Shown here piece after piece: positions 1 through 64,000 of a stretch of DNA of 64,000 nucleotides. A program made the translations under genes and the position numbers. Within the stretch, counting starts at the first letter, position 1. The number at the start of each line of letters is the position of its first letter. The notes beneath the pieces are model-generated. The model was not told the origin of the DNA. It did no database searches and was given only the letters and a program-made list of their open reading frames with translations. Source of the DNA: Hydrotalea sp. (GTDB lineage: Bacteria; Bacteroidota; Bacteroidia; Chitinophagales; Chitinophagaceae); the NCBI GenBank assembly GCA_027364735.1, contig DAHXOT010000023.1:62001-126000 (forward strand), written 5' to 3'.

Positions 1-1491
1 TTATCTGAAGATAATAAGTTGAAGCAATTATATAATACAATGCTGGAAATAACAGATACTGATTTAAAAGAAAAATTACAGCAACAACTTAGGGAAGCAA
101 TTAAACCCGGTAGTATTGATGTAAATATTATGACTAAAATTGATAACAATAAATACGATAAGCAAGGAAATATTATAGAAAACGGTTCGGATGCTATTAC
201 AGCCATTAGAGGTTATGTAGAGAGTAACTTAACTAACTCATCAGTTGTTTTTTCTGCCGGCATGAATCCTCGATTGTATAATTATTTAGAAAATTTTGAA
301 CAATTTAGAAAAGAAAGCAATGGGAGTTTTGAGAAAAGAATTATTATAAAAGTAAGCGATTTTCGCTCTGCCTTTATTCAAGGAAAATATCTTGCTAAAA
401 AAGGATTATGGGTTTCTGAATTTCGGGTTGAATCCGGGTTGAATTGCGGTGGGCATGCATTTGCTACCGACGGATTTTTATTGGGTCCAATTTTAGAAGA
501 GTTTAAGAACAAAAAGAATGAAATGTGTAATGAATTATATGCATTATATACTAAAGCATTACACGAAAAAAATATACCAGTTCCTGCCTCCATTCCTAAT
601 ACAAGAATTACTGTTCAAGGCGGAATTGGCACTGCCGAAGAAGATAAGTATTTGCGTACTTATTATCAGGTAGATGGTACCGGCTGGGGTAGCCCCTTTT
701 TATTGGTACCGGAAGCAACAACAGTTGATGATAGTACTTTAGAAAGACTATGTGCTGCCGGAGAAGATGATATAATTTTAAGTAAAAATTCGCCATTGGG
801 AGTTAGGTTTAATTACCTAAAAGGCAATTCTGGGGAAGATGAGAAAAATGAAAGAATTTTATTTGGCAATGCAGGTAGCCCTTGTCCTGAAAAGCTGTTA
901 GAAAGTAATACAGAATTTACCGATAAACCAATTTGTACTGCATCAACCAAATATCAAAAATTAAAAATTGAGCAAATAGAAAACTCGAACTTAAGTAGCG
1001 AGGAAATGCAAAAGCAAAAGAACTTGGTATTAACTAAGGAGTGTTTATGTTTAGGATTAAGCAATGCTGCAACAAGCTGTAATATTACCAAGCCAATATT
1101 AAAATCGGCAAAAGGAGTAACTATTTGTCCCGGACCAAATATTGCCTACTTTTCAAAAGTAGTTTCTTTAAAAACAATGGTAAGCCATATTTATGGAAAA
1201 ACCAATATTCTAAAAAAAGGGTATAGGCCAAATATGTTTCAAAAAGAATTAGAACTGTATGTTGCCTATTTTAAAGAACAAGTAGAAGAAAATGCAACAA
1301 TAGCCGATGCTAAAAGAACAAAATATTTGCAAGCATTTTATACTACCATGTTATCGGGCATTAACTATTATAAAGAATTAATTAAAAACAATTTGTTTAT
1401 AAAAGATAACACATTTAAAGATAATTTGCACAAATTTGAAAACGAATTACATACTATAGCAAAGCAATTTCTTGTAGCTGAATTATGCTAA
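1..1491 (+). CDS. 3' part of a conserved protein of unknown function, possibly nitronate-monooxygenase/FabK-like
   Basis: The reading frame is already open at base 1, so the gene almost certainly starts upstream; TTG at 19 is only the first in-window start-like codon. About 495 codons remain before TAA. A segment GGIGTAEED, followed some 20 residues on by GWGSPFLLVPEA, resembles the phosphate-binding GG(I/A) loop and following strand of FMN TIM-barrel enzymes of the nitronate monooxygenase/FabK type. GLNCGGHAFATDG and a cysteine-rich stretch (KECLCLGL, then TICPGPN) further on are well structured and suggest an enzyme, perhaps with a metal site. No signal peptide or membrane segment is visible in this part. 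The assignment is tentative; a conserved hypothetical protein is the safe label. Confidence 0.6.
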   Translation, partial: LSEDNKLKQLYNTMLEITDTDLKEKLQQQLREAIKPGSIDVNIMTKIDNNKYDKQGNIIENGSDAITAIRGYVESNLTNSSVVFSAGMNPRLYNYLENFEQFRKESNGSFEKRIIIKVSDFRSAFIQGKYLAKKGLWVSEFRVESGLNCGGHAFATDGFLLGPILEEFKNKKNEMCNELYALYTKALHEKNIPVPASIPNTRITVQGGIGTAEEDKYLRTYYQVDGTGWGSPFLLVPEATTVDDSTLERLCAAGEDDIILSKNSPLGVRFNYLKGNSGEDEKNERILFGNAGSPCPEKLLESNTEFTDKPICTASTKYQKLKIEQIENSNLSSEEMQKQKNLVLTKECLCLGLSNAATSCNITKPILKSAKGVTICPGPNIAYFSKVVSLKTMVSHIYGKTNILKKGYRPNMFQKELELYVAYFKEQVEENATIADAKRTKYLQAFYTTMLSGINYYKELIKNNLFIKDNTFKDNLHKFENELHTIAKQFLVAELC

Positions 1492-1601
1492 ACTTAAATT
1501 AATAGTATTATTTATTAGTAAAGAAAAATTTCATAAGCGGTAGTTAATATTTTTTCTTTCCTATTTATCTTTATTTTTAGCAATCAATAGTTACCCGATA
1601 T

Positions 1602-2822
1602 ATGTCTTTATCTTCAGAAGATAGTTTTAAAGCATTGTTTTTATATGCAACCGAAAGTATTCTTGTAATAGATTATCAAGGAAAAATTGTGCTTGCCAAT
1701 CCCGCATCCGAAAAATTATTTGGATATGCACATAATGAAATAATTAATCAGCCAATAGAACTTCTCATTCCTCAAAAATATACTCAAAAACATATAGAAT
1801 ACAGAAATAATTATAACAAAAATCCTCATGCCAGATCTATGGGAGTAGGATATGATTTGTATGGAAAGAAGAAAGACAATACGGAGTTTTTTGTAGAAGT
1901 AAGTTTAAGTCCTTTTGAAAGCTCGGGTAAAAATTTTGTTATTGCTTTTATTATTGATATTACAGTACGGAAAACAAACGAAAAAATTTTAAAGAAGCAA
2001 AAATTAGAATTAGAAAGGTTGTCGAGTGAGTTAGAGAATCGGGTTAGATCGAGAACTATGATTTTAGAAGAAGCATTACACGAATTAGAAAAATCTCGAG
2101 AAGAGTTAAAAGATGCTTTAGAAAAAGAAAAAGAATTAAATGAGTTAAAAACTCGTTTTGTATCAATGGCATCGCATGAATTTAGAACACCATTGGCTAC
2201 TATTTTATCTTCCTTATCTCTTGCAAGAAAATACGGAGAAAATGGAGATAACGATAATCAATTAAGGCATATTAATAGAATAAAATCTTCTGTTTCGCAC
2301 ATGACAGATATTTTAAATGATATGCTATCGCTAAGTAAGTTAGAAGAAGGAAGAATACTGGTTGTTCCCGAAACAATACACCTTTCCGATTTTATTTCTG
2401 AGATAGTTCAAGAATTGCAATCGGTGGCTAAAAAAAATCAAATAATACAATACTTTCATAATGGCTTATTAGAAGTTTTCATTGATATAAAAATATTAAA
2501 AAATATTTTACTTAACTTAATTTCAAATGCTATAAAATTTTCTTTAGATGATAAACCTATTGAAGTGTATTCCAGTGTTAATAAAGATGAAATAGTAATA
2601 AAAGTTATTGATCATGGTATTGGAATACCGGAAGAAGATCAAGAGCATTTGTTTGAGCGTTTTTATCGGGCTGTTAATGCTACAAATATTCAAGGAACGG
2701 GTTTGGGTTTGAATATTGTTGCTAAATATGTTGAACTTTTAAATGGCACAATTATTTTTGAAAGTAAGCTTAATGTAGGTACCACTTTTATAATAAAATT
2801 GCCTAATAAACTAAATAATTAA
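1602..2822 (+). CDS. PAS-domain sensor histidine kinase
   Basis: Soluble 406-residue kinase that autophosphorylates and probably passes phosphate to the regulator encoded 12 bp downstream. Domains: PAS at about 10-125 (ILVIDYQGKIVLANPASEKLFGY), a charged coiled coil at about 125-185, HisKA with the phospho-acceptor H192 in SHEFRTPL, and an HATPase_c domain with N309 in the N box (NLISNAIKF), the G1 box DHGIGIPEE and the G2 box GTGLGL. There are no membrane segments, so it probably senses a cytoplasmic signal such as redox state, light or a small ligand; the PAS ligand cannot be read from the sequence. The start ATG follows a 110-bp intergenic gap. The kinase call is firm; the signal is unknown. 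Confidence 0.93.
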   Translation: MSLSSEDSFKALFLYATESILVIDYQGKIVLANPASEKLFGYAHNEIINQPIELLIPQKYTQKHIEYRNNYNKNPHARSMGVGYDLYGKKKDNTEFFVEVSLSPFESSGKNFVIAFIIDITVRKTNEKILKKQKLELERLSSELENRVRSRTMILEEALHELEKSREELKDALEKEKELNELKTRFVSMASHEFRTPLATILSSLSLARKYGENGDNDNQLRHINRIKSSVSHMTDILNDMLSLSKLEEGRILVVPETIHLSDFISEIVQELQSVAKKNQIIQYFHNGLLEVFIDIKILKNILLNLISNAIKFSLDDKPIEVYSSVNKDEIVIKVIDHGIGIPEEDQEHLFERFYRAVNATNIQGTGLGLNIVAKYVELLNGTIIFESKLNVGTTFIIKLPNKLNN

Positions 2823-2834
2823 TCAGTAACAACT

Positions 2835-3908
2835 ATGCACGCCAATAAAAAAGTATTATTAATTGAAGACAATGAAGATATGCGTGAAAATACCGCAGAA
2901 ATTTTGCAGTTAGCTCAGTATAAAGTTATTACTGCGGTTAACGGAAAAGATGGGGTTGAAATGGCTGAATCAGAAAATCCAGATCTTATTATTTGCGATA
3001 TAATGATGCCTGTTTTAGATGGTTATGGAGTGTTGCATATGCTTAGTAAAAATGAATCTACTTCATCTATTCCCTTTATTTTTCTTACCGCAAAAGCAGA
3101 ACGTTCCGATTTAAGAAAAGGAATGGAAATGGGAGCAGATGATTATTTAACCAAACCTTTTGATGATATTGAGTTATTAAATGCAGTTGAAAGCCGACTT
3201 AAAAAAGCTGAGCTATTAAAAAAAGATTTTGCAAACAATATATATGGATTGAATGATTTTTTGAAAGATGCAAAAGGAATTGAAACTTTAAAAAAATTAT
3301 CTGAAGAAGGAGAAATAAGAATTTATCGTAAAAAAGAAGAAGTATATAAAGAAAACAATTATCCTAAAGGCGTTTATTTTTTAAATAAAGGAAAAGTAAA
3401 AACGCATAAGCTCAACGATTTTGGAAAAGATTTAATTACCGGATTATACAAAGAAGGAGACTTTTTTGGCTACATTCCATTGTTTGATGAAGGAAAATAT
3501 TCCGAATCTGCAACTGTAATGGAAGATTCTGAGCTTTGTTTAATTCCTAAAGATGATTTTTTTTCGTTAGTATATAAAAATGCCGAGGTTTCTAAAAAAT
3601 TCATTAAAATACTTTCTAATAATCTTCGAGAAAAAGAAGAGCAGTTAGTAAAATTGGCCTACAATTCAGTTAGGAAAAAAGTGGCCGATGCCTTGGTGGC
3701 TTTGTACGATAGATATAAAAAAGAAGAAGATAGAGAAACTAATTTTACCATAACAATTTCTCGGGAAGATTTGGCAAACTTAGCAGGTATTGCAACTGAA
3801 AGCACTATTAGAACTTTAAGCGATTTGAAAGACGAAAAATTAATAGATATTAACGTTAGTAAAATTATTATTCTTAATTACGAAAAGCTTAGAAAAATAC
3901 AAAATTAA
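2835..3908 (+). CDS. Response regulator fused to a CRP/FNR-type transcription factor
   Basis: 357 residues joining two regulatory modules. Residues 1-120 are a receiver domain with the acidic pair ED near the start, phospho-acceptor D55 in CDIMMP, and the conserved K in LTKPFDD. Residues about 150-265 form a cyclic-nucleotide-binding-like beta-barrel (VYKENNYPKGVYFLNKGKV, EGDFFGYIPLF). The C-terminus is a CRP-type winged helix (ISREDLANLAGIATESTIRTL). It lies 12 bp after the PAS kinase and is almost certainly its cognate partner, so phosphorylation would gate a CRP-like DNA-binding dimer. Effector binding by the barrel is not assured, because the arginine typical of cAMP pockets is not obvious. 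Targets are unknown. Confidence 0.9.
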   Translation: MHANKKVLLIEDNEDMRENTAEILQLAQYKVITAVNGKDGVEMAESENPDLIICDIMMPVLDGYGVLHMLSKNESTSSIPFIFLTAKAERSDLRKGMEMGADDYLTKPFDDIELLNAVESRLKKAELLKKDFANNIYGLNDFLKDAKGIETLKKLSEEGEIRIYRKKEEVYKENNYPKGVYFLNKGKVKTHKLNDFGKDLITGLYKEGDFFGYIPLFDEGKYSESATVMEDSELCLIPKDDFFSLVYKNAEVSKKFIKILSNNLREKEEQLVKLAYNSVRKKVADALVALYDRYKKEEDRETNFTITISREDLANLAGIATESTIRTLSDLKDEKLIDINVSKIIILNYEKLRKIQN

Positions 3909-3911
3909 TTT

Positions 3912-4301
3912 TTACGAGTTAAAATTAGATGTACCGGTAATTTGCGAGGTAAGCATTTCACCTTGTTTATTTTGCTCTTCTAAACTCCAATTATCGGTAA
4001 TAGTAGTGCCCAACCAAATATTGCCCGATTTACGCATAACCTGTGTATAAAGACCGTAAACTGTATAGAACTTTTTCTCTAATTCACTAACCGTCATTTC
4101 AGAGTCAATAACAATACTTTCTGCATTTTGAATGGTTCTAAAATAGGCAAAATCTTTAGCACTATCAACCGATAATTTTCCCTGATTATGCTGGTTCTGG
4201 CTATTTTTTCTATAAAACTCTAATTTCAAATAAGGAAATATTTGATGAAAAGCCTCCTGAATTGTATAAATGCTACTTGTATCGTCTACTATAATTTTCA
4301 T
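3912..4301 (-). CDS. Small conserved hypothetical protein
   Basis: An unrecognised protein of 129 residues, reading from the ATG at 4301. The frame stays open to 4385, but the extra 28 N-terminal residues look like translated intergenic DNA and the compact protein begins MKIIVDDTSSIYTIQEAF. It has alternating hydrophobic and charged residues, no signal peptide and no membrane segment, so it is probably cytoplasmic. A central VSELEKKFYTVYGLYTQVMR looks helical and LGTTITDNWSLEEQ follows. It is convergent with the receiver-CRP gene (3 bp between stop codons) and divergent from rpoC. No function is claimed. Confidence 0.6.
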   Translation of the reverse strand: MKIIVDDTSSIYTIQEAFHQIFPYLKLEFYRKNSQNQHNQGKLSVDSAKDFAYFRTIQNAESIVIDSEMTVSELEKKFYTVYGLYTQVMRKSGNIWLGTTITDNWSLEEQNKQGEMLTSQITGTSNFNS

Positions 4302-4514
4302 GTATATGTGCAATAAAAACAAAACTATTGTTGAGCTCAATGTCAAAAACTGATTATTGTCATGTTTTACACTGATACTGCTCATCTTGCTTACTAAAAC
4401 AAAAATGTGAGTTGGATGTTAATTTCAGCGAATTGCGTGCTAAAATTTTGTAAAAATGGGTAAAAGCATAGCAATTGTAAAAAAACTTTCCTTTTATATT
4501 TAAAATGGTATCCT

Positions 4515-4522
4515 TACCTTTG
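4515..4522 (+). promoter_or_regulatory. Candidate -7 box of the rpoC promoter
   Basis: TACCTTTG matches the Bacteroidota -7 consensus TAnnTTTG exactly and is followed by CCGCC. A weak -33 candidate (TTTT at 4492-4495) lies 19 bp upstream. The predicted transcript would carry an rpoC leader of about 160 nt. This is the only strong promoter in the 387-bp gap between the divergent genes, and it fits rpoC having its own transcription start here. Confidence 0.55.
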
Positions 4523-4688
4523 CCGCCTTAATGAATTTGAAGTATTCCATTCAATTTTAGGTAAAAAATGTACAATATCCGATTGATAATAGCACTTTTC
4601 AAAAATTCCTATTAACAATCGATGATATTTTTTGCACTAAAAACGAATCGTTCTTCAAGTCACGAACTTTAAAATTTCAATTAGAAAT

Positions 4689-7600
4689 ATGGCCATCAAA
4701 AAAGACAATCGCCCAAAGTCAACTTTCTCTCAAATCACTATTAGTCTTGCTTCTCCTGATTCTATTCTTGAAAGAAGTTTTGGTGAAGTTTTAAAACCCG
4801 AAACTATCAACTATCGTACTTATAAACCAGAAAGAGATGGTTTATTTTGCGAAAGAATTTTTGGACCAGTAAAAGATTACGAATGTGCTTGCGGAAAGTA
4901 TAAACGTATACGATATAAAGGTATTGTATGCGATAGATGTGGAGTTGAAGTAACAGAAAAGAAAGTTCGTCGTGAACGTATGGGGCATATTAAATTAGTG
5001 GTGCCCGTAGTTCATATTTGGTACTTTAAATCTTTACCTAATAAAATTGGGTATTTATTAGGAATGAGTTCTAAAAAATTAGAAAGTATCGTTTATTACG
5101 AAAGATATGTAGTGATACAAGGTGGAATAAAAGAAAATTTTAATCCCGGCGATTTATTAACTGAAGAAGAATATTTAGACCTAATTGATAATCTTCCAAA
5201 AGATAATCAATACTTGCCCGATGAAGACCCACAGAAGTTTATTGCTAAAATGGGAGCCGAAGCTGTACATGATTTATTAGGCAGATTAGATTTGGATGAA
5301 TTAAGTTTTTCATTGCGTAATGCTGCAGCACATGAAACATCTCAACAAAGAAAAGCCGATGCTTTAAAACGATTAAGTGTGGTAGAAGCTTTTCGCGATG
5401 CAAGCACAAGAATTACCAATCGTCCGGAATGGATGGTAATGCAATATATTCCTGTTATTCCGCCAGAATTAAGACCATTAGTGCCATTAGATGGAGGTCG
5501 TTTTGCTTCATCCGATTTGAACGATTTATATCGCCGTGTAATTATCCGTAATAATCGTTTAAAACGTTTATTAGAAATTAAAGCACCTGAAGTAATCTTA
5601 CGTAACGAAAAACGTATGTTACAAGAAGCTATTGATTCATTATTCGATAATTCTCGTAAATCAAATGCTGTTAAAGCAGAAGGTGGCCGTGCATTAAAAT
5701 CTTTAAGTGATGTATTAAAAGGAAAGCAAGGCCGTTTCCGTCAAAATTTATTAGGTAAACGTGTAGATTATTCTGGTCGTTCTGTAATTGTGGTAGGTCC
5801 CGAACTTAAAATGCACGAGTGCGGATTACCAAAAGATATGGCTGCCGAATTATTCAAGCCATTTATTATTCGCAAATTAATTGAAAGAGGTATTGTAAAA
5901 ACAGTAAAATCGGCTAAAAAATTAGTTGATAGAAAAGAAGCCGTTGTTTGGGATATTTTAGAAAATATCTTAAAAGGGCATCCTGTAATGTTAAACCGTG
6001 CCCCAACATTACACCGCTTATCAATTCAAGCATTTCAGCCAAAATTGGTAGAAGGTAAAGCTATTCAACTTCATCCTTTGGTTACCTCAGCATTCAACGC
6101 CGATTTTGATGGTGACCAAATGGCTGTTCACGTGCCTTTAAGCAGTGCAGCTATCTTAGAAGCACAATTATTAATGTTATCTTCTCATAATATTCTTAAT
6201 CCACAAAACGGTACACCAATTACATTGCCATCGCAAGACATGGTATTGGGATTGTATTACATTACAAAAGGTAAAAAATCTACGGCTACCGAAACTGTGA
6301 AAGGAGAAGGAAAAGTATTTTATAATTTAGATGAAGTGATTATAGCATATAACGAAAATGCGGTAGATCTTCATGCTAACATAAAAGTTAAAACCAACGT
6401 TCGCCTAAATGGAGAATTGGTTAATAAAATAATTGAAACAACAGTTGGTAGAGTTTTATTCAATCAATATGTGCCTAAAGAAGTAGGCTTTATTAATGCA
6501 TTATTAACCAAAAAAAGTTTACGAGAAATTATTGGCGATATAATTAAAATTACCAATATTCCTAAAACCGCTAAATTTTTAGATGATATTAAAACACTTG
6601 GTTTTAGAATGGCATTTAGAGGCGGATTAAGTTTTAGCGTAAACGATTTAATAGTTCCGGAAATACGAAATGAACTTTTAGAAACCGCTAAAAATGAAGT
6701 AGAGGAAGTTTGGGAAAGTTACAATATGGGTTTAATTACCAATAACGAACGTTATAATCAGGTAATTGATATTTGGGGCAAAGTAGATATGCGAATTACC
6801 GAAACACTAATTCGCGAAATGGCAATTGATAAGCAAGGATTTAACTCAGTATTTATGATGTTAGATTCTGGAGCTCGTGGTTCTAAAACGCAGGTAAAAC
6901 AGTTGGTAGGTATTCGTGGATTAATGGCAAAACCAAGAAAGAGTGGAAGCACAGGTTCTGAAGTTATCGAAAACCCTATCCTATCTAACTTTAAAGGTGG
7001 ATTAAACGTATTGGATTACTTCATTTCTACACACGGTGCTCGTAAAGGTTTGGCCGATACGGCTTTAAAAACAGCCGATGCAGGTTACTTAACCCGTAGA
7101 TTAGTTGATGTGGCACAAGATGTAGTAATTAGTGAAGAAGATTGTGGAACTTTAAGAGGTATTGCAACAACCGCATTAAAAGACAATGAAGATATTATTG
7201 AACCATTAGCAGATAGAATTGAAGGTCGTACTTCTTTGCATAATGTGTTTAATCCGCTTACCGATGAACTTATTATTAAGGCAGGAGAAGAAATTACCCA
7301 CGAAATTGCCAAAGCTATTGAAGATGCCGGTATCGAATCTGTTGAAATTCGTTCCGTATTAACCTGCGAAAGTAAAAGAGGTGTATGCGTAAAATGTTAT
7401 GGTAAAAACTTAGCAACAGGATATATGGCTCAGCGTGGCGATGCAGTTGGCATTATTGCAGCACAGTCAATTGGTGAACCCGGTACGCAGTTAACATTAC
7501 GTACATTCCACGTGGGTGGTGTTGCCGGCTCTGCATCTGTTGAATCTACCTTAAATGCAAGATTTGATGGTATGATTCAATTCGATGGATTAAGAACAGT

Positions 7601-8972
7601 AACCTCTACCAATAATGAAGGCGAAAAAGTGCAAATTGTTATTGGTCGTACGGGTGAAGTTAGAGTAATGGATACTAAAAACGATCGATTATTAATCACT
7701 AATAATGTTCCTTACGGTTCTACCTTAAATTTAAAAGATGGGCAACAAGTTAAGAAAGGAGATGTAATTTGTACTTGGGATCCATTTAATAATGTAATTG
7801 TTTCGGAAATTAATGGTTCTGTAAAATTAGAAAATGTAATTGACGGTATTACTTTCCGCGAAGAAGCCGATGAACAAACAGGGCATAAAGAAAAAGTTGT
7901 AATTGAAACAAAAGATAAAACCAAAATTCCATCAATCATTGTTGAAGGAAAAGAAAATAAAGTATACAACCTACCCGTTGGCTCGCATATAGCTATTGAA
8001 GAAGGAGAGCAAGTAAGAGCCGGACAAGTATTAGTAAAAATTCCTCGTGTATTAGGTAAGCTAAGAGATATTACCGGTGGTCTTCCTCGTGTAACCGAAT
8101 TATTCGAAGCACGTAATCCGGGTAATCCGGCAGTAGTATGCGAAATAGATGGTGTAGTTGCATTTGGAAATGTTAAGCGTGGTAACAGAGAAATTATTGT
8201 TGAAGCAAAAGATGGTATGATTAAAAAATACCTAGTTCCATTAACACGTCAAATATTAGTTCAAGATGGCGACTTTGTTAAAGCCGGTGCTGCATTATCT
8301 GATGGACAAATTGCACCTGCCGATATTCTTTCTATCAAAGGTTCATTTGCAGTTCAAGAATATGTGGTAAATGAAATTCAAGAAGTATATCGTTTACAAG
8401 GGGTAAAAATTAACGATAAACATATTGAAGTGATAGTGCGTCAAATGATGAAAAAAGTTGAAATTGTTGATGCAGGTGATACCAAATTTTTAGAAGAAGA
8501 TTTAGAAGATAGATTTGACTTTATTGAAGAGAATGACAGAATTTTTGATAAGAAGGTGATTACAAATTCGGGTGATAGCTCTAAAATGAGACCTGGACAA
8601 ATTATTACACTTCGTGAGCTTAGAGAAGAAAATTCTATTCTTCGCAGAGCCGATAAAAAAATTGTGGAAGTACGTGATGCAAAACCTTCTACTGCAAAAC
8701 CAGTATTATTAGGTATTACAAAAGCATCTTTAGGCGTACCAAGTTGGATTTCTGCCGCTTCATTCCAAGAAACAACTAAAGTACTAAGTCAGGCAGCTAT
8801 TCAGGGTAAAACTGATGGTATGTTGGGATTAAAAGAAAATGTAATTACAGGACATTTAATTCCGGCTGGTACAGGATTACGTGAATTTGAGAATTTAATT
8901 GTTGGAAGCAAAGAAGAATATGAAGTATTGGCAACTGCAAGAGAAGCTATGAGTTTTGATGAAGATGAATAA
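4689..8972 (+). CDS. rpoC: DNA-directed RNA polymerase subunit beta'
   Basis: Full-length beta' subunit of 1427 residues, which forms the catalytic clamp half of RNA polymerase. The N-terminal zinc ribbon has C66, C68, C81 and C84. The catalytic loop NADFDGD holds D472, D474 and D476, which bind the active-site magnesium. The second zinc site is visible as C819, C893, C900 and C903. Rudder and switch segments ([16 protein letters not shown]) and the trigger-loop region ([16 protein letters not shown]) are intact. In most bacteria rpoC directly follows rpoB; here the upstream neighbour is an unrelated minus-strand gene, so rpoC is a separate transcription unit with its own promoter at 4515 and a strong terminator at 8994. 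Confidence 0.99.
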
Positions 8973-8993
8973 TTATCTTTTTACATATTCTTA

Positions 8994-9021
8994 AAGCAGG
9001 AAGTTTTCTTCCTGCTTTTTT
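8994..9021 (+). terminator. Rho-independent terminator of rpoC
   Basis: A perfect 10-bp stem, AAGCAGGAAG (8994-9003) with CTTCCTGCTT (9008-9017), closes a TTTT loop and runs into a T tract. It lies 22 bp after the rpoC stop and isolates rpoC from the downstream chaperone gene. Confidence 0.92.
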
Positions 9022-9129
9022 ATTTGCTATAGAGAAAGTATTTTAGTTATCAAATACTTTCAATCTTTAAAAAATAATTTTAATAGGGCTTGTACATTTC
9101 TTTAACAATTCTATTTTACATTTAGCTAC

Positions 9130-9137
9130 TATTTTTG
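9130..9137 (+). promoter_or_regulatory. Candidate -7 box of the OmpH-like gene
   Basis: TATTTTTG is an exact TAnnTTTG match, 20 bp before the ATG at 9158 and downstream of the rpoC terminator. No clear -33 TTTG was found at the usual spacing. Confidence 0.45.
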
Positions 9138-9157
9138 TTTGCTTAAAAATTACGTTA

Positions 9158-9736
9158 ATGAAAAATTTTACACTTGCATTAAATATTGTATTAGTAATTG
9201 CAGTAGGCATTTTATTTTATTGGCATTTTTCAAATCAATCTTCTTCTGCAACAATAGAAAAGCAAGTACCAACGGGCAATTTTAGCATTGCTTATTTTGA
9301 GCCGGATTCTTTACAAAATCAATTTGAATATTATAAAGATGTTAGAAATGCTTTAGATTCAAAACAACAAGAATATGGAAAGCAGTTAAATCAATACAAA
9401 AGAAATATTGCTGAAAAATATCAAAGCCTTCAGGCAAAAGCACAATCAATGTCTCAAGCCGAAATTGCAAATAAACAACAAGAGTTAGTTGATTTAGATA
9501 AAGAAGCAAAAAATAAAGAACAAGCGTATAGCCAAGAATTACAAGATGAAACATTTAAAAAATTACAAGAAATTAAAAAAGAAATAGAAGACTTTTTAAA
9601 AGAATATAATAAAGATAAAAGGTATGCTTATATATTTTCAGGAACTCCCGATTTAATGTATTATAAAGATACCGCATACAATATTACTGCCGATCTTGTA
9701 AAAGGATTGAATGAACTGCATAAGAAGAAAAAATAA
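9158..9736 (+). CDS. OmpH/Skp-family periplasmic chaperone
   Basis: 192-residue protein. An N-terminal hydrophobic segment (about 5-23) acts as signal or anchor, and a long charged coiled coil (about 55-150, rich in K, E and Q) forms the tentacle-like arms of Skp. The start of the mature domain, FSIAYFEPDSLQNQFEYYKD, matches the first strand of the OmpH fold. The C-terminal YAYIFSGTPDLMYYKDTAYNIT matches the closing strand and helix of the trimer body. Family members hold unfolded outer-membrane proteins on their way to the BAM complex. It lies between two terminators and so is probably a single-gene unit. The hydrophobic segment has no clear cleavage site, so it may stay tethered to the inner membrane. 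Confidence 0.85.
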   Translation: MKNFTLALNIVLVIAVGILFYWHFSNQSSSATIEKQVPTGNFSIAYFEPDSLQNQFEYYKDVRNALDSKQQEYGKQLNQYKRNIAEKYQSLQAKAQSMSQAEIANKQQELVDLDKEAKNKEQAYSQELQDETFKKLQEIKKEIEDFLKEYNKDKRYAYIFSGTPDLMYYKDTAYNITADLVKGLNELHKKKK

Positions 9737-9760
9737 AATCAATATTTTTATTATCTTACC

Positions 9761-9792
9761 TCCCGTTCTAAAACAAGAACGGGATTTTTTTT
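9761..9792 (+). terminator. Rho-independent terminator of the OmpH-like gene
   Basis: The stem TCCCGTTCT (9761-9769) pairs with AGAACGGGA (9776-9784) around a short loop, and is followed by eight T. The T tract ends at the base before the permease start codon at 9793. Confidence 0.88.
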
Positions 9793-11196
9793 ATGAGTAA
9801 TACATCATTTAAACCAACACTGGGATTATTAGATGCTACAATGATTGTTGCGGGTAGCATGATAGGTTCAGGTATTTTTATTGTTAGTGCCGATATAGTG
9901 CGTAATGTAGGAAGTGCAGGTTGGCTAATTGCAGTTTGGGTATTAACAGGATTTATGACTTTAACCGCATCATTAAGTTATGGCGAGTTAAGTGGAATGT
10001 TTCCAAAAGCAGGAGGGCAATATGTATATTTAAAACAAGCTTATAACCCTTTGATAGGGTTTTTATATGGATGGAGTTTTTTTGCAGTTATTCAAACAGG
10101 TACTATTGCTGCAGTGGGTGTTGCTTTCAGTAAGTTCACTGCCTATCTTATTCCTCAGGTGAGTGAAGATTTGGTTTTATTTTCTATTGGTAGTTTAAAA
10201 ATTTCTCCGGCACAAATTCTTTCAATCATTACAATTATTATACTTACTTACATTAATACAAAAGGAGTGAAAAGCGGTAAGCTAATTCAAAATATTTTTA
10301 CACTTACTAAACTGTTGAGCTTATTTGGATTGATAGTATTTGGCTTCTTTGCATTTAATAGAAATGTATGGAATAGCAACTGGACTAATGCATGGAGCTT
10401 GCATCATTTAGCAAAAAATGGAGATACTGCATCCTATACTTTTGCAGCTGCATTAGGAGCTATAGCCGCAGCAATGGTAGGAAGTATTTTTAGTAGTGAT
10501 GCTTGGAATAATGTAACATTTATTGCAGGCGAAATAAAAAAGCCTCAGCGTAATATTGGATTAAGTTTGTTTTTAGGAACATTAATTGTAACCATTATTT
10601 ATGTTGCTGCCAATTTTGTATATACAGGTGTATTGCCTTTACAGCAAATAGCTTCTGCAGAAAAAGATAGAGTTGCAGTTGTGGCATCTCACGAAATTTT
10701 TGGAAGTGAAGGAACAATTGTAATTGCTTTAATGATTATGATATCAACTTTTGGATGTAATAATGGTTTAATCTTGGCCGGTGCCAGAGTATATTATACC
10801 ATGGCTAAAGATGGATTATTTTTTAAAAAAACTGCCGAATTAAACAATAAAGCAGTGCCCGAATTTGCCTTGTGGATTCAATGTTTTGTAGCATCTGCTT
10901 TATGTCTTAGTGGTAAATACGGCGATTTGTTAGATATGGTTTCATTTATTGTTGTAATATTTTATGTATTAACCATTGTAGGAATATTTATTCTACGAAA
11001 AAAAATGCCCAATGCCGAACGGCCATATAAAGCTTTTGGTTATCCTTTATTGCCGTTAACTTATATTTTTATGGGAATTGCATTTTGTATTTTATTAGTT
11101 ATATATAAAACTAATTATACAAAATGGGGATTGCTAATTACTTTAATTGGTATTCCTTTGTATTATCTTGCAGTTGCAAATAAAAAGAAAGAGTAA
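9793..11196 (+). CDS. APC-family amino acid permease
   Basis: 467-residue inner-membrane transporter with about 12 hydrophobic segments. The TM1 signature DATMIVAGSMIGSGIFIV carries the unwound G-S/A-G-I-F motif of the APC superfamily, which binds the amino acid's alpha group. It is probably a proton-coupled amino acid importer or exchanger; the substrate is not readable. The start is unusual: the upstream terminator's T tract ends immediately before this ATG, leaving no room for a normal leader. The next in-frame ATG is within TM1 and would cut the signature. Its stop is only 2 bp before the heptose kinase gene, so the two are probably cotranscribed. Confidence 0.92.
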   Translation: MSNTSFKPTLGLLDATMIVAGSMIGSGIFIVSADIVRNVGSAGWLIAVWVLTGFMTLTASLSYGELSGMFPKAGGQYVYLKQAYNPLIGFLYGWSFFAVIQTGTIAAVGVAFSKFTAYLIPQVSEDLVLFSIGSLKISPAQILSIITIIILTYINTKGVKSGKLIQNIFTLTKLLSLFGLIVFGFFAFNRNVWNSNWTNAWSLHHLAKNGDTASYTFAAALGAIAAAMVGSIFSSDAWNNVTFIAGEIKKPQRNIGLSLFLGTLIVTIIYVAANFVYTGVLPLQQIASAEKDRVAVVASHEIFGSEGTIVIALMIMISTFGCNNGLILAGARVYYTMAKDGLFFKKTAELNNKAVPEFALWIQCFVASALCLSGKYGDLLDMVSFIVVIFYVLTIVGIFILRKKMPNAERPYKAFGYPLLPLTYIFMGIAFCILLVIYKTNYTKWGLLITLIGIPLYYLAVANKKKE

Positions 11197-11198
11197 TT

Positions 11199-12188
11199 AT
11201 GATGAATTTCGATCAGCTATTTAATAACTTCTCTCATTTAAAAGTGGTTGTTATTGGGGATGTTATGTTAGATACTTATTGGTGGGGTTCTGTAGAGCGT
11301 ATTTCGCCCGAAGCACCTGTTCCGGTTGTTGCTTTAGATAATAAAGAATATAGAATTGGAGGAGCCGGAAATGTAGCATTAAATACTGCTTCATTAGGTG
11401 CCCAAACTTTTATTGTTTCTGTAATAGGAAATGATGATGATGGGAAACAACTTACCAATCTGTTTGCTACCAATGCTGTAAATATAGATTACTTAGTTGC
11501 ATCTGATGATAGAATTACAACCAGTAAAACTCGCATAATTAGTCGTAATCAGCAAATGATGCGATTAGATGCTGAGATAACAAAAGATATTACCTCTGTT
11601 GAAGATGATAAAATATTCGAACAACTGATTTCTCTTTTTAATACCCATCAACCCAGTGTATTAATTTTTGAAGATTATAACAAAGGAGTTTTAACAGAAA
11701 AAAATATTCAGCGGATAATTGACTTGTGTAAACAGTTTAATGTAATTATTGCTGTAGATCCTAAACGCAAAAACTTTTTTTCATATTCGGGTGTAGATAT
11801 TTTTAAACCCAATTTAAAAGAAGTAAAAGAAGGATTAAATTTATTGATTGATACAATAGATGAAGAGGTTTTACAAGAAATACATTATTCATTGCAACAA
11901 AAATTGCAACATCAAATTTCATTCATCACACTTTCCGAGAAGGGAGTATTTTATCAATCTCCCACTGGGTTTAAACTAATTCCTACACATATCCGAAATA
12001 TTGCAGATGTAAGTGGTGCCGGAGATACTGTTATTGCAACAGCATCTTTGGTATATGCTGCAACAAAAAACATGTTATTAGCTGCTGAAGTAGCTAATAT
12101 TTCCGGGGGTTTAGTTTGTGAGGAAGTTGGTACAGCAGCTATCAATAAGCAAAAACTATTAGAAGAATGTAAGTTGCTACTATCTTAA
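11199..12188 (+). CDS. D-glycero-beta-D-manno-heptose-7-phosphate kinase (RfaE domain I type)
   Basis: 329-residue PfkB/ribokinase-fold kinase acting in the ADP-heptose branch of lipopolysaccharide core synthesis. Motifs: GDVMLDTYWWGSVERISPEAP at the N-terminus (family-typical), the sugar-binding GGAGNVALN, DPKRKNFFSY and FKPNLKE in the middle, and the anion-hole and catalytic-base motif SGAGDT with D276. It is the kinase half only; the adenylyltransferase domain of the bifunctional HldE type is absent, so a separate RfaE domain II protein is expected elsewhere. It starts 2 bp after the permease stop, with a second ATG one codon later. Ribokinase-like paralogues with other substrates are possible, but the N-terminal signature favours heptose phosphate. 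Confidence 0.88.
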   Translation: MMNFDQLFNNFSHLKVVVIGDVMLDTYWWGSVERISPEAPVPVVALDNKEYRIGGAGNVALNTASLGAQTFIVSVIGNDDDGKQLTNLFATNAVNIDYLVASDDRITTSKTRIISRNQQMMRLDAEITKDITSVEDDKIFEQLISLFNTHQPSVLIFEDYNKGVLTEKNIQRIIDLCKQFNVIIAVDPKRKNFFSYSGVDIFKPNLKEVKEGLNLLIDTIDEEVLQEIHYSLQQKLQHQISFITLSEKGVFYQSPTGFKLIPTHIRNIADVSGAGDTVIATASLVYAATKNMLLAAEVANISGGLVCEEVGTAAINKQKLLEECKLLLS

Positions 12189-12361
12189 TGAATTGCGATT
12201 TATTAGAAAAAAAATAATAAAAATTCGTTTATGTAAATTTAAATAGATAAAATTTAAAAAATAATATCTTTTTATTGATGATATCTATTTTCTGTAAAAA
12301 AGAATTTTAAATTATACTCTGCCTATTTAACTAATTTCGGGCAAATATTAATGTCTGAATT

Positions 12362-13309
12362 ATGTCTCATTTTACTTTAGTCATTCATGGTGGTGCCGGA
12401 ACTATTTTAAAAGAAGATATGACTCTCGAATTAGAGCAAGCGTATCTTCAAGTACTACAATCATCTTTAAATGCGGGTTATGGTGTATTAGAGCAAGGTG
12501 GTTCTGCAATAAATGCGGTAAAAGCGGCTATTGTTGTAATGGAAGATAATGTATTATTTAATGCCGGGCGTGGTGCAGTTTTTACCAAAAAAGGCGTTCA
12601 GGAAATGGATGCGGCCATTATGGATGGCAATAATTTAAAAGCCGGTGCCGTTGCCGGTGTTCGTAATGTTCGAAATCCAATTGTATTGGCAATGGAGGTT
12701 ATGAACAATAGCAATCATGTTTTTTTAAGTGGTAAAGGCGCTAATGATTTTGCAATAAAACAAGGTGTAAAATTAGAACCCGATGAATATTTTTATTCGC
12801 AATTTAGATACGATCAATGGAAAGCAATAAGGGATTCTGATAATTATTCTCTCGATCATACCAATCATCATCTGGAAGAATTAATGCGAGATAAAAAGTT
12901 TGGAACAGTTGGTGCTGTGGCTTGTGATATGCACGGAAATATTGCTGCAGCTACAAGTACAGGCGGCATGACTAACAAAAAATATGGTCGAATTGGCGAT
13001 AGCCCTGTTATTGGATCGGGCACTTATGCCAATAATAAAACTTGTGCCATAAGCTGTACCGGCCATGGCGAAATGTTTATTCGTGCTGTTGCTGCTTATG
13101 ATGTAAGTTGTTTAATGGAATATAAAGGATTAAGTTTACATACTGCTATGCAAACTGTTGTAAATGATAAATTAATAAAAATGGGTGGCGAAGGTGGTAT
13201 GATTGGGGTTGATGCCAATGGTAATTATGCAATGGTAATTAATAGTGAAGGAATGTATAGAGGTGTTAAGAATAGTGAAGGGCTGAATGAAGTACTCATT
13301 TATAAATAA
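12362..13309 (+). CDS. Isoaspartyl peptidase / plant-type L-asparaginase (Ntn hydrolase)
   Basis: 315-residue precursor that self-cleaves before T182 in GTVGAVA, giving alpha and beta chains with T182 as the N-terminal nucleophile. Other family signatures are the N-terminal LVIHGGAGTI, GRGAVFTKKGVQEMDAAIMD, the substrate loop TSTGGMTNKKYGRIGDSP and the C-terminal GEMFIR. The enzyme hydrolyses beta-aspartyl dipeptides and L-asparagine, clearing isoaspartate damage or supplying aspartate. It has no signal peptide, so it is cytoplasmic. A TAnnTTTG-like box (TAATTTCG) lies just upstream. Neighbours are unrelated and it appears to be a single-gene unit. Confidence 0.95.
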   Translation: MSHFTLVIHGGAGTILKEDMTLELEQAYLQVLQSSLNAGYGVLEQGGSAINAVKAAIVVMEDNVLFNAGRGAVFTKKGVQEMDAAIMDGNNLKAGAVAGVRNVRNPIVLAMEVMNNSNHVFLSGKGANDFAIKQGVKLEPDEYFYSQFRYDQWKAIRDSDNYSLDHTNHHLEELMRDKKFGTVGAVACDMHGNIAAATSTGGMTNKKYGRIGDSPVIGSGTYANNKTCAISCTGHGEMFIRAVAAYDVSCLMEYKGLSLHTAMQTVVNDKLIKMGGEGGMIGVDANGNYAMVINSEGMYRGVKNSEGLNEVLIYK

Positions 13310-13514
13310 ACTACTTATCGAATAAAAAATTATACAACTTCTCTCTTATAAGATAAATGATTTAACATCCTAATTTCTCTTAGAAATAGGTTGGGTATTA
13401 AATATTTTTCATAAACAACCGCTTATTTTATCAGTTTTTACCCAAATTAAGAGCATTTAAGGCAAATTGTTAATAAAATCTTAATGTCAAAAAAGCATTC
13501 TTATTTATTTAACC

Positions 13515-13522
13515 TGCAATTT
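13515..13522 (+). promoter_or_regulatory. Candidate -7 box of the TonB-dependent receptor gene
   Basis: CAATTTTG differs from TAnnTTTG at the first position only. It lies 20 bp before the ATG at 13543, so transcription would begin downstream of the TTG at 13522. This supports choosing the ATG over the longer TTG start. Confidence 0.35.
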
Positions 13523-13542
13523 TGCAACGTAAAATCAGACTT

Positions 13543-16500
13543 ATGCGAAAAAAATTACAATTATTTTTTAAAGTATGTTTTTTGGCTATTTTGAGTATCA
13601 CACATGTTCAGGCACAAGAAACTACTTCAGAAATTCAAGGTTCGGTTACAGATGGAAAAGGCGGTGTTAGCGGAGCAATAGTTACTGCAATACATCAACC
13701 ATCGGGAACCAAGTATGTAACTACCACCCGTAAAGATGGGCGTTATAATTTGCCTAACTTAAAAATTGGTGGGCCCTATTTAATTACAGTGTCTTTCTTA
13801 GGATATAAAAATGAAAGAACTGAAGGTGTATTTTTAGTGTTGGGTCAAGAATACAAATCAGATTACGCTTTAACACCGGAATCAAAAAATTTAAATGAAG
13901 TAATAGTAACTTCAATTAGGCAAGATAAAGTATTCAACACTAATCATACTGGTTCACAAGAAATCATTAGTCGAAATCAAATTGAGAGACTACCTACTAT
14001 TAATCGTTCTTTACAAGATTTTACACGTCTTACTCCTTCTGCAAATGGATTAAGTTTTGGAGGGAGAAATAGTTCTTACAATAACGTAACAGTTGATGGA
14101 GCTAATTTTAATAATGCTTTTGGATTGGCATCTACATTAGGTGGTCAAACTAATTCTCAGCCAATTAGTTTAGATGCAATTGAGCAAATTCAAGTTAACA
14201 TATCTCCTTACGATGTAAAGCAAGGCTTTTTCTCTGGTGCAGGTATTAATACTGTTACCAGAAGTGGTACCAACCAAATGAAAGGTTCGGTTTATTCATA
14301 CACAAGAGGTCCCGGTACTCAGGGTTACAAAGTGAGAAACGTAACTTTACCACAACAACAATTTAATTATAATTTACGTGGTGCTTCTTTAGGTGGTGCT
14401 ATCATTAAAAATAAATTATTCTTTTTTGTAAGTGGTGAAGAAGAAAGAATAACACAACCTGCCACCAGCTTTATTGCATCAGATGCTTCTCACGCTCCTG
14501 ATGGAAAAAGTGTTTCAAATGCATCGGCAAGTGATTTAGATGCTTTAAGACAATTTTTAATTAATCAATATCAGTACGATCCGGGTCAATATCAAGGTTA
14601 TACCTATAGAACATTCAGTAATAAATTAACAGCCAGAATTGATTGGAACGTTAATAGCAAAAATACTTTTACGTTTAAATACAATTACTTAAAATCGTAT
14701 AAAGATATTCCGGCAAGTAATAGTGGTGCACCTGGACAAGGTAGGCAACCAAGTACTACAGGTTTACCTTATAGCGGTAGTGGATATACTATTAACAACA
14801 ACTTCAATATATTTATTGCTGAACTTAATACGCATTTCAGTAATTCCTTCTCTAATAAGTTACAAATTGGTTATACAGGGTTAAGAGATTTTAGAAATAG
14901 TTTAGCCGGAAAAGATTTTCCTTTAGTAGATATTTTAGATCCTAATGGTAATAGCTATACAGCATTTGGGTATGAGCCTTTTACTTATAATAATAAGCTA
15001 AATACCGATGTGTATCAATTTACCGATATAGCTACTGTGTATAAAGGTTCTCATGAAATTACTTTTGGTACACAAAACTATTACAAGAAGTTTGTAAACG
15101 GATTTGCTCCTAACTATGCAGGATCCTATCGGTTCAATTCTTTGGCCGATTTTTATAATAGTGCTAAAAATGGAGCAGCTACTGCAGTTTTATATAATTT
15201 GCAATTTTCTGCAGAACCAGATGGTTCTTTCCCTTATGCAAAAATTGGGGCTTATGAATTAAGTGTTTTTGCTCAAGATAAATGGAGAATAAACAACAAT
15301 TTTACTTTAACGTATGGTTTTAGAATAGAAGCTCCAATCTTTGAAGATAAATTTCAACGTAACCCCAATATTGATGGTTTAGCTTTTAGAGGCGGTTTAC
15401 ATTATAATACCGGCGAAAAACCGGGTACTAATGTTTTATTCTCACCAAGAGTTGGATTTACTTGGGATGTGAAAGGAGATCAAACTACTCAAATTCGTGG
15501 TGGTATTGGTATGTTCTCAGGTCCTCCTCCGTTTGTATGGATTAGTAACCAAGCTAGTAATAATGGGGTTCAATTTGGTTCTTTCTCAAAAGGTCCTTTG
15601 GGTAATCCTGCTACTGCTGCTATTGCCTTCAGCCCAGATATTAATAAATATCGCCCAACTGGTGCAGCGGCAAATACATCGTATAATTTAGTATTTACCG
15701 ATCGTAAATTCAAATATCCGCAAGTATTAAAATCAAGCTTAGCAGTTGATCAAAAATTGCCTGGCGGATTAATTGCTACTGTAGAAGCAATTTTTTCTAA
15801 GGATATTAATGCTGTGTATTTTCAGAATGTAAATTTACCTGACAATAACGACCCAAGAAATACTGTATTTGCAGGTTCTGATAATAGAGTTCGTTATTTT
15901 TCTGGCCAAATTAATAATGGAAATAGTAGCCCAACTATTACCAATCCAAATATTACCAATGCTATCTTAATGACAAATACTAAAAAAGGATATGCATTTA
16001 ATTTCACTTTCCAATTACAAAAGAATTTCAGAAATCTTTATTTGAATGCAGCTTATACTTACAGCGAATCTCAAACTGTTAATGATGGTGGTTCTATTGC
16101 ACAAAGTATGTGGAGAGATCGCCCTGTAAGTGGAGATCCCAATGCAGAACAATTAGGATATTCTAATTTCTATCAACCACATAGAGTTATTGCATCTGCA
16201 TTTTATAGAAAAGAATTTGGTAAAAATTATGCAACTTCAATAGGCTTTATATACGAAGCTGCTCCTGCAGGTGTTGGTTCTTATACTTATGGTGGAGATC
16301 CTAATAATGATAGAACATTTGGAAATAACGATCTTATTTATATTCCTAAAAATATTAATGACATTGTTCTGGTTTCTTCAGGTCCAACCGATTTGAGAAC
16401 TCCAACTCAAATGTGGCAACAATTAGATGCATTTATTAGTCAAGATAAATATTTAAGCAAGCATAGAGGTCAAATTGTTGATAGAAATGCAGTAGTATTA

Positions 16501-16833
16501 CCTTTTTACCAACGGTTAGATATGAATATTACTCAAGACATTTATTTCTACACCAAAGGAAAAGATAATGAAAAAGATAAGCATACATTACGCTTTACTT
16601 TAGATATTATTAATTTGGGTAATTTGCTAAATAAGAATTGGGGTATTGCTCAAACCTTTAACTCTACTTCTTTCTTAACTTATAAAGGGTTAACAGCCGA
16701 TAAGCATCCTCAGTACACTTTCCCATATTTAAATCCAAGTACACAAGCCGTGCTTAACCAAAGCTTTAGAGACGATACTGGTTTATTATCTCGTTGGCAA
16801 ATGCAGTTAGGTGTACGTTATTTATTTAACTAA
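13543..16833 (+). CDS. TonB-dependent receptor with N-terminal carboxypeptidase-regulatory-like domain (Oar-like)
   Basis: 1096-residue outer-membrane receptor. A signal peptide (LFFKVCFLAILSITHVQAQ) is followed by a CarboxypepD_reg beta-sandwich at about 25-105 (EIQGSVTDGKGGVSGAIVTA), a plug domain at about 115-230 (NLNEVIVTS, ITRNQIERLPTINRSLQDFTRL-like region), and a large barrel ending in RYLFN. The length and the gap-rich barrel resemble Oar-type adhesin/receptors more than SusC. No SusD gene lies beside it, so glycan import is not indicated. The TTG seven codons upstream overlaps the predicted -7 box, so the ATG is preferred. The ligand is unknown. It ends at a bidirectional terminator shared with porP/sprF. 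Confidence 0.9.
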   Translation: MRKKLQLFFKVCFLAILSITHVQAQETTSEIQGSVTDGKGGVSGAIVTAIHQPSGTKYVTTTRKDGRYNLPNLKIGGPYLITVSFLGYKNERTEGVFLVLGQEYKSDYALTPESKNLNEVIVTSIRQDKVFNTNHTGSQEIISRNQIERLPTINRSLQDFTRLTPSANGLSFGGRNSSYNNVTVDGANFNNAFGLASTLGGQTNSQPISLDAIEQIQVNISPYDVKQGFFSGAGINTVTRSGTNQMKGSVYSYTRGPGTQGYKVRNVTLPQQQFNYNLRGASLGGAIIKNKLFFFVSGEEERITQPATSFIASDASHAPDGKSVSNASASDLDALRQFLINQYQYDPGQYQGYTYRTFSNKLTARIDWNVNSKNTFTFKYNYLKSYKDIPASNSGAPGQGRQPSTTGLPYSGSGYTINNNFNIFIAELNTHFSNSFSNKLQIGYTGLRDFRNSLAGKDFPLVDILDPNGNSYTAFGYEPFTYNNKLNTDVYQFTDIATVYKGSHEITFGTQNYYKKFVNGFAPNYAGSYRFNSLADFYNSAKNGAATAVLYNLQFSAEPDGSFPYAKIGAYELSVFAQDKWRINNNFTLTYGFRIEAPIFEDKFQRNPNIDGLAFRGGLHYNTGEKPGTNVLFSPRVGFTWDVKGDQTTQIRGGIGMFSGPPPFVWISNQASNNGVQFGSFSKGPLGNPATAAIAFSPDINKYRPTGAAANTSYNLVFTDRKFKYPQVLKSSLAVDQKLPGGLIATVEAIFSKDINAVYFQNVNLPDNNDPRNTVFAGSDNRVRYFSGQINNGNSSPTITNPNITNAILMTNTKKGYAFNFTFQLQKNFRNLYLNAAYTYSESQTVNDGGSIAQSMWRDRPVSGDPNAEQLGYSNFYQPHRVIASAFYRKEFGKNYATSIGFIYEAAPAGVGSYTYGGDPNNDRTFGNNDLIYIPKNINDIVLVSSGPTDLRTPTQMWQQLDAFISQDKYLSKHRGQIVDRNAVVLPFYQRLDMNITQDIYFYTKGKDNEKDKHTLRFTLDIINLGNLLNKNWGIAQTFNSTSFLTYKGLTADKHPQYTFPYLNPSTQAVLNQSFRDDTGLLSRWQMQLGVRYLFN

Positions 16834-16850
16834 AAGATGTATATAGTAAA

Positions 16851-16878
16851 AAATCCCGCGATAAGCGGGATTTTTTTT
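16851..16878 (+). terminator. Terminator between converging TonB-receptor and porP/sprF genes
   Basis: ATCCCGC (16853-16859) and GCGGGAT (16865-16871) pair around GATAA. A run of A precedes the stem and a run of T follows, so it can work in both directions, serving both convergent genes. Confidence 0.9.
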
Positions 16879-16900
16879 ATGGGAATACTGTGATAAAAAA

Positions 16901-17932
16901 TTAAAATTTTATGGAAGGACATTTAACCGATTTGCTTGATGAAGTTGTTCCGCCAATTAAGCCACTTTTTATAATGGAAATTTCATAAGCACCTTGTGAT
17001 GCGTTATAATAATTTAAAGAAGATATGGTAGCATCATAATTAAAAGTTATTTTCAAGTCATTTATTTCATATCCTATCATAGGAATTAGGGCATCTCTAT
17101 TTCTGTAGTATACACCCAATATCAATTGACTTGTACCATCTCCACTTAAGTTTCTGTTAGCATTAACCCCTACAACTGTTTCCCAAACATTTCCTATTTT
17201 GCTAATGTAAATATTAGGGTTTACTATCCATAAATTCTGGATTTTAATACTACTATTTAAAAATCCTGTAAATCTATAAGGAACAATACCAGATAAGCTT
17301 TTAGTTGAAAAGAAACTTTCGTTAGGATGGTTTAAATGCATGCCCGAAATACCCATATTTACATACACATTATCTGTAGGAAAAAATGCAAAGTTTAAAC
17401 CTGCTTGCATATCAAAGTATGTTACGGAGTTTCGAGTGAATGGTTCATTGGGGTTGATAGTGGCATCAAAAAATTGACCATTCCATTGATTATTGAAGGT
17501 TAATTTATTAATATCAATTCTTTTATTAACCATTCCAATTCCTACCCCCCCACTTAGTAGGCTATTATATCCTAATAGTTGATGATAGGCTACAGATATA
17601 TATCCTTTATTAGAATTAAGTGTGCCACTTCCTGCAACATCATTTAATAGCATTGCACCAATTCCAACCCAGCTATTGTCGAAACTGTTGTTAAATAATT
17701 TTGTATCGCTCCAAATGCTCATTGTTTTATAAGGGTTGCCCAAATTAGCCCATTGATCTCGGTAATTTCCTCCCACTCGGTAATCATAATCGGGTATAAA
17801 GCCGGTGTTTGCGGGGTTTACTAATAAAGGAGCATTAAAATATTGCGAGTAATGAAGGCCTTGGGCATTTAATGTATTACCTGCCAGTAATAAAACTGTT
17901 AGTAATGAATAATATGGTAAATAAACTTTCAT
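16901..17932 (-). CDS. PorP/SprF family type IX secretion system membrane protein
   Basis: 343-residue outer-membrane beta-barrel. After a signal peptide (LLTVLLLAGNTLNAQG) comes the family signature LHYSQYFNAPLLVNPANTGF, then DYRVGGNYRDQWANLG. Family members accompany type IX secretion substrates with type B C-terminal domains and help deliver or anchor them at the cell surface. The gene begins at the base right after the stop codon of its upstream partner at 17933-21637, so the two are almost certainly translated from one mRNA and function together. SprF itself is needed for SprB adhesin display in gliding relatives; whether this copy serves gliding or another surface protein cannot be told. 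Confidence 0.93.
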   Translation of the reverse strand: MKVYLPYYSLLTVLLLAGNTLNAQGLHYSQYFNAPLLVNPANTGFIPDYDYRVGGNYRDQWANLGNPYKTMSIWSDTKLFNNSFDNSWVGIGAMLLNDVAGSGTLNSNKGYISVAYHQLLGYNSLLSGGVGIGMVNKRIDINKLTFNNQWNGQFFDATINPNEPFTRNSVTYFDMQAGLNFAFFPTDNVYVNMGISGMHLNHPNESFFSTKSLSGIVPYRFTGFLNSSIKIQNLWIVNPNIYISKIGNVWETVVGVNANRNLSGDGTSQLILGVYYRNRDALIPMIGYEINDLKITFNYDATISSLNYYNASQGAYEISIIKSGLIGGTTSSSKSVKCPSIKF

Positions 17933-20900
17933 TTATCGTAATAATGTAATATCTCCTTTCTTTATATATTTTTTCCCATTTGTCATTTCAATATTTAAGG
18001 TATAATGATACACATCCTGAGGTTGCAGTACCCCTTTCAATGTTCCATCCCACCCATTTAATTGATTGGTAGATTCAAATACTTTATTTCCCCATCGGTT
18101 ATAAATTTCCCAATTCATTTTTGCAATACCATAACCTCTTACAAAAATCTTGTCGTTAATTCCATCACCATTAGGCGTAAATGCATTAGGTACATCGAAT
18201 AAAGGGGTTATTAATGCTTGAATGCTTTTGCACAAAGTATCTATGCAGCCATAACTACTTGTTACCAATAGGCAAGGGTAGTAGGTTTGCGATGCAGGAT
18301 AAATATGATTAACAGGATTGATGGAATTGGTTATTAAGGTATCTGCATCTCCAAAACGCCACTCATATTTTGCAGCTCCTGTAGATGTATTTGTAAAAGT
18401 GATAGGAGTATTATTTTGAGGTGGTTGTGGTGTAGCTGTAAAGCCTGCCATAGGTTTAGGATATACACGAATAGTGGTTGTAAAAGAATCTTCCTTATTA
18501 CAAGTTGTATTATCGAAAGCTTTTAACTGAATGGTATAAGTACCTGTATCGGCATAAAGATGTGGTGTGGGATTATCGGTTGTTGAACCAGTATTATCTC
18601 CAAAATCCCAAATAAAATTGGTTCCTCCTGTTGAGGTATTGGTAAAGTTAGCACTGTAAGGTACACAGCCTATTGCAGGTGTTGTAAATTGTGCTTTTAA
18701 GTTAGAAGCTATTCTTAATGAAAAAAATATTGAATCTCCTTGGTTACAAAAATTAGTATCAACCAAAACTAATTTTATATTATAGGTTCCTGTTGCAGGA
18801 AAGGTATGATTGGGCATAATTATACCACTACCAATAAAAGCTATTGGAGAACCATCGCCATAATCTATTTTAAATGAATTTACTTGAAATGGTTTGGTCG
18901 ATGTAGTTGTAGAGTTATTAGAAAACTGGTAAGTTAATGATTGGCATCCGCCAATTTTTGTAGAGGCTAACGCTAAATCAACTTTATCGGTTTTTATTCT
19001 AACTGTTACATACGATGTATCATAAATATTACAGCTATTTGAGTCAACGGCTATCATCATAACTTTATAAAAACCCACTGAATTATAGTTATGTGCCACT
19101 GATTTATTCTTAGTCGATAATTGTGGCGATCCATCTCCATAATCCCAAATATAACTTTTAGCCATACCAACCGTATCGGTAAAATTAGCAATAGCCGGAA
19201 CGCAGCCAACCGTATCTTTTAATTTACCATTTAACGCTGCTTCAATACCGCCAGCAACACCAGCCAAATTAAAGGCTATTTTGATAGCAGCTATATTGCA
19301 ACCCAATACTATTCCACTAGGTTGGGTAGTTCCATTAATTGAAGACCAAACTCCTCCGGGTGGGTATATAGGAAAGTTTCCATTACCAATACTTCCGTTT
19401 CCAAAGCAATTGGCACAAAAAGTCTGATATATAATACCGTTTTTGTCAAATCGACTTGTACCACCATCAACATGATTAGCCCAACCTTGTGGAGGATCTT
19501 GCCCAAAAAAATCTCCATATAACTGCGATTGAGCATTCTTTTCTAACACAAAAAAGTAGAAATCATTACCGTAAGAGTTAGCTTTATAAGGATTTCCGGT
19601 TGTAGTTAAACCTTTTGTTCCGCCACTTGGGTAACGTGTAAAATTGCCTCCACCTCCCCATCCCGAAACATAAATATTTTCACATCTATCTACTAAAAAG
19701 GCTGTCGGAGAAATATTAGGAACTGCAATATTGGTTCCGAAAGTGGTTGAGTAAATCCAAGAACTTAAATCGGGTTGAAGTTTGGAAATAAATTGTTTTC
19801 CACCTTGTTGGCTAAATTTGGCATTAAAAATTGGCCAATTGCCTGTTGTAGTGCCCATTATATATGGGAAGCCAAGTTTATCGAACTGAATGCCATAAAT
19901 TAAATCTGTTCCAGATGTTCCAAAATATCCCATTTGTTGTAATGCACCATCATTACTAAAAATTGCCACAAAGCCATCGCTTTCGCCGTTTTGAAAAGTA
20001 GCATATAAGCTATTACTTTTATTACCCCGAAAATCTTTGCTGTTTGTAGCACCGGCTACGTAAATATTATTATTTATTGGGTTTAAAGCTAATACAAAAG
20101 CGGCATCATCGCCACTACCACCCAAATAAGTACTAAAAAATATATTACTTAAATCGAAGTTGGCTTTTATAAGAATAGCATCTTGTCCAAATTCCCCTCC
20201 GGAATTGGTGGAATATGCAGCATTTATGGTTGGAAAATTAGTAGATTGTGAGCAAGAAGCGACGTATATATTGCCTTGTTTGTCGAGAATTACTTCACTT
20301 CTGGCATCATCGCCATAATTTCTTCTTAGGGAATATTGTGTTAGCCCATTAGCAACAAAGGTTTCTTTATCGGCAATATTTACACCATCATCACCATCTC
20401 CTCCAATTTTAATAGAGCCAATAATATCGGTTGCGTTTGCGTTAAATTTTGTAATAATAATATCCCAGCCATTTCCCGATAATTTAGCATTAGTAGTAGG
20501 TTTAATAGGATAGTCGGTTGAACTACTTCTTCCAGATACTACTAAATTTCCTGCATAATCAACAATCATACTATGTGGTTGCTCGTTGCCATTTGCCCCA
20601 CCTAAATAAGTTGCATATACCATATTCTTGCCATTGGGACTGAATTTAATAATACCAATATCGAAACCAGATCCGCCGCTATTTCCGTTATAATTCACTC
20701 CACCCTGAAAACTTTCAAATGCACCATTGCTTAACGGAAAACCAGTTCCGAATACAATTCCTCCGGCATAAAAATTTCCTGCATTATCGTAAGTAGCAGT
20801 ATAACCCCAGTTACTTGCTTTACTTCCGCTGAATGTTGAAAAAATTAAAGTAGGATCTATCACTAAAGTTGCATTAGCGGGTTTATCTGTGGAAAGCGAA

Positions 20901-21637
20901 AAACGAATGATATTACCTTTTACAATGTAATTGCACGTTACATTTTGTCGATGGGTATCAGTTAAAAAATAGCTTATGGGGGCTTGTTCTTGAACATCAT
21001 CTACCGATGTTTTAATGTGCAAATTTCCATGTTTAAGTTGTAGATCTTCGGCACCATCAACATACAAAGCTATTTGTTGTGTATTACCTCCCGGGTGTAT
21101 AATAATATCGTATTTTAAATGCCCGGATGATGAAGTATAATACCTAATATCAATATTAGGATATATGTTTTTATACGTTACAGCTTGATATATTTTACAT
21201 CCACTTTTCCATTGTGCAGGATTATTACCTATAAAATAATTATTACAAGGTTCTAATGGTTTTTCGGGAATAATTTTTGGCGATGGATTGGCATTAATAA
21301 ATTTTACTTCATACGCATGAGAATGTAATATATTACTTTTTGTGGTGTTAGTACTTTGTGACAGCAAACCAATTTTGTGTTGACCAATATCTTGTGAGTT
21401 ATTATTTGGATGATGCGATTGTAATAGGGATAATAAATCGGTTCTGTTATGTAATACCATTTTATAGCCTCCATCGGGTTTTAAAAAAAATGCACCTGTT
21501 GTAAGTTCTCCTTTGAATGCAATTTGCTGGTTCCATTGTCCTTTATTTTCTACGAATTGTAAATAGGCTTGAGCCGAAATATTATTTAATCTGCATGTAA
21601 ATAATAGAACGCATAATAAAAGTTTAAATCTTTTCAT
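17933..21637 (-). CDS. Large secreted T9SS type B cargo protein with SBBP and PKD repeats
   Basis: 1234-residue exported protein. An N-terminal signal peptide is followed by an FVENKGQWNQQIAFKGE-type domain (about 25-260), then a beta-propeller-like series with SBBP-type strands (STYLGGSGDDAAFVLA, YATYLGGANGNEQPHS). Three or more PKD-like repeats follow (YIWDYGDGSP, FIWDFGDNTG, YEWRFGDADT). The end is the gliding-motility-associated C-terminal domain (FTPNGDGINDKIFVRG, IYNRWGNKVFES, GWDG), the type B sorting signal for type IX secretion. It probably becomes a cell-surface adhesin or matrix protein. No catalytic motif is seen. PorP/SprF follows with zero spacing. Confidence 0.92.
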   Translation of the reverse strand: MKRFKLLLCVLLFTCRLNNISAQAYLQFVENKGQWNQQIAFKGELTTGAFFLKPDGGYKMVLHNRTDLLSLLQSHHPNNNSQDIGQHKIGLLSQSTNTTKSNILHSHAYEVKFINANPSPKIIPEKPLEPCNNYFIGNNPAQWKSGCKIYQAVTYKNIYPNIDIRYYTSSSGHLKYDIIIHPGGNTQQIALYVDGAEDLQLKHGNLHIKTSVDDVQEQAPISYFLTDTHRQNVTCNYIVKGNIIRFSLSTDKPANATLVIDPTLIFSTFSGSKASNWGYTATYDNAGNFYAGGIVFGTGFPLSNGAFESFQGGVNYNGNSGGSGFDIGIIKFSPNGKNMVYATYLGGANGNEQPHSMIVDYAGNLVVSGRSSSTDYPIKPTTNAKLSGNGWDIIITKFNANATDIIGSIKIGGDGDDGVNIADKETFVANGLTQYSLRRNYGDDARSEVILDKQGNIYVASCSQSTNFPTINAAYSTNSGGEFGQDAILIKANFDLSNIFFSTYLGGSGDDAAFVLALNPINNNIYVAGATNSKDFRGNKSNSLYATFQNGESDGFVAIFSNDGALQQMGYFGTSGTDLIYGIQFDKLGFPYIMGTTTGNWPIFNAKFSQQGGKQFISKLQPDLSSWIYSTTFGTNIAVPNISPTAFLVDRCENIYVSGWGGGGNFTRYPSGGTKGLTTTGNPYKANSYGNDFYFFVLEKNAQSQLYGDFFGQDPPQGWANHVDGGTSRFDKNGIIYQTFCANCFGNGSIGNGNFPIYPPGGVWSSINGTTQPSGIVLGCNIAAIKIAFNLAGVAGGIEAALNGKLKDTVGCVPAIANFTDTVGMAKSYIWDYGDGSPQLSTKNKSVAHNYNSVGFYKVMMIAVDSNSCNIYDTSYVTVRIKTDKVDLALASTKIGGCQSLTYQFSNNSTTTSTKPFQVNSFKIDYGDGSPIAFIGSGIIMPNHTFPATGTYNIKLVLVDTNFCNQGDSIFFSLRIASNLKAQFTTPAIGCVPYSANFTNTSTGGTNFIWDFGDNTGSTTDNPTPHLYADTGTYTIQLKAFDNTTCNKEDSFTTTIRVYPKPMAGFTATPQPPQNNTPITFTNTSTGAAKYEWRFGDADTLITNSINPVNHIYPASQTYYPCLLVTSSYGCIDTLCKSIQALITPLFDVPNAFTPNGDGINDKIFVRGYGIAKMNWEIYNRWGNKVFESTNQLNGWDGTLKGVLQPQDVYHYTLNIEMTNGKKYIKKGDITLLR

Positions 21638-21686
21638 TTGAAGTAATTTATAATAATATTCTGATATGCAAAAGTTAAAAAAGCTG

Positions 21687-23846
21687 CTAAGAAATTTTAC
21701 TCCATGCGGTAGTGCCTTTTTGTAATTGCAAATATGTTTTTAACTGCAAATTTTTTACCATCAATAGTTCTTTATCTTCGGTTAAAATTTTTTCTGCTTC
21801 ATACTTAGCTAATTCCAATAACGATTTATCATTTACAATATTAGCTATTCTAAAATTCAAAGCTCCACTTTGTCTCGTTCCTTCAATATCTCCTGGTCCG
21901 CGTAGAATTAAATCTTTTTCAGCAATCTTAAATCCATCATTGGTGCTACACATAATATTGATACGTTCGCGAGCATCATTGCTTATTTTACTACTCGTTA
22001 ATAATATGCAAAAACTTTTTTCCGAGCTTCTTCCAACTCTTCCGCGTAGTTGATGTAGTTGCGATAATCCAAATTTTTCAGCACTTTCTATAATCATTAC
22101 CGTTGCATTAGGCACATTTACACCTACTTCAATTACGGTTGTACTTACCATTATTTGTGTATTACCATTAACAAACCTTTGCATATTTAGTTCTTTTTGG
22201 TTCGAGGGCATTTTTCCATGTACCATACTAATTTTATAAACTGGTTCAGGAAAAAAGCTTTTAACCTGTTCGTATCCTTGCATTAAATCTTCATAACTCA
22301 ATTTTTCACTTTCTTCAATTAATGGATAAATAAAATATACTTGTCTGCCTTTTTCAATTTCGGTTTTTGCAAAATCCATTACTTTGGCTCTTGCGGTTTC
22401 GTACCGGTGTACTGTTGTAATGGCTTGCCTGCCCGGAGGCAATTCATCCATTACGCTATAATCTAAATCGCCATAAGCTGTCATTGCCAATGTTCTTGGA
22501 ATAGGTGTTGCCGTCATCACTAAAATATGAGGAGGTATAGTTGCTTTTTGCCAAAGTTTTGCACGTTGCGCAACGCCAAACCGATGTTGTTCATCAACAA
22601 TAGCTAAGCCCAAATTTTTAAATTGTACTACTTCTTCAATAACTGCATGAGTGCCCACCACAAAATGAATTGTATCGGCCATTAAACCTTGTAATATTTT
22701 TTTTCTTTCGGCCAATTTGCTACTTCCGGTTAATAGTGCAATTTCAATGGGCATATCTTTAAGTAGCTCGGTTAATCCGTTAAAATGCTGTTGTGCTAAA
22801 ATTTCTGTTGGGGCCATTAAACAGCTTTGGTATCCATTATCTGCTGCTAATAGCATAGCCAACAAGGCTACAATTGTTTTGCCGCTTCCTACATCGCCTT
22901 GCAATAATCTATTCATCTGATGGCCACGTGCTGTATCTATTCTAATTTCTTTAATAACACGTTTTTGTGCATTGGTTAGTTGAAAAGGTAAATGTTGGTT
23001 ATAGAAATTATTAAAATAATCTCCTACTTTTTCGAATAGTACGCCTCTGCTCGATTGATGTCTTTGTAAACGAACTAAGTTTAATCGTATTTGTGAAATA
23101 AATAATTCTTCAAATTTTAATCGCTTTACCGCTACATCGAATTCAGTAAGTGATTGCGGAAAATGAATGGCTTTGTAGGCTGCATACCTTTTCATAAGTG
23201 CATGCTTCAGTATCAATTCGTCAGGTAAATTTTCTTCAATGTCTTTTGGTTGAATTTGCGATAATAAGCTAAAGGTTAATTTAGCTATTTGACGACCATT
23301 TAAGCCCTTTGCTTTTAGTTTTTCTGTGGTAGGATATATGGGTTCTAAAAATGTTTTTCCTTCTGCTTTTGCCGGTGCAAATACTTCTATTTCAGGATGA
23401 ACAATTTGCGGTTTTCCATTAAAAATACTGGTTCTTCCAAATACCAAATAATCACTTCCTTCGTGTAAACTTTTTTGAATCCAATTAATACCTTGAAACC
23501 AAGTAAGTTCTAATATTCCGGTTTCATCTTTTAATTGTGCTATTAATCTTTTACTTCGTTTTTCGCCAATTACTTCATAAAATAATAATCTTCCGGCTAC
23601 CTGAATAAATTCTGTTTGTGGTGTAATATCTTTTATAAAAGAAATTTTGGTTTTATCTACATGCCTATTCGGAAAATGATTTAATAAATCGGAAAATGTA
23701 AAAATTCCTAATTCCTTTTTTAGCATATCTGCACGCAAAGGGCCCACACCTTTAAGATATTCAATAGGTGAATTTAATATGGAAGATGAGTGGTTGATAA
23801 TAATTAAATTAATTTGTGATTGTGTATGATGAGATATTGCATACAC
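21687..23846 (-). CDS. recG: ATP-dependent DNA helicase RecG
   Basis: 719-residue helicase that regresses stalled forks and branch-migrates Holliday junctions. Residues about 30-170 form the wedge/OB domain (SPIEYLKGVGPLRADML at the start), followed by superfamily 2 motifs: Walker A GDVGSGKT with K323, Walker B DEQH, motif III TATPIPRT, motif V TTVIEVGVNVPNA and motif VI QLRGRVGRS. The start is GTG at 23846: there is no ATG before the conserved SPIEYLKGVG, and an in-frame stop lies 12 codons upstream of the GTG. It is divergent from surE across a 48-bp gap, so the two promoters must overlap. Confidence 0.97.
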   Translation of the reverse strand: MYAISHHTQSQINLIIINHSSSILNSPIEYLKGVGPLRADMLKKELGIFTFSDLLNHFPNRHVDKTKISFIKDITPQTEFIQVAGRLLFYEVIGEKRSKRLIAQLKDETGILELTWFQGINWIQKSLHEGSDYLVFGRTSIFNGKPQIVHPEIEVFAPAKAEGKTFLEPIYPTTEKLKAKGLNGRQIAKLTFSLLSQIQPKDIEENLPDELILKHALMKRYAAYKAIHFPQSLTEFDVAVKRLKFEELFISQIRLNLVRLQRHQSSRGVLFEKVGDYFNNFYNQHLPFQLTNAQKRVIKEIRIDTARGHQMNRLLQGDVGSGKTIVALLAMLLAADNGYQSCLMAPTEILAQQHFNGLTELLKDMPIEIALLTGSSKLAERKKILQGLMADTIHFVVGTHAVIEEVVQFKNLGLAIVDEQHRFGVAQRAKLWQKATIPPHILVMTATPIPRTLAMTAYGDLDYSVMDELPPGRQAITTVHRYETARAKVMDFAKTEIEKGRQVYFIYPLIEESEKLSYEDLMQGYEQVKSFFPEPVYKISMVHGKMPSNQKELNMQRFVNGNTQIMVSTTVIEVGVNVPNATVMIIESAEKFGLSQLHQLRGRVGRSSEKSFCILLTSSKISNDARERINIMCSTNDGFKIAEKDLILRGPGDIEGTRQSGALNFRIANIVNDKSLLELAKYEAEKILTEDKELLMVKNLQLKTYLQLQKGTTAWSKIS

Positions 23847-23894
23847 GAATTTAACTGCTAATTTTATTTTTTGTTTGTACTATCTTGCAATACT

Positions 23895-24677
23895 ATGAAA
23901 TCTCGAAAAAAAGAAACTCCCGTTATTTTAATAACCAACGATGATAGTATTTCGGCTCCCGGAATTAAAGCATTGGCAGAAGCTGTAAAAGATTTAGGTC
24001 GGGTAGTAGTGGTAGCACCCGATAAACCCCAAAGTGGTATGGGACATGCTATTACTATTGGTCATCCACTCCGTTTGCATAAACAATATTTTTTAGATGA
24101 AATTGAAGCATACAGTTGTAGCGGTACTCCGGTTGATTGCGTAAAAATTGCAGTTGATAAAGTGTTGCATCGTAAACCCGATATCTGTTTAAGCGGTATT
24201 AATCATGGTGCTAATCATTCTATAAATGTTATTTATAGTGGTACCATGAGTGCGGCTATTGAGGCTTCTATTGAAAGTATTCCCTCTGCAGGTTTTTCTT
24301 TGTTGGATTATAGTGTAGAAGCAGATTTTTCTGCCTCAAAAGTGTATGTTAGAAAAATTGTAGAAAAAATGCTGCAACAAAAGCACGATAAGCATTTTAC
24401 ATTAAATGTAAATATTCCGGCAGTGGATGTTAGTTTAATAAAAGGAGTAAAGATATGTAGGCAAGCGTATGCTAAATATGATGAGAAATTTTTAGAAAGA
24501 AAAGATCCGCATGGCAGAAACTATTTTTGGCTTACAGGCGAGTTTATGAATTTTGATAAAGCAAAAGATACCGATGTGTGGGCTTTAAAAAATAATTATG
24601 TTAGCATTGTGCCTGTGCAATTTGACCTTACTAATTACAATACAAAAAATCAGTTAGAAAAGAAATGGAAATTTTAA
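23895..24677 (+). CDS. surE: 5'/3'-nucleotidase SurE
   Basis: 260-residue metal-dependent phosphatase acting on nucleoside monophosphates. The N-terminal ILITNDDSISAPGI supplies the adjacent metal-binding aspartates, followed by VVAPDKPQSGMGHAIT, the family loop CSGTPVDCVKIA and SGINHGANHSINVIYSGTMSAA, which carries the conserved asparagine. Length matches the family. The ATG at 23895 is preferred over TTG at 23871, since MKSRKKETPVILITNDD matches usual N-termini. A TTG-containing -7-like element ends only 7 nt before the ATG, so the mRNA may be nearly leaderless. The last 13 bp overlap the following membrane-protein gene. Confidence 0.95.
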   Translation: MKSRKKETPVILITNDDSISAPGIKALAEAVKDLGRVVVVAPDKPQSGMGHAITIGHPLRLHKQYFLDEIEAYSCSGTPVDCVKIAVDKVLHRKPDICLSGINHGANHSINVIYSGTMSAAIEASIESIPSAGFSLLDYSVEADFSASKVYVRKIVEKMLQQKHDKHFTLNVNIPAVDVSLIKGVKICRQAYAKYDEKFLERKDPHGRNYFWLTGEFMNFDKAKDTDVWALKNNYVSIVPVQFDLTNYNTKNQLEKKWKF

Positions 24678-24970
24678 AACTGAAAAAAGATAGTTTACTA
24701 TTAGGATTGTTATTGGGCATAGTAACTCCTTTTGCCGGCATGATTGCATTTTATTTCTGGAAATTTAATATTTATTCTTTTAAAGTTTTTATTGAATATT
24801 TAGGAATAGAAAAACGCTTATTAACCGGTATGATTAGTTTTTCTCTTTTTGCTAATGCTATTATTTTTACCCTGGTTATTAATAAAAATATTGATAAAAC
24901 GGCTAAAGGTATTTTTATTATAACAGTAATATATGCCCTTATTGCAATAGGCTTAAAATTTTGGTTTTAA
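24665..24970 (+). CDS. Small three-helix membrane protein, function unknown
   Basis: 101 residues with three hydrophobic segments at about 11-32, 52-73 and 80-99, and short lysine-rich connectors. Its ATG lies within the last codons of surE in another frame (13-bp overlap), which implies translational coupling. No recognised motif, so no function is given. The coupling suggests a stable gene pair rather than a chance ORF, and the helices follow a positive-inside pattern. Confidence 0.7.
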   Translation: MEILKLKKDSLLLGLLLGIVTPFAGMIAFYFWKFNIYSFKVFIEYLGIEKRLLTGMISFSLFANAIIFTLVINKNIDKTAKGIFIITVIYALIAIGLKFWF

Positions 24971-24997
24971 ATTTTAAATTATCATTCTCGGTAAAAA

Positions 24998-27865
24998 CTA
25001 ATTCATATAATTTTCAATAGGCTCACAAGTGCAAATAAGGTTTCTATCGCCATAAGTATTATTTACTCTTGCAACGCTAGGCCAAAATTTATTTTGTGTT
25101 GTATAATACAAAGGAAATGCAGCTTGCTTGCGGGTGTATGCATGCTTCCAATCATCTTCGGTAACCATGGTTTGTGTATGTGGAGCATTTTTTAAAGTAT
25201 TATCAACTTTATCAGTTTTGCCTTCTTCAATTGCTTTTATTTCATCGTAAATAGCAATTAGTGCATCACAAAATCTATCTAATTCGGCTTTATCTTCACT
25301 TTCAGTAGGTTCTATCATAATAGTTCCGGGAACAGGAAAACCCATGGTTGGTGCATGAAATGAATAATCCATTAAACGTTTTGCCACATCTTCTGCTTCA
25401 ATGCCTGTAGTTGCTTTGAAAGGACGTAAATCAACTATAAACTCATGGGCACAATTGCCATTGGCACCGGTATACAAAATTTTAAAATATTTTTCTAACC
25501 TTGCTTTCATATAATTAGCATTTAAAATGGCATATTCGGTGGCTTGTTTAATGCCATCGTAACCTAACATTTTTATATAAGCATAACTTATTAGCAAAAT
25601 GGAAGCAGAGCCATAAGGTGCAGCCGCAACTGCATGAGAGCCGGAGGTATTAGTATCATTAATGAATCTATGCGATGGAAGGTATTTCTCGAGATGTGCT
25701 GCTACACATATTGGTCCAACTCCCGGGCCTCCGCCACCATGAGGAATAGCAAATGTTTTGTGCAAATTTAAATGACAAACATCTGCACCAATAGTTGCAG
25801 GAGAGGTTAAACCTACTTGTGCATTCATATTAGCGCCATCCATATAGATTTGACCGCCATATTGATGAATAATGCTGCAAATTTCTTTTATGCCTTCTTC
25901 AAATACTCCAAAAGTGGATGGGTAAGTTACCATTAAGGCACCCAATGAATCTTGATATTGAACTGCTTTTTCTCTCAAATCTGCAATATCAATAGTTCCA
26001 TCATCATTACTCTTCACAACTACTACTTTCATACCGGCCATTACTGCACTTGCCGGATTTGTGCCATGTGCCGATATTGGAATTAAAACTACATTTCTGT
26101 GTGCATTATTATTGGCTTTATGGTAAGCCATAATAGTTAATAAACCTGCATATTCGCCATTTGCACCACTATTGGGTTGTAAGCTGCAAGCGGCAAAACC
26201 GGTTATTTCGCACAAATATTTCGATAGTTCGTTAATGATAAACTGATAGCCTTTGGTTTGATGTGTGGGTGCAAATGGATGCATTTTACTAAACTCGGGC
26301 CAACTTACCGGAATCATTTCTGTTGCAGCATTTAACTTCATGGTGCAACTTCCTAAAGTAATCATACTGGTATTAAGCGAAAGATCTTTATTTTCTAATG
26401 ATTTAATATAACGCATCATTTGGCTTTCGCTGTGGTGGGTATTAAAAACAGGATGTTGCAAGTAATGGGAGGTTCTAAAGGTATAAGATGGAATATTTAG
26501 TAATTCATCTTCATTATTAAAGCTTACTTCGGCTTTATTTTTTTCTATGCTTTCTGCAAAAACATATAGAATATCTAAAATGTCTTTTTGTGAAGTAGTT
26601 TCATCCAATGAAATACTAAGGTGATGGTTATCGATATACCTAAAGTTTATGGAATATTTTTCGGCAATAGGTATAATTTTTTCTATGTTGGTTTGAATAT
26701 AGATGGTATCGAAATAAAATTGATTTAAATTTTCAAATCCTAATTCGCTTAATTCGTTGCTCAATGTTTGGGTTAAATAAGCAATTCGTAGGGCAATATT
26801 TTTTAAGCCGTTGGCTCCATGATATACAGCATACATAGCAGCCATATTAGCTAATAATGCTTGTGCAGTACAGATGTTAGAAGTGGCTTTTTCGCGTTTA
26901 ATATGTTGTTCTCGAGTTTGCAAAGCCATTCTTAATGCTCGGTTTCCTTGTGCATCAACACTAATGCCAATAAGTCTTCCAGGCATACTTCGTTTAAATT
27001 CATCTTTGGTTGCAAAAAAAGCAGCATGTGGTCCACCAAAACCCATGGGTACACCAAATCTTTGGGCTGAACCAACTGCAACATCGGCACCCAATTCTGC
27101 AGGTGGGGTTAATAAGGTTAGGGATAATAAGTCGGTGGCCATTATTACATAAGCATTTACTGCATGAACATTGGCAATGAATCCTCGATAATCCGGAATA
27201 GATCCATAGTTATTTGGATATTGTATAATAGCTCCAAAGAAAGTATCATCTAATAGTGCATTTTTATAATTTCCAAAAACCAATTGAATGCCTATGGGAA
27301 TTGAGCGAGTAATTAAAACATCTTTTGTTTGAGGGAATAAAGCATCATCAACAAAAAACTTTATTTTTTTGGGTTGATTAATTTGGTGGAATAACATAGC
27401 CATAGCTTCGGCTGCTGCAGTTGCTTCATCAAGCAAAGAAGCATTCGCTATTTCAAAACCTGTTAAGTCTGTAATCATAGTTTGAAAGTTCAATAAACTT
27501 TCTAAACGGCCTTGCGAAATTTCTGCTTGATAAGGAGTGTATTGTGTATACCATCCCGGATTTTCAAAAACATTTCTAAGAATTACGCTGGGAGTAATTG
27601 TATCGTAATAGCCTTGTCCAATATAGTTTTTGTATAATTTATTTTGAGCAGCTACTTCTTTTATGTGCTGCAAATATTCGTATTCCGATATTGCTTCGGG
27701 CAAATTTAAATCTTTTTGTAGGCGAATAGAAGTAGGAACAGTTTTGTTAATTAAATCATCTAAAGATGTTGCACCAATTGTTTCCAACATTTGGCGTGTT
27801 TCAGTATGATAAGTACCAATATGTCTTTTCCTAAATTCGATGTTTTGATGGTGAAATAAATTCAT
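24998..27865 (-). CDS. gcvP: Glycine dehydrogenase (decarboxylating), P-protein of the glycine cleavage system
   Basis: 955-residue PLP enzyme that decarboxylates glycine and loads the aminomethyl group onto the lipoyl H-protein. It is the fused form, with both halves in one chain. The N-terminal half opens FRKRHIG and contains the QTREQHIKREKATSNICTAQ signature; the C-terminal half has the PLP lysine K703 in LHKTFAIPHGGGGPGVGP and the glycine-rich GANMNAQVGL. No gcvT or gcvH is adjacent, so the system is dispersed. A perfect -7 box lies 24 bp upstream of the ATG, which leaves no room for a glycine riboswitch. Confidence 0.98.
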   Translation of the reverse strand: MNLFHHQNIEFRKRHIGTYHTETRQMLETIGATSLDDLINKTVPTSIRLQKDLNLPEAISEYEYLQHIKEVAAQNKLYKNYIGQGYYDTITPSVILRNVFENPGWYTQYTPYQAEISQGRLESLLNFQTMITDLTGFEIANASLLDEATAAAEAMAMLFHQINQPKKIKFFVDDALFPQTKDVLITRSIPIGIQLVFGNYKNALLDDTFFGAIIQYPNNYGSIPDYRGFIANVHAVNAYVIMATDLLSLTLLTPPAELGADVAVGSAQRFGVPMGFGGPHAAFFATKDEFKRSMPGRLIGISVDAQGNRALRMALQTREQHIKREKATSNICTAQALLANMAAMYAVYHGANGLKNIALRIAYLTQTLSNELSELGFENLNQFYFDTIYIQTNIEKIIPIAEKYSINFRYIDNHHLSISLDETTSQKDILDILYVFAESIEKNKAEVSFNNEDELLNIPSYTFRTSHYLQHPVFNTHHSESQMMRYIKSLENKDLSLNTSMITLGSCTMKLNAATEMIPVSWPEFSKMHPFAPTHQTKGYQFIINELSKYLCEITGFAACSLQPNSGANGEYAGLLTIMAYHKANNNAHRNVVLIPISAHGTNPASAVMAGMKVVVVKSNDDGTIDIADLREKAVQYQDSLGALMVTYPSTFGVFEEGIKEICSIIHQYGGQIYMDGANMNAQVGLTSPATIGADVCHLNLHKTFAIPHGGGGPGVGPICVAAHLEKYLPSHRFINDTNTSGSHAVAAAPYGSASILLISYAYIKMLGYDGIKQATEYAILNANYMKARLEKYFKILYTGANGNCAHEFIVDLRPFKATTGIEAEDVAKRLMDYSFHAPTMGFPVPGTIMIEPTESEDKAELDRFCDALIAIYDEIKAIEEGKTDKVDNTLKNAPHTQTMVTEDDWKHAYTRKQAAFPLYYTTQNKFWPSVARVNNTYGDRNLICTCEPIENYMN

Positions 27866-27889
27866 AAAATTTTTTTACCTTTTAGAACG

Positions 27890-27897
27890 CAAATGTA
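27890..27897 (-). promoter_or_regulatory. Candidate -7 box of gcvP
   Basis: On the minus strand TACATTTG matches TAnnTTTG exactly, 24 bp before the gcvP ATG. A -33 TTTG at ideal spacing is not evident. The predicted leader is about 18 nt. Confidence 0.45.
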
Positions 27898-27966
27898 ATA
27901 TGTAAATAGCCTATTATTTATTATAGATATTAATATGGGGAAAGCTTGTGCAATTTTTTAATCAAT

Positions 27967-27990
27967 AAAAATGCCGCTATTAAAGCGGCA
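27967..27990 (-). terminator. Minus-strand terminator downstream of the 43-codon ORF
   Basis: TGCCGCT (27972-27978) and AGCGGCA (27984-27990) form a perfect 7-bp stem with a 5-nt loop. Read on the minus strand the stem is followed by TTTTTATT. It points away from gcvP's own 3' end, so it must close a transcript that starts further right, most simply one carrying the small ORF at 28052-28183. Confidence 0.75.
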
Positions 27991-28051
27991 GGCAATCGTT
28001 ATTCGATAGTAAAAAATACAAACTCAGTTGCTGTTTTAAATACAATATTTA

Positions 28052-28183
28052 TTAAACCGATTCCTTCTCTTTTTTAAGCAACATTACTGCAAACAAGCAT
28101 ACAACGGCTATAATAGCAATTGTAGTTATTGTAGTATTAATTTCGGTATTGGTAGCAGTACTAATTTGAGAAATATATAACAT
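28052..28183 (-). CDS. Putative 43-residue single-span membrane protein
   Basis: A short ORF starting with ATG at 28183 and ending with TAA. The polar N-terminus (MLYISQISTATNTEINTT) is followed by one hydrophobic helix (ITTIAIIAVVCLFAVMLL) and a charged tail (KKEKESV). This is the classic shape of a small bitopic inner-membrane protein with its positive end in the cytoplasm. A strong terminator 62 bp downstream on the same strand supports a real transcript. No homologue is recognised and no function is claimed. The alternative is that the transcript is a noncoding RNA spanning 27970-28190. Confidence 0.5.
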   Translation of the reverse strand: MLYISQISTATNTEINTTITTIAIIAVVCLFAVMLLKKEKESV

Positions 28184-28556
28184 AACAAGCAAATTTTTTA
28201 TGGTGCACAAATTAAATTGCTACAAATTTGAGGTAAAAAATAGATTCCTTCCAAGATCTTGGTGGTTGTAAATTGTTCTCTGTAAAGCTCTTCTCACATT
28301 GTATTTAAAAATATATTTTACTTTTGAAAGTAATGATTTGAAAAATACTAATTATAACAGTAAAAAAAGTTACATTAATATTTGTTGAGTGTTATTTTTT
28401 ACTTTTTGGCTTAAAAAAATCAATTTTTGATACATGGTAAAAACAATTAATTTTTACTCAAAAAAAAGCAAAAAAGTTATCCACATTGATTTTGAGCTTT
28501 ATAATTGCCCATAAATTGATGTAATAGTATTATTGAAATTGTAAATTATAAAGGTT
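28184..28556. other. AT-rich intergenic region with a palindrome and a DnaA-box-like 9-mer
   Basis: No gene is seen in these 373 bp. It contains the perfect 12-bp palindrome CCAAGATCTTGG at 28251-28262 and one exact TTATCCACA at 28477-28485, inside a very AT-rich stretch. It separates the minus-strand small ORF from the plus-strand cysteine-cluster gene, so promoters for both must lie here. No tRNA-like fold or clear TAnnTTTG box was found. Confidence 0.5.
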
Positions 28557-29039
28557 ATGTCGAGTAATTTATTAAAGAATTGGGAAAAAAAAAGTGCAGA
28601 GAGACAGAAATTGTATAAGCAATTTTTGCAGCGTGCCAATAAAAATAAGGTATTAAAACAACTACCTGCATTACATGAAGAGGCATTTTCGGAAATTGAT
28701 TGTTTGCAGTGTGCGGCTTGCTGTAAAAATTATTCGCCCCGGTTTAAAACTACAGATATAAAGCGCATTAGTAAATATTTAAAAATGAAAGAAGGCCATT
28801 TTATAGAAACCTATTTGAGGTTAGATAACGAAGGCGATTATGTAATGCAATCGGTGCCTTGCTCTTTTTTGGGTGAAAATAATTTTTGTACTATTTATGA
28901 TCAACGTCCGAGTGATTGCGAACGATTTCCGTATACTGATGAGGATGTAATTATTAAAAGGCAACAAATTACACTAAAAAATTCCTCATTCTGTCCGGCT
29001 GTTTATTTTGTGTTAGAACGATTGCTTGAAATTAAATAA
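28557..29039 (+). CDS. YkgJ-family cysteine cluster protein
   Basis: 160-residue soluble protein. It carries the CxxCxxCC-type motif (CLQCAACCKNY) near residue 50 and a downstream CSFL...CTIYDQRPSDCERFPY set, the metal- or cluster-binding pattern of the YkgJ/UPF0153 family. About eight cysteines in total are placed to bind zinc or iron-sulphur. The biochemical role is not established. The gene converges with the MBL hydrolase gene and overlaps its 3' end by 8 bp. Confidence 0.88.
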   Translation: MSSNLLKNWEKKSAERQKLYKQFLQRANKNKVLKQLPALHEEAFSEIDCLQCAACCKNYSPRFKTTDIKRISKYLKMKEGHFIETYLRLDNEGDYVMQSVPCSFLGENNFCTIYDQRPSDCERFPYTDEDVIIKRQQITLKNSSFCPAVYFVLERLLEIK

Positions 29040-29931
29040 GCTCACTGTAAGCTGCTTCTAAATTCGATTTTATTTGTTTAAACTCATCTGTCCATACCCC
29101 AACATTGGGAATTGATTGTATTTGTAAAATTTCTGCTTTTGATTTTCCCATTTTTATTTGTTGTTCAACCAATAACAATAATTGTTCAATATAATGTTGC
29201 ATTTGTTTTAAATCTTCTTTACCGCCAATTACTTCATTCTTGCTTCCATGGCCAAATACAAATAAGGTAGTATCGTCGAAAGTGGTAATAATTTTATCAA
29301 TTACCGTAATCCAGTTTTTAAAAGATGCACCAGCTTTCATATCAATAAATGGATAAATTTTATTAAACATTAAATCTCCAACATGGGCAATATTGGCATG
29401 TTCAAAATGAATTATTGCATCGCCATTTGTATGAGCAGGACCAAAATAATGTGCTTTTATTTTTTCATTTTCTACCTTAGTTTTCCAGGTATCTTTGAAA
29501 GTAATGTTTTGAAATAATTGCTTGTCTTCGCTTTTTTGTTCGGCGGCTACACGTTTATAATTAGCCAAACAATTTTCATGACCAATAACTTGCTTTACCA
29601 TTTCTTTAAAAGCAATATTACCTCCAGTATGATCTCCGTGATGGTGTGTATTAATTAATAAATTAAAAGGGTAAGTAGTTTGTTTGCTTAATTCATCAAT
29701 TAAGTGTTTTGCAGGATCCGGAAATTCGGTATCAACAATTACTATTCCATCTTTTGATATGTAATATACAATGGTACCTCCTCTTTCTGTGAATATGCCA
29801 ACACCATTTCTAAGTGTAGTTAATTTGTAGGTAGGTTGTTGTAAAATCGAGGCCAATAATTTGGTAGAAGATAGTGTTAATATTCCTACTGAGGCCGTGG
29901 TGGTGTTTTTGATAAAATGACGTCTGTTCAT
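29032..29931 (-). CDS. Exported MBL-fold metallo-hydrolase
   Basis: 299 residues. The N-terminus MNRRHFIKN with a hydrophobic stretch resembles a Tat-type signal, implying export in the folded state. The metallo-beta-lactamase motif HHHGDH (H96, H97, H98, D100, H101) is intact, and later ligands are seen in FGPAHTNGD and VFGHGSKNE. Overall architecture matches periplasmic class B-like hydrolases of uncertain substrate; calling it a true beta-lactamase would go beyond the evidence. It overlaps ykgJ convergently by 8 bp. Confidence 0.87.
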   Translation of the reverse strand: MNRRHFIKNTTTASVGILTLSSTKLLASILQQPTYKLTTLRNGVGIFTERGGTIVYYISKDGIVIVDTEFPDPAKHLIDELSKQTTYPFNLLINTHHHGDHTGGNIAFKEMVKQVIGHENCLANYKRVAAEQKSEDKQLFQNITFKDTWKTKVENEKIKAHYFGPAHTNGDAIIHFEHANIAHVGDLMFNKIYPFIDMKAGASFKNWITVIDKIITTFDDTTLFVFGHGSKNEVIGGKEDLKQMQHYIEQLLLLVEQQIKMGKSKAEILQIQSIPNVGVWTDEFKQIKSNLEAAYSELI

Positions 29932-30000
29932 TTTAATTAATTAGTAATAGCAATTTAAGCATAAAAATCACAGGTAGTATATAAATTATGTAAAAGCAGT

Positions 30001-31251
30001 TTAGTACTCCATTTGTTTAAGTGCAGGAGATTTGAACCATGAAATAATAACCACCAATAATGTCATTCCTCCGCCAAATATTACCGAAGGTATAACGCCC
30101 ATTAACTTGGCAGCTACACCACTTTCAAATTGGCCCAATTCGTTGCTGGAGTTAATAAACATAGAATTTACACTCATTACTCTTCCTCGCATATTATCGG
30201 GGGTATTTAACTGTAAAATGGTACCTCTAATTACCACACTTATTCCATCTAAAATTCCACTTAGCATTAGTGCTATAAAAGAAAGTAAAAAAGATTTTGA
30301 AATGGCAAATGTGATAATAGATAAACCAAAACCCGCTACAGCAAGTAATAATATTTTTCCTTGTTTGCGTTTTAATGGATAAAAAGTAAGAAGAATAATG
30401 ATAATAATAGAACCAATATCGGATGCAGCATTTAGCCAACCAAAACCTTGTGCACCTACTTGTAAAATATCTTTAGCATAAACAGGAATCATGGCAACTG
30501 CGCCGCCAAAAAATACTGCAAATAAATCTAAAACTAATGCTCCTAAAACTTGTTTTGTATTTAAAACAAATTGTACACCTTCTTTTACACTTTCCCAGGT
30601 TTTCTTTTCTCCGGGCTCATTTAAGGTAGGTTTGGCATGTAATTGAAATATGAATATGAAGCCTAAAAAAACCAGAAAAGCAATGATACCTAAGGTGAAT
30701 GAAATTCCAAACCCGCCAATTAAGATTCCACCAATAGCATGTCCGCTTACCGAAGCTGAAAGCCAAGAACCTTGGCTCCATGTAGTTGCATTTTGTAACA
30801 CATTACGAGGTACAATTGAAGCGATAATAGCACCAAAAGTTGGTCCGGTAAAAGCTCTAAAAATACCAGTAAAAAAAATAATTAAGTAAATAAAAATAGC
30901 AATAGATTGATTAGAAAAACGAGCTGAAAAAAAGGAAGTAGATAAAAATAATAATAGCAGTGCACAAAGCAAGTAAAGCAAAATGCCGGTTAATAGTAAT
31001 TTCCTTTTTTCACTAATATCAATAATATGTCCGGCATATAATGCCAACGAAACTGCCGGTATTACTTCAGACAAGCCAATAATACCAATGGCAAATGGTG
31101 CATTGGTTAATTCATAAATCCACCATCCAACCAATGTTCCCATCATGCGTAGGCCCATAATAAACAGAAATCTTCCTATCATCAGGTTTCTATATTCTGT
31201 ATATTTTATTGCTGCAAAGGGATCATGTTTTTGTACTATTTTTATTGCCAT
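30001..31251 (-). CDS. MFS transporter
   Basis: 416-residue integral membrane protein with about 12 hydrophobic segments in two six-helix halves. It resembles the enterobactin-exporter/MFS_3 group in length and in motifs such as GLSEVIPAVSLALYAGHIID near TM2 and DRxGRR-like basic loop replacements (DISEKRKLLL). A second-half NMRGRVMSVNSMFINSSNELGQFESG is typical of that family. It is probably a proton-driven exporter; the substrate is unknown. It stands between the MBL hydrolase and the deoxynucleoside kinase on the same strand, with gaps of about 70 bp. Confidence 0.88.
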   Translation of the reverse strand: MAIKIVQKHDPFAAIKYTEYRNLMIGRFLFIMGLRMMGTLVGWWIYELTNAPFAIGIIGLSEVIPAVSLALYAGHIIDISEKRKLLLTGILLYLLCALLLLFLSTSFFSARFSNQSIAIFIYLIIFFTGIFRAFTGPTFGAIIASIVPRNVLQNATTWSQGSWLSASVSGHAIGGILIGGFGISFTLGIIAFLVFLGFIFIFQLHAKPTLNEPGEKKTWESVKEGVQFVLNTKQVLGALVLDLFAVFFGGAVAMIPVYAKDILQVGAQGFGWLNAASDIGSIIIIILLTFYPLKRKQGKILLLAVAGFGLSIITFAISKSFLLSFIALMLSGILDGISVVIRGTILQLNTPDNMRGRVMSVNSMFINSSNELGQFESGVAAKLMGVIPSVIFGGGMTLLVVIISWFKSPALKQMEY

Positions 31252-31317
31252 TGTATAATAATCAATCTAATGTTAAATGGTTTTCTATCTTTAGTTATCA
31301 CCTCAAAAAAATATTTT

Positions 31318-31950
31318 TTAAGGAAGTGTATAAAAGCTTTGCTGTTCTGCTTGTTCTTTTTCTAAAGCATCTATTACAACTTGTAAATGTTGTTTATTGC
31401 CTAAAAAATCTGCATTATCGGCGTCAATAAAAATTGTTTTAATGTTATGTTGTTTTATGTATCCCGTATAAGTTTCTTGAATGCTTAATAAATATTCATC
31501 CGGAATATTTTGTTCGTATTCTCTCTTTCTTTTTTTAATATTTTTTTGCAAAGTTGCTACAGGAGCATGCAAATAAATAAGGATATCCGGAAATGCGAGA
31601 TGTTGGTGAATAATGTCAAAAAGTTTTTGGTATAGTTTAAACTCTTCTTCCGATAAATTTACTTTGGCAAATAATAAACATTTGGTAAAAAGGTAATCGG
31701 ATACGGTAATATTCTGAAACAAATCGGTAGTGTGTACCATTTCTTTTAATTGTTTGTAACGTTCGGCCATAAAAAACAATTCTAAAGGAAATGCATACTG
31801 CTTTGGGTTTTGGTAAAATTTAGGTAAGAAAGGATTATCGGCAAACTCTTCTAAAATTAATCTTGCATTAAAATGCTTTGCAAGCAAATGAGTAAGCGTT
31901 GTTTTGCCGGCACCAATATTTCCTTCAACAGTGATGAAATGGTAATTCAT
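31318..31950 (-). CDS. Deoxynucleoside kinase
   Basis: 210-residue P-loop kinase of the dNK/TK2 fold that phosphorylates deoxyadenosine, deoxyguanosine or deoxycytidine for salvage. The P-loop VEGNIGAGKTTL lies at the N-terminus, the AERYKQL segment and DYLFTKCLLFAKVNL match the substrate pocket and ERS/DR-like region, and KKRKREYEQ is the lid. Starting at the ATG at 31950 gives the usual MNYHFITVEGN opening; the longer frame begins with TTG. It lies 24 bp after folK on the same strand and is probably cotranscribed with it. Exact nucleoside preference cannot be read. Confidence 0.9.
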   Translation of the reverse strand: MNYHFITVEGNIGAGKTTLTHLLAKHFNARLILEEFADNPFLPKFYQNPKQYAFPLELFFMAERYKQLKEMVHTTDLFQNITVSDYLFTKCLLFAKVNLSEEEFKLYQKLFDIIHQHLAFPDILIYLHAPVATLQKNIKKRKREYEQNIPDEYLLSIQETYTGYIKQHNIKTIFIDADNADFLGNKQHLQVVIDALEKEQAEQQSFYTLP

Positions 31951-31974
31951 TATTATTACCAAAATTATGAGGCA

Positions 31975-32469
31975 TCAGTAAGTAATAGCAGAATACTTTT
32001 TCACATTCAATTCATCTTTGCAATCAAGTAATAATTGTTGAATTGTTTTTTTTTCTATGGGATGAATTGTAGAACCGGCTATTTCAGTTAGTGGAATTAA
32101 TGCAAACCTTCTTTGTGTTAATGCAGGATGAGGAATTTGAAGGTTGGGTAAATTAATAATAACATCATCAAACAATAAAATATCTAAATCAATAACTCTT
32201 GCTCCATATTTTACACTTCTTTTTCTACCCATTTTATTTTCTATGGAGAGTAATTGATGAAGTAATATTTCGGGCGAAAGAGATGTTTCAATGGTAATTA
32301 CTTGGTTTAAAAAATCCGGTTGATTGGTGATGCCCCATGCCGCTGTTTCGTAAATTGACGATGTATGAATTATTTCTCCACAATTTTCTTTAATTAATTG
32401 TAGAGCCATAGTTAAATTCTCAACTCTGTTACCCAAATTGCCACCCAATAAAATAGAAGCTACCTTCAT
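31975..32469 (-). CDS. folK: 2-amino-4-hydroxy-6-hydroxymethyldihydropteridine diphosphokinase
   Basis: 164-residue HPPK, which transfers pyrophosphate from ATP to the pterin in folate synthesis. Family motifs: LLGGNLGNR at the N-terminus, TSSIYETAAWG, QPDFLNQVITIET, and the signature GARVIDLDILLFDD with the magnesium-binding aspartates, then IPHPALTQRRFALIPL. The ATG at 32469 gives MKVASILLGGN; the TTG two codons upstream is unlikely. A perfect -7 box sits 17 bp upstream. It leads a probable folK-dNK operon. Confidence 0.96.
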   Translation of the reverse strand: MKVASILLGGNLGNRVENLTMALQLIKENCGEIIHTSSIYETAAWGITNQPDFLNQVITIETSLSPEILLHQLLSIENKMGRKRSVKYGARVIDLDILLFDDVIINLPNLQIPHPALTQRRFALIPLTEIAGSTIHPIEKKTIQQLLLDCKDELNVKKYSAITY

Positions 32470-32486
32470 GAGCAAGTTTGTTTATG

Positions 32487-32494
32487 CAAATTTA
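32487..32494 (-). promoter_or_regulatory. Candidate -7 box of folK
   Basis: TAAATTTG on the minus strand is an exact TAnnTTTG match, 17 bp before the folK ATG, giving a leader of roughly 10 nt. It is back to back with the permease promoter at 32529-32558. Confidence 0.5.
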
Positions 32495-32528
32495 TTGGCA
32501 TTTATGTTATTGTTTGTAGAAGTTTCGT

Positions 32529-32558
32529 TTTGAGAACACAAATAATAAAATAGATTTG
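32529..32558 (+). promoter_or_regulatory. Promoter of the ABC-2 permease gene
   Basis: TTTG (32529-32532) and TAGATTTG (32551-32558) match both halves of the Bacteroidota consensus with an 18-bp spacer, the best promoter in the window. The ATG at 32566 is only 7 nt beyond the -7 box, so its transcript would be leaderless or nearly so. If translation uses the ATG at 32578, a leader of about 13 nt results. Confidence 0.65.
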
Positions 32559-32565
32559 CGGTTTA

Positions 32566-33684
32566 ATGAATAATCGCATGAAAGGAAATTATAATCAACT
32601 TAGGGCAATGTTATCTATTACTAAGGGAAGTTTAATTGCCACTTTTCGCAGCCCTTCTGCAGTGCTTTTTAGCATTGGATTTCCTTTAATTTTTATTTTA
32701 GTATTTGGCTTTATAGGAAATAGTGGTGGTATTACTTTGCGTGTTGCAATAGATAAACATTCGGATACATTAAATCCCGTATATTCAATTATTAAATCTA
32801 TTCCCAGCTTAAAGTTTATCAATAAATCCGATGAAGAGATACGAGAAGATTTAGAGAAAGGAAGGTTAGTGGCTGTTATTGATATTAAAAAAAATAATAC
32901 TCAAAATATTCCTTATCATATTCAATTAAAAAGCTCGGAAGCGGTTAGTCCGCAAAATCTGAATATTTTAAGACAAATTATTCAATCAATTATTTCAGGT
33001 GTTAATAAAAAAATATATCCTAATAATTCAAGTATTGCATTGGTAAACGATGAAGTACAAAAAATTCCGGGTAGGATTTATAGAACTATAGATTTTATTT
33101 TGCCGGGTCAATTAGGATTTTCTTTATTAAGTGCCGGTGTTTTTGGAGTAGCATTTTTGTTTTTTAATTTAAGGCAGCAACTGGTTTTAAAAAGGTTTTA
33201 TGCAACACCCATTCGCAGATCGTATATTATTTTAGGAGAAACATTTAGTAGAGTTCTTTTTCAACTACTTACTTCGGTTATTATTATTGGCATAGGAAAT
33301 ATTGCTTTTCATTTTACCTTAATACATGGTGTAATAACATTTTTAGAAATAATGGTACTAAGCTTCGAGGCTTTATTGGTATTTATGGGATTTGGTTTTA
33401 TTGTAAGCGGGCTTGCCAAAAATGAAAATACTATTCCGCCTTTTGCCAACTTGTTTACATTACCACAATTTTTATTATCCGGTACTTTCTTTTCTATCGA
33501 TAATTTTCCTACTTGGTTGCAACCATTATGTAAAATATTGCCATTAACGCATTTTAATAATGCTATGCGAAATATTGCTTTTGAAGGAGCCAGTTTAGCC
33601 GATAGTTGGAAAGAAATTGGCATTTTAGGAATTTGGGGAATTGTAATTTACACTATAGCCATAAAAGTATTTAAGTGGGAATAG
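32566..33684 (+). CDS. ABC-2 type transporter permease
   Basis: 372-residue membrane subunit. One N-terminal helix (LFSIGFPLIFILVFGFIG) precedes a long extracytoplasmic loop (about 55-175). A cluster of five helices follows, with the ABC-2 signature region LRQQLVLKRFYATPIRRSYIILGE and the terminal GTFFSIDNFPTWLQPL. Such permeases export drugs, lipids or polysaccharide with a separate ATPase. No ATPase gene is adjacent, so the partner must be encoded elsewhere. ATG at 32566 or 32578 is possible. The SRPBCC-like gene follows 17 bp later. Confidence 0.88.
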   Translation: MNNRMKGNYNQLRAMLSITKGSLIATFRSPSAVLFSIGFPLIFILVFGFIGNSGGITLRVAIDKHSDTLNPVYSIIKSIPSLKFINKSDEEIREDLEKGRLVAVIDIKKNNTQNIPYHIQLKSSEAVSPQNLNILRQIIQSIISGVNKKIYPNNSSIALVNDEVQKIPGRIYRTIDFILPGQLGFSLLSAGVFGVAFLFFNLRQQLVLKRFYATPIRRSYIILGETFSRVLFQLLTSVIIIGIGNIAFHFTLIHGVITFLEIMVLSFEALLVFMGFGFIVSGLAKNENTIPPFANLFTLPQFLLSGTFFSIDNFPTWLQPLCKILPLTHFNNAMRNIAFEGASLADSWKEIGILGIWGIVIYTIAIKVFKWE

Positions 33685-33701
33685 TTTTAAATAATTAAAA
33701 A

Positions 33702-34211
33702 ATGCGATTTTTAAAGTTAATTGTAATAAGTTTTGCTGTACTATTTTTTGCAGCAGTAGCCTTTTCGTTTTTATTTCCTTCAACTCTTATTGTTTCAAGA
33801 GCCATCAATATTAATGCATCAAAAAGCACTGTAAATAATTTGATAAAAGATTGGAAAGGATGGAGTAATTGGATGGAAGGAATGAACGATTCGTCGGTTC
33901 ATATTTTATCGCCTGTTGAAGCAAGATTAGGAAATACGATTGTGCATATTACACAGGTTGACACTGCTTCAATTCACTCGTTATGGAAAAGTAATCAGGG
34001 AAAAATTATGCAATCGGATATTACTTTGTATAGCACCGATTCTTCACTTACGGTAGTGCATTGGCAGTTTGTTCAGAAATTAATGTGGTATCCTTGGGAA
34101 AAGATTGCTTCTCTTCTGAGCGATAAAATTTTAGGTCCAATGATGGAGAAGGATTTAAATGTATTAAAACAAAAAGCCGAACATACCGGCTTCTCCATAA
34201 TCAATAATTAA
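33702..34211 (+). CDS. Membrane-anchored SRPBCC/polyketide-cyclase-like protein
   Basis: 169 residues. An N-terminal hydrophobic helix (LKLIVISFAVLFFAAVAFSFLF) is followed by an extracytoplasmic domain that begins IVSRAININASKSTVNNLIKDWKGWSNWMEGM. That pattern (VxRxxxIxAxxxxVxxxIxDxxxWxxW) opens START/SRPBCC lipid-binding domains. Family members bind hydrophobic ligands; the ligand here is unknown. It is 17 bp after the permease and probably cotranscribed, so it could hand over or receive a lipidic substrate. The stop lies 13 bp before the left inverted repeat of the inserted cassette. Confidence 0.75.
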   Translation: MRFLKLIVISFAVLFFAAVAFSFLFPSTLIVSRAININASKSTVNNLIKDWKGWSNWMEGMNDSSVHILSPVEARLGNTIVHITQVDTASIHSLWKSNQGKIMQSDITLYSTDSSLTVVHWQFVQKLMWYPWEKIASLLSDKILGPMMEKDLNVLKQKAEHTGFSIINN

Positions 34212-34224
34212 GTATTAACAGTTC

Positions 34225-34239
34225 GTTAGCGGCAATTAT
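34225..34239 (+). repeat. Left terminal inverted repeat of the cassette
   Basis: GTTAGCGGCAATTAT, matching the reverse complement of the right end at 13 of 15 positions. GCTAAC at 34250-34255 and GAAC at 34259-34262 can also pair back with GTTAGC and the preceding GTTC. Confidence 0.65.
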
Positions 34240-34244
34240 TGGGG

Positions 34245-34270
34245 GCACTGCTAACTTTGAACGACAGTGC
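34245..34270 (+). other. Hairpin before the cassette gene
   Basis: GCACTG (34245-34250) pairs with CAGTGC (34265-34270) around a 14-nt loop, 4 bp before the ATG at 34275. It could occlude the start region or form a recombination structure together with the left repeat. Confidence 0.5.
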
Positions 34271-34274
34271 TAAA

Positions 34275-35543
34275 ATGGAACAGACAAAAGGAAATATGAC
34301 AGCTAATATTGAAAATATAATTAAGCAGTATAAATCGGACTCGGAATCGGTTTTCAATACATGGTTTATTAATAACGAAGACAGGTTAAAAGCGTTTCGT
34401 TCAATCAGGCGAGGCGTAATGCAAGTTGTGGACGACATCAAGAATGGAAAATTCGGAAACGACTTTAAAGGGACCTCGCTTGAATTTGTATTGACCTGCA
34501 TTACCGAACAGAAACAAGTTTTTGAAGGAGCTGCACATCCATTTTATTGGAAACCTAAATTGAGAATTCCCGATATCTATGAAAATGAAAAAAATAAAAT
34601 TGCTTTCGGACAATTTTTAGAAAACATATTAAATTCAACTACTGAAGATCAAATCATCAAAGAAATTATTCGTTTAGACGGCTATAAAATTAAAGGACTT
34701 GGTCCTGCGGTTGCAAGTATTCTTTATTTCATTCACCCTACAATTATTCCTCCTTTCAATACTGCAATCATCAATGGATATAATTATTTATTCAAGGACA
34801 AAAAGAAATTAGGTTCATGGAGTGAATATTTAAAAATTAGAGAAGTTTTAATTGATGTAAACAAACAATACAAAAAAGAATTCTCACTTGACCTTGGTGC
34901 TATTGCAGGACTAATGTTTGAAATAGGAACACAAAAATTATTACTTGGCAATGACGAATATTTATCCGAACAAGAACGAAGAAAACTGGAAACACTTATT
35001 GTAAAAAGGCAAAATGAAATTCAAGATGATAAGCAAGAAGAAAGTTTACATACTGAAATGCAATACCACTTATTGAAGATTGGAAATGCTTTAGGTTATG
35101 ATGTGATATGTGCACAAAACGATAAATCAAAATCCTATTGCAACGCTAACTTTTCTTTCCTCTGTCTTTCCGATTTTCCGGCAATGAACACAGACAAAGA
35201 CACAGCCAACACAATTAAGATGATTGACATACTTTGGTATCAGAAATCTACCAACAATATTATTGGAGCATTTGAAGTTGAGAAAAGCACAAGCATTTAT
35301 TCAGGTATCTTGCGATTGACAGACCTTGCATTTTCAATTGCAGACGGAGACAAAGTATTTTACATTATTATTCCTGACAGCCGAGAGAAGGATGTAAGAA
35401 TGCAGCTATCAAGGCCATCAATAAAAAGTATTAAAGTCCCAATCAATTATATTTTATTTTCCGACTTGCGACAGCATTGCGATGCGCTTTGTCTGTTTGG
35501 AGAAAGTCATCATATTATGCAAAAAATTGCAAAATCAGTTTAA
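34275..35543 (+). CDS. Putative PD-(D/E)XK-fold nuclease with a BamHI-like D...ExE motif
   Basis: 422-residue soluble protein starting at ATG 34275; the longer TTG frame would run into the left inverted repeat. The N-terminal 220 residues are mostly helical and contain GYKIKGLGPAVASILYFIHP, reminiscent of a helix-hairpin-helix DNA-binding segment. The C-terminal domain has HTEMQYHLLKIGNALGY, then D318 in MIDILWYQ and FEVEKS with E334 and E336. D-x15-E-x-E is the spacing style of BamHI (D94, E111, E113), where glutamate replaces the usual catalytic lysine; K337 follows. It is likely an endonuclease of restriction or defence type. No methyltransferase is beside it, so a classic restriction pair is not supported here. 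Codon use differs from neighbours. Confidence 0.6.
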   Translation: MEQTKGNMTANIENIIKQYKSDSESVFNTWFINNEDRLKAFRSIRRGVMQVVDDIKNGKFGNDFKGTSLEFVLTCITEQKQVFEGAAHPFYWKPKLRIPDIYENEKNKIAFGQFLENILNSTTEDQIIKEIIRLDGYKIKGLGPAVASILYFIHPTIIPPFNTAIINGYNYLFKDKKKLGSWSEYLKIREVLIDVNKQYKKEFSLDLGAIAGLMFEIGTQKLLLGNDEYLSEQERRKLETLIVKRQNEIQDDKQEESLHTEMQYHLLKIGNALGYDVICAQNDKSKSYCNANFSFLCLSDFPAMNTDKDTANTIKMIDILWYQKSTNNIIGAFEVEKSTSIYSGILRLTDLAFSIADGDKVFYIIIPDSREKDVRMQLSRPSIKSIKVPINYILFSDLRQHCDALCLFGESHHIMQKIAKSV

Positions 35544-35581
35544 CACGAAACGGTATGATAACAAAACGAACTTCTAACAAC

Positions 35582-35622
35582 CTGTTGCACAAACTTGATA
35601 CATTTGTGCTTCGGATGAACAG
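35582..35622 (+). other. Two-part hairpin after the cassette gene
   Basis: CTGTT+GCACAAA (35582-35593) pairs with TTTGTGC (35603-35609) and AACAG (35618-35622). An 8-nt bulge, TTCGGATG, lies on one side and a 9-nt loop at the tip. An imperfect hairpin with an asymmetric bulge is the general shape of attC-like single-strand recombination sites. It could alternatively end the transcript, but no T tract follows. Confidence 0.5.
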
Positions 35623-35623
35623 C

Positions 35624-35638
35624 ATAACTACCGCTAAC
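35624..35638 (-). repeat. Right terminal inverted repeat of the cassette
   Basis: ATAACTACCGCTAAC, inverted partner of the left end, 13 of 15 positions matching. AT-rich native sequence resumes immediately outside. Confidence 0.65.
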
Positions 35639-35954
35639 ATAAAATTAAACTTCATTATTATTTGGTATTCTATTGTTTATTGCAAGTTTTTATTATAGTT
35701 TATTTGTATTTTCAAAAATCTCTTCGCAACTTTACTATAAGTTTTATTGTAGAATCAATCTATATTTTTCTATTTTATTTATAGTGTAAATTAATAAAGC
35801 ATTTGCTGATTTTTAACCTTAGTCCAAGCGTTGATTAGTGATTAAGTGAGAAGGCCCTTTTCTAAGGGCTTTCTAGTTTTTTATTAAAATTTTATCAAAT
35901 AATATTTTGTTTACTACAACTATTCAACGAATTTTCCATTTTAAAATATAGGTT
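35639..35954. other. Intergenic region after the cassette
   Basis: 316 bp of very AT-rich DNA with no gene. It holds one hairpin-plus-T-tract terminator near 35850. The rest shows no recognisable structure; no clear promoter box was found before the lipoprotein ATG at 35955. Confidence 0.5.
35850..35882 (+). terminator. Rho-independent terminator, possibly of the interrupted permease/SRPBCC unit
   Basis: GCCCTT (35854-35859) pairs with AAGGGC (35864-35869) around TTCT. The stem extends by A-T pairs and one G-T wobble to about 10 bp and is followed by TAGTTTTTTATT. It lies 307 bp after the cassette gene but would lie only about 225 bp after the SRPBCC stop if the cassette were removed. Confidence 0.7.
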
Positions 35955-36587
35955 ATGAAATTATCTTTATTCACAACTTTATTTGCCGGCATCTTTTTAG
36001 TTGCTTGTCAAAAAGATACCATTTCAAATACTTCGTCAAATTATAACTACATCAATTTTTCAATCAATAATCAAAATATTGCTTTTAGCGATAGTTCTAA
36101 AATAGCTCCCGATAGTGTAAAAGCACTTTATTTTAATGGTGTATCGGATAGTAGTTTGGGTGGTGTAAAACTATATGCATTAAGTATTGTTGGTGCAAAG
36201 CAAAAAGATTCTAGTTCAATTAGCCTAATTATAATAGGGTTATCGGGTATTAATACTGGTAGCTATACATTAATAGATTCGGCAACTTTAGCCAATCCTT
36301 TAGGTTTAGTGCAACCCAAATTTTTTGGTGCAAATTATAGTAGCGGCATAGCTGTTTATGCTCCAAGAGATGATATGAAATCTTCCGGTTCCATTCAATT
36401 AACGAAGATGGATGTAGGTCTTAATATTGTTGAAGGTAATTTCTTGCAAAATAATATAACCCTTTACGATTTATATCATCAGCCAATTTCGGGTGGTATT
36501 AATATGAGTGGAGGCGTATTTCGAGCAGGATTATTGATAATTAATCAAGCCGATTTTAATAAATATAAATCGGGTTTGCCTATTTAA
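35955..36587 (+). CDS. Putative lipoprotein, function unknown
   Basis: 210 residues with a lipoprotein signal (LFAGIFLVAC, lipidated cysteine at residue 19), followed by a beta-rich domain with repeated YTLI/ISLIIIG-type strands and SGGINMSGGVFRAG near the end. It has no catalytic motif and is not a member of a family I can name. Surface or periplasmic location is expected. It is convergent with queG (12 bp apart). Confidence 0.75.
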   Translation: MKLSLFTTLFAGIFLVACQKDTISNTSSNYNYINFSINNQNIAFSDSSKIAPDSVKALYFNGVSDSSLGGVKLYALSIVGAKQKDSSSISLIIIGLSGINTGSYTLIDSATLANPLGLVQPKFFGANYSSGIAVYAPRDDMKSSGSIQLTKMDVGLNIVEGNFLQNNITLYDLYHQPISGGINMSGGVFRAGLLIINQADFNKYKSGLPI

Positions 36588-36599
36588 TAACCGAATATT

Positions 36600-37535
36600 T
36601 TAATTATCGGGCATAATAAATTGTAAGTTTCTCTGAATCCCTTTCCATTTGGTTCTTTTTAGTGGAGAATGTTTAAAAAGAAAATTAAAGGTTTCTTCAT
36701 TTAACTCATGCCATTCCTTATTAGTAAAATTTAAAATTTCGGGAATAGGTGTAAACTCTATTTCTTTGGTAGGATTACTAAAGCGATTCCAAGGACAAAC
36801 ATCTTGGCAAACATCACAGCCAAATACCCAATTACCGAATTTTTCTTTCATCGAATTGGGTAATAAATCATCCTTCAGCTCTATTGTAAAGTAAGAAATA
36901 CATTTACTGCCATCAATAATTTTATTAGGAAGTATGGCATTGGTAGGACAAGCATCTATACATTTCGTACAACTTCCGCAATAATCTTTTGCAAAAGCAT
37001 CATCATATTTTAATTCAACATCAACAATTAAAGTGGCAATAAAAAAAAATGAGCCACTTCGTTTATTTATTAAATTACCATTTTTACCAATCCATCCTAA
37101 CCCCGATTTTACAGCCCAAGTTCTTTCTAAAACGGGAGCAGAATCAATAAAACCTCGACCATTAATTTCGCCAATATTTTGTTGTAGCAGAAATAAAAAT
37201 TCTTTCAATTTTTCTTTAATCACTTTATGATAATCTCTGCCAAAAGCGTATTTCGAAATTTTAGGCGAATCATCTTTTTGTTGTTCGGAGGGAAAATAAT
37301 TTTTCAGTAATGTAATAACACTTTTAGCTTCCGGAACTAATAAGGATGGGTTAATTCTCAGATCGAAATAATTTTCCATGTAGTGCATCTTCCCGTTAAA
37401 ACCTTTGGTTAACCAGCGTTCTAAACGTTTAGCATCATCCGATAATATTTCGGCTTTAGCAATACCACAAAAATCAAAGCCTAACTGTTGCGATAGTTGT
37501 TGAATAATTTTTGTATGATGATTTTTTAATTCCAA
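36600..37535 (-). CDS. queG: Epoxyqueuosine reductase
   Basis: 311-residue cobalamin- and iron-sulphur-dependent enzyme that reduces epoxyqueuosine to queuosine in tRNA anticodons. The N-terminal DUF1730-type domain ([32 protein letters not shown]) is followed by the cobalamin-binding core ([43 protein letters not shown]). Two 4Fe-4S motifs follow: [12 protein letters not shown], with [11 protein letters not shown] completing the set. The C-terminus ends without HEAT repeats, as in the short form. Neighbours are unrelated. Confidence 0.96.
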
Positions 37536-37592
37536 AAAATTAATATTTTTTAATTCAATACCTTAAATACTTTATGAGAAATTTGTATTGTT

Positions 37593-37976
37593 TTATTCTT
37601 CTAAATGTAGTTTATGAAAAAATCGATGTGCCATAGGTGCAATTAGTATTCCAATATTGGTTATAAAGGCAACACCACTAAACAGAGCATAAAATGATGA
37701 AAATAATTTTCCAATATCTGTTTTAATTTCTATTACCGGTCCCATTCCGCTTAATATCATTGAGGCATTATGTAAAGCATCCAGCCAACCCATTGGTCCC
37801 CAGTAATGATAGCCCAAAACGCCCATGCCCAAACAAATAGCCAAAATAAAAGTGGCAAAAAGAGCATTCCAAAACATTCTTTGTAAAAATAAATGTTTAG
37901 GTAAAAGTGCCTTTTTTTTGTGTTCAAAATTGAAGATAGATGAAGTACCAATCATTTTTCTAAATGCTTGTGCCAT
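37593..37976 (-). CDS. Two-helix pore-loop membrane protein resembling a K+ channel, filter not canonical
   Basis: 127 residues. TM1 is at about 37-57, then an amphipathic re-entrant segment (WLDALHNASMIL), then SGMGP at 76-80, TDIGKLFSSFYALFSGVAFI and TM2 to about 113, with a basic tail HRFFHKLHLEE. The order and spacing match the two-helix potassium channel module, where DxGKxFxxxYxLxG follows the selectivity filter. The filter TVGYGD is replaced by SGMGP, so potassium selectivity is doubtful. It may be a tetrameric pore for another ion or a channel-derived membrane protein. It follows the serine hydrolase gene by 5 bp on the same strand, so the two are probably cotranscribed. Confidence 0.65.
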   Translation of the reverse strand: MAQAFRKMIGTSSIFNFEHKKKALLPKHLFLQRMFWNALFATFILAICLGMGVLGYHYWGPMGWLDALHNASMILSGMGPVIEIKTDIGKLFSSFYALFSGVAFITNIGILIAPMAHRFFHKLHLEE

Positions 37977-37981
37977 AAATT

Positions 37982-39043
37982 CTATTTACAGTTGTTGGAA
38001 GAAAATTCTTGATCAATTATTTTTTTTAATTCGCTATAAATATTTTTTTTCCCTTCTCCTAAAATTGATTTCACAAAAAAAACAACGGCATAACCTCTGC
38101 ATCTATCAATCATAGGCCAAGTGCCAAATAATCCAGGCGAAGCTAAAACAGTACTATTGCCATTAGTATCTGTATCCATTATCCATTCGCCCAACCCATA
38201 AGTAAAGCCTTCGGCTGCTTTGGGTGTATATTTAATCATATCAAGCGTCATTTGCGGCTTTTCCATTTCAGCAATCGAGGCTTCGCTTAAAATTCTTTTC
38301 TCTTTAAATATTCCTTTGTTTAAAAGCATTATTAAAAAGTTTAAATATTCTTCTGCTGTAGATTTTGCTCCGCCGGATGGATCGGGAGGTAAATTATAAT
38401 TATCGTTTTGAAAAGTAGAAGTTCTCATGCCTAATGGTCTAAAAATTCTTTCTAACATTAATTGATTAAAGTTTCTTTTAGTAACAATTTCGCATACTCT
38501 TGCTGCAATAATAAAGCCCGCATTGCCATAAAAAAATCCTGTACCCGGATTAAAATCAATTTCTTTTTTTGATGCTAAGGCACTTACTTCTGCATCTAAT
38601 GAGGCATATTTACCTCGGTGTAAAATATTAAGGAATGAAGATTCATCTTGTTTAATTCCTGTTTCGTTCGATAAGCAATGTCGAAGTGTAATATAATTTT
38701 TCCCATAAGTGGCAAAAATGGGTAAGTATTTACTAACCTTATCATCTAACGAAATTTTTCCTTCATCCACTAAGGTCATTACCATTGCAGCGGTTAGCCA
38801 TTTACTGCAACTGGCAATGGGAATAGAAGTATGTTTATTAAAATCTCCCCAATTTTTATCATAAACAATCTTGTTGTTCTTATAAATTAAAACTGCAAAT
38901 TTTCCACCTAAATCTTTTTTATGAAAATCTAATTTCTTATCTAATTCTCCAAAATTATATTGTGCGAACGATAACTGAAAAAAAAGCAGGAAATTCAATA
39001 ATACACTGCTTTTGCGGCAGATTTGCTTATAATAAGATGACAT
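37982..39043 (-). CDS. Exported serine hydrolase, beta-lactamase/DD-peptidase fold
   Basis: 353 residues from the ATG at 39043; an upstream frame extends 21 codons but would spoil the signal peptide (SVLLNFLLFFQLSFAQ). The class C-like fold is shown by SCSK (SxxK nucleophile motif) in IPIASCSKWLTAAMV, the YGN of FFYGNAGF as the YxN motif, and a C-terminal region with TYGLGEWIMD. Family members hydrolyse D-amino acid peptides, esters or beta-lactams; resistance function is not implied. The channel-like gene follows after 5 bp. Confidence 0.9.
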   Translation of the reverse strand: MSSYYKQICRKSSVLLNFLLFFQLSFAQYNFGELDKKLDFHKKDLGGKFAVLIYKNNKIVYDKNWGDFNKHTSIPIASCSKWLTAAMVMTLVDEGKISLDDKVSKYLPIFATYGKNYITLRHCLSNETGIKQDESSFLNILHRGKYASLDAEVSALASKKEIDFNPGTGFFYGNAGFIIAARVCEIVTKRNFNQLMLERIFRPLGMRTSTFQNDNYNLPPDPSGGAKSTAEEYLNFLIMLLNKGIFKEKRILSEASIAEMEKPQMTLDMIKYTPKAAEGFTYGLGEWIMDTDTNGNSTVLASPGLFGTWPMIDRCRGYAVVFFVKSILGEGKKNIYSELKKIIDQEFSSNNCK

Positions 39044-39216
39044 TGTTTCGTGTTTTATTGCTTGGATTATTCTTTGTGAAATTACTACTAAAGTATTTTG
39101 CTGCAAGTAAACAACAACTATTTAACTTTTACAAAAAATAGGATAGTAATAATTACAGCAAATTACCATTTTAATAGTAAATTTTATTTCAAAAAATAGC
39201 TTACCAAAAAAATAAT

Positions 39217-41811
39217 ATGAACCTAAATAATTATACAATAAAGGCACAAGAAGCCATTCAGGCTGCACAGCAAGAGGCATTTAATAATGGAAATCCTTTT
39301 ATCGAAACCAATCATTTACTTAAAGTAATGATAAAAGATAAAGACAACTCTATTGAATATCTTTTAAAAAAGAATAACGTTACCATCTCATTTATTGAAA
39401 ATAAACTTGAAGAAAGTATTAAACGTTTACCAAAGACCGATACAACCGAACCGGCACAAAGTATTAGTAGAGATTTAAATAACGCCTTATTAAAGGCAAA
39501 TGCAGCAATTAAACAGTTTAAGGATGAATTTGTGAGTATAGAACATTTACTTGTAGGCTTACTGCAAAATAACGATGATTGTAGTAAAATATTAAAAGAT
39601 GCAGGTCTTACCGAAAAAGGATTAATTACTGCAATAAAAGAATTGCGGAAAGGCGAAACTGTAAAAAGCCAAACTCAAAATACAGCGTACAATTCTTTAA
39701 ATAAATATGCACGCAATCTTAATGATATGGCAAGTAACGGAAAACTTGATCCCGTAATTGGCCGCGATGAAGAAATAAGAAGAACCTTGCACATTTTATC
39801 TCGACGCTCAAAAAATAATCCAATTCTTGTAGGAGAACCCGGTGTTGGTAAAACAGCCATAGCAGAGGGTTTGGCAATGCGTATTGTAAACGGCGATGTG
39901 CCCGATAACCTAAAAAATAAAATCGTTTATGCATTAGATATGGGGCAATTAATTGCCGGTGCTAAATATAAAGGCGAATTTGAAGAACGTTTAAAAGCTG
40001 TTGTAAAAGAAGTAGCAGAAAGTGATGGTGAAATTGTTTTATTTATTGATGAAATACATACACTAATTGGGGCCGGTGGCGGAGAAGGAGCTATGGATGC
40101 AGCTAATATTTTAAAGCCTGCATTGGCAAGAGGAGAATTAAGAGCAATTGGTGCAACCACTTTAAATGAGTATCAAAAATTTTTTGAAAAAGATAAAGCA
40201 TTGGAACGTCGTTTTCAGAAAGTAATGATTGATGAACCTTCTGTTGAAGATGCAATTTCTATACTTCGTGGGTTAAAAGATAGATATGAAACACATCATC
40301 ATGTTCGTATAAAAGATGATGCTATTATTGCTGCTGTTGAATTATCGAATAGATATATTACCGATAGATTTTTGCCTGATAAAGCAATTGATTTAATTGA
40401 TGAAAGTGCTGCTAAACTTAAATTGGAAATGAATAGTATGCCGGAAGAGTTAGATAAATTAGAAAGGCAAATAAGGCAATTAGAAATTGAACGGGAAGCA
40501 ATTAAACGTGAGAATGATGAAATTAAATTAAAAGAGTTAAATACCGATATTGCCAATCTTGTTGTTGAGCGAGATACGTTTAAAGCAAAATGGAAAGATG
40601 AGAAAGAATTGGTAGATAAAATGCAAAATGCTAAAACCTCAATTGAAGATTTAAAACTGCAAGCCGATCAGGCAGAACGAAATGGCGATTATGGTAAAGT
40701 AGCAGAAATTCGTTACGGAAAAATTAAGGAGCAAGAACAAATAGTTAAAACACTTAGTACGCAGCTTCAATCGTTAAGCGATAAACGATTAATGAAGGAA
40801 GAAGTTGATGCAGAAGATATTGCCGAAAATATTGCAAAAGCAACCGGTATTCCTGTTTCTAAAATGTTGCAAAGCGATAAAGAAAAACTGCTACAATTAG
40901 AAGATCATTTGCATGAACGTATCGTTGGTCAAGATGAAGCTATTTCGGCTGTTGCCGATGCAATTCGAAGAAGTAGAGCCGGATTGCAAGATCCTAAAAA
41001 ACCTATTGGATCATTCATTTTTTTAGGAACAACAGGTGTAGGTAAAACCGAATTGGCAAAAGCTTTAGCAGCATTTTTGTTTGATGATGAAACTATGATG
41101 ACACGTATTGATATGAGCGAATATCAAGAAAAGCATACTGTTTCTCGTTTAGTAGGTGCACCTCCGGGATATATTGGATATGATGAAGGTGGCCAATTAA
41201 CCGAAGCTGTTAGACGTAAGCCATATTCTGTTGTTTTATTAGATGAAATTGAGAAAGCTCATCCCGATGTTTTTAATGTAATGCTTCAGGTATTGGATGA
41301 TGGAAGACTAACTGATAATAAAGGGCGAGTGGTAAATTTTAAAAATACCATTATTATTATGACAAGCAACTTAGGCAGTAGCATTATTCAAGAGGCATTT
41401 GAAAAAGTAAATGAACACAATAAAGATGCAGTAGTAGAAAAAACAAAAATTGAAGTTGTAGCATTGCTGAAACAAACTATTCGTCCGGAATTTCTTAATA
41501 GAATTGATGAAGTAATTATGTTTCAGCCATTAATGAAAAATGAAATTAGAGGCATTATTACTATTCAACTAAATCAATTGAAACAGTTGGTTGCAACAAA
41601 CGGAATTGACTTAGCTTTTACCAATTACTTATTAGACTTTTTAGCAGAAAATGGATATGATCCTCAATTTGGAGCAAGGCCATTAAAACGATTAATTCAG
41701 AAAGTAATTATCAATGAATTGAGTAAAAAAATATTATCGGGAGATATTGATAAAAGTAAAAAGGTATTAGTAGATGTATTTGATAGCGTAGTAGTATTTA
41801 GAAACGAATAA
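39217..41811 (+). CDS. clpB: ATP-dependent disaggregase ClpB
   Basis: 864-residue Hsp100. An N-terminal Clp_N repeat domain is followed by AAA1 with Walker A GEPGVGKT and Walker B (VLFIDEIH). The long middle coiled coil (about 400-530, MPEELDKLERQIRQLEIER) is diagnostic of ClpB as opposed to ClpA. AAA2 has GTTGVGKT and VVLLDEIEKAHPDV. It works with DnaK to rescue aggregated proteins. The upstream 110 bp separates it from the divergent serine hydrolase; no CIRCE element is seen. A hairpin immediately follows the stop codon. Confidence 0.98.
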   Translation: MNLNNYTIKAQEAIQAAQQEAFNNGNPFIETNHLLKVMIKDKDNSIEYLLKKNNVTISFIENKLEESIKRLPKTDTTEPAQSISRDLNNALLKANAAIKQFKDEFVSIEHLLVGLLQNNDDCSKILKDAGLTEKGLITAIKELRKGETVKSQTQNTAYNSLNKYARNLNDMASNGKLDPVIGRDEEIRRTLHILSRRSKNNPILVGEPGVGKTAIAEGLAMRIVNGDVPDNLKNKIVYALDMGQLIAGAKYKGEFEERLKAVVKEVAESDGEIVLFIDEIHTLIGAGGGEGAMDAANILKPALARGELRAIGATTLNEYQKFFEKDKALERRFQKVMIDEPSVEDAISILRGLKDRYETHHHVRIKDDAIIAAVELSNRYITDRFLPDKAIDLIDESAAKLKLEMNSMPEELDKLERQIRQLEIEREAIKRENDEIKLKELNTDIANLVVERDTFKAKWKDEKELVDKMQNAKTSIEDLKLQADQAERNGDYGKVAEIRYGKIKEQEQIVKTLSTQLQSLSDKRLMKEEVDAEDIAENIAKATGIPVSKMLQSDKEKLLQLEDHLHERIVGQDEAISAVADAIRRSRAGLQDPKKPIGSFIFLGTTGVGKTELAKALAAFLFDDETMMTRIDMSEYQEKHTVSRLVGAPPGYIGYDEGGQLTEAVRRKPYSVVLLDEIEKAHPDVFNVMLQVLDDGRLTDNKGRVVNFKNTIIIMTSNLGSSIIQEAFEKVNEHNKDAVVEKTKIEVVALLKQTIRPEFLNRIDEVIMFQPLMKNEIRGIITIQLNQLKQLVATNGIDLAFTNYLLDFLAENGYDPQFGARPLKRLIQKVIINELSKKILSGDIDKSKKVLVDVFDSVVVFRNE

Positions 41812-41842
41812 ATAAGGTTGAACATTTATGCTCAACCTTATT
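41811..41842. terminator. Bidirectional hairpin between clpB and the RRM gene
   Basis: AATAAGGTTGA (41811-41821) and TCAACCTTATT (41832-41842) form a perfect 11-bp stem around a 10-nt loop. The stem starts at the last base of the clpB stop and ends 7 bp before the convergent RRM stop, so it probably separates the two transcripts. The T tract is short. Confidence 0.7.
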
Positions 41843-41849
41843 ATAGCAA

Positions 41850-42137
41850 TTACCAACGACTATTGCTGAAAGAACGTTTGTTGTTAGTTCTTTCTTCGCG
41901 TGGTCTTGCTTCAGTTACGCTAATTGCACGGCCTTCAACTAAACCGCCGTTTAATTCGGCGATAGCTTTTTTGGCTGCTGCGTCATCAGACATTTCAACA
42001 AAACCAAATCCGCGGCTGCGTTGTGTAACTTTATCGGTAATAATTTTTGCTGAAGTTACTTCTCCGTAACTTTCAAAGAAACCTCTTAAGTCTTCATCTT
42101 CTACATTGAAGCTTAAATTTGAAACATAAATGTTCAT
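41850..42137 (-). CDS. RRM-domain RNA-binding protein
   Basis: 95-residue single RNA recognition motif with RNP2 (IYVSNL) at the start and RNP1 (RGFGFVEM) near residue 43, plus a short basic tail (RPREERTNNKRSFSNSRW). These proteins bind single-stranded RNA with the aromatic residues of both motifs and are common in Bacteroidota, where they may influence mRNA stability. A perfect -7 box about 130 bp upstream implies a long 5' leader, a setting often linked to cold or autoregulation. It converges with clpB. Confidence 0.92.
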   Translation of the reverse strand: MNIYVSNLSFNVEDEDLRGFFESYGEVTSAKIITDKVTQRSRGFGFVEMSDDAAAKKAIAELNGGLVEGRAISVTEARPREERTNNKRSFSNSRW

Positions 42138-42201
42138 CTTAAAAAAGATTTTAAATAAAAAATAAATTGAGATAAAAGCAGGCGTAAAGAAGAATAAACT
42201 A

Positions 42202-42224
42202 TTAGCAGAAATGCTTAGCAGAAA
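42202..42224. repeat. Tandem TTAGCAGAAA pair in the RRM leader
   Basis: Identical 10-mers at 42202-42211 and 42215-42224, in the predicted leader of the minus-strand RRM gene. Possibly a regulatory element; chance cannot be excluded. Confidence 0.35.
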
Positions 42225-42267
42225 ATTTGTTCACTTACTAAATGCTGAAAAGCTCAAATTGACGGTG

Positions 42268-42275
42268 CAAATGTA
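42268..42275 (-). promoter_or_regulatory. Candidate -7 box of the RRM gene
   Basis: TACATTTG on the minus strand matches TAnnTTTG exactly; the predicted start lies near 42262, leaving a leader of about 125 nt before the ATG at 42137. No TTTG -33 box at ideal spacing. Confidence 0.45.
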
Positions 42276-42360
42276 GTGAAATTAAGCTGCACCATAAAAA
42301 ATTTCTCGTTATAAAGAAAAGTTTAGTAATTTAGAGTATCCAATTTCAATGAAATACTGC

Positions 42361-43203
42361 ATGAAACTTTCAATTATTATCCGAAACAGGAATAATGCGA
42401 TGTTGTTAGAACAAACATTGCAGCAAATTTCTAACCAGCAAACAAGTTTTCCTTACGAAATAGTTATTGTTGATAATGATTCAACTGATCATTCTTTGCA
42501 AGTTGCTCAAAAGTTTAACTGTAAAATAGTGCATTTGCCCAAAGGAGAATTTACTTATGGTAAAGCAATAAATGTAGGAATTGCTAATAGTGAAGGTGAA
42601 TACATTATGATTATAAGCTCTCATGTATTGTTATTGCAGAATGATTTTCTTGAAAAAATACCATTTTATTTTTCAGATAATAAAATTGCAGGATTACGAT
42701 TTATTAACACGTCGGCTCCACAGCAATTAGTTGAAAGTGTAAAAAAAGGCGTTCAAAAAATTGAAGCAATTGATGATATGAATTTTGCTAACAAATATTG
42801 GAATAATTTAATTGTAAACCATTGTAGTGCAATTAGAAAAAGTTGTTGGGAAATTGAAACTTTTAATGAGTTATTAAATGCAGGGGAAGATAAGCTATGG
42901 GCATTAAATATTTTGAAACAAGGATATCATCTCTTATATAATGTTCCTGTTTATTATGCGTATGTAGCTGAAATTTCGATGAATAGAAAAATTAGTAAAA
43001 GAGTAAGAGAAGAGTATTCAAAGAAGATGATTATTTGCAATGCTGTTTCTGAATATGAAAAATATTTTATGCTTTATTTGATGTATAAAATGAAAAGAAA
43101 TTCTAAAACATTTTTTAAAGGGCTATTAACCGATATAAAAATTTATTTTGGATATAAACGAGAAAAGAAAAGATTCAAAAATTTAGCGGTTGTATCCAAT
43201 TAA
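42361..43203 (+). CDS. Family 2 glycosyltransferase
   Basis: 280 residues from the ATG at 42361 (a second ATG lies four codons upstream). The GT-A nucleotide-binding start LSIIIRNRNNAMLLEQTL is followed by EIVIVDNDSTDHSL and by GKAINVGIANSEGEYIMIISSHVLL, where the usual DxD is replaced by SSH. AGEDKLWALNILKQGY near residue 180 matches the ED acceptor/base region. It probably adds a sugar to a cell-surface glycan. The convergent ATP-grasp gene overlaps its end by 21 bp. The donor and acceptor are unknown. Confidence 0.9.
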   Translation: MKLSIIIRNRNNAMLLEQTLQQISNQQTSFPYEIVIVDNDSTDHSLQVAQKFNCKIVHLPKGEFTYGKAINVGIANSEGEYIMIISSHVLLLQNDFLEKIPFYFSDNKIAGLRFINTSAPQQLVESVKKGVQKIEAIDDMNFANKYWNNLIVNHCSAIRKSCWEIETFNELLNAGEDKLWALNILKQGYHLLYNVPVYYAYVAEISMNRKISKRVREEYSKKMIICNAVSEYEKYFMLYLMYKMKRNSKTFFKGLLTDIKIYFGYKREKKRFKNLAVVSN

Positions 43204-44355
43204 ATATTTTAAGGTTGATTCTATTTTTCTTAGTCGCTTGGTGATAAACTGTTTTTTTAATTCTCTTTTTATGCGTGCATGTAAAATAGGATCGTAGGTT
43301 GGTATAAATTTTTTATAACTTTTTATATTCAATATCCAATAACTAATTCCAGCAACATCCCATTTATATAAACAACGTTTCAAATCTTTATAAAAAAGTG
43401 CAACTTCAACGGGTTGTGTATAATATAAGTGCTCTTGAATGGCAATGCCTTTCTTTTCAAAGGCAATTATTTTTTTTATACCTTCTGCAAAATCGTTTCC
43501 GGTAAATTTACCATAAGGCATCCATGAGTTAGGGCGTATATCTATTTCAAGTAAATAATGCTTGTTTGTATGTTCTTCATAAAAAAATCCTACACTGGCA
43601 AAACCATGTAAACCAACTGCTTTGCCAATTTTTTGTAATTCATTTTTTATTACTTCGTTGTAATAAAAAACTCTTCGGGTGCTAATACTAAACTTGTTGT
43701 TTATATACGAAAGTACTTTAGAAATATTGCAGCATATTAATTCTCCTTTCCAAAATAATGCTTCTACACCAACATCTTCACCCTTTATATATTGTTGAAT
43801 AACTAAGTTATTTTTGATCTCTATTTTTTCTAATGCTACCAATATATCATTTTTGGTGTTGCAAATAGTAATGCCCATTCCACCCCAGCTTAAATCTTGT
43901 TTTAGTAAAACCGGAAAATTGATTGTATTAATTTGTTGTTGAATAAAATTTGCTTCATCGTATATAATAAATTCAGGGGTTAAAATATTCAGCTCATTGC
44001 AAATAGTAGATAAACCTGCTTTTGATCCTAATATTTTTCTGTACGTGTTATTTTTTAAGGGCATTATTTTATCAAATAATGAATCGGATTGAATTGATTC
44101 ATTCATCAGTTTAATTAGCGGATCATCTCCCAATATAATCCAATCATAATTATTATTCGATAATGCAATTATTTGTTGCACCAACTCCTCTTTTTCCTTT
44201 TTTGATACAATTAATTCATCAACAAAACTATTTGATGCAACCCAATCGGTTGGTTGACATACAACATGCACAGTGCATCCGGAAGTTTTAAGCAAAAATG
44301 GTATTTCAGATATTGCATCCCAACTCTCAGAAACTGCCAGTAATACTTTAAACAT
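43183..44355 (-). CDS. ATP-grasp domain protein, substrate unknown
   Basis: 390 residues. A Rossmann-like N-terminus (MFKVLLAVSESWDAISEIPFL) precedes the ATP-grasp core: the substrate/ATP loop FPVLLKQDLSWGGMGITICN near residue 150 and the magnesium-binding LLEIDIRPNSWMPYGKF near residue 270 (E and N of the conserved ExxxRxN pattern). It would activate a carboxylate with ATP and join it to an amine or thiol. The overlap with the glycosyltransferase hints at surface modification, but the opposite orientation does not support an operon. Confidence 0.88.
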   Translation of the reverse strand: MFKVLLAVSESWDAISEIPFLLKTSGCTVHVVCQPTDWVASNSFVDELIVSKKEKEELVQQIIALSNNNYDWIILGDDPLIKLMNESIQSDSLFDKIMPLKNNTYRKILGSKAGLSTICNELNILTPEFIIYDEANFIQQQINTINFPVLLKQDLSWGGMGITICNTKNDILVALEKIEIKNNLVIQQYIKGEDVGVEALFWKGELICCNISKVLSYINNKFSISTRRVFYYNEVIKNELQKIGKAVGLHGFASVGFFYEEHTNKHYLLEIDIRPNSWMPYGKFTGNDFAEGIKKIIAFEKKGIAIQEHLYYTQPVEVALFYKDLKRCLYKWDVAGISYWILNIKSYKKFIPTYDPILHARIKRELKKQFITKRLRKIESTLKYLIGYNR

Positions 44356-44456
44356 GCTATATTTTAATTAAAAATTGTGTAGAAAAGAATAGAAACAATA
44401 TTTCAAAAATAAGATAGTTTTATACAGTATTTTGATGAATTGTTAAATGAAATATT

Positions 44457-44963
44457 ATGCTTCAATTTAACTCGGTAATTGAACAATTTGGAAAGAAAGG
44501 TGAGAAAACCGGATGGACATACATTTCAATTTCTGCAGAAGTTGCAGAGAAGATAAACCCGGGCAATAAAAAAGTATTTAGAGTGAAAGGAAAAATTGAT
44601 GATTGTTCTATTGCAGCAATTGCATTAATGCCAATGGGCGATGGAAGCTTTATAATGCCTTTAAATGCTACTGTTAGAAAGCAGATTAAAAAAAGAAAAG
44701 GGGATGAAGTATTGGTACATCTGCAAATAGATAATCAACAAATAAAACCTCCTCAAGAGTTTATTGAATGTTTAGATGATGAGCCCAATGCAAAAATATT
44801 TTATAAGCAGCTTTCCTTATCACATCAAAATTATTTTTGTAATTGGATAAAGCAAGCCAAAACCGATAATACAAAAGCAAAAAGAATTGCTCATACCATT
44901 AATGCATTAATTAATGGCTGGCACTTTGGTGAAATGATGCAATTTTTAAAAGCTAATAAATAA
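44457..44963 (+). CDS. DUF1905/YdeI-OmdA family protein
   Basis: 168 residues. The first 95 form a DUF1905-type beta-barrel (FNSVIEQFGKKGEKTGWTYISISAEVA, GDGSFIMPLNATVRKQIKKRKGDEVLVHL). The C-terminal helical segment (SHQNYFCNWIKQAKTDNTKAKRIAHTINALINGW) matches YdeI/OmdA, a family linked to bacteriocin tolerance. It is cytoplasmic, with no signal peptide. It lies 15 bp before the patatin gene and is probably cotranscribed. The family's biochemical action is unknown. Confidence 0.85.
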   Translation: MLQFNSVIEQFGKKGEKTGWTYISISAEVAEKINPGNKKVFRVKGKIDDCSIAAIALMPMGDGSFIMPLNATVRKQIKKRKGDEVLVHLQIDNQQIKPPQEFIECLDDEPNAKIFYKQLSLSHQNYFCNWIKQAKTDNTKAKRIAHTINALINGWHFGEMMQFLKANK

Positions 44964-44978
44964 AAAAGTTAATCAACT

Positions 44979-45839
44979 ATGAAGAAAGTTCATCTGGTAT
45001 TAGGTAGTGGCGGTGCAAGAGGTATGGCTCATATTGGGGTTATAGAAATGTTACAACAAGATGGATACGACATTATAGAAGTGGTAGGTTGTTCAATGGG
45101 AGCCGTTGTTGGTGCTATGTATTGTACCGGGAATTTACAAAAATATACACAATGGTTATTGAGCCTTACCAAGTCTGGCGTATTTAGTTTGTTTGATTTT
45201 ACGTTAACTAAACAAGGTTTTGTAAAAGGCGAAAAAGTATTTGTTAAAATACAGGAATTTGCCGGAGAACAGTGTATTGAAAATTTGAAAATTCCTTTTG
45301 TGGCTGTTGCAACTGATATGTTACATAAAAAAGAAGTGTATTTTACTTCAGGAAATATATACAAAGCTTTACGAGCATCTATTGCCATACCCGGCGTTTT
45401 TACACCGGTTATTACCGACGAATCGGTATTGGTTGATGGTGGTGTATTAAATCCGTTGCCATTAAATTTAATTCATAAGCAAGATGATGCTATTGTTGTG
45501 GCGGTTAATTTAAATGGAATGCCAATTAAGCAGGCTAAGCAAGTAATTAGAGAAGAATCTACTAATTATTGGGAATGGTTACCCAAATTGCCTACGTTGG
45601 TTAAAAAAGATATAGTTGAAAAAGAAAGAAATGAAATAATAAAGCTTAGTTTATTTGATTTATTAAACTCATCTTACGATTGTACGCTGGATAGATTAAC
45701 CGAAATTATCATTAATCAGCATCAACCCGATATTTTGGTAGAAATACCCAGAAATATTTGCAACACTTTTGAGTTTTATAAAGCTGCCGAAGTAATTGAA
45801 ATAGGAAGAGAAGCATACAAAAAAGCAATTGCAAGCTAA
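44979..45839 (+). CDS. Patatin-like phospholipase
   Basis: 286-residue lipid acyl hydrolase with a Ser-Asp dyad. The oxyanion loop LGSGGARGMAHIG is at the N-terminus, the nucleophile S39 lies in GCSMG, and the catalytic aspartate D153 lies in DGGVLNPLP. There is no signal peptide or C-terminal beta-barrel domain, unlike the larger secreted patatins, so it is likely cytoplasmic or membrane-peripheral. Similar to the RssA/YchK group. Its end overlaps the convergent ackA by 4 bp. Confidence 0.93.
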   Translation: MKKVHLVLGSGGARGMAHIGVIEMLQQDGYDIIEVVGCSMGAVVGAMYCTGNLQKYTQWLLSLTKSGVFSLFDFTLTKQGFVKGEKVFVKIQEFAGEQCIENLKIPFVAVATDMLHKKEVYFTSGNIYKALRASIAIPGVFTPVITDESVLVDGGVLNPLPLNLIHKQDDAIVVAVNLNGMPIKQAKQVIREESTNYWEWLPKLPTLVKKDIVEKERNEIIKLSLFDLLNSSYDCTLDRLTEIIINQHQPDILVEIPRNICNTFEFYKAAEVIEIGREAYKKAIAS

Positions 45840-47041
45840 GCTGATTGCTCTAATAGATTGTAACATTGTGTTGCTATTTCTAACTCTTCGTTGGTTGGAA
45901 TTACTAAAACTTTAACCGAAGATTTTTCGGTATTAATTTCTCTTATTTCTTTGCTCGATAAATTATTTTTTTCTTCATCTAATTCTATTCCTAAATATTC
46001 TAAGTTGCCTAAACACAACTTTCTAATAAGCGTATCATTTTCTCCAACCCCTGCTGTAAATATAATAGCATCTAAGCCATTTAGTGCGGCGGTATAAGCA
46101 CCAATATATTTTTTTATTCTGTAAGCATACATATCGTAAGCCAAAATAGCATCTTTATTTCCTTGTTCAATTTCTTTTCTTATATCTCTCATATCGCTAA
46201 ATCCGGTTAAACCAATCATGCCACTTTTTTTGTTTAAAATATTATTTACTTGGTCTATATCATATCCTAACTGATTCACTAAATGAAAAATAATAGATTG
46301 ATCAATATCTCCACTTCTTGTTCCCATAATCAATCCGTTCATTGGACCAAAGCCCATTGTTGTATCAATACAAATGCCTCCATAAACAGCAGCCATACTG
46401 CATCCATTACCTAAATGGATAGTAATAATTTTTGCCTCTTTTTTTTGTAAATAATTAATTGCTTTTGTTGCAACATATTTATGGCTGGTTCCATGAAAAC
46501 CGTAAGCTCTAATTCCATGAACCGAATAAAATTCTGAAGGAATGGCAAAGCGAAATGCAGTTGCATTCATTGTTTGATGAAATGCTGTATCGAAAACAGC
46601 AATTTGTATTGCTTGCGTAAATATTTTTTCTGCTACTTCAATTCCTAAATAGTTAGCAGGATTATGCAATGGTGCTAATGGAAATAATTTTTTTATTTGT
46701 TCTTTTACTTCGGGAGTAATAATGGTAGTGGCTGCAAAACTTTCTCCACCATGTACGGTTCTATGGCCTACAACTTTTATTTCGGTAGGGTTTTTTATTA
46801 CGCCAAATTCTGTATCTGTTAATAGTGCGGCAACTTTTTGTAAACCTGTTGCATGATCGTCAATATCTACAGTTTCTTTTAAAATTTTTTCAGTATTATT
46901 TTTAATTACTTTGTGGGTAATGGTAGAGTTTTCTAAACCAATTCTATCAATTATTCCACTGCAAATTAATACTGCTTGTGGCATTTGTATAAGTTGATAT
47001 TTGATAGAGCTGCTTCCTGAGTTAATTACAAAAATGTTCAT
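45836..47041 (-). CDS. ackA: Acetate kinase
   Basis: 401-residue ASKHA-fold kinase interconverting acetate+ATP and acetyl phosphate+ADP. The start MNIFVINSGSSSIKYQLIQM is the family signature, followed by VGHRTVHGGESF (catalytic arginine/histidine), VFDTAFHQTM, YGFHGTSHKYV and HLGNGCSMAAV, and the C-terminal TAGVGEN. It lies 10 bp after pta; the two form the pta-ackA operon for substrate-level ATP synthesis or acetate uptake. It overlaps the convergent patatin gene by 4 bp. Confidence 0.98.
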   Translation of the reverse strand: MNIFVINSGSSSIKYQLIQMPQAVLICSGIIDRIGLENSTITHKVIKNNTEKILKETVDIDDHATGLQKVAALLTDTEFGVIKNPTEIKVVGHRTVHGGESFAATTIITPEVKEQIKKLFPLAPLHNPANYLGIEVAEKIFTQAIQIAVFDTAFHQTMNATAFRFAIPSEFYSVHGIRAYGFHGTSHKYVATKAINYLQKKEAKIITIHLGNGCSMAAVYGGICIDTTMGFGPMNGLIMGTRSGDIDQSIIFHLVNQLGYDIDQVNNILNKKSGMIGLTGFSDMRDIRKEIEQGNKDAILAYDMYAYRIKKYIGAYTAALNGLDAIIFTAGVGENDTLIRKLCLGNLEYLGIELDEEKNNLSSKEIREINTEKSSVKVLVIPTNEELEIATQCYNLLEQSA

Positions 47042-47051
47042 TAAGAAAAAT

Positions 47052-49142
47052 TTATTGTTGAGCTTGAATGGCTGTAATAATTACAGTGTTAAAAATATCA
47101 TCTACTGTACAGCCTCTGCTTAAATCGTTTACAGGCTTGTTTAATCCTTGCAACATAGGCCCAATTGCTAATGCACCGGTTTCTCTTTGTACAGCTTTAT
47201 AGGTGTTGTTGCCTGTATTTAAATCGGGAAATATTAAAACACTAGCCTGACCAGCCACTTGCGAATTAGGGAGTTTTTGTTTGCCTACTGTTGCATCAAC
47301 AGCAGCATCATATTGAATGGGGCCTTCAATTTTTAAATCTGGTCTTTTTTGTTTTACAATTTCTGTTGCCATTCTAACTTTTTCTACATCTTCTCCTTGT
47401 CCCGATGTGCCGGAAGAATAAGAGAGCATAGCAATTTTTGGTTCTATGCCAAACATGATACTACTTTCTGCGGAGGATATGGCAATTTCGGCTAATTGTT
47501 CGGGAGTGGGATTAGGATTTACTGCACAATCGCCAAAAACAGAAACTCTATCGGGTAAGCACATAAAAAATACAGAAGATACTACGGTAACATTAGGTTT
47601 GGTTTTTACAAACTGAAGTGCAGGCCGAATAGTATGCTGAGTAGTATGCAAGGCACCGGAAACCATACCATCGGCATGGCCTTTATATACCATCATAGTA
47701 CCGAAATAAGAAACATCTGTCATTAAATCTCTTGCCATTTCCATATTCACATTTTTCGATTTTCTCAATTCATATAAAGCATCAACATACTCATCGTATA
47801 ATGGCGAAGAAGATGGGTCTATAATATGTACTTTATCAAAATCAAAAGAAATATTTAATCTTTTTATCGAAGCTTTAATATCATCAATTTTACCAAGTAT
47901 GGTTAATTCAACAATATTTTGTTTAAGTAGTTTCGAAGCGGCTTTTAAAATTCTATCATCGTTTCCTTCGGGCAAAACAATATGTTTTTTTTGCGATTTA
48001 GCTCGTTTAATAATTTGATATTGAAACATAAGAGGCGTAATACCTTCCGGTTGAAACGTAGTTAATTTATTTTCTATCGCTTTGGTATCAATATATCTTT
48101 CGAATGTTGTTATGGCCAAATCTATTTTCTGTTTATTATCAGAATAAATTCTCGATTGTGTAGATGCAATTAAATTAACTGTTTCAAAAGTGCCTGTTTC
48201 TACTTGTACAATTGGAACAATGGTTTGTAAGCCTTGTACTAATTTAATAATAGGTTCTTCTGGTTCTAAACCGCCGGTTAAAATTAATCCTGCAACTTTT
48301 GGATAGTTTTTAGACAGGTTAGCTTGTAAAATAGCCACAATAATATCGGCCCTATCGCCGGGTGTAACTACTAAGGTATTTTCTTTTAGTCGGGTTAAGC
48401 AATTTCTTAATTGCATAGCACCTACAATAGAATGATCTACCTGATTTGAAATTTCATTTTGGCCAAATAATATTTTTCCTTTTACGGCTTCAATAATTTC
48501 TTTCATGGTTGGATTACCTAAATCGATGTTAAGTGGAATAACACTTACCAAAACATCTTTAGGAATGCGTTTAGAAAGAATTTGATGTAATTCAAACAAA
48601 TGTTCTGATTGAACTTTGTTGGCTACAACCGCCAATACTTGAATTTCTTTATCGTTAAAACTTTGGTAATTAGATAAAATAAGATTAGATAATTCTTCGG
48701 CACTATTTTTTTCTCCATTAGAAATAAGAATTACCGGAATACCCAAGTTTTTGGCTATAGCAATATTGGCATCAAATTCAAACGATAAACCTTCGCCTAA
48801 AAAATCTGTTCCTTCTACCAAAACAAAATCATGCGTTTCTTCTAATTTTTTATATTTCGATATAATTGTATCAATAACATAAGTGGTATTACCCATACTT
48901 TTATAATATAAAACTTGCTCTCGCGTAAAAGCAAACATATCCTGATATTCTATATTTAATCCAAAATGCGAGGTAATAGTTTCAATATGAATATCTTTTC
49001 CTTTTTCGGGTGGTTCATTAATTACAGGTTTAAAGTAAGCAAGCTTTTTAGTTTTATCGGCTAACAAATTCATTAAACCAAGTGCTATTAAGGTTTTTCC
49101 GCTGTACGGTTCTGTACTTGCAATATAAATTGCCTTTGACAT
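47052..49142 (-). CDS. pta: Phosphate acetyltransferase, long form
   Basis: 696 residues from the ATG at 49142 (MSKAIYIASTEPYSGKT); a longer frame adds 27 unlikely residues. The N-terminal BioD-like P-loop domain (TEPYSGKTLIALG) is followed by a DRTGG domain (about 215-330, NTLVVTPGDRADIIVA) and the C-terminal PTA/PTB catalytic domain from about 370 (KKHIVLPEGNDDRILKA, SYSSGTSGQGEDVEKVRMA). This is the regulated multi-domain type. It transfers acetyl between CoA and phosphate and works with ackA downstream. A near-consensus -7 box (CACTTTTG) lies 38 bp upstream. Confidence 0.97.
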   Translation of the reverse strand: MSKAIYIASTEPYSGKTLIALGLMNLLADKTKKLAYFKPVINEPPEKGKDIHIETITSHFGLNIEYQDMFAFTREQVLYYKSMGNTTYVIDTIISKYKKLEETHDFVLVEGTDFLGEGLSFEFDANIAIAKNLGIPVILISNGEKNSAEELSNLILSNYQSFNDKEIQVLAVVANKVQSEHLFELHQILSKRIPKDVLVSVIPLNIDLGNPTMKEIIEAVKGKILFGQNEISNQVDHSIVGAMQLRNCLTRLKENTLVVTPGDRADIIVAILQANLSKNYPKVAGLILTGGLEPEEPIIKLVQGLQTIVPIVQVETGTFETVNLIASTQSRIYSDNKQKIDLAITTFERYIDTKAIENKLTTFQPEGITPLMFQYQIIKRAKSQKKHIVLPEGNDDRILKAASKLLKQNIVELTILGKIDDIKASIKRLNISFDFDKVHIIDPSSSPLYDEYVDALYELRKSKNVNMEMARDLMTDVSYFGTMMVYKGHADGMVSGALHTTQHTIRPALQFVKTKPNVTVVSSVFFMCLPDRVSVFGDCAVNPNPTPEQLAEIAISSAESSIMFGIEPKIAMLSYSSGTSGQGEDVEKVRMATEIVKQKRPDLKIEGPIQYDAAVDATVGKQKLPNSQVAGQASVLIFPDLNTGNNTYKAVQRETGALAIGPMLQGLNKPVNDLSRGCTVDDIFNTVIITAIQAQQ

Positions 49143-49387
49143 AATCTTAAAATTTCGTATTGCTTTAATAAAGTAAATGCAAAAGTGATTTTTTTTTCTA
49201 AAAATAGAACTGATATAAATCACTACGCCTTAATGTTAAGTATCTGCTCAAATATTATTCAACAGTCTTTAACATTTCATTAATACACAATATAGTTTCA
49301 GTTGGTATCTGTTAATGCAATATGGCTCATTAATTGTTATAAAAGCAAAAAACAAATGGAGCAATTATACATAAAACATTTATAATT

Positions 49388-50314
49388 ATGAAACAAAAAC
49401 AAGTAGTATTAATTATTGCTGTTGCAGCAGTAGTAACCATGTCGGCAATTTTATCAGCATGCTCTAAAAGTACATCGGCACAAGTAAACCCTTCTGCATC
49501 TACCCAAAGTGTATCACTTTACTTAACTGATGCTCCTGCGGTTTTTAATAATGTATATCTCGATGTAAAATCTATTGAAGTATTAATTGATTCGTCAAAA
49601 AATACTCGCCAGCATGATAGCCTAAATTGGGATGATATGGGTGAAAGAATGGAAGAAGTATCTGGAGGTATGAGAAAACCAGATAGTGCTTCATTTGTAG
49701 CTACTAAATTAAATTTTTCTCCCGGTGTGTATGATTTATTGAAATTGAGAAATGGGGTAGATACCTTATTATCAACCTCTACTATTCCTGCCGGTAATAT
49801 TCGTTTAATTAGAATTAATTTAGGTACTAATTGCTCTGTGGTAAAAGATAGTGTATCGTATGCTTTGCGTTTACCACCCAATGCACCATCCTATATACTT
49901 ATTAAGTTAGAAGGAAATGAATGGGAAGAATTTGAAACAAATGCATATCGTTTGTGGTTAGATTTTGATGTTGCTCGTTCAATTGTGAATATGGATAATA
50001 CCTATTATTTGGTTCCTTTCTTACGAAATTTTGTTCCAAATAAAAGCGGTTCTGTTGAAGGTAATATTGCGCCAATAGCTGCTATGCCTGCATTTGTTAA
50101 ATTATTTAACGCTACAGATAGTTCTTTTGCAATGCCTAATGAGGATGGAGAATTTAAAATAAGAGGATTGAAAGATGGAAGCTATTCATTATTGGTTCAT
50201 TCAGCTGTAAAAAATGGTAATGGCACACCTATGTTTAAAGATACAACCATTAATAATGTTGTAATTCAGAATGCCAATCATGTTTCGTTTAGAAATATCA
50301 TGTTACATCCATAA
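49388..50314 (+). CDS. DUF4382-domain lipoprotein
   Basis: 308 residues. A lipoprotein signal with lipobox ILSAC (lipidated C near residue 25) is followed by the DUF4382 fold at about 40-200 (VSLYLTDAPAVFNNVYLDVKSIEV, VYDLLKLRNGVDTLLSTSTIPAGNIRLIRINLG). A small beta-sandwich of carboxypeptidase-regulatory type follows at about 225-305 (GSVEGNIAPIAAMPAFVKLFNAT, GEFKIRGLKDGSYSLLVHS). Function is unknown; such proteins sit on the outer membrane or cell surface. It ends at a strong terminator. Confidence 0.87.
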   Translation: MKQKQVVLIIAVAAVVTMSAILSACSKSTSAQVNPSASTQSVSLYLTDAPAVFNNVYLDVKSIEVLIDSSKNTRQHDSLNWDDMGERMEEVSGGMRKPDSASFVATKLNFSPGVYDLLKLRNGVDTLLSTSTIPAGNIRLIRINLGTNCSVVKDSVSYALRLPPNAPSYILIKLEGNEWEEFETNAYRLWLDFDVARSIVNMDNTYYLVPFLRNFVPNKSGSVEGNIAPIAAMPAFVKLFNATDSSFAMPNEDGEFKIRGLKDGSYSLLVHSAVKNGNGTPMFKDTTINNVVIQNANHVSFRNIMLHP

Positions 50315-50344
50315 ATAGTGTTTGGTTGAGGATAGATTATAATA

Positions 50345-50377
50345 GGGAAGCAGGTAATTGCTTCCCTTTATTTATTT
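50345..50377 (+). terminator. Terminator between the DUF4382 lipoprotein and convergent S10 peptidase gene
   Basis: GGGAAGCA (50345-50352) pairs with TGCTTCCC (50359-50366) around GGTAAT and is followed by a T-rich tract. The stem lies 31 bp after the lipoprotein stop and the T tract runs into the 3' end of the convergent gene. Confidence 0.88.
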
Positions 50378-51843
50378 ATTGCATTATTAATAAATACTTC
50401 GAAATCTTTTTTTAATTGAATTAAAGAAGGTTTGTTAATGTACATCATGTGTCCGGCAGGATAATAAGTTAATGATATATTTTTCTTCAATTCTTTTTTC
50501 AGGAACATGTGATTTAATACGTTTCTGGTGGCAAAATAAGGAGTAGCCATATCAAAATATCCATTGGCAACCCACACTTTTAAATAAGGGTTTTTAGTCA
50601 TTGCATCTCTTAATGTTTCTGCAACATTCAAATATTTATTCTTACTTAAAATCCATGGATGTGGCCTTCCGGTAAGTATTTCATAAGGAATTTCGTTTTC
50701 GTATTTTAAATCCTTATGTAAATAATCATTAATAGCCATAGCATATACACCATAAATAGTTTTATCGTAGCTGGGGTCATAATCAAATTCTTCGCCGGCA
50801 TTATCATAATCATCTCCTGTAAATCGGCTATCCAATCTGCCTACCGTTTTTCCTTCTGTTCTTAATAATTCTTTATTAAATCTTCCTACATATAATCTCA
50901 AATTACTTTCCATAATATATTGTTTCGATAGGCCTGTATAGTCATGTAGTTTATCGGCAATAGCATTTTTTTCTTCATCAGTAATTTGATCTCCTTTTAG
51001 TAAGGCAAGTGTATAATCAGTAACAGCAAAATGTTCTACTTCTTTTAATAAAGTATCTAAGTTGTTATAATTGGAAGATAATTTTTTATGGTACCAAGCT
51101 GTAGCACTAAATGTTGGCAGTAATAAAGGAAAAGGGCGATCGTTGCCTTTATCGGTTGCATCGGCACCAAAATCTAATATGGCAGAAATAAGTATTACAC
51201 CATTTAAATATAATCCATAACGGTTTTGTAAATAACCTGCTAAACCGGCACTACGGGTAGTTCCATAGCTTTCTCCGCCAATAAATTTTGGCGAGCTCCA
51301 TCTTTCATTTTTACTAGTATATAAGCGAATAAAATCTCCTACAAATTGAACATCATTATCGTACCCAATAAATTCATTTTTATCGGTTTTGCCAATGGAT
51401 CGGGTAAAACCTGTAAGCATTGGGTCAATAAAAACAATATCGGTTTTATCTAACCACGAGTATTCGTTATCTGTATAACTATAAGGTGGCGGTTTAGTAG
51501 TTCCATCATCATTCATTACAACACGTTTTGGGCCTAAAGCACCCATGTGCAACCATAGTGAAGCCGATCCGGGCCCACCATTGTAGGCAAATAGTAGGGG
51601 GCGTTTGGATAAATCAGTTTCTCCATCTTTAGTGTAGGCTACAAAAAAGAGTTTGGCTTTTAAAGAATCGTTTTCATCTTTTATTGCCATATATCCTGCG
51701 GTAGCGGTATAACTAATTACTACTCCATTAATTTTTACTTGATGTTTTGTAACAGATAAAGTGTAGGTTTTATCGAGGTTTTGTCCTGCAGCATAAAAAT
51801 TAATTAAAAAGGAAAGAGAAATGAATAAGAATTTCATAAGCAT
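50368..51843 (-). CDS. Exported S10-family serine carboxypeptidase-like protein
   Basis: 491-residue alpha/beta hydrolase with a signal peptide (FLFISLSFLINFYAAGQ). The S10 motifs are the oxyanion-forming AYNGGPGSASLWLHMGALGP, the nucleophile elbow GGESYG with S192, a C-terminal aspartate in VWVANGYFDMATP, and the histidine in YPAGHMMYINKPS. It would cleave C-terminal residues from peptides in the periplasm or outside. The family is common in Bacteroidota as a secreted peptidase. Two ATGs two codons apart are equally good starts. Confidence 0.93.
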   Translation of the reverse strand: MLMKFLFISLSFLINFYAAGQNLDKTYTLSVTKHQVKINGVVISYTATAGYMAIKDENDSLKAKLFFVAYTKDGETDLSKRPLLFAYNGGPGSASLWLHMGALGPKRVVMNDDGTTKPPPYSYTDNEYSWLDKTDIVFIDPMLTGFTRSIGKTDKNEFIGYDNDVQFVGDFIRLYTSKNERWSSPKFIGGESYGTTRSAGLAGYLQNRYGLYLNGVILISAILDFGADATDKGNDRPFPLLLPTFSATAWYHKKLSSNYNNLDTLLKEVEHFAVTDYTLALLKGDQITDEEKNAIADKLHDYTGLSKQYIMESNLRLYVGRFNKELLRTEGKTVGRLDSRFTGDDYDNAGEEFDYDPSYDKTIYGVYAMAINDYLHKDLKYENEIPYEILTGRPHPWILSKNKYLNVAETLRDAMTKNPYLKVWVANGYFDMATPYFATRNVLNHMFLKKELKKNISLTYYPAGHMMYINKPSLIQLKKDFEVFINNAINK

Positions 51844-52027
51844 AGTTTATGTATTTCGAAAATACAATTTTATTATCTACCTGTTTAGCTTTTATTCAAT
51901 AGTTTTTATAGTATTCTTTTTCATTAAAAAATAAATCTCTATTCTTGCAAACTGCTTTTAAATACCGAAAAGAGATTAGGTACCATATTAAAAGTGCTAT
52001 AAGTATAAAAAAATTAAAATTAAGTGT

Positions 52028-52849
52028 ATGAGCGATTTGCTAAATAGGTTACAAGAAACCGTTGCGTTTATTAAAACAAAAGTAAATGTACAAGCAAAAG
52101 TGGGTGTTATTTTAGGAAGCGGGTTAGGCAATTTAACTGAGGAGGTAGCTGTTGAAGTAAGTATTCCATATGCTGAGATACCTCATTTTCCAACTAGTAC
52201 CGTTAAAGGGCATAGTGGAAAATTATTATTTGGCAAAGTAGGTTCAACACCTGTAGTAGTTATGGGAGGAAGGTTTCATTATTACGAGGGCTATTCTGCC
52301 GAGCAAGTAGTATATCCTGTAAGAGTATTGCGTTTATTAGGAATTGAAACTTTATTATTATCGAATGCAGCAGGAGGTGTGAATCCCGATTTTGAAGTAG
52401 GCGATTTAATGATCATCAATGATCATATTAGTTTTTTTACCGAAAATCCGCTAAGAGGAAAAAATGAAGAAACATTGGGTACTAGATTTCCTGATATGAG
52501 TGAACCATACGATAAAATATTAATTGCCAAAGCACATGCAATTGCTAAAGCACATAAGATAAAGGTTCATGAAGGGGTATATACTGCCGTTACCGGACCT
52601 ACATTTGAAACCAGAGCCGAATACAAATTAATAAAAATTTTAGGAGGAGATGTAGTAGGTATGAGTACTGTTCAGGAAGCCATTGCTGCCGTACATTGCG
52701 GATTAAAAGTTTTTGGCATAAGCGTTATTACCGATATTGGCATACGTGAAGATGAAAATGTAATTACCCACGAAGAAGTATTGCAAGCTGCTAAAGCAGC
52801 CGAACCTAAACTTGCAACATTGTTTAAAAACTTAATACAAACGCTATAG
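52028..52849 (+). CDS. Purine-nucleoside phosphorylase
   Basis: 273-residue trimeric-type (PNP I) enzyme that cleaves inosine and guanosine with phosphate, for purine salvage. The phosphate-binding loop VILGSGLG and HSGKLLFG lie in the N-terminal third, followed by VMGGRFHYYEGY and SNAAGGVNPDFEVGDLMIINDH. The purine-binding E and N appear in TGPTFETRAEYK and SVITDIG. Length matches the high-molecular-specificity 270-residue family rather than the 240-residue DeoD type. Confidence 0.95.
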   Translation: MSDLLNRLQETVAFIKTKVNVQAKVGVILGSGLGNLTEEVAVEVSIPYAEIPHFPTSTVKGHSGKLLFGKVGSTPVVVMGGRFHYYEGYSAEQVVYPVRVLRLLGIETLLLSNAAGGVNPDFEVGDLMIINDHISFFTENPLRGKNEETLGTRFPDMSEPYDKILIAKAHAIAKAHKIKVHEGVYTAVTGPTFETRAEYKLIKILGGDVVGMSTVQEAIAAVHCGLKVFGISVITDIGIREDENVITHEEVLQAAKAAEPKLATLFKNLIQTL

Positions 52850-52936
52850 GTTAATTTATTTGTAATGTACCTTAGTTTAAAGGTTTTACCAATACATTTA
52901 AAGCATTACTGTTAATTTGCAGCTTATTTTGCAAGC

Positions 52937-55006
52937 ATGAATTTTTTGAAAAGAAATTATTGGTGGTTGATATTTTGTTGTATAATGGCAAATGCTATTT
53001 CGGCTCATGCTCAATACCCATCTAATCCTTCGGGCAGATATAATGGTTATTCTACTGGTGCACAAACTCAATACGATCAAAATGGTCGTCCACTTTCCGG
53101 TAGCCAAAAACCAAAACAAGATTCAATAGAGCATCGCGATAAATACGCCGATTCTATTACTATTTTTTATAAATATTTCGATTCTACCAGAATTAGAACA
53201 ATAGATTCTTCTATCAACGATTTTTCGAAAAGAATAAAGCAGCCTTATTGGTTAAATACATTAGGAAATTATGGAACTGCTACCAATTCATTATTGTTTC
53301 AGCCCTATATGAAACCCGGATGGGATGAAGGATTGCATCAATTTGATGCGTATAATTTTACAGTAGAAAATACACGTTTTTTTCAAACAACAAGGCCTTA
53401 TACCGAGTTGGGATATTTATTAGGAAGCAAGGCCGAGCAATTAGTAGATATTCTTCATACACAAAATAAAAAAAGTAATTTCAATTTTTCTTTTGAATAC
53501 AGATTTAGTAATTCGCCCGGATTATTTCGGTTACAAAATGCAAGCATTAACAATTTAAGATTTACTACCCATTATCAATCGCATAATAAAAGATATGAGT
53601 CATTTCTTATTTATTATTCAAATAAAAATGCAGTCTCAGAAAATGGAGGCTTAGTTAATCCTAATAAATCAGATAGTATTGCCGGAAATACCTTAAGCGA
53701 TCCATTTCAATTATTAACTCGATTAGGACAAGCCGGTACTTTAACCCGAGATCCTTTTAATACCACAGTGAATACAGGAAATATTTATAAAGAAATGTCT
53801 TTGTTGTATAGGCAGCAATACGATTTTGGACAAAAAGATTCTATAGTGGTAAACGATTCGGTAACTGCCAGATTATTTTATGCAAGATTTAGATTGCAAC
53901 ATACTTTTTCTCTTAAAACAAATAGTTATCAATTTTTAGATTTTAATGCCGATTCTCTAAACTACGATTCATTGTATCACTATAAGCTTACCAAAATGCA
54001 GGATACAGTTCAGTTTAAAGATGCATGGATAAACGTAACCAATGAATTTAGCTTGTTATCTTTTCCCGATAAAAAAAATCAAAGTCAGTTTTTAAAAGTG
54101 GGTACAATTATTCAAAATTTTAAAGGAAATTTTGGAGATACTTCTTCACAAACTTTTCATAATATCTCTTTACTTGGCGAATATAGAAATAGAACACGCA
54201 ATCAGCTTTGGGATATGCAATTAAAAGGAGAATTGTATGTAAATGGAATGAATTCGGGCGATTATGGATTGAGAGCCGATTTAAAAAGAGCATTAGGAAG
54301 AAAAGTAGGATACCTGCAAATTGGTTTTCAAAATGTAAATAAAACACCTTCCTTTATTTTCGATCCGTTAACCAACTTCCGCGTAACCGATAAACAAGCA
54401 TTTAAAAAAATTAATTTTACTCGGTTATATGCTGTTTACGAAAACCCGAAACAACACTTTATTCTTAGCGGCGAATATTATTTAGTGAATAATTATACTT
54501 ATTTCGATAGTTTTTTTGTTGCTAAACAAGATGCAAGTTTATTTAATGTACTGCATGTAAGTGCCGAAAAAAGCTTCAAACTATCCAAACACTGGACACT
54601 ATATTCTGAATTGCATTTGCAACAAACTACCAACAATGCACCTGTGCATGTTCCTTTTTTGCTTACACGCAACCGATTGGCGTATGAAGGAAACTTTTTT
54701 ACCAACCTAAATTTATCTACCGGAATAGAAGTAAGGTATTATACCAATTATAAAGCCGATAATTATTCTCCATTTACAGGGCAGTTTTTTTATCAAAACA
54801 ATTTCATTACCTCCAATTTACCCGATATTAATTTATTCTTCGATTTTAGAATTAAAAGCTTTAAAGCATTTATACGGGCAGAAAATTTAAACACGCTTAA
54901 CTCATTTAAGCAGTTTAGTTTTACCAAATATAGTTTTGCAACACCATATTATCCTTCTCAAGGATTATGGATGCGATTGGGAATTTGGTGGAGTTTTGTA
55001 AATTAA
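52937..55006 (+). CDS. Putative outer-membrane porin
   Basis: 689 residues. A signal peptide (LIFCCIMANAISAHAQ) is followed by a low-complexity linker rich in Y, P and S, then a long beta-barrel with aromatic-flanked strands (RFQLQHTFSLKT-like, NKTPSFIFDPLTNFRV) ending in RLGIWWSFVN, whose terminal aromatic suits BAM recognition. It resembles the Bacteroidota putative porin family often annotated near purine salvage and cell-wall genes. Substrate is unknown. A TTTTG element ends 5 nt before the ATG, which hints at a leaderless transcript. Confidence 0.8.
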   Translation: MNFLKRNYWWLIFCCIMANAISAHAQYPSNPSGRYNGYSTGAQTQYDQNGRPLSGSQKPKQDSIEHRDKYADSITIFYKYFDSTRIRTIDSSINDFSKRIKQPYWLNTLGNYGTATNSLLFQPYMKPGWDEGLHQFDAYNFTVENTRFFQTTRPYTELGYLLGSKAEQLVDILHTQNKKSNFNFSFEYRFSNSPGLFRLQNASINNLRFTTHYQSHNKRYESFLIYYSNKNAVSENGGLVNPNKSDSIAGNTLSDPFQLLTRLGQAGTLTRDPFNTTVNTGNIYKEMSLLYRQQYDFGQKDSIVVNDSVTARLFYARFRLQHTFSLKTNSYQFLDFNADSLNYDSLYHYKLTKMQDTVQFKDAWINVTNEFSLLSFPDKKNQSQFLKVGTIIQNFKGNFGDTSSQTFHNISLLGEYRNRTRNQLWDMQLKGELYVNGMNSGDYGLRADLKRALGRKVGYLQIGFQNVNKTPSFIFDPLTNFRVTDKQAFKKINFTRLYAVYENPKQHFILSGEYYLVNNYTYFDSFFVAKQDASLFNVLHVSAEKSFKLSKHWTLYSELHLQQTTNNAPVHVPFLLTRNRLAYEGNFFTNLNLSTGIEVRYYTNYKADNYSPFTGQFFYQNNFITSNLPDINLFFDFRIKSFKAFIRAENLNTLNSFKQFSFTKYSFATPYYPSQGLWMRLGIWWSFVN

Positions 55007-55063
55007 AAACCAATTTTAGTTGGCATACCTTAAATTACTAATATTTTTTGCTAATTTGCCCCC

Positions 55064-55450
55064 GTGCGAAAATTTATATCAATAGCATTAATAGCCTTAT
55101 TCTTTTTTGGTAATACCGAAGCCTATCAGCTATTAAAGTTGCCGTTATTAGTAAAGCACTACATAAAGCATAAGCACGAAGATCCGGCTATTTCTTTTAT
55201 TGCTTTTTTACAATTACATTATCAAGATAAAACGGTGGTTGATGCCGATTTTCAGCAAGACATGCAATTGCCTTTTAAAACAAACGATGCCAAAATGATT
55301 CAATTGGCTTCTGTTAGTTTACCTTCTCCCAGAATTAGTATAGAAATATTGCCAACTCCTGTAGTAAAACAAATACTTAGTATTCATCACGAGCAGTTAT
55401 ATTCTTTAAATACTCCACACGACATCTTTCAGCCTCCCAAAATAAGTTAA
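55064..55450 (+). CDS. Small exported protein preceding the metal-efflux pump
   Basis: 128 residues from a GTG start. A signal peptide (FISIALIALFFFGNTEA) precedes a helix-then-extended region with a histidine-rich stretch (LVKHYIKHKHEDPAISF) and SIHHEQLYSLNTP. The family is not known to me by name; proteins of similar size and layout often precede Cus/Czc-type pumps in Bacteroidota. Histidines suggest metal binding. The gap of 114 bp to the pump is consistent with one operon. Confidence 0.7.
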   Translation: MRKFISIALIALFFFGNTEAYQLLKLPLLVKHYIKHKHEDPAISFIAFLQLHYQDKTVVDADFQQDMQLPFKTNDAKMIQLASVSLPSPRISIEILPTPVVKQILSIHHEQLYSLNTPHDIFQPPKIS

Positions 55451-55564
55451 ATATATTTTTTCATTTGCCTAAAAGCAAATTGAAGCCACAAATGTGTTAA
55501 ACAACAATGCTATACAGTGTTTCTGTTGTTTGTTTCATCATTTACTTAACTTATATTTTTTAGT

Positions 55565-58500
55565 ATGCTACATGCTATTATTAAGTTTTCAATCCAAAAT
55601 AAATTAATTATTGGATTGTTAACCTTTGGATTAATTATTTGGGGTGGGTTTTCTGTTGCCAAACTTCCTATCGATGCTGTTCCGGATATTACCAATAACC
55701 AAGTTTTAATTATAACTTCTGCACCCAGTTTAGGAGCTCCCGATGTAGAAAGATTTATTACAGTACCTGTTGAATTAGCTACTCGCAATATTGCCGGAAT
55801 TACAGAGCAAAGAAGTTTCTCAAGATTTGGTTTAAGCTTAGTTACATTGGTTTTTGATGATAAAACCGATGTTTATTGGGCAAGGCAGCAAGTGAGTGAG
55901 CGATTGGTTAAAGTACAATCGCAACTGCCTACTGGTATTGGTGTTCCTGAAATGGGACCGGTTACTACAGGCTTAGGAGAAATATATCAATATGTTGTTC
56001 GCCCAAAGCCCGGATATGAACAACAATACAATTTAACAGAGTTGAGAAATATTCAGGATTGGATTGTTAGAAGACAATTATTAGGAACCGATGGTGTTGC
56101 CGATGTAAGCAGTTTTGGCGGATTGGTTAAGCAATATGAAGTTGCTGTAAATACCGATAAACTAAAAAGTTTTGAAATAACTATTGGAGACATTTATAAA
56201 GCATTGAACGAAAATAACCAAAACGCCGGAGGTGCTTATATTGAAAAAGGGCCTAATGTTTTATTTATTAGAACAAGTGGATTGGCAAAAAGCATGGAGG
56301 ATATTAATAACATTGTTATAAAACAAGTAAATGGTTCAATTCCGGTTTTAATTAAAGATGTTGCTGAAGTTAAAATTGGCAATGCTGTTCGTTTTGGTGC
56401 CACCGTTTATAATAATGAAGGCGAAGTAGCCGGAGCTGTAGTAATGATGTTGAAAGGAGAAAATAGTAGTAAAGTAATTAATAACATTAAATCGAAAATT
56501 AAAGTAATTGAAAAAACATTACCCGAAGGTGTTGTAATTGAACCTTTTTTAGATAGAACAAAAATGGTTAATAATGCAATTGGTACTGTTGAGCATAATT
56601 TATTGGAAGGTGCATTAATAGTGATTTTTGTGTTGGTTTTATTTTTAGGAAATATTCGTGCCGGATTTATTGTGGCATCTGTTATTCCACTTAGTATGCT
56701 ATTTGCAGTAATAATGATGAATGCATTTGGCGTAAGTGGTAATTTAATGAGTTTAGGGGCATTAGATTTTGGTTTATTGGTTGATGGTGCAGTAATTATT
56801 GTAGAAGCTGTAATGCATAAAATTACCCATCATTCAGGATTTAAAGAAGCTACAACAATTAATCAACATCAAATGAATGTAGAGGTAGAAGAATCGGCAG
56901 GTAAAATGATGAACTCGGCTGTATTTGGGCAAATTATCATTCTTATTGTATATCTACCCATTTTAACATTACAAGGAATTGAAGGAAAAATGTTTAAGCC
57001 AATGGCACAAACGGTTTCATTTGCCATTTTGGGTGCATTTATTTTATCGCTAACCTATGTGCCAATGCTAACTTCTTTATTGCTAAATAAAAAAATTAGT
57101 CGTAAAGTAAATTTTTCCGATAAAATGATGCATTTCTTTAATCAACTATACAAACCTGTATTAAAAAAAGTATTGCATCAGCCATGGATAATTGTACTTA
57201 CCGGATTTAGCCTATTTATAGTTTCGATAATTATTTTAATGAATATGGGAGGTGAATTTATTCCTAAATTAGAAGAAGGCGATTTTGCAGTAGATACCAG
57301 ATTATTAACAGGTTCTTCTCTTACCAATACTATTCAAACTACTCAAAAAACAGCCGAAGTATTATTAAAAAATTTTCCGGAAATTAAAAAAGTTGTTACT
57401 AAAATAGGATCGGGTGAAATACCTACCGATCCCATGCCTTTAGAAGCTGCTGATATGATGCTGATATTGAAAGATAAAAGCGAATGGAAAAATGCATCAT
57501 CCTTCGATGAGTTAGCAGAAAAAATGAGCAAAAAATTAGAAGATGTTCCCGGTATAACTACCGGTTTTCAATTTCCGGTGCAAATGCGATTTAATGAATT
57601 AATGACTGGAGCAAGGCAAGATGTAGTTTGTAAAATTTTTGGAGATGATTTGGATACACTTGCTATGCATGCCAATGAATTAGGAGAAGTTATTAAAACA
57701 GTTTCCGGTGCAAAAGATTTATACATTGAAACGGTTACCGGTGTTCCTCAAATTGTTGTTACCTATAACCGTGAAGCAATTGCGCAATATGGTGCAAATA
57801 TTTCTGATATCAATAATACTATTCAATCGGCTTATGCGGGTAATGTGGCAGGATTAATATTTGAAGGAGATAAACGATACGATTTAGTAGTACGATTGGA
57901 TGAAAAGCAAAGGCAGAATGTAAGTAATGTTGGCAATTTAATGATTGGTTTAAAAAATGGTAATCAAGTGCCTTTAAATGTATTGGCCAATATTGAATTG
58001 AAAGATGGCCCTTATCAAATTCAAAGGGAAGATGCTAGGCGGAGAATTACTGTAGGTTTTAATGTTCGCGGCCGCGATGTACAAAGTATTGTAACCGAAT
58101 TGCAACAAAAAGTTGCTAAAACTGTACATCTTTCTGCAGGATATTATATTACGTATGGTGGCCAATACGAGAATTTACAAAGAGCATCGCAACGACTAAG
58201 CATTGCAGTACCCGCAGCACTGCTTTTAATTTTAGTAATGTTATATTTTGCTTTTAATAAAATTAAATATGCATTGCTCATTTTTTCGGCAATTCCTCTT
58301 TCTGCAATTGGTGGTGTATTTGCTTTGTTTAGCAGAGGTATGCCATTTAGCATTTCTGCAGGGGTTGGTTTTATTGCGTTGTTTGGAGTGGCAGTTTTAA
58401 ATGGCATTGTATTGATTGGCGAAATGAATCGTTTACGGCACGATGGTATAACAGACATTGTGCAAGTAATAATGCAAGCAACAACCGTTCGGTTAAGACC

Positions 58501-59929
58501 GGTATTAATGACGGCTGCAGTAGCTTCATTAGGGTTTTTACCAATGGCTATTAGTAATGGTGCCGGAGCCGAAGTGCAAAGACCATTAGCTACAGTGGTA
58601 ATTGGCGGATTAGTAAGTGCCACTATTCTTACACTATTGTTATTACCTGCTTTGTATTTATTGTTTGAACGAAAAAAGAAACTCCGTTTTACCAATAAAA
58701 ATGTTGTACTAACCATTGCAATAATGCTTTTATCTGCTAATGTTTTTTCTCAGAATAATAGCAAGAAAATGACTTTGCAAGAAGTACTTACTACTGGTTT
58801 AAACAATGCCGAAATAATGAAATTGAGTGCATGGGAAGAAAAATATTATGATAAGCTGCAATTAACTGCCCGTGATATACCTAAAGCACAAGTTGGAGTA
58901 GAAATGGGAAATTTTAATAGTATTTATTTCGATTCTAAAATTTCTGTTATGCAAAACTTTGCATCGGGTAATTTTTATCGAAAACAAAAAAATTTGTTAG
59001 AAACATTTTTTCAATCGGCCAAAGCTCAAACACAAGTAAAAAAAGCCGAGTTAAAAAAATTGTTAGAGCAGTTATATACTCAGCTTCAATATTTGCAGGC
59101 AACAGCTGCATTAACAAATTATGTTGATAGTATTTATATGAAATATGTAAAAATTGCTCAGCTTAGGTTTGATAAAGGAGAAAGTAATTTGTTAGAAAAA
59201 ATAAGTTTAGAGAATAAAGTAGCACAAAATAAATTATTATTACAAGCTACTGAAAGCGATTTGCTTTCTGTTCAAATGCAATTAGGCATATTGTTGCAAG
59301 CAAATTTTACTATTGAAGCAGCAGATACTTTTCATTCCAATAAAAAACTTTTTGATACAGCTCTATTACAGCAACAGCCTTTGCTTAAATATTATCAGCA
59401 ATTGCAGCAACAAAATGTAGCACAAACTGCTGTAGAAAAAGCTAAACTGAAACCCGAATATTTTGTAGGATTGAATAATCAATCCATAATAGGTTGGCAA
59501 TTAAATAGAGATAAAACTGAAAATTTTTATGATGCAGGCAAACGTTTTTCTTCAGTAACAGCCGGACTATCTATTCCAGTATTTACTAAAGCACGACATG
59601 CAAAAATTGAGGCTGCTAAAATAAATGAGCAAATTGGTGAAGTATCTTTTAAAATAGCTAAAAATAATATGCAGTCTGCTTTATTTAAAGCTTTGCAAGA
59701 TTACAATAAGTACAGTAATACTGCATTGTATTATCAATTGCAAGGCATTAATCAATCCAATGCAATTATTAATAATGCAAATTTGAGTTATCAAAGTGGA
59801 CAAATAAATTATGTAGAATGGGCAACTTTATTTAATCAGGCAGTAGCAATTAAATACGAGTACCTCAATGCCATGTTTCAGCAGCATTTAACTGAGGCAG
59901 AATTAAATTATCTCTTAATCAACAATTAA
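55565..59929 (+). CDS. CusA/CzcA-type heavy-metal RND pump fused to a TolC-like outer-membrane factor
   Basis: 1454 residues. Residues 1-1035 are a heavy-metal RND pump (FSIQNKLIIGLLTFG first helix, PIDAVPDITNNQV) with two six-helix bundles and two periplasmic domains; D401 and D407 in LDFGLLVDGAV are the TM4 proton-relay acids. Residues about 1044-1063 are a hydrophobic stretch ending FSQ, which looks like a vestigial signal peptide. Residues about 1065-1454 form a TolC/OEP-type helical protein (FDKGESNLLEK, LSYQSGQINYVEWATLF). It expels Cu+, Ag+, Zn2+ or Co2+ with the adaptor encoded 10 bp downstream; which metal is not decided. Confidence 0.93.
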   Translation: MLHAIIKFSIQNKLIIGLLTFGLIIWGGFSVAKLPIDAVPDITNNQVLIITSAPSLGAPDVERFITVPVELATRNIAGITEQRSFSRFGLSLVTLVFDDKTDVYWARQQVSERLVKVQSQLPTGIGVPEMGPVTTGLGEIYQYVVRPKPGYEQQYNLTELRNIQDWIVRRQLLGTDGVADVSSFGGLVKQYEVAVNTDKLKSFEITIGDIYKALNENNQNAGGAYIEKGPNVLFIRTSGLAKSMEDINNIVIKQVNGSIPVLIKDVAEVKIGNAVRFGATVYNNEGEVAGAVVMMLKGENSSKVINNIKSKIKVIEKTLPEGVVIEPFLDRTKMVNNAIGTVEHNLLEGALIVIFVLVLFLGNIRAGFIVASVIPLSMLFAVIMMNAFGVSGNLMSLGALDFGLLVDGAVIIVEAVMHKITHHSGFKEATTINQHQMNVEVEESAGKMMNSAVFGQIIILIVYLPILTLQGIEGKMFKPMAQTVSFAILGAFILSLTYVPMLTSLLLNKKISRKVNFSDKMMHFFNQLYKPVLKKVLHQPWIIVLTGFSLFIVSIIILMNMGGEFIPKLEEGDFAVDTRLLTGSSLTNTIQTTQKTAEVLLKNFPEIKKVVTKIGSGEIPTDPMPLEAADMMLILKDKSEWKNASSFDELAEKMSKKLEDVPGITTGFQFPVQMRFNELMTGARQDVVCKIFGDDLDTLAMHANELGEVIKTVSGAKDLYIETVTGVPQIVVTYNREAIAQYGANISDINNTIQSAYAGNVAGLIFEGDKRYDLVVRLDEKQRQNVSNVGNLMIGLKNGNQVPLNVLANIELKDGPYQIQREDARRRITVGFNVRGRDVQSIVTELQQKVAKTVHLSAGYYITYGGQYENLQRASQRLSIAVPAALLLILVMLYFAFNKIKYALLIFSAIPLSAIGGVFALFSRGMPFSISAGVGFIALFGVAVLNGIVLIGEMNRLRHDGITDIVQVIMQATTVRLRPVLMTAAVASLGFLPMAISNGAGAEVQRPLATVVIGGLVSATILTLLLLPALYLLFERKKKLRFTNKNVVLTIAIMLLSANVFSQNNSKKMTLQEVLTTGLNNAEIMKLSAWEEKYYDKLQLTARDIPKAQVGVEMGNFNSIYFDSKISVMQNFASGNFYRKQKNLLETFFQSAKAQTQVKKAELKKLLEQLYTQLQYLQATAALTNYVDSIYMKYVKIAQLRFDKGESNLLEKISLENKVAQNKLLLQATESDLLSVQMQLGILLQANFTIEAADTFHSNKKLFDTALLQQQPLLKYYQQLQQQNVAQTAVEKAKLKPEYFVGLNNQSIIGWQLNRDKTENFYDAGKRFSSVTAGLSIPVFTKARHAKIEAAKINEQIGEVSFKIAKNNMQSALFKALQDYNKYSNTALYYQLQGINQSNAIINNANLSYQSGQINYVEWATLFNQAVAIKYEYLNAMFQQHLTEAELNYLLINN

Positions 59930-59939
59930 ATTTTAAACT

Positions 59940-61088
59940 ATGTTTCGTAAGCATAATAATATTATAACTGTTTTTGTTTTTCTACTTGCAAGTTCTTGCA
60001 GCAGTAAAAATAACGATGCAGCAATACCCATCAATCAATCTAAAAACGATACTATTGTTTCATTAACTGCAGAGCAAATAAAAAATGCAGGTATAATTAC
60101 AGGCTATCCCGAAGAAAAGGATATGCCTACTGTTATAAAACTTAATGGAGTGGTAGATGTTCCTCCACAAAACTTATTATCTGTAAGTTTTCCAATGGGT
60201 GGATATTTAAAAAGTTCTAATTTATTACCGGGTTCGGCAGTATTTAAAGGACAAGTAATTGCTGTAATGGAAGATCAGAGTTACGTGCAATTGCAACAAG
60301 ATTATTTAATTGCAAAAGCTAAGATGGAATATGTAAGTGTAGATGTGCAAAGGCAAAAAGAATTAAGCGATGCAGATGCAGCGAGCAAAAAATCATTTCA
60401 GCAAATTGTGAGTGATTTTAAATCGCAGCAAATAATTATTAAGTCATTCGAAGAAAAATTGAAAGTTATTGGCATTAATCCCGAAAAGTTAAACGTTTCA
60501 ACAATTTCACGTACGGTAAATGTACGGTCTCCTATCAATGGCTTTGTTACCAAAGTAAATGTGAATGTGGGAAAATATGTTAACCCAACTGATGTTATGT
60601 TTGAATTGGTAAATCCTGATGATATTCATGCAGCAATGACAGTTTTTGAAAAAGATATTTCTTTATTCTCAAAAGGAATGAAAGGCTATGTAGCATTGGC
60701 AAATGAACAACAAAAGAATGAAGAAGTTGAGGTTGTTTTAATAACTAAAAATATTTCTGATAATAGAACAGGAATTATGCATTGTCATTTTTTGCACCCT
60801 AATCATCAACTACTTCCTGGTATGTTTTTAACAGGCAATTTTATTGTTAAAAATAAAAAATTGATAGTTGTGCCAGAAGATGCTGTAGTGCGTTATGCCG
60901 GAAAGCAATATGTGTTTATTTCAAAAGGCAATAATAAATTTTATATGACAGAAGTAGAGGTTGAAGCTGAGGCTAATCACTTTGTAGCACTAAAAAATTT
61001 GTTGAATATAAATTGGGTACAACAAAATTTGGTAACTAAAAATGCGTATGCAGTATTGGGTAAATTAAAAAATAAAGTGGAAGAATAG
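59940..61088 (+). CDS. RND efflux periplasmic adaptor subunit, CusB-like
   Basis: 382-residue membrane fusion lipoprotein (LLASSCSSKNND lipobox region) with a barrel-sandwich hybrid: SVSFPMGGYLKSSNLLPGSAVFKGQVIAVMED, a coiled-coil hairpin at about 115-175, and VRSPINGFVTKVNVNVGKYVNP. It clamps the inner-membrane pump to the outer-membrane factor. It starts 10 bp after the pump-OMF fusion gene, so all three functions are covered by two proteins. Cus-type methionine-rich metal chaperone motifs are not evident at the N-terminus. Confidence 0.93.
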   Translation: MFRKHNNIITVFVFLLASSCSSKNNDAAIPINQSKNDTIVSLTAEQIKNAGIITGYPEEKDMPTVIKLNGVVDVPPQNLLSVSFPMGGYLKSSNLLPGSAVFKGQVIAVMEDQSYVQLQQDYLIAKAKMEYVSVDVQRQKELSDADAASKKSFQQIVSDFKSQQIIIKSFEEKLKVIGINPEKLNVSTISRTVNVRSPINGFVTKVNVNVGKYVNPTDVMFELVNPDDIHAAMTVFEKDISLFSKGMKGYVALANEQQKNEEVEVVLITKNISDNRTGIMHCHFLHPNHQLLPGMFLTGNFIVKNKKLIVVPEDAVVRYAGKQYVFISKGNNKFYMTEVEVEAEANHFVALKNLLNINWVQQNLVTKNAYAVLGKLKNKVEE

Positions 61089-61121
61089 CAAATATAAATA
61101 CCTTATTGGTGTATGAATTAA

Positions 61122-61155
61122 AGAAGGGACAAAATATTTCGTCCCTTCTTTTTTA
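61122..61155 (+). terminator. Terminator of the metal-efflux operon
   Basis: AAGAAGGGAC (61122-61131) and GTCCCTTCTT (61142-61151) form a perfect 10-bp stem with a T tract after it, 33 bp past the adaptor stop. A-rich sequence on the left side lets it serve the convergent YHS gene too. Confidence 0.92.
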
Positions 61156-61164
61156 AATGGCAAA

Positions 61165-61491
61165 TTACTTTGTTTTATTTTTCCATTCTATAGATGCAAA
61201 TACTATAGATGCATTTTTTATAAAATCATTTTTACATTCTTTAGAGCAAAAGCCAATTGCTTTTTTTTTGTAATGAATGGTGTCTTCTATGCCTGCAGAA
61301 ACAGGCATTCCACAAGTTGGATCTTTTTTATTATCTACCATAGCAACAGTGTATTTAACTGAATCTTTTTTGGGCATCAATATAGTTGTTGTATTTTTTT
61401 CTTGTTGTTTTTGTGTTGTTGAAGAATTAGAACAAGCAGCTAATAATAAAACAACAATGCCAATGAAAGAGAAAGAAATCTTTTTGCTCAT
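61165..61491 (-). CDS. YHS-domain lipoprotein
   Basis: 108 residues. Lipobox LLAAC (lipidated cysteine near 20) is followed by a linker and a YHS domain: DPTCGMPVS at about 58 and IGFCSKECKNDFIKN at about 80, with three cysteines placed to bind a metal. YHS domains are found in metal-trafficking proteins and in the N-terminus of copper ATPases. It lies 38 bp after the outer-membrane protein gene at 61530-62468 on the same strand and faces the efflux operon, so a role in metal sensing or capture is likely. Confidence 0.88.
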   Translation of the reverse strand: MSKKISFSFIGIVVLLLAACSNSSTTQKQQEKNTTTILMPKKDSVKYTVAMVDNKKDPTCGMPVSAGIEDTIHYKKKAIGFCSKECKNDFIKNASIVFASIEWKNKTK

Positions 61492-61529
61492 ATACTTGTA
61501 TTTTACTCTAAAATTAGTTTATTTGGTTG

Positions 61530-62468
61530 TTATAAGGCAAAACTAAGATGTACCATTCCTTGCATACTTAAAGTGGTTTGTCCGGCTGCAAATTTTTGTG
61601 CTAAAGGAAATTGAATATTTGCTCCAATGGTAATATTTTGCATTGTTACTTCTATTCCGGTTAAAGCGGTAAGTAAATAACCACCGGTGGCGTAAGAACC
61701 TGTATTTAAACCATCACTTAAAATAATTTTATTGCCATTAAGTTTATTGCCTTCTATGTTTTCGAATGCTATTCCCGCATTTGGTACAAAGGTTATTTTT
61801 TTTCTGCTAATTCTATAGTAAGCAATGCTATTTACAGTTAATTTATTGCCATACTGATAATGCTGTTGATTGGGAGTGCTAATTTTATAATTAGCAATGG
61901 TATTTATTCCAAAATTATCTATTTGAATATCATGCCTTGCGGTTAAGAAAAAATCAACACTTCCGGTTCCTATTTGTGCATTAATATCAGCTAAAGTAGT
62001 ATTCATGTCCGTAACATTGATATTAAAAGAGCCGGTAGGTAATTTAATTCCTCCACCAACCCATATTTGTTGAGATGCCTTATACGATTGGTTTTTAAGA
62101 TAGCGTGTATCAAATATTTTATAATTGGCAAGCACAGTGATATCGCCAATACCAGATTTATAGGTAGTTCCCATATCATCATCTCTTTGTATATTATAAT
62201 AGTAGGGAAGAAAAGTTAGTAATTGCCATTTTCTTCCAATATTAATACCACTCCAAATTTCGGCACTTTTATAAAAGTTATGGCTGAATTGTTGGAGGTT
62301 ATTTAATAAGGTTGTATGAAATTCAGAATAGCTATACCTTATTCCCGTGAATTTACTTTTAAAAATTGGAAATAAACCCATGTATAAATTTCTGCAACCA
62401 CAAATACTACAACCAAAATCACTCAATACTATTGCTAACAAGGCAATAACCAGAAATATTTTTTTCAT
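61530..62468 (-). CDS. Outer-membrane protein with N-terminal CSICGC motif, probably a transporter
   Basis: 312 residues. A signal sequence ends in SDFGCSICGCR, giving a lipobox-like cysteine and a CxxCxC cluster. The rest is a beta-barrel with alternating strands (IWVGGGIKLPTGSFNINV, TVNSIAYYRISRKKITFVPNAGIAFEN) ending MVHLSFAL. The pattern resembles meta-pathway/phenol-type channel proteins (PF13557-like). Its partner downstream is the YHS lipoprotein and its strand faces the heavy-metal pump operon, so metal or copper passage is plausible but not proven. Confidence 0.72.
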   Translation of the reverse strand: MKKIFLVIALLAIVLSDFGCSICGCRNLYMGLFPIFKSKFTGIRYSYSEFHTTLLNNLQQFSHNFYKSAEIWSGINIGRKWQLLTFLPYYYNIQRDDDMGTTYKSGIGDITVLANYKIFDTRYLKNQSYKASQQIWVGGGIKLPTGSFNINVTDMNTTLADINAQIGTGSVDFFLTARHDIQIDNFGINTIANYKISTPNQQHYQYGNKLTVNSIAYYRISRKKITFVPNAGIAFENIEGNKLNGNKIILSDGLNTGSYATGGYLLTALTGIEVTMQNITIGANIQFPLAQKFAAGQTTLSMQGMVHLSFAL

Positions 62469-62572
62469 TTAAAGAAATAAACTGATTGGTTGATATTAAA
62501 GTGGTATAAGAATATTTCTACAACTTACGAGCAAGGCGAATGAAAAATTGAAGTTGGAAAATGGCAAAGTTC

Positions 62573-62613
62573 TACTATTACTAAAGGCGAAAAATGTTAC
62601 TATTAGTAAAAGC
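62573..62613. promoter_or_regulatory. Paired operator-like repeat upstream of the metal-associated minus-strand operon
   Basis: TACTATTACTAAAGGC (62573-62588) and TACTATTAGTAAAAGC (62598-62613) match at 14 of 16 positions, 25 bp apart. The second contains the perfect odd palindrome TTACTA-T-TAGTAA (62597-62609). Tandem dyads on this spacing are typical of regulator binding sites. It lies between the divergent outer-membrane protein gene and ispD. Confidence 0.45.
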
Positions 62614-62629
62614 TGTTTCATTATAATGA

Positions 62630-62644
62630 GCCGTAAAGTACGGC
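62630..62644. promoter_or_regulatory. Short inverted repeat near the ispD promoter
   Basis: GCCGTA (62630-62635), 3-bp spacer AAG, TACGGC (62639-62644): perfect 6-bp arms. It is 24 bp upstream of the ispD -33 candidate and could be a further operator; no function is shown. Confidence 0.35.
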
Positions 62645-62667
62645 GTAAATTATTGCACCTTTTGTGA

Positions 62668-62702
62668 TTTGACGCATAATTTATCAACACTCCTTACTTT
62701 TG
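62668..62702 (+). promoter_or_regulatory. Candidate promoter of ispD
   Basis: TACTTTTG (62695-62702) is an exact TAnnTTTG match and TTTG (62668-62671) lies 23 bp upstream, slightly long. The ATG at 62708 begins 5 nt after the -7 box, so the transcript would be leaderless. Confidence 0.5.
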
Positions 62703-62707
62703 CTTTT

Positions 62708-63388
62708 ATGAAAAAATTTGCTGTAATTGTTGCGGGTGGTAATGGACAAAGAATGGAAAGTGCTTTGCCAAAACAATTTTTATTGCTGAAAGAAAAGCCA
62801 ATAATATGGTACACTTTACAAACTTTTTTAAAAAGTTTTAGCGACCTGCAAATTATTTTAGTACTACCTCAAACCTTTATCGAAAATGGAAAAAGTATTG
62901 TTACCAGTTTAGATACAAATGATAGAATTAAAATTATTCAAGGTGGAGATACTCGATTTCAATCGGTAAAAAATGGTTTGCAATTGGTTGAAACTAATTC
63001 AATTGTTTTTGTGCATGATGGCGTTAGATGTTTGATAGATGAAGATCTCATACAAAGGTGTTATTGGCAAGCTATTGAAAAAGGCAGTGCTGTGCCTGTA
63101 GTTACTGCAACCGATAGTATACGTATTGTAGAAGGAGAAAATCATTCTGTTTGTAATAGAAATAATATTCGCATTATTCAAACACCACAAACATTTCAAA
63201 GTAATATATTGTTGCCTGCATTTCAGCAACCATATATTGATGATTTTACCGATGAAGCAACAGTAGTAGAAGCTAATGGAAATAAAGTTTATTTAATTGA
63301 AGGAAATTATAATAATATTAAAATTACTCGCCCTGTAGATTTGTGGATAGCCGAAAAATTGATAGAAGAAAAATTAATGCTTAAGTAA
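62708..63388 (+). CDS. ispD: 2-C-methyl-D-erythritol 4-phosphate cytidylyltransferase
   Basis: 226 residues from the ATG at 62708; the longer frame adds 13 residues that overlap the promoter. It transfers CMP to methylerythritol phosphate in the non-mevalonate isoprenoid pathway. Motifs: AVIVAGGNGQRMESALPKQFL for CTP binding, GDTRFQSVKNGLQ and VFVHDGVRCLID, and the C-terminal DFTDEATVVEANG and IKITRPVDLWIAE. The neighbouring minus-strand gene overlaps its end by 15 bp. Confidence 0.96.
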   Translation: MKKFAVIVAGGNGQRMESALPKQFLLLKEKPIIWYTLQTFLKSFSDLQIILVLPQTFIENGKSIVTSLDTNDRIKIIQGGDTRFQSVKNGLQLVETNSIVFVHDGVRCLIDEDLIQRCYWQAIEKGSAVPVVTATDSIRIVEGENHSVCNRNNIRIIQTPQTFQSNILLPAFQQPYIDDFTDEATVVEANGNKVYLIEGNYNNIKITRPVDLWIAEKLIEEKLMLK

Positions 63389-64000
63389 GTTGAATGGAAA
63401 TTTTAAATAGTTAAAATGCCAATGGTAATAGGGCTGATTATGGGCACCCATTTTTTGATAAAATTCTTTTACACCCGGTATTTCAGAGCCTTCTAAATCG
63501 AGTAATAAATTGCAAGATGCAAACTCTTGTATAATATTATCCATTAAAAAATGATTTGCATGTTGTAGTTTACCGTTATGTGTGGTTACATTAATTATAT
63601 TGTATAATCGGTGATTGTCTTTTAATAAAATTGCTGCCGATAAAAGTTCATCATTTTCATTCTTTACTATTCTGGCAATACATTGATTTGTTTTTTTGTA
63701 GGTTTCGCAAATTGTTTTAAACTTAGTGTAATCTTTATTTTTTATATGAATATTTTTTTTCTGAATTATTGTTTTGTGAAGTTGAATGCAGCTATCAATA
63801 TTTTCGGATGGTAAATAAAATAGTCCGTTCGTTTTTTTTAAAATGCGTTTAAAGTTGGTAGAGTAGGCCGAATTTATTTTATCATAACCCTCTGCAAGGT
63901 CAATTATATAATTATCTCTAAGGGTAAAGGAATGAAGATGTTCTATGTTTTTATTTTGATGATTAAAAAAATAGTTCCCATACTTTGTAAATGATTTTGC
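63374..64000 (-). CDS. C-terminal part of a GNAT/FemAB-like acyltransferase, runs off the right edge
   Basis: An open frame of 208 codons on the minus strand with a TAA at 63374-63376 and no stop up to the end of the window; the start lies outside. The translation includes LHSFTLRDNYIIDL, CETYKKTNQCIARIVKNENDELLSAAILLK and NVTTHNGKLQHANHFLMDNI, then EFASCNLLLDLEGSEIPGVKEFYQKMGAH and YYHWHFNYLKFP. The order of segments resembles the C-terminal half of FemAB/GNAT-type acyltransferases (a GNAT beta-strand set, then a helix with GSEIPGVKEFYQKMGA). Substrate is unknown. It overlaps ispD's 3' end by 15 bp convergently. Confidence 0.7.
   Translation of the reverse strand, partial: AKSFTKYGNYFFNHQNKNIEHLHSFTLRDNYIIDLAEGYDKINSAYSTNFKRILKKTNGLFYLPSENIDSCIQLHKTIIQKKNIHIKNKDYTKFKTICETYKKTNQCIARIVKNENDELLSAAILLKDNHRLYNIINVTTHNGKLQHANHFLMDNIIQEFASCNLLLDLEGSEIPGVKEFYQKMGAHNQPYYHWHFNYLKFPFNLLKH

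Follow-up and report, generated by a model that had tools for sequence, protein, structure and literature searches.

How does a single nuclease-type gene, framed by 15-bp inverted ends, come to stand between two host genes? The question is raised by a block in the 64,000-nucleotide stretch of Hydrotalea sp. DNA that we analyzed (the window). The initial annotation placed the block at 34225-35638, described its ends as inverted copies of each other, and saw in it a plausible member of a poorly described class of single-gene units mobilized in trans. Here, we examine its boundaries, the pairing of its ends, its relatives across the phylum, and the recombinase that accompanies those relatives.

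Boundaries and content of the insertion

When recomputed, the two ends agreed exactly with the initial annotation: they are inverted copies identical at 13 of 15 positions, and both mismatches are transitions. Other details of that description also held. The left end lies 13 bp past the stop codon of an SRPBCC gene, and one gene fills the interior, with a 422-aa reading frame from 34275 and its stop codon at 35541-35543. Its codon use is the most deviant among the 35 window genes of at least 200 aa (0.68, the next being 0.35), and the GC content is 33.8% in the unit versus 30.6 to 30.8% in the flanks. No transposase or integrase gene was found within the unit; since it has no recombinase of its own, it must move in trans. 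A whole-unit DNA search of its own genome (G000) returned a single copy.

The initial annotation had proposed looking for an orthologous empty locus, and we found one in a congener (G001, contig G001:C148). There, the neighboring genes lie on one contig, with flank identity of ~94 to 95%. Because the locus is empty in this one congener, from which all of the empty-site evidence comes, the element is an insertion. The empty site reads AACAGTTTG^TTATTATTTTGC, and the window reads AACAGTTCG^TTAGCGG ... CCGCTAACATAAAATTAAACTTC A TTATTATTTGG. The left breakpoint coincides with the left 15-bp end, where the crossover would have taken place at the G^TT of the head. The right breakpoint falls at 35653, 15 bp past the right end, so that the annotated left limit stands and the right limit has to be extended (Table 1). 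No target duplication had been annotated, and none is clear; the sole candidate is a 3-bp TTC present at both junctions.

Table 1. Features of the inserted unit, with positions numbered along the window
Feature	Positions	Strand	Evidence
Cassette head, R'-type end, GTTAGCGGCAATTAT	34225-34239	+	Left boundary relative to G001; head rule of ~50 other cassettes
Cargo gene, 415 aa from ATG 34296 (422 aa from ATG 34275)	34296-35543	+	Open reading frame; 15 full-length homologues; REase_II match; invariant residues
attC-derived segment between gene and tail: hairpin GCACAAA/TTTGTGC and loop motif TTTGTGCTTCGGATGAACA (35603-35621)	35572-35621	+	Motif; weak covariance-model match
Cassette tail, R''-type end, ATAACTACCGCTAAC	35624-35638	+	15-bp pairing with head on bottom strand, two G.T wobbles
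Remnant between tail and right insertion boundary, ATAAAATTAAACTTC	35639-35653	+	Right breakpoint relative to G001

Alignment with homologues indicates that the cargo gene probably starts at 34296. The protein has no match in Pfam or NCBIfam, and its family profile has none among solved structures; single-sequence structure prediction gave a mean pLDDT of 39, too low for a fold search. The PADLOC model REase_II, which describes a type II restriction enzyme, matches residues 256 to 387 (E = 2.4e-5). E254, D311, and the pattern F-E327-V-E329-K are invariant in nine aligned homologues, an arrangement compatible with a restriction-endonuclease-like active site. An upstream segment that these homologues also share, LKIKGLGPAVASILYF, looks like a helix-hairpin-helix DNA-binding motif. 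To judge from these sequence features, the cargo is probably a DNA-binding, restriction-endonuclease-like nuclease.

The 15 full-length homologues share 68 to 77% identity with the cargo, and those in other genomes sit outside cassettes, without such ends. The loci L047, L048, L057, and L058 are examples; in the first two, the homologue is directly followed by a gene for a small Cys/His-rich protein like those of Bacteroidota metal-resistance islands. A gene without the ends at the orthologous locus had been named in advance as evidence against a mobile unit. Homologues without the ends do exist, at other loci, and they only show that the gene spreads by additional routes as well.

Head and tail pairing in a family of cassettes

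The initial annotation had also made the recurrence of the 15-mer pair elsewhere a test of the unit. The exact 15-mer is rare: searches of the window's genome and 40 relatives gave mostly chance matches in coding DNA, and viral contigs gave nine chance matches in coding DNA and no cassettes. Since the 15-mer is specific to its cassette, absence of the identical sequence elsewhere is misleading as a refutation, and it is the pairing rule that proved common. One left-end match among the relatives led to an array on an 8.4-kb contig (G004:C20), where at least eight one-gene cassettes stand in a single orientation with repeats of 190 to 200 nt between them. Each cassette starts with GTT (once GTA) followed by a variable stretch, and each ends with the inverse of its own stretch. 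One cassette of this array (L079, 2758-3933) encodes a 391-aa protein beginning MVVNIFYSWQSDLPNSKNRGFIQ that resembles proteins with a TIR-type domain.

We excised 60 candidate cassettes between neighboring sites, 50 of which were distinct. These 50 were chosen by head/tail match at positions 5 to 9, which favors the match statistic and not the wobble polarity; at the variable positions 5 to 10, a head matched its own tail at 5.46 of 6 positions and other tails at 2.64 of 6, a value reached in 0 of 10,000 permutations. All 60 cassettes, taken without selection, gave 5.85 of 8 for own pairs versus 2.93 of 8 for crossed pairs. Thirty-six ungapped cassettes had a head/tail match of ~15 bp, and in 35 of them the head had A and the tail had G at position 11, a difference that becomes a G·T pair once the bottom strand folds. 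Transition mismatches were polarized in the same direction, with 36 forming bottom-strand wobbles and 1 a top-strand wobble (P = 5.5e-10). The end sequence therefore differs between cassettes, yet the head and tail of each cassette stay matched.

The ends of the window element follow this rule. The head and tail differ at position 9 (C/T) and at position 11 (A/G), and since both are bottom-strand wobbles, the two transitions are the signature of the cassette family. Counting these two G.T wobbles, the ends pair at 15 of 15 positions on the bottom strand, whereas the top strand pairs at 13 of 15. When the 15-nt remnant connects the tail to the head, the folded stem is 16 bp long on the bottom strand versus 8 bp on the top. 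We scanned the 64-kb window with a rule learned from the other cassettes (GTT, A/G at position 11, at most one further bottom-strand wobble, and a spacing of 0.3 to 3 kb) and recovered exactly one pair, at 34225 and 35624. Shuffled windows held 0.04 pairs each, with at least one pair in 5 of 120 shuffles. We hold with high confidence that the window element belongs to the family.

The attC-like sites of the family were also found independently of the array search. A BLAST search with the window's attC loop against 395 genomes of the phylum yielded two chance matches, one match in MetG coding sequence, and one attC-like site. Among 85,000 species genomes, the loop motif next to the right end of the window element (TTTGTGCTTCGKATGAACA) turned up at 20 loci. 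Seventeen of these were hairpin sites resembling attC, in Flavobacteriales, Hymenobacter, Pedobacter, Saprospiraceae, Stygiobacter, Thermochlorobacteriaceae, and others; the loop motif of the window, with T for G at one base, is the mark of the attC-like sites in these 17 database matches. A bottom-strand alignment of 16 sites gave a consensus hairpin of 27 pairs, 10 of them changed on both sides, with a G.U pair in 16 of 16. With the covariance model, 74 of 121 relatives proved to have such sites at E ≤ 0.001; in a sample of 296 genomes spanning the phylum, 98 had them at E ≤ 1e-6. Rfam matches included no attC-like family. They did include the DUF805b RNA, in two cassette leaders only, between the head and the start codon (L153, 72-104; L160, 13056-13088); cassettes may carry their own riboregulator, or the DUF805b RNA family may consist partly of cassette leaders.

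At the window element, the covariance model scored 15.1 bits at 35544-35659(-), with E = 0.086 in 82 kb and E = 2.9 genome-wide. The loop motif lies 5' of the tail, 2 bp before it, and not 3' as in the other cassettes. A complete attC is absent, with 15 nt between the tail and the junction versus a body of roughly 100 to 190 nt elsewhere. Because the tail is followed by only these 15 nt, we read the window attC as decayed or composite, and this copy as a decayed member of the family at best. A second solitary cassette stands elsewhere in the same genome (G000:C7, L145, 974-2274): it carries a hisC-like aminotransferase gene, has the ends GTTGGTGGCAATTTT and GTTGGTGGCAGTTTT under the same end rule, and has a 52-bit attC-like site.

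The family shares much with integron cassettes and their attC sites (such as VCR and class 1 cassettes, and CALIN-type attC sites, solitary or clustered, that have no integrase): one-gene units in one orientation, a hairpin site at the 3' side, R'/R'' complementarity, a G^TT boundary, bottom-strand folding, and an array beside a tyrosine recombinase. The window unit likewise has one gene on the + strand, with the tail and attC-like segment 3' of it. The R box of attC is ~7 bp long. The family instead has a 15-bp stem with a fixed wobble at position 11, an attC body of either 117 to 137 or about 190 to 200 nt, and conserved loop sequences of its own. In mechanism this is a known kind of element; its stem rule and its recombinase are unlike those described. 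The inverted ends are not the terminal repeats of a transposon-like unit but the R'- and R''-type head and tail of an integron-type cassette.

The recombinase beside the arrays

The arrays adjoin an IntI-related tyrosine recombinase of about 350 to 390 aa that lacks the IntI-specific insert. The best solved-structure match of one such protein (G027:C20) was IntI4 (2A3V; E = 3.8e-34), with the stretch holding the IntI-specific helix absent. The spacing from box I to HxLRH was 91 to 94 aa in 26 IntI-like proteins, as against 93 to 99 aa in Xer proteins and 134 aa in IntI4 (taken from a printed alignment), and these proteins therefore lack the I2 region. Against the NCBIfam model of IntI (TIGR02249) they scored 172 to 204 bits, below the cut-off of 265; their top NCBIfam scores, 190 to 213 bits, came from NF040815 (cut-off 220), one of the models of the XerC/XerD/XerA recombinases (NF040815, TIGR02224/5). 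No canonical IntI exceeded the TIGR02249 cut-off in the relatives. The catalytic core has the length of that of the Xer proteins. The IntI-like proteins differ from these in their cassette arrays, which XerC/D loci lack, and in an N-terminal region of ~80 to 100 aa ahead of the SAM-like domain, which is likewise extra relative to IntI. Residues of about 30 to 67 in this extension carry the motif W-S-x-S-x-K-x-W-Y (L163, L165, L168, and L149) and are weakly like DUF5710 (E of 0.002 to 0.08, below cut-off). The extension could replace the I2 helix.

An attC-like site of at least 20 bits lay within about 8 kb of 22 of 40 IntI-like loci and 0 of 25 XerC/D-type loci (P = 1.3e-6), a comparison biased by the inclusion of several loci from genomes already known to have sites and a few found via the site motif. 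In all 22 cases, the array reads away from the integrase; 17 integrases are codirectional with the array, a difference from IntI, and 5 are divergent. A 121-genome comparison free of the locus-choice bias gave sites in 42 of 51 genomes with an IntI-like protein versus 32 of 70 without a strong match (P = 6e-5). The first cassette head is 105 to 333 bp away from the integrase in most platforms examined, and several platforms share CGTATATTT a few base pairs before that head, a candidate attI. In one platform of the congener (G001:C124, L147, 2511-11932), type III restriction-modification-like genes (a 662-aa Mod-like and an 853-aa Res-like protein) and a gene for an 806-aa AAA-like protein have the IntI-like integrase on one side and an attC-like site on the other; the ends match, which suggests a single 8.1-kb cassette.

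The IntI-like protein could nevertheless be a passenger in a real cassette family moved by another enzyme, such as host XerC/XerD acting on the folded site. In the integron integrases known so far, the extrahelical attC bases are docked by the I2 helix, which is viewed as the step enabling single-strand recombination (PMC7790495), and that helix is missing here; sites also occur in the 32 genomes without a strong IntI-like match. Genomes of that sort fit CALIN-type remnants, however, and the co-occurrence of sites and integrase across genomes, like the placing of the arrays beside IntI-like genes and not Xer genes, always reading away from them, argues that a mover of this other kind is unlikely. 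We hold with moderate confidence that the IntI-like protein acts as the integrase of the family.

An integrase acting from the window's own genome was considered and rejected: G000, which is 99.9% complete, has no IntI-like integrase at E ≤ 1e-40. Since the enzyme is missing there, the data fit mobilization of the window cassette in trans, either within a relative or within an ancestor that possessed the enzyme. G001, the congener, has sites as well as the integrase.

Origin of the window element and meaning of the family

If the inverted pair were a chance one around a gene that arrived otherwise, for example by homologous or illegitimate recombination, the weak covariance-model score and the homologues at 68 to 77% identity outside cassettes, several of them beside metal-resistance-type genes, would be accounted for. 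We give this little credence, as the left end is itself the insertion boundary, the pair obeys a 15-bp and A/G rule expected by chance only 0.04 times per window, and an attC-type loop motif lies 2 bp ahead of the tail. A transposon- or MITE-like unit, whose 15-bp terminal repeats would be recognized by a transposase in trans, would explain the inverted ends, the single gene, and the missing internal recombinase, but it is very hard to credit given family ends that vary from cassette to cassette while staying matched (which a transposase on fixed repeats would not permit), mismatches polarized toward bottom-strand wobbles, inserted DNA extending 15 bp past the right repeat and not at all past the left, and the lack of a clear target duplication.

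The stretch 34225-35653 is thus very probably a solitary integron-type gene cassette with a probable nuclease cargo, inserted site-specifically at G^TT between two host genes, likely by the array-type IntI-related enzyme, and now bereft of its attC body. In such an event, the head and tail would adjoin in a free circular cassette, whose bottom strand would form a hairpin based on the 15-bp head/tail stem with its conserved G.T wobbles. A tyrosine recombinase supplied in trans, likely the IntI relative that lacks the IntI-specific insert and heads arrays in related genomes, would join this hairpin to a short target by site-specific recombination at the G^TT position between the host genes. The attC body would have been cut to 15 nt during or after insertion, stranding the cassette. 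Counting against a cassette are the missing normal attC body and the 15-bit score, the loop 5' of the tail, the lack of an integrase in G000, and the cargo homologues outside cassettes.

It is conceivable that the 15-nt remnant still recombines, because a Vibrio attC showed only minor effects when three bases took the place of its terminal structure (PMC2727003); in the window element, though, the L stem is gone as well. Standing alone at a G^TT position and away from any array, the window cassette resembles cassettes inserted at nonclassical attG sites of genomes (Loot et al. 2024, as cited in PMC12901181); it differs from them in its decayed attC. The initial annotation was right in seeing an inserted unit with no recombinase of its own; the class it called poorly described is well described in general, though not in this form or this phylum.

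Bacteroidota have been regarded as almost free of integrons. Earlier surveys picked intI genes by the IntI-specific domain (PMC2426708), and Bacteroidota are not among the taxa with taxon-specific attC models (PMC8352920). The IntegronFinder 2.0 study noted that previously only In0 elements were known in Bacteroidetes and added one complete integron, in Salinibacter ruber, with others in Chlorobi and Ignavibacteriae (PMC9024848). Yet a third or so of the genomes sampled here have sites, beside an integrase lacking the survey-defining domain. The full-text literature that we searched, with subscription journals outside its scope, contained no description of a system with the 15-bp stem rule and the IntI-like enzyme, which leaves priority unproven.

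The window element is one stranded cassette, and its value lies in having exposed the family. We lean, with some reserve, toward the view that Bacteroidota and their near relatives have an integron system of their own, occurring in roughly one in three of the species sampled, with a 15-bp stem bearing a fixed wobble and an integrase that recombines folded single-stranded sites without an I2 helix. If this is true, there is a second route, in origin or in execution, to the recombination of hairpins by integrases, and surveys requiring the IntI-specific domain missed the Bacteroidota system. Whether folded attC-type DNA is recombined by a recombinase without the I2 helix has become a testable question, and such a system would broaden the reach of integron-driven gene exchange to include a phylum that dominates in soils, waters, and guts.

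What the first reader, a model, noticed from the sequence alone, without database searches (positions are those of the whole stretch)
37593..37976. K+-channel-like pore with SGMGP in place of the selectivity filter
Two helices, a pore helix and DIGKLFSSFYALFSG follow the layout of a potassium channel, but TVGYGD is replaced by SGMGP. Such a family could conduct another ion or be non-conducting. It is probably cotranscribed with an exported serine hydrolase.
Basis: partly seen in the sequence, partly recalled or inferred. Interest (0 to 1): 0.5.

Follow-up and report, generated by a model that had tools for sequence, protein, structure and literature searches.

The report
Bacterial channel family with GMGP filter
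A small bacterial membrane protein built like the pore of a potassium channel carries a different, strongly conserved selectivity-filter sequence (GMGP), belongs to a widespread and apparently undescribed family, and has close copies in very large phages, so it may let ions other than potassium through.

Summary
The minus-strand ORF at 37593-37976 encodes a 127-residue protein. AlphaFold2 gives TM1, pore helix, re-entrant loop and TM2 with a confident core; the best PDB matches are NaK channel forms. Profile comparison with small GYGD channels gives 97.2%, E 4.4e-11. SGMGP sits where TVGYG should be: D66-to-G79 spacing is 13 in 98 of 98 usable family rows and in 12 of 12 GYGD channels. In 99 relatives G77 is kept in 98, M78 in 93, G79 in 98, P80 in 95, and the pairs tested show purifying selection. 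So it is a real family with its own filter. It occurs in Bacteroidota, a few genomes of another phylum, records of Thioclava, Gloeothece and Proteus, and two huge-phage contigs whose copies are sisters to the window's gene. I think it is a tetrameric, weakly selective cation pore, closest in design to NaK/CNG-type filters; TRPV channels share the letters GMG. Conduction and ion are untested. The serine-hydrolase link is confined to the window's clade. I found no description in print in ten searches of open-licence papers.

The parts
37593..37976 (-). 2TM/P-loop channel-like gene, 127 aa (P0001)
   Evidence: relatives
37800..37898 (-). TM1, residues 27-59
   Evidence: AlphaFold2 model
37752..37787 (-). 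pore helix, residues 64-75 (WLDALHNASMIL)
   Evidence: AlphaFold2 model; alignment with GYGD channels
37737..37751 (-). filter-position motif SGMGP, residues 76-80
   Evidence: conservation; spacing
37611..37718 (-). TM2, residues 87-122
   Evidence: AlphaFold2 model
37614..37628 (-). conserved H117-R118-x-x-H121 near the cytoplasmic end of TM2; possible gate or pH sensor (inference)
   Evidence: H117 92/99, R118 93/99, H121 94/99
37982..39043 (-). upstream co-directional serine hydrolase (Beta-lactamase PF00144) with a signal-peptide-like start; 5-nt gap to the channel; partner in the window's clade only
36600..37535 (-). downstream queG-like epoxyqueuosine reductase, 57 nt after the channel

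Best explanation
It is the pore-only (TM1-pore helix-TM2) subunit of a P-loop cation channel family with its own filter. Four subunits would assemble with both termini in the cytoplasm. G77-M78-G79 takes the place of T-V-G of the K+ filter; P80 and V81 take the place of Y-G. That keeps the backbone of the inner carbonyl layers, removes the threonine hydroxyl of the innermost site, and replaces the tyrosine-glycine pair that builds the outer sites, so I expect two or three ion sites and weak selectivity among monovalent cations, as in NaK and CNG-type filters. No acid is conserved in the filter, which speaks against a Ca2+-selective pore. The invariant P114 and the conserved H117-R118-x-x-H121 at the inner mouth, with E18 and R33 before and at the start of TM1, could form a cytoplasmic gate, perhaps pH-sensitive. 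Shown: frame, predicted fold of the subunit, homology, conservation, selection, distribution. Inferred: topology, tetramer, conduction, ion, gating.
For: Model with re-entrant loop. Foldseek PDB list headed by NaK and NaK-CNG mimics, probability 1.00 but E 0.024-0.14; VIA Z 11.7, rmsd 5.0, 95 aligned to 4zbm_B. hhalign 97.2%, E 4.4e-11 against 12 GYGD channels. The family profile finds NaK mutants at E 2.4e-4 and scores the one-residue-shorter CNG mimics (24.5 bits) above K+-selective NaK2K (19.3); the GYGD control profile prefers NaK2K (116.8) over CNG mimics (96.6). Loop from G79 to K90 one shorter than in GYGD channels in 83 of 98 members, window included. Filter conservation; purifying selection in the pairs tested. 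The NaK-CNG mimic TVGDTPP has three contiguous sites and serves as a non-selective model (PMC12376597, passages); NaK with two sites is non-selective (PMC9822992, abstract passage).
Against: No current, flux or structure. Pfam Ion_trans_2 is below its cut-off for this protein (13.2 of 22.5 bits). 12 of 98 members have the same loop length as GYGD channels and 3 are longer, so the short loop does not define the family. The structural aligner does not tell filter types apart: Z differs by less than 1 among NaK forms for this model, and the GYGD control model scores CNG mimics (11.8) and NaK2K (11.9) alike. Z near 11 for helical folds is only supportive by the tool's own note. A proline after GMG could also stiffen or close the filter.
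Confidence: 0.5

Rival explanations
1. A non-conducting descendant of a K+ channel: the pore fold is kept for assembly or for regulating other channels, and GMGP closes the filter.
For: Of TVGYG only the first Gly is kept. The genome has two other Ion_trans_2 proteins over the cut-off, so this one need not serve K+ flux. A relative about 95% identical in DNA carries a truncated gene.
Against: A dead filter should drift, but GMGP is among the most conserved stretches: G77 and G79 have the 5th and 6th lowest entropy of 112 columns, P80 the 12th, M78 the 18th. The family shows no constant partner gene, and two huge-phage contigs carry a copy, one intact.
Confidence: 0.22
2. Still a K+-selective channel that reaches selectivity with an unusual filter.
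For: Same superfamily and pore helix as GYGD channels; G79 aligns with the first Gly of GYG without a gap. TbIRK, described as a K+ channel free of the signature, exists (PMC5429665, abstract in search listing).
Against: Tyr and the second Gly are replaced by Pro and a hydrophobic residue, and four contiguous sites go with K+ selectivity in NaK2K (PMC9822992). The loop is shortened in most members.
Confidence: 0.15
3. A pore for another ion or solute (Ca2+, NH4+, H+), by analogy with TRPV channels that share GMG.
For: TRPV1 filter is 643-GMGD-646 (PMC7279265, passages).
Against: The acid after GMG is proline here; no acidic residue reaches more than 44 of 99 at positions 76-84 (E83). In TRP channels GMG was shifted relative to GYG in the alignment used by PMC8348670 (one passage), so the same letters need not sit at the same place. 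No TRP chain appeared in the profile search of the PDB at E <= 10.
Confidence: 0.1
4. Not a channel: a two-helix membrane protein with chance likeness to the pore.
For: Weak Pfam score and modest Foldseek E-values.
Against: Profile-profile E 4.4e-11; E 2.4e-4 to NaK in the PDB search; model and homology agree on the loop.
Confidence: 0.03

Closest known systems
NaK channel and its CNG-mimicking mutants (NaK-NTPP/DTPP/ETPP)
   Same: 2TM pore-only subunit; best PDB matches by profile and fold; filter loop of the window protein is one residue shorter, as in the CNG mimics
   Different: GMGPV instead of TVGDG / TVGDT; the conserved stretches before TM1 (E18) and after TM2 (H121, H124) lie outside the sequence-aligned part (profile positions 25-89)
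Small GYGD 2TM channels (Ion_trans_2; L025-L029, L058, L133, L134, L136-L139)
   Same: TM1, pore helix, GKLFxxxY start of TM2; 97.2% hhalign probability
   Different: T-x-GYGD there (T60, T61, G63, Y64, G65, D66 invariant in 12 of 12); they form one side of a 100/99 branch against the 99 family rows
NirBac channels
   Same: Prokaryotic members of the superfamily with a non-canonical filter, non-selective in flux assays (PMC4607889, abstract and parts of Results read)
   Different: NirBacs are Kir-type with a cytoplasmic domain and were a few rare genes with unlike P-loops; here a pore-only family with one filter shared by about a hundred sampled sequences
TRPV channels
   Same: GMG in the filter (PMC7279265, PMC8348670, passages)
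   Different: Six TM helices and an acid after GMG; no sequence match found; likeness of three letters only, probably convergent
Viral K+ channels: Kcv of chloroviruses, giant-virus and phage proteins annotated as potassium channel domain
   Same: Pore-only channel gene in a large virus (PMC7354518, abstract in listing); BFVD matches include pithovirus and tupanvirus proteins and one uncultured Caudovirales protein named 'Potassium channel domain containing protein' (E 0.46, probability 0.98), so a phage-borne P-loop protein as such is not new
   Different: Kcv keeps the K+ signature (recalled); the phage copies here carry GMGP and branch beside the window's bacterial gene. I could not read the filters of the BFVD matches

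Membership tests
K+ channel pore (Ion_trans_2, PF07885) | two TM helices around a pore helix and re-entrant loop | tested here: met
   (predicted subunit)
K+ channel pore (Ion_trans_2, PF07885) | score over the Pfam curated cut-off | tested here: not met
   13.2 against 22.5 bits for P0001; 29 of 49 members match at E <= 1, best 6.2e-6
K+ channel pore (Ion_trans_2, PF07885) | filter TxGYG(D) | tested here: not met
   0 of 99 members
K+ channel pore (Ion_trans_2, PF07885) | tetramer with K+-selective conduction | not testable with these tools
   no multimer prediction, no bench data
P-loop channel superfamily | detectable homology of pore helix and TM2 with known members | tested here: met
   E 4.4e-11; E 2.4e-4
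CNG-type non-selective filter | filter loop one residue shorter than in K+ channels | tested here: met
   window protein 11 versus 12; in the family 83 of 98 shorter, 12 equal, 3 longer
CNG-type non-selective filter | T-V/I-G followed by E/D-T-P-P, and a cyclic-nucleotide domain | tested here: not met
   letters GMGPV; the 127-aa protein ends after TM2
NirBac | Kir cytoplasmic domain | tested here: not met
   protein ends after TM2
TRPV | GMG plus acidic residue in the filter | tested here: not met
   GMG present; Pro in place of the acid in 95 of 99, and no acid in the other four (L, I, A, V)
TRPV | six TM helices | tested here: not met
   two TM helices

The most novel reading that the evidence does not exclude
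A hitherto undescribed branch of the P-loop channels whose defining GMGP filter conducts cations without K+ selectivity (reached independently of TRPV's GMGD), gated by a histidine/arginine ring at the inner mouth, and carried by huge phages of Bacteroidota as a tool that changes the host's membrane potential during infection.
Probability: 0.25. Interest if true: 0.8.

Novelty: new variant of a known kind. Interest (0 to 1): 0.6.

Why it matters
The K+ signature is among the most conserved motifs of membrane proteins. A family of about 100 sampled sequences that keeps the pore scaffold but fixes another filter is a natural experiment on what the filter must contain, in a protein of roughly 110-150 residues without further domains. 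The phage copies add a bacterial-virus parallel to the Kcv channels of algal viruses and ask what a huge phage gains from a host-type pore.

Tried and rejected
Fixed partner gene: rejected outside the window's clade. At 73 loci outside my clade list (one of them, L037, is from the window's own family; one, L073, was skipped) I found 141 immediate neighbours and scanned 99 of them, leaving out near-duplicates, very short frames and fragments; the commonest Pfam families occur in 3 of 99, Usp being one (25 of 159 families shown). NCBIfam: none for this protein; scattered weak hits among members. Phage records (INPHARED): no match to the window protein or to the phage copy. E. coli genomes: no DNA match to the Proteus relative. 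Promoter and terminator scan: 18 promoter-like sites against 15.7 expected, 2 terminator-like against 1.8; nothing usable. The second own-genome hit (E 0.07) lies in a 480-residue frame that reads like a respiratory-complex subunit, taken as a chance match. The idea that the family always has a one-residue-shorter loop: rejected, 12 of 98 are equal and 3 longer. A one-residue insertion in TM2 is placed by hhalign but not by MAFFT, so I do not claim it. TRP chains were absent from the profile list and from the 50 VIA rows shown; absence there excludes nothing. BFVD: best matches are giant-virus proteins (Pithovirus LCPAC302 E 6.6e-5, LCPAC304 E 1.4e-4); their filters could not be read here. No PHROG family for the phage copy. 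A viral-contig scan with the phage copy found only the same two contigs. Plasmid searches with the Thioclava, Proteus and Gloeothece proteins found only each other and themselves. Ten paper searches for a GMG or GMGP bacterial filter or a phage-borne channel of this kind gave none: (open-licence PMC papers only).

Full report
What is there. The minus strand of window 37593-37976 holds a 127-codon frame; frame 1 of the plus strand of that stretch is not open. Upstream on the same strand, 5 nt away, ends a serine hydrolase (PF00144, E 4.4e-44); 57 nt downstream begins a queG-like gene. The window lies in a 2.77-Mb, 54-contig genome in which this is the only convincing copy; two other proteins of the genome pass the Ion_trans_2 cut-off, with TTIGYMEV and TTVGYGRI at the filter.

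Homology. The single sequence matches Ion_trans_2 only below the cut-off (13.2 of 22.5 bits). With 49 rows (A1) the profile reaches NaK channel mutants in the PDB at E 2.4e-4, and against 12 small GYGD channels (A2) hhalign gives 97.2% and E 4.4e-11 over 55 columns. AlphaFold2 on A1: mean pLDDT 86.6, pTM 0.73, TM1 27-59, pore helix 64-75, loop 76-86, TM2 87-122. Foldseek against the PDB lists NaK forms first with probability 1.00 and E 0.024-0.14 in the 50 rows shown, none under 0.001. VIA gives Z 11.7 (rmsd 5.0, 95 aligned) for a CNG-mimicking NaK; by the tool's note a Z under about 13 for helical folds is only supportive. A control model of a GYGD channel found NaK forms at Z up to 14.5, rmsd 2.1, with CNG mimics (11.8) and NaK2K (11.9) tied, so the structural scores do not tell filter types apart.

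Where SGMGP sits. From the pore-helix Asp (D66) to G79 there are 13 steps in all 98 usable family rows and 13 to the first Gly of GYG in all 12 GYGD rows (the 99th row is a fragment; some rows are incomplete elsewhere). So G77-M78-G79-P80-V81 stand for T-V-G-Y-G. After the filter, G79 to K90 is 11 in 83 rows (window included), 12 in 12 rows and 13-14 in 3; it is 12 in all 12 GYGD channels. The family profile scores the one-residue-shorter NaK-CNG mimics above NaK2K (24.5 and 19.3 bits), the GYGD control profile the reverse (96.6 and 116.8).

Conservation. A profile search over all DNA fetched by then gave 123 different hits; I kept the 99 with score over 60 and dropped 24 (small GYGD channels, one GFTE channel, long frames, fragments). 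Among the 99, some incomplete: G77 98, M78 93, G79 98, P80 95, F92 99, P114 99, H117 92, R118 93, H121 94. Departures: GEGP (Thioclava plasmid), GNGP (two rows from the phylum of the Planctomycetota locus), GVGP (a broken copy), GMGL, GLGI, VMGA, and GQPV in Proteus mirabilis. The genome contigs retrieval used peptide patterns outside the motif. Codon counts of seven pairs show far fewer amino-acid than silent changes (several dS values are saturated, one pair gave no dS).

Distribution. Strong members: 29 of 149 genomes of the order, 44 of 395 in the phylum sample (overlapping genomes), 4 of 199 in the phylum of the Planctomycetota locus L023. The remaining genomes with matches in those calls (8, 83 and 7) score much weaker; those I read are small GYGD channels, one with GFTE, or long frames with other K+-type filters; most of the 83 were not read. 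Two of the other-phylum rows, L023 and L105, nest among Bacteroidota rows in the tree, so transfer or binning errors are possible. In plasmid records 4 of 72,556 match: Thioclava, Gloeothece and two Proteus mirabilis records of chromosome size; the first two are annotated 'hypothetical protein', and the one Proteus record that I opened has no annotation there. The tree puts the 99 members on one side of a 100/99 branch from the 12 GYGD channels; few columns, 37 of 109 inner branches open.

Phage copies. Two IMG/VR contigs (L103, L104) encode the protein, at 75% identity over 118 residues (L103) and 84% in the best segment (L104). Beside it lie a thymidylate synthase (phrog_160, L103) and a Clp-type ATPase (phrog_4871, L104); a further protein of these contigs has 107 relatives among viral-contig stretches (80 listed, contigs up to 368 kb) and weak ones in two uncultured phage records of 635 and 642 kb, which is why I call them huge phages. 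The two copies are sister to the window gene (98/86). One is intact; the other is frame-broken by a short tandem duplication in the held sequence (my reading). Of 80 marker-bearing loci only these two contigs hold the channel; many of the loci are short and may miss it. The comparable pieces differ mostly at silent sites (dN 0.04, dS 1.35).

Neighbours. The hydrolase lies within 60 nt upstream at 14 of 23 loci of the window's clade, with one gene between at two more; a relative of it lies somewhere in the held flanks of 20 of the 23 and of 0 of the 76 other family loci, whose flanks are mostly about 1.5 kb. Elsewhere neighbours vary: at most 3 of 99 scanned share a Pfam family; single cases stand next to an MscS-like channel, a bestrophin and universal stress proteins. 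I conclude that the channel has no fixed neighbour.

How it works. Best reading: a tetrameric, weakly selective monovalent cation pore. NaK (two sites) is non-selective and NaK2K (four sites) K+-selective (PMC9822992, passages); the NaK-CNG mimic has three contiguous sites (PMC12376597, passages). Replacing Y-G by P-V should remove the outer sites, and Gly for Thr the innermost hydroxyl (inference). NirBac channels show that prokaryotic relatives with other filters do conduct, non-selectively (PMC4607889, abstract and parts of Results read). TRPV1 shares GMG, followed by Asp (PMC7279265, passages), but in TRP channels the motif was shifted against GYG (PMC8348670, one passage), so I treat this as a likeness only. 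The pH-sensing role of H117-R118-H121 is a guess by analogy with KcsA (recalled).

Verdict. It is a new variant of a known kind: a P-loop channel family with its own filter, apparently undescribed within the searches I could run (open-licence PMC papers only).

Noticed in passing
L103:2500-2859 and L104:4989-5359: Huge-phage contigs carry close copies of the window's channel; the L104 copy is frame-broken by a short tandem duplication, the L103 copy is intact.
   Followed up: partly
L024:5001-10153: A relative about 95% identical in DNA has the channel cut after residue 51; the rest and the start of queG are replaced by about 4.85 kb with three long frames, two of which are 42-49% identical to the genes that follow the channel in other loci of the clade. 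Low-coverage contig, so a misassembly is possible.
   Followed up: partly
L073:1489-3330: The channel lies at the end of a 614-residue open frame; in the related L074 the upstream gene is a class I aminoacyl-tRNA synthetase ending 3 nt before the channel, so a read-through fusion or a sequence error.
   Followed up: no
L104:1742-3535: The phage Clp-type ATPase frame ends in a stretch (CFLSETQIVIRNKRTG...) that looks like the start of an intein (a recalled look, not tested).
   Followed up: no
L094:2440-3333: The Proteus mirabilis relative, next to a universal stress protein gene (PF00582, E 2.8e-30), has SGQPVEP at the filter, the most deviant member.
   Followed up: partly
L130:1996-2217: Broken copy (stops inside the match) in a genome of the same class.
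   Followed up: no
L093:2956-4262: Thioclava plasmid: the channel (GEGP) sits in a tight same-strand run after a patatin-like lipase and overlaps an MscS-like channel gene by 4 nt.
   Followed up: no
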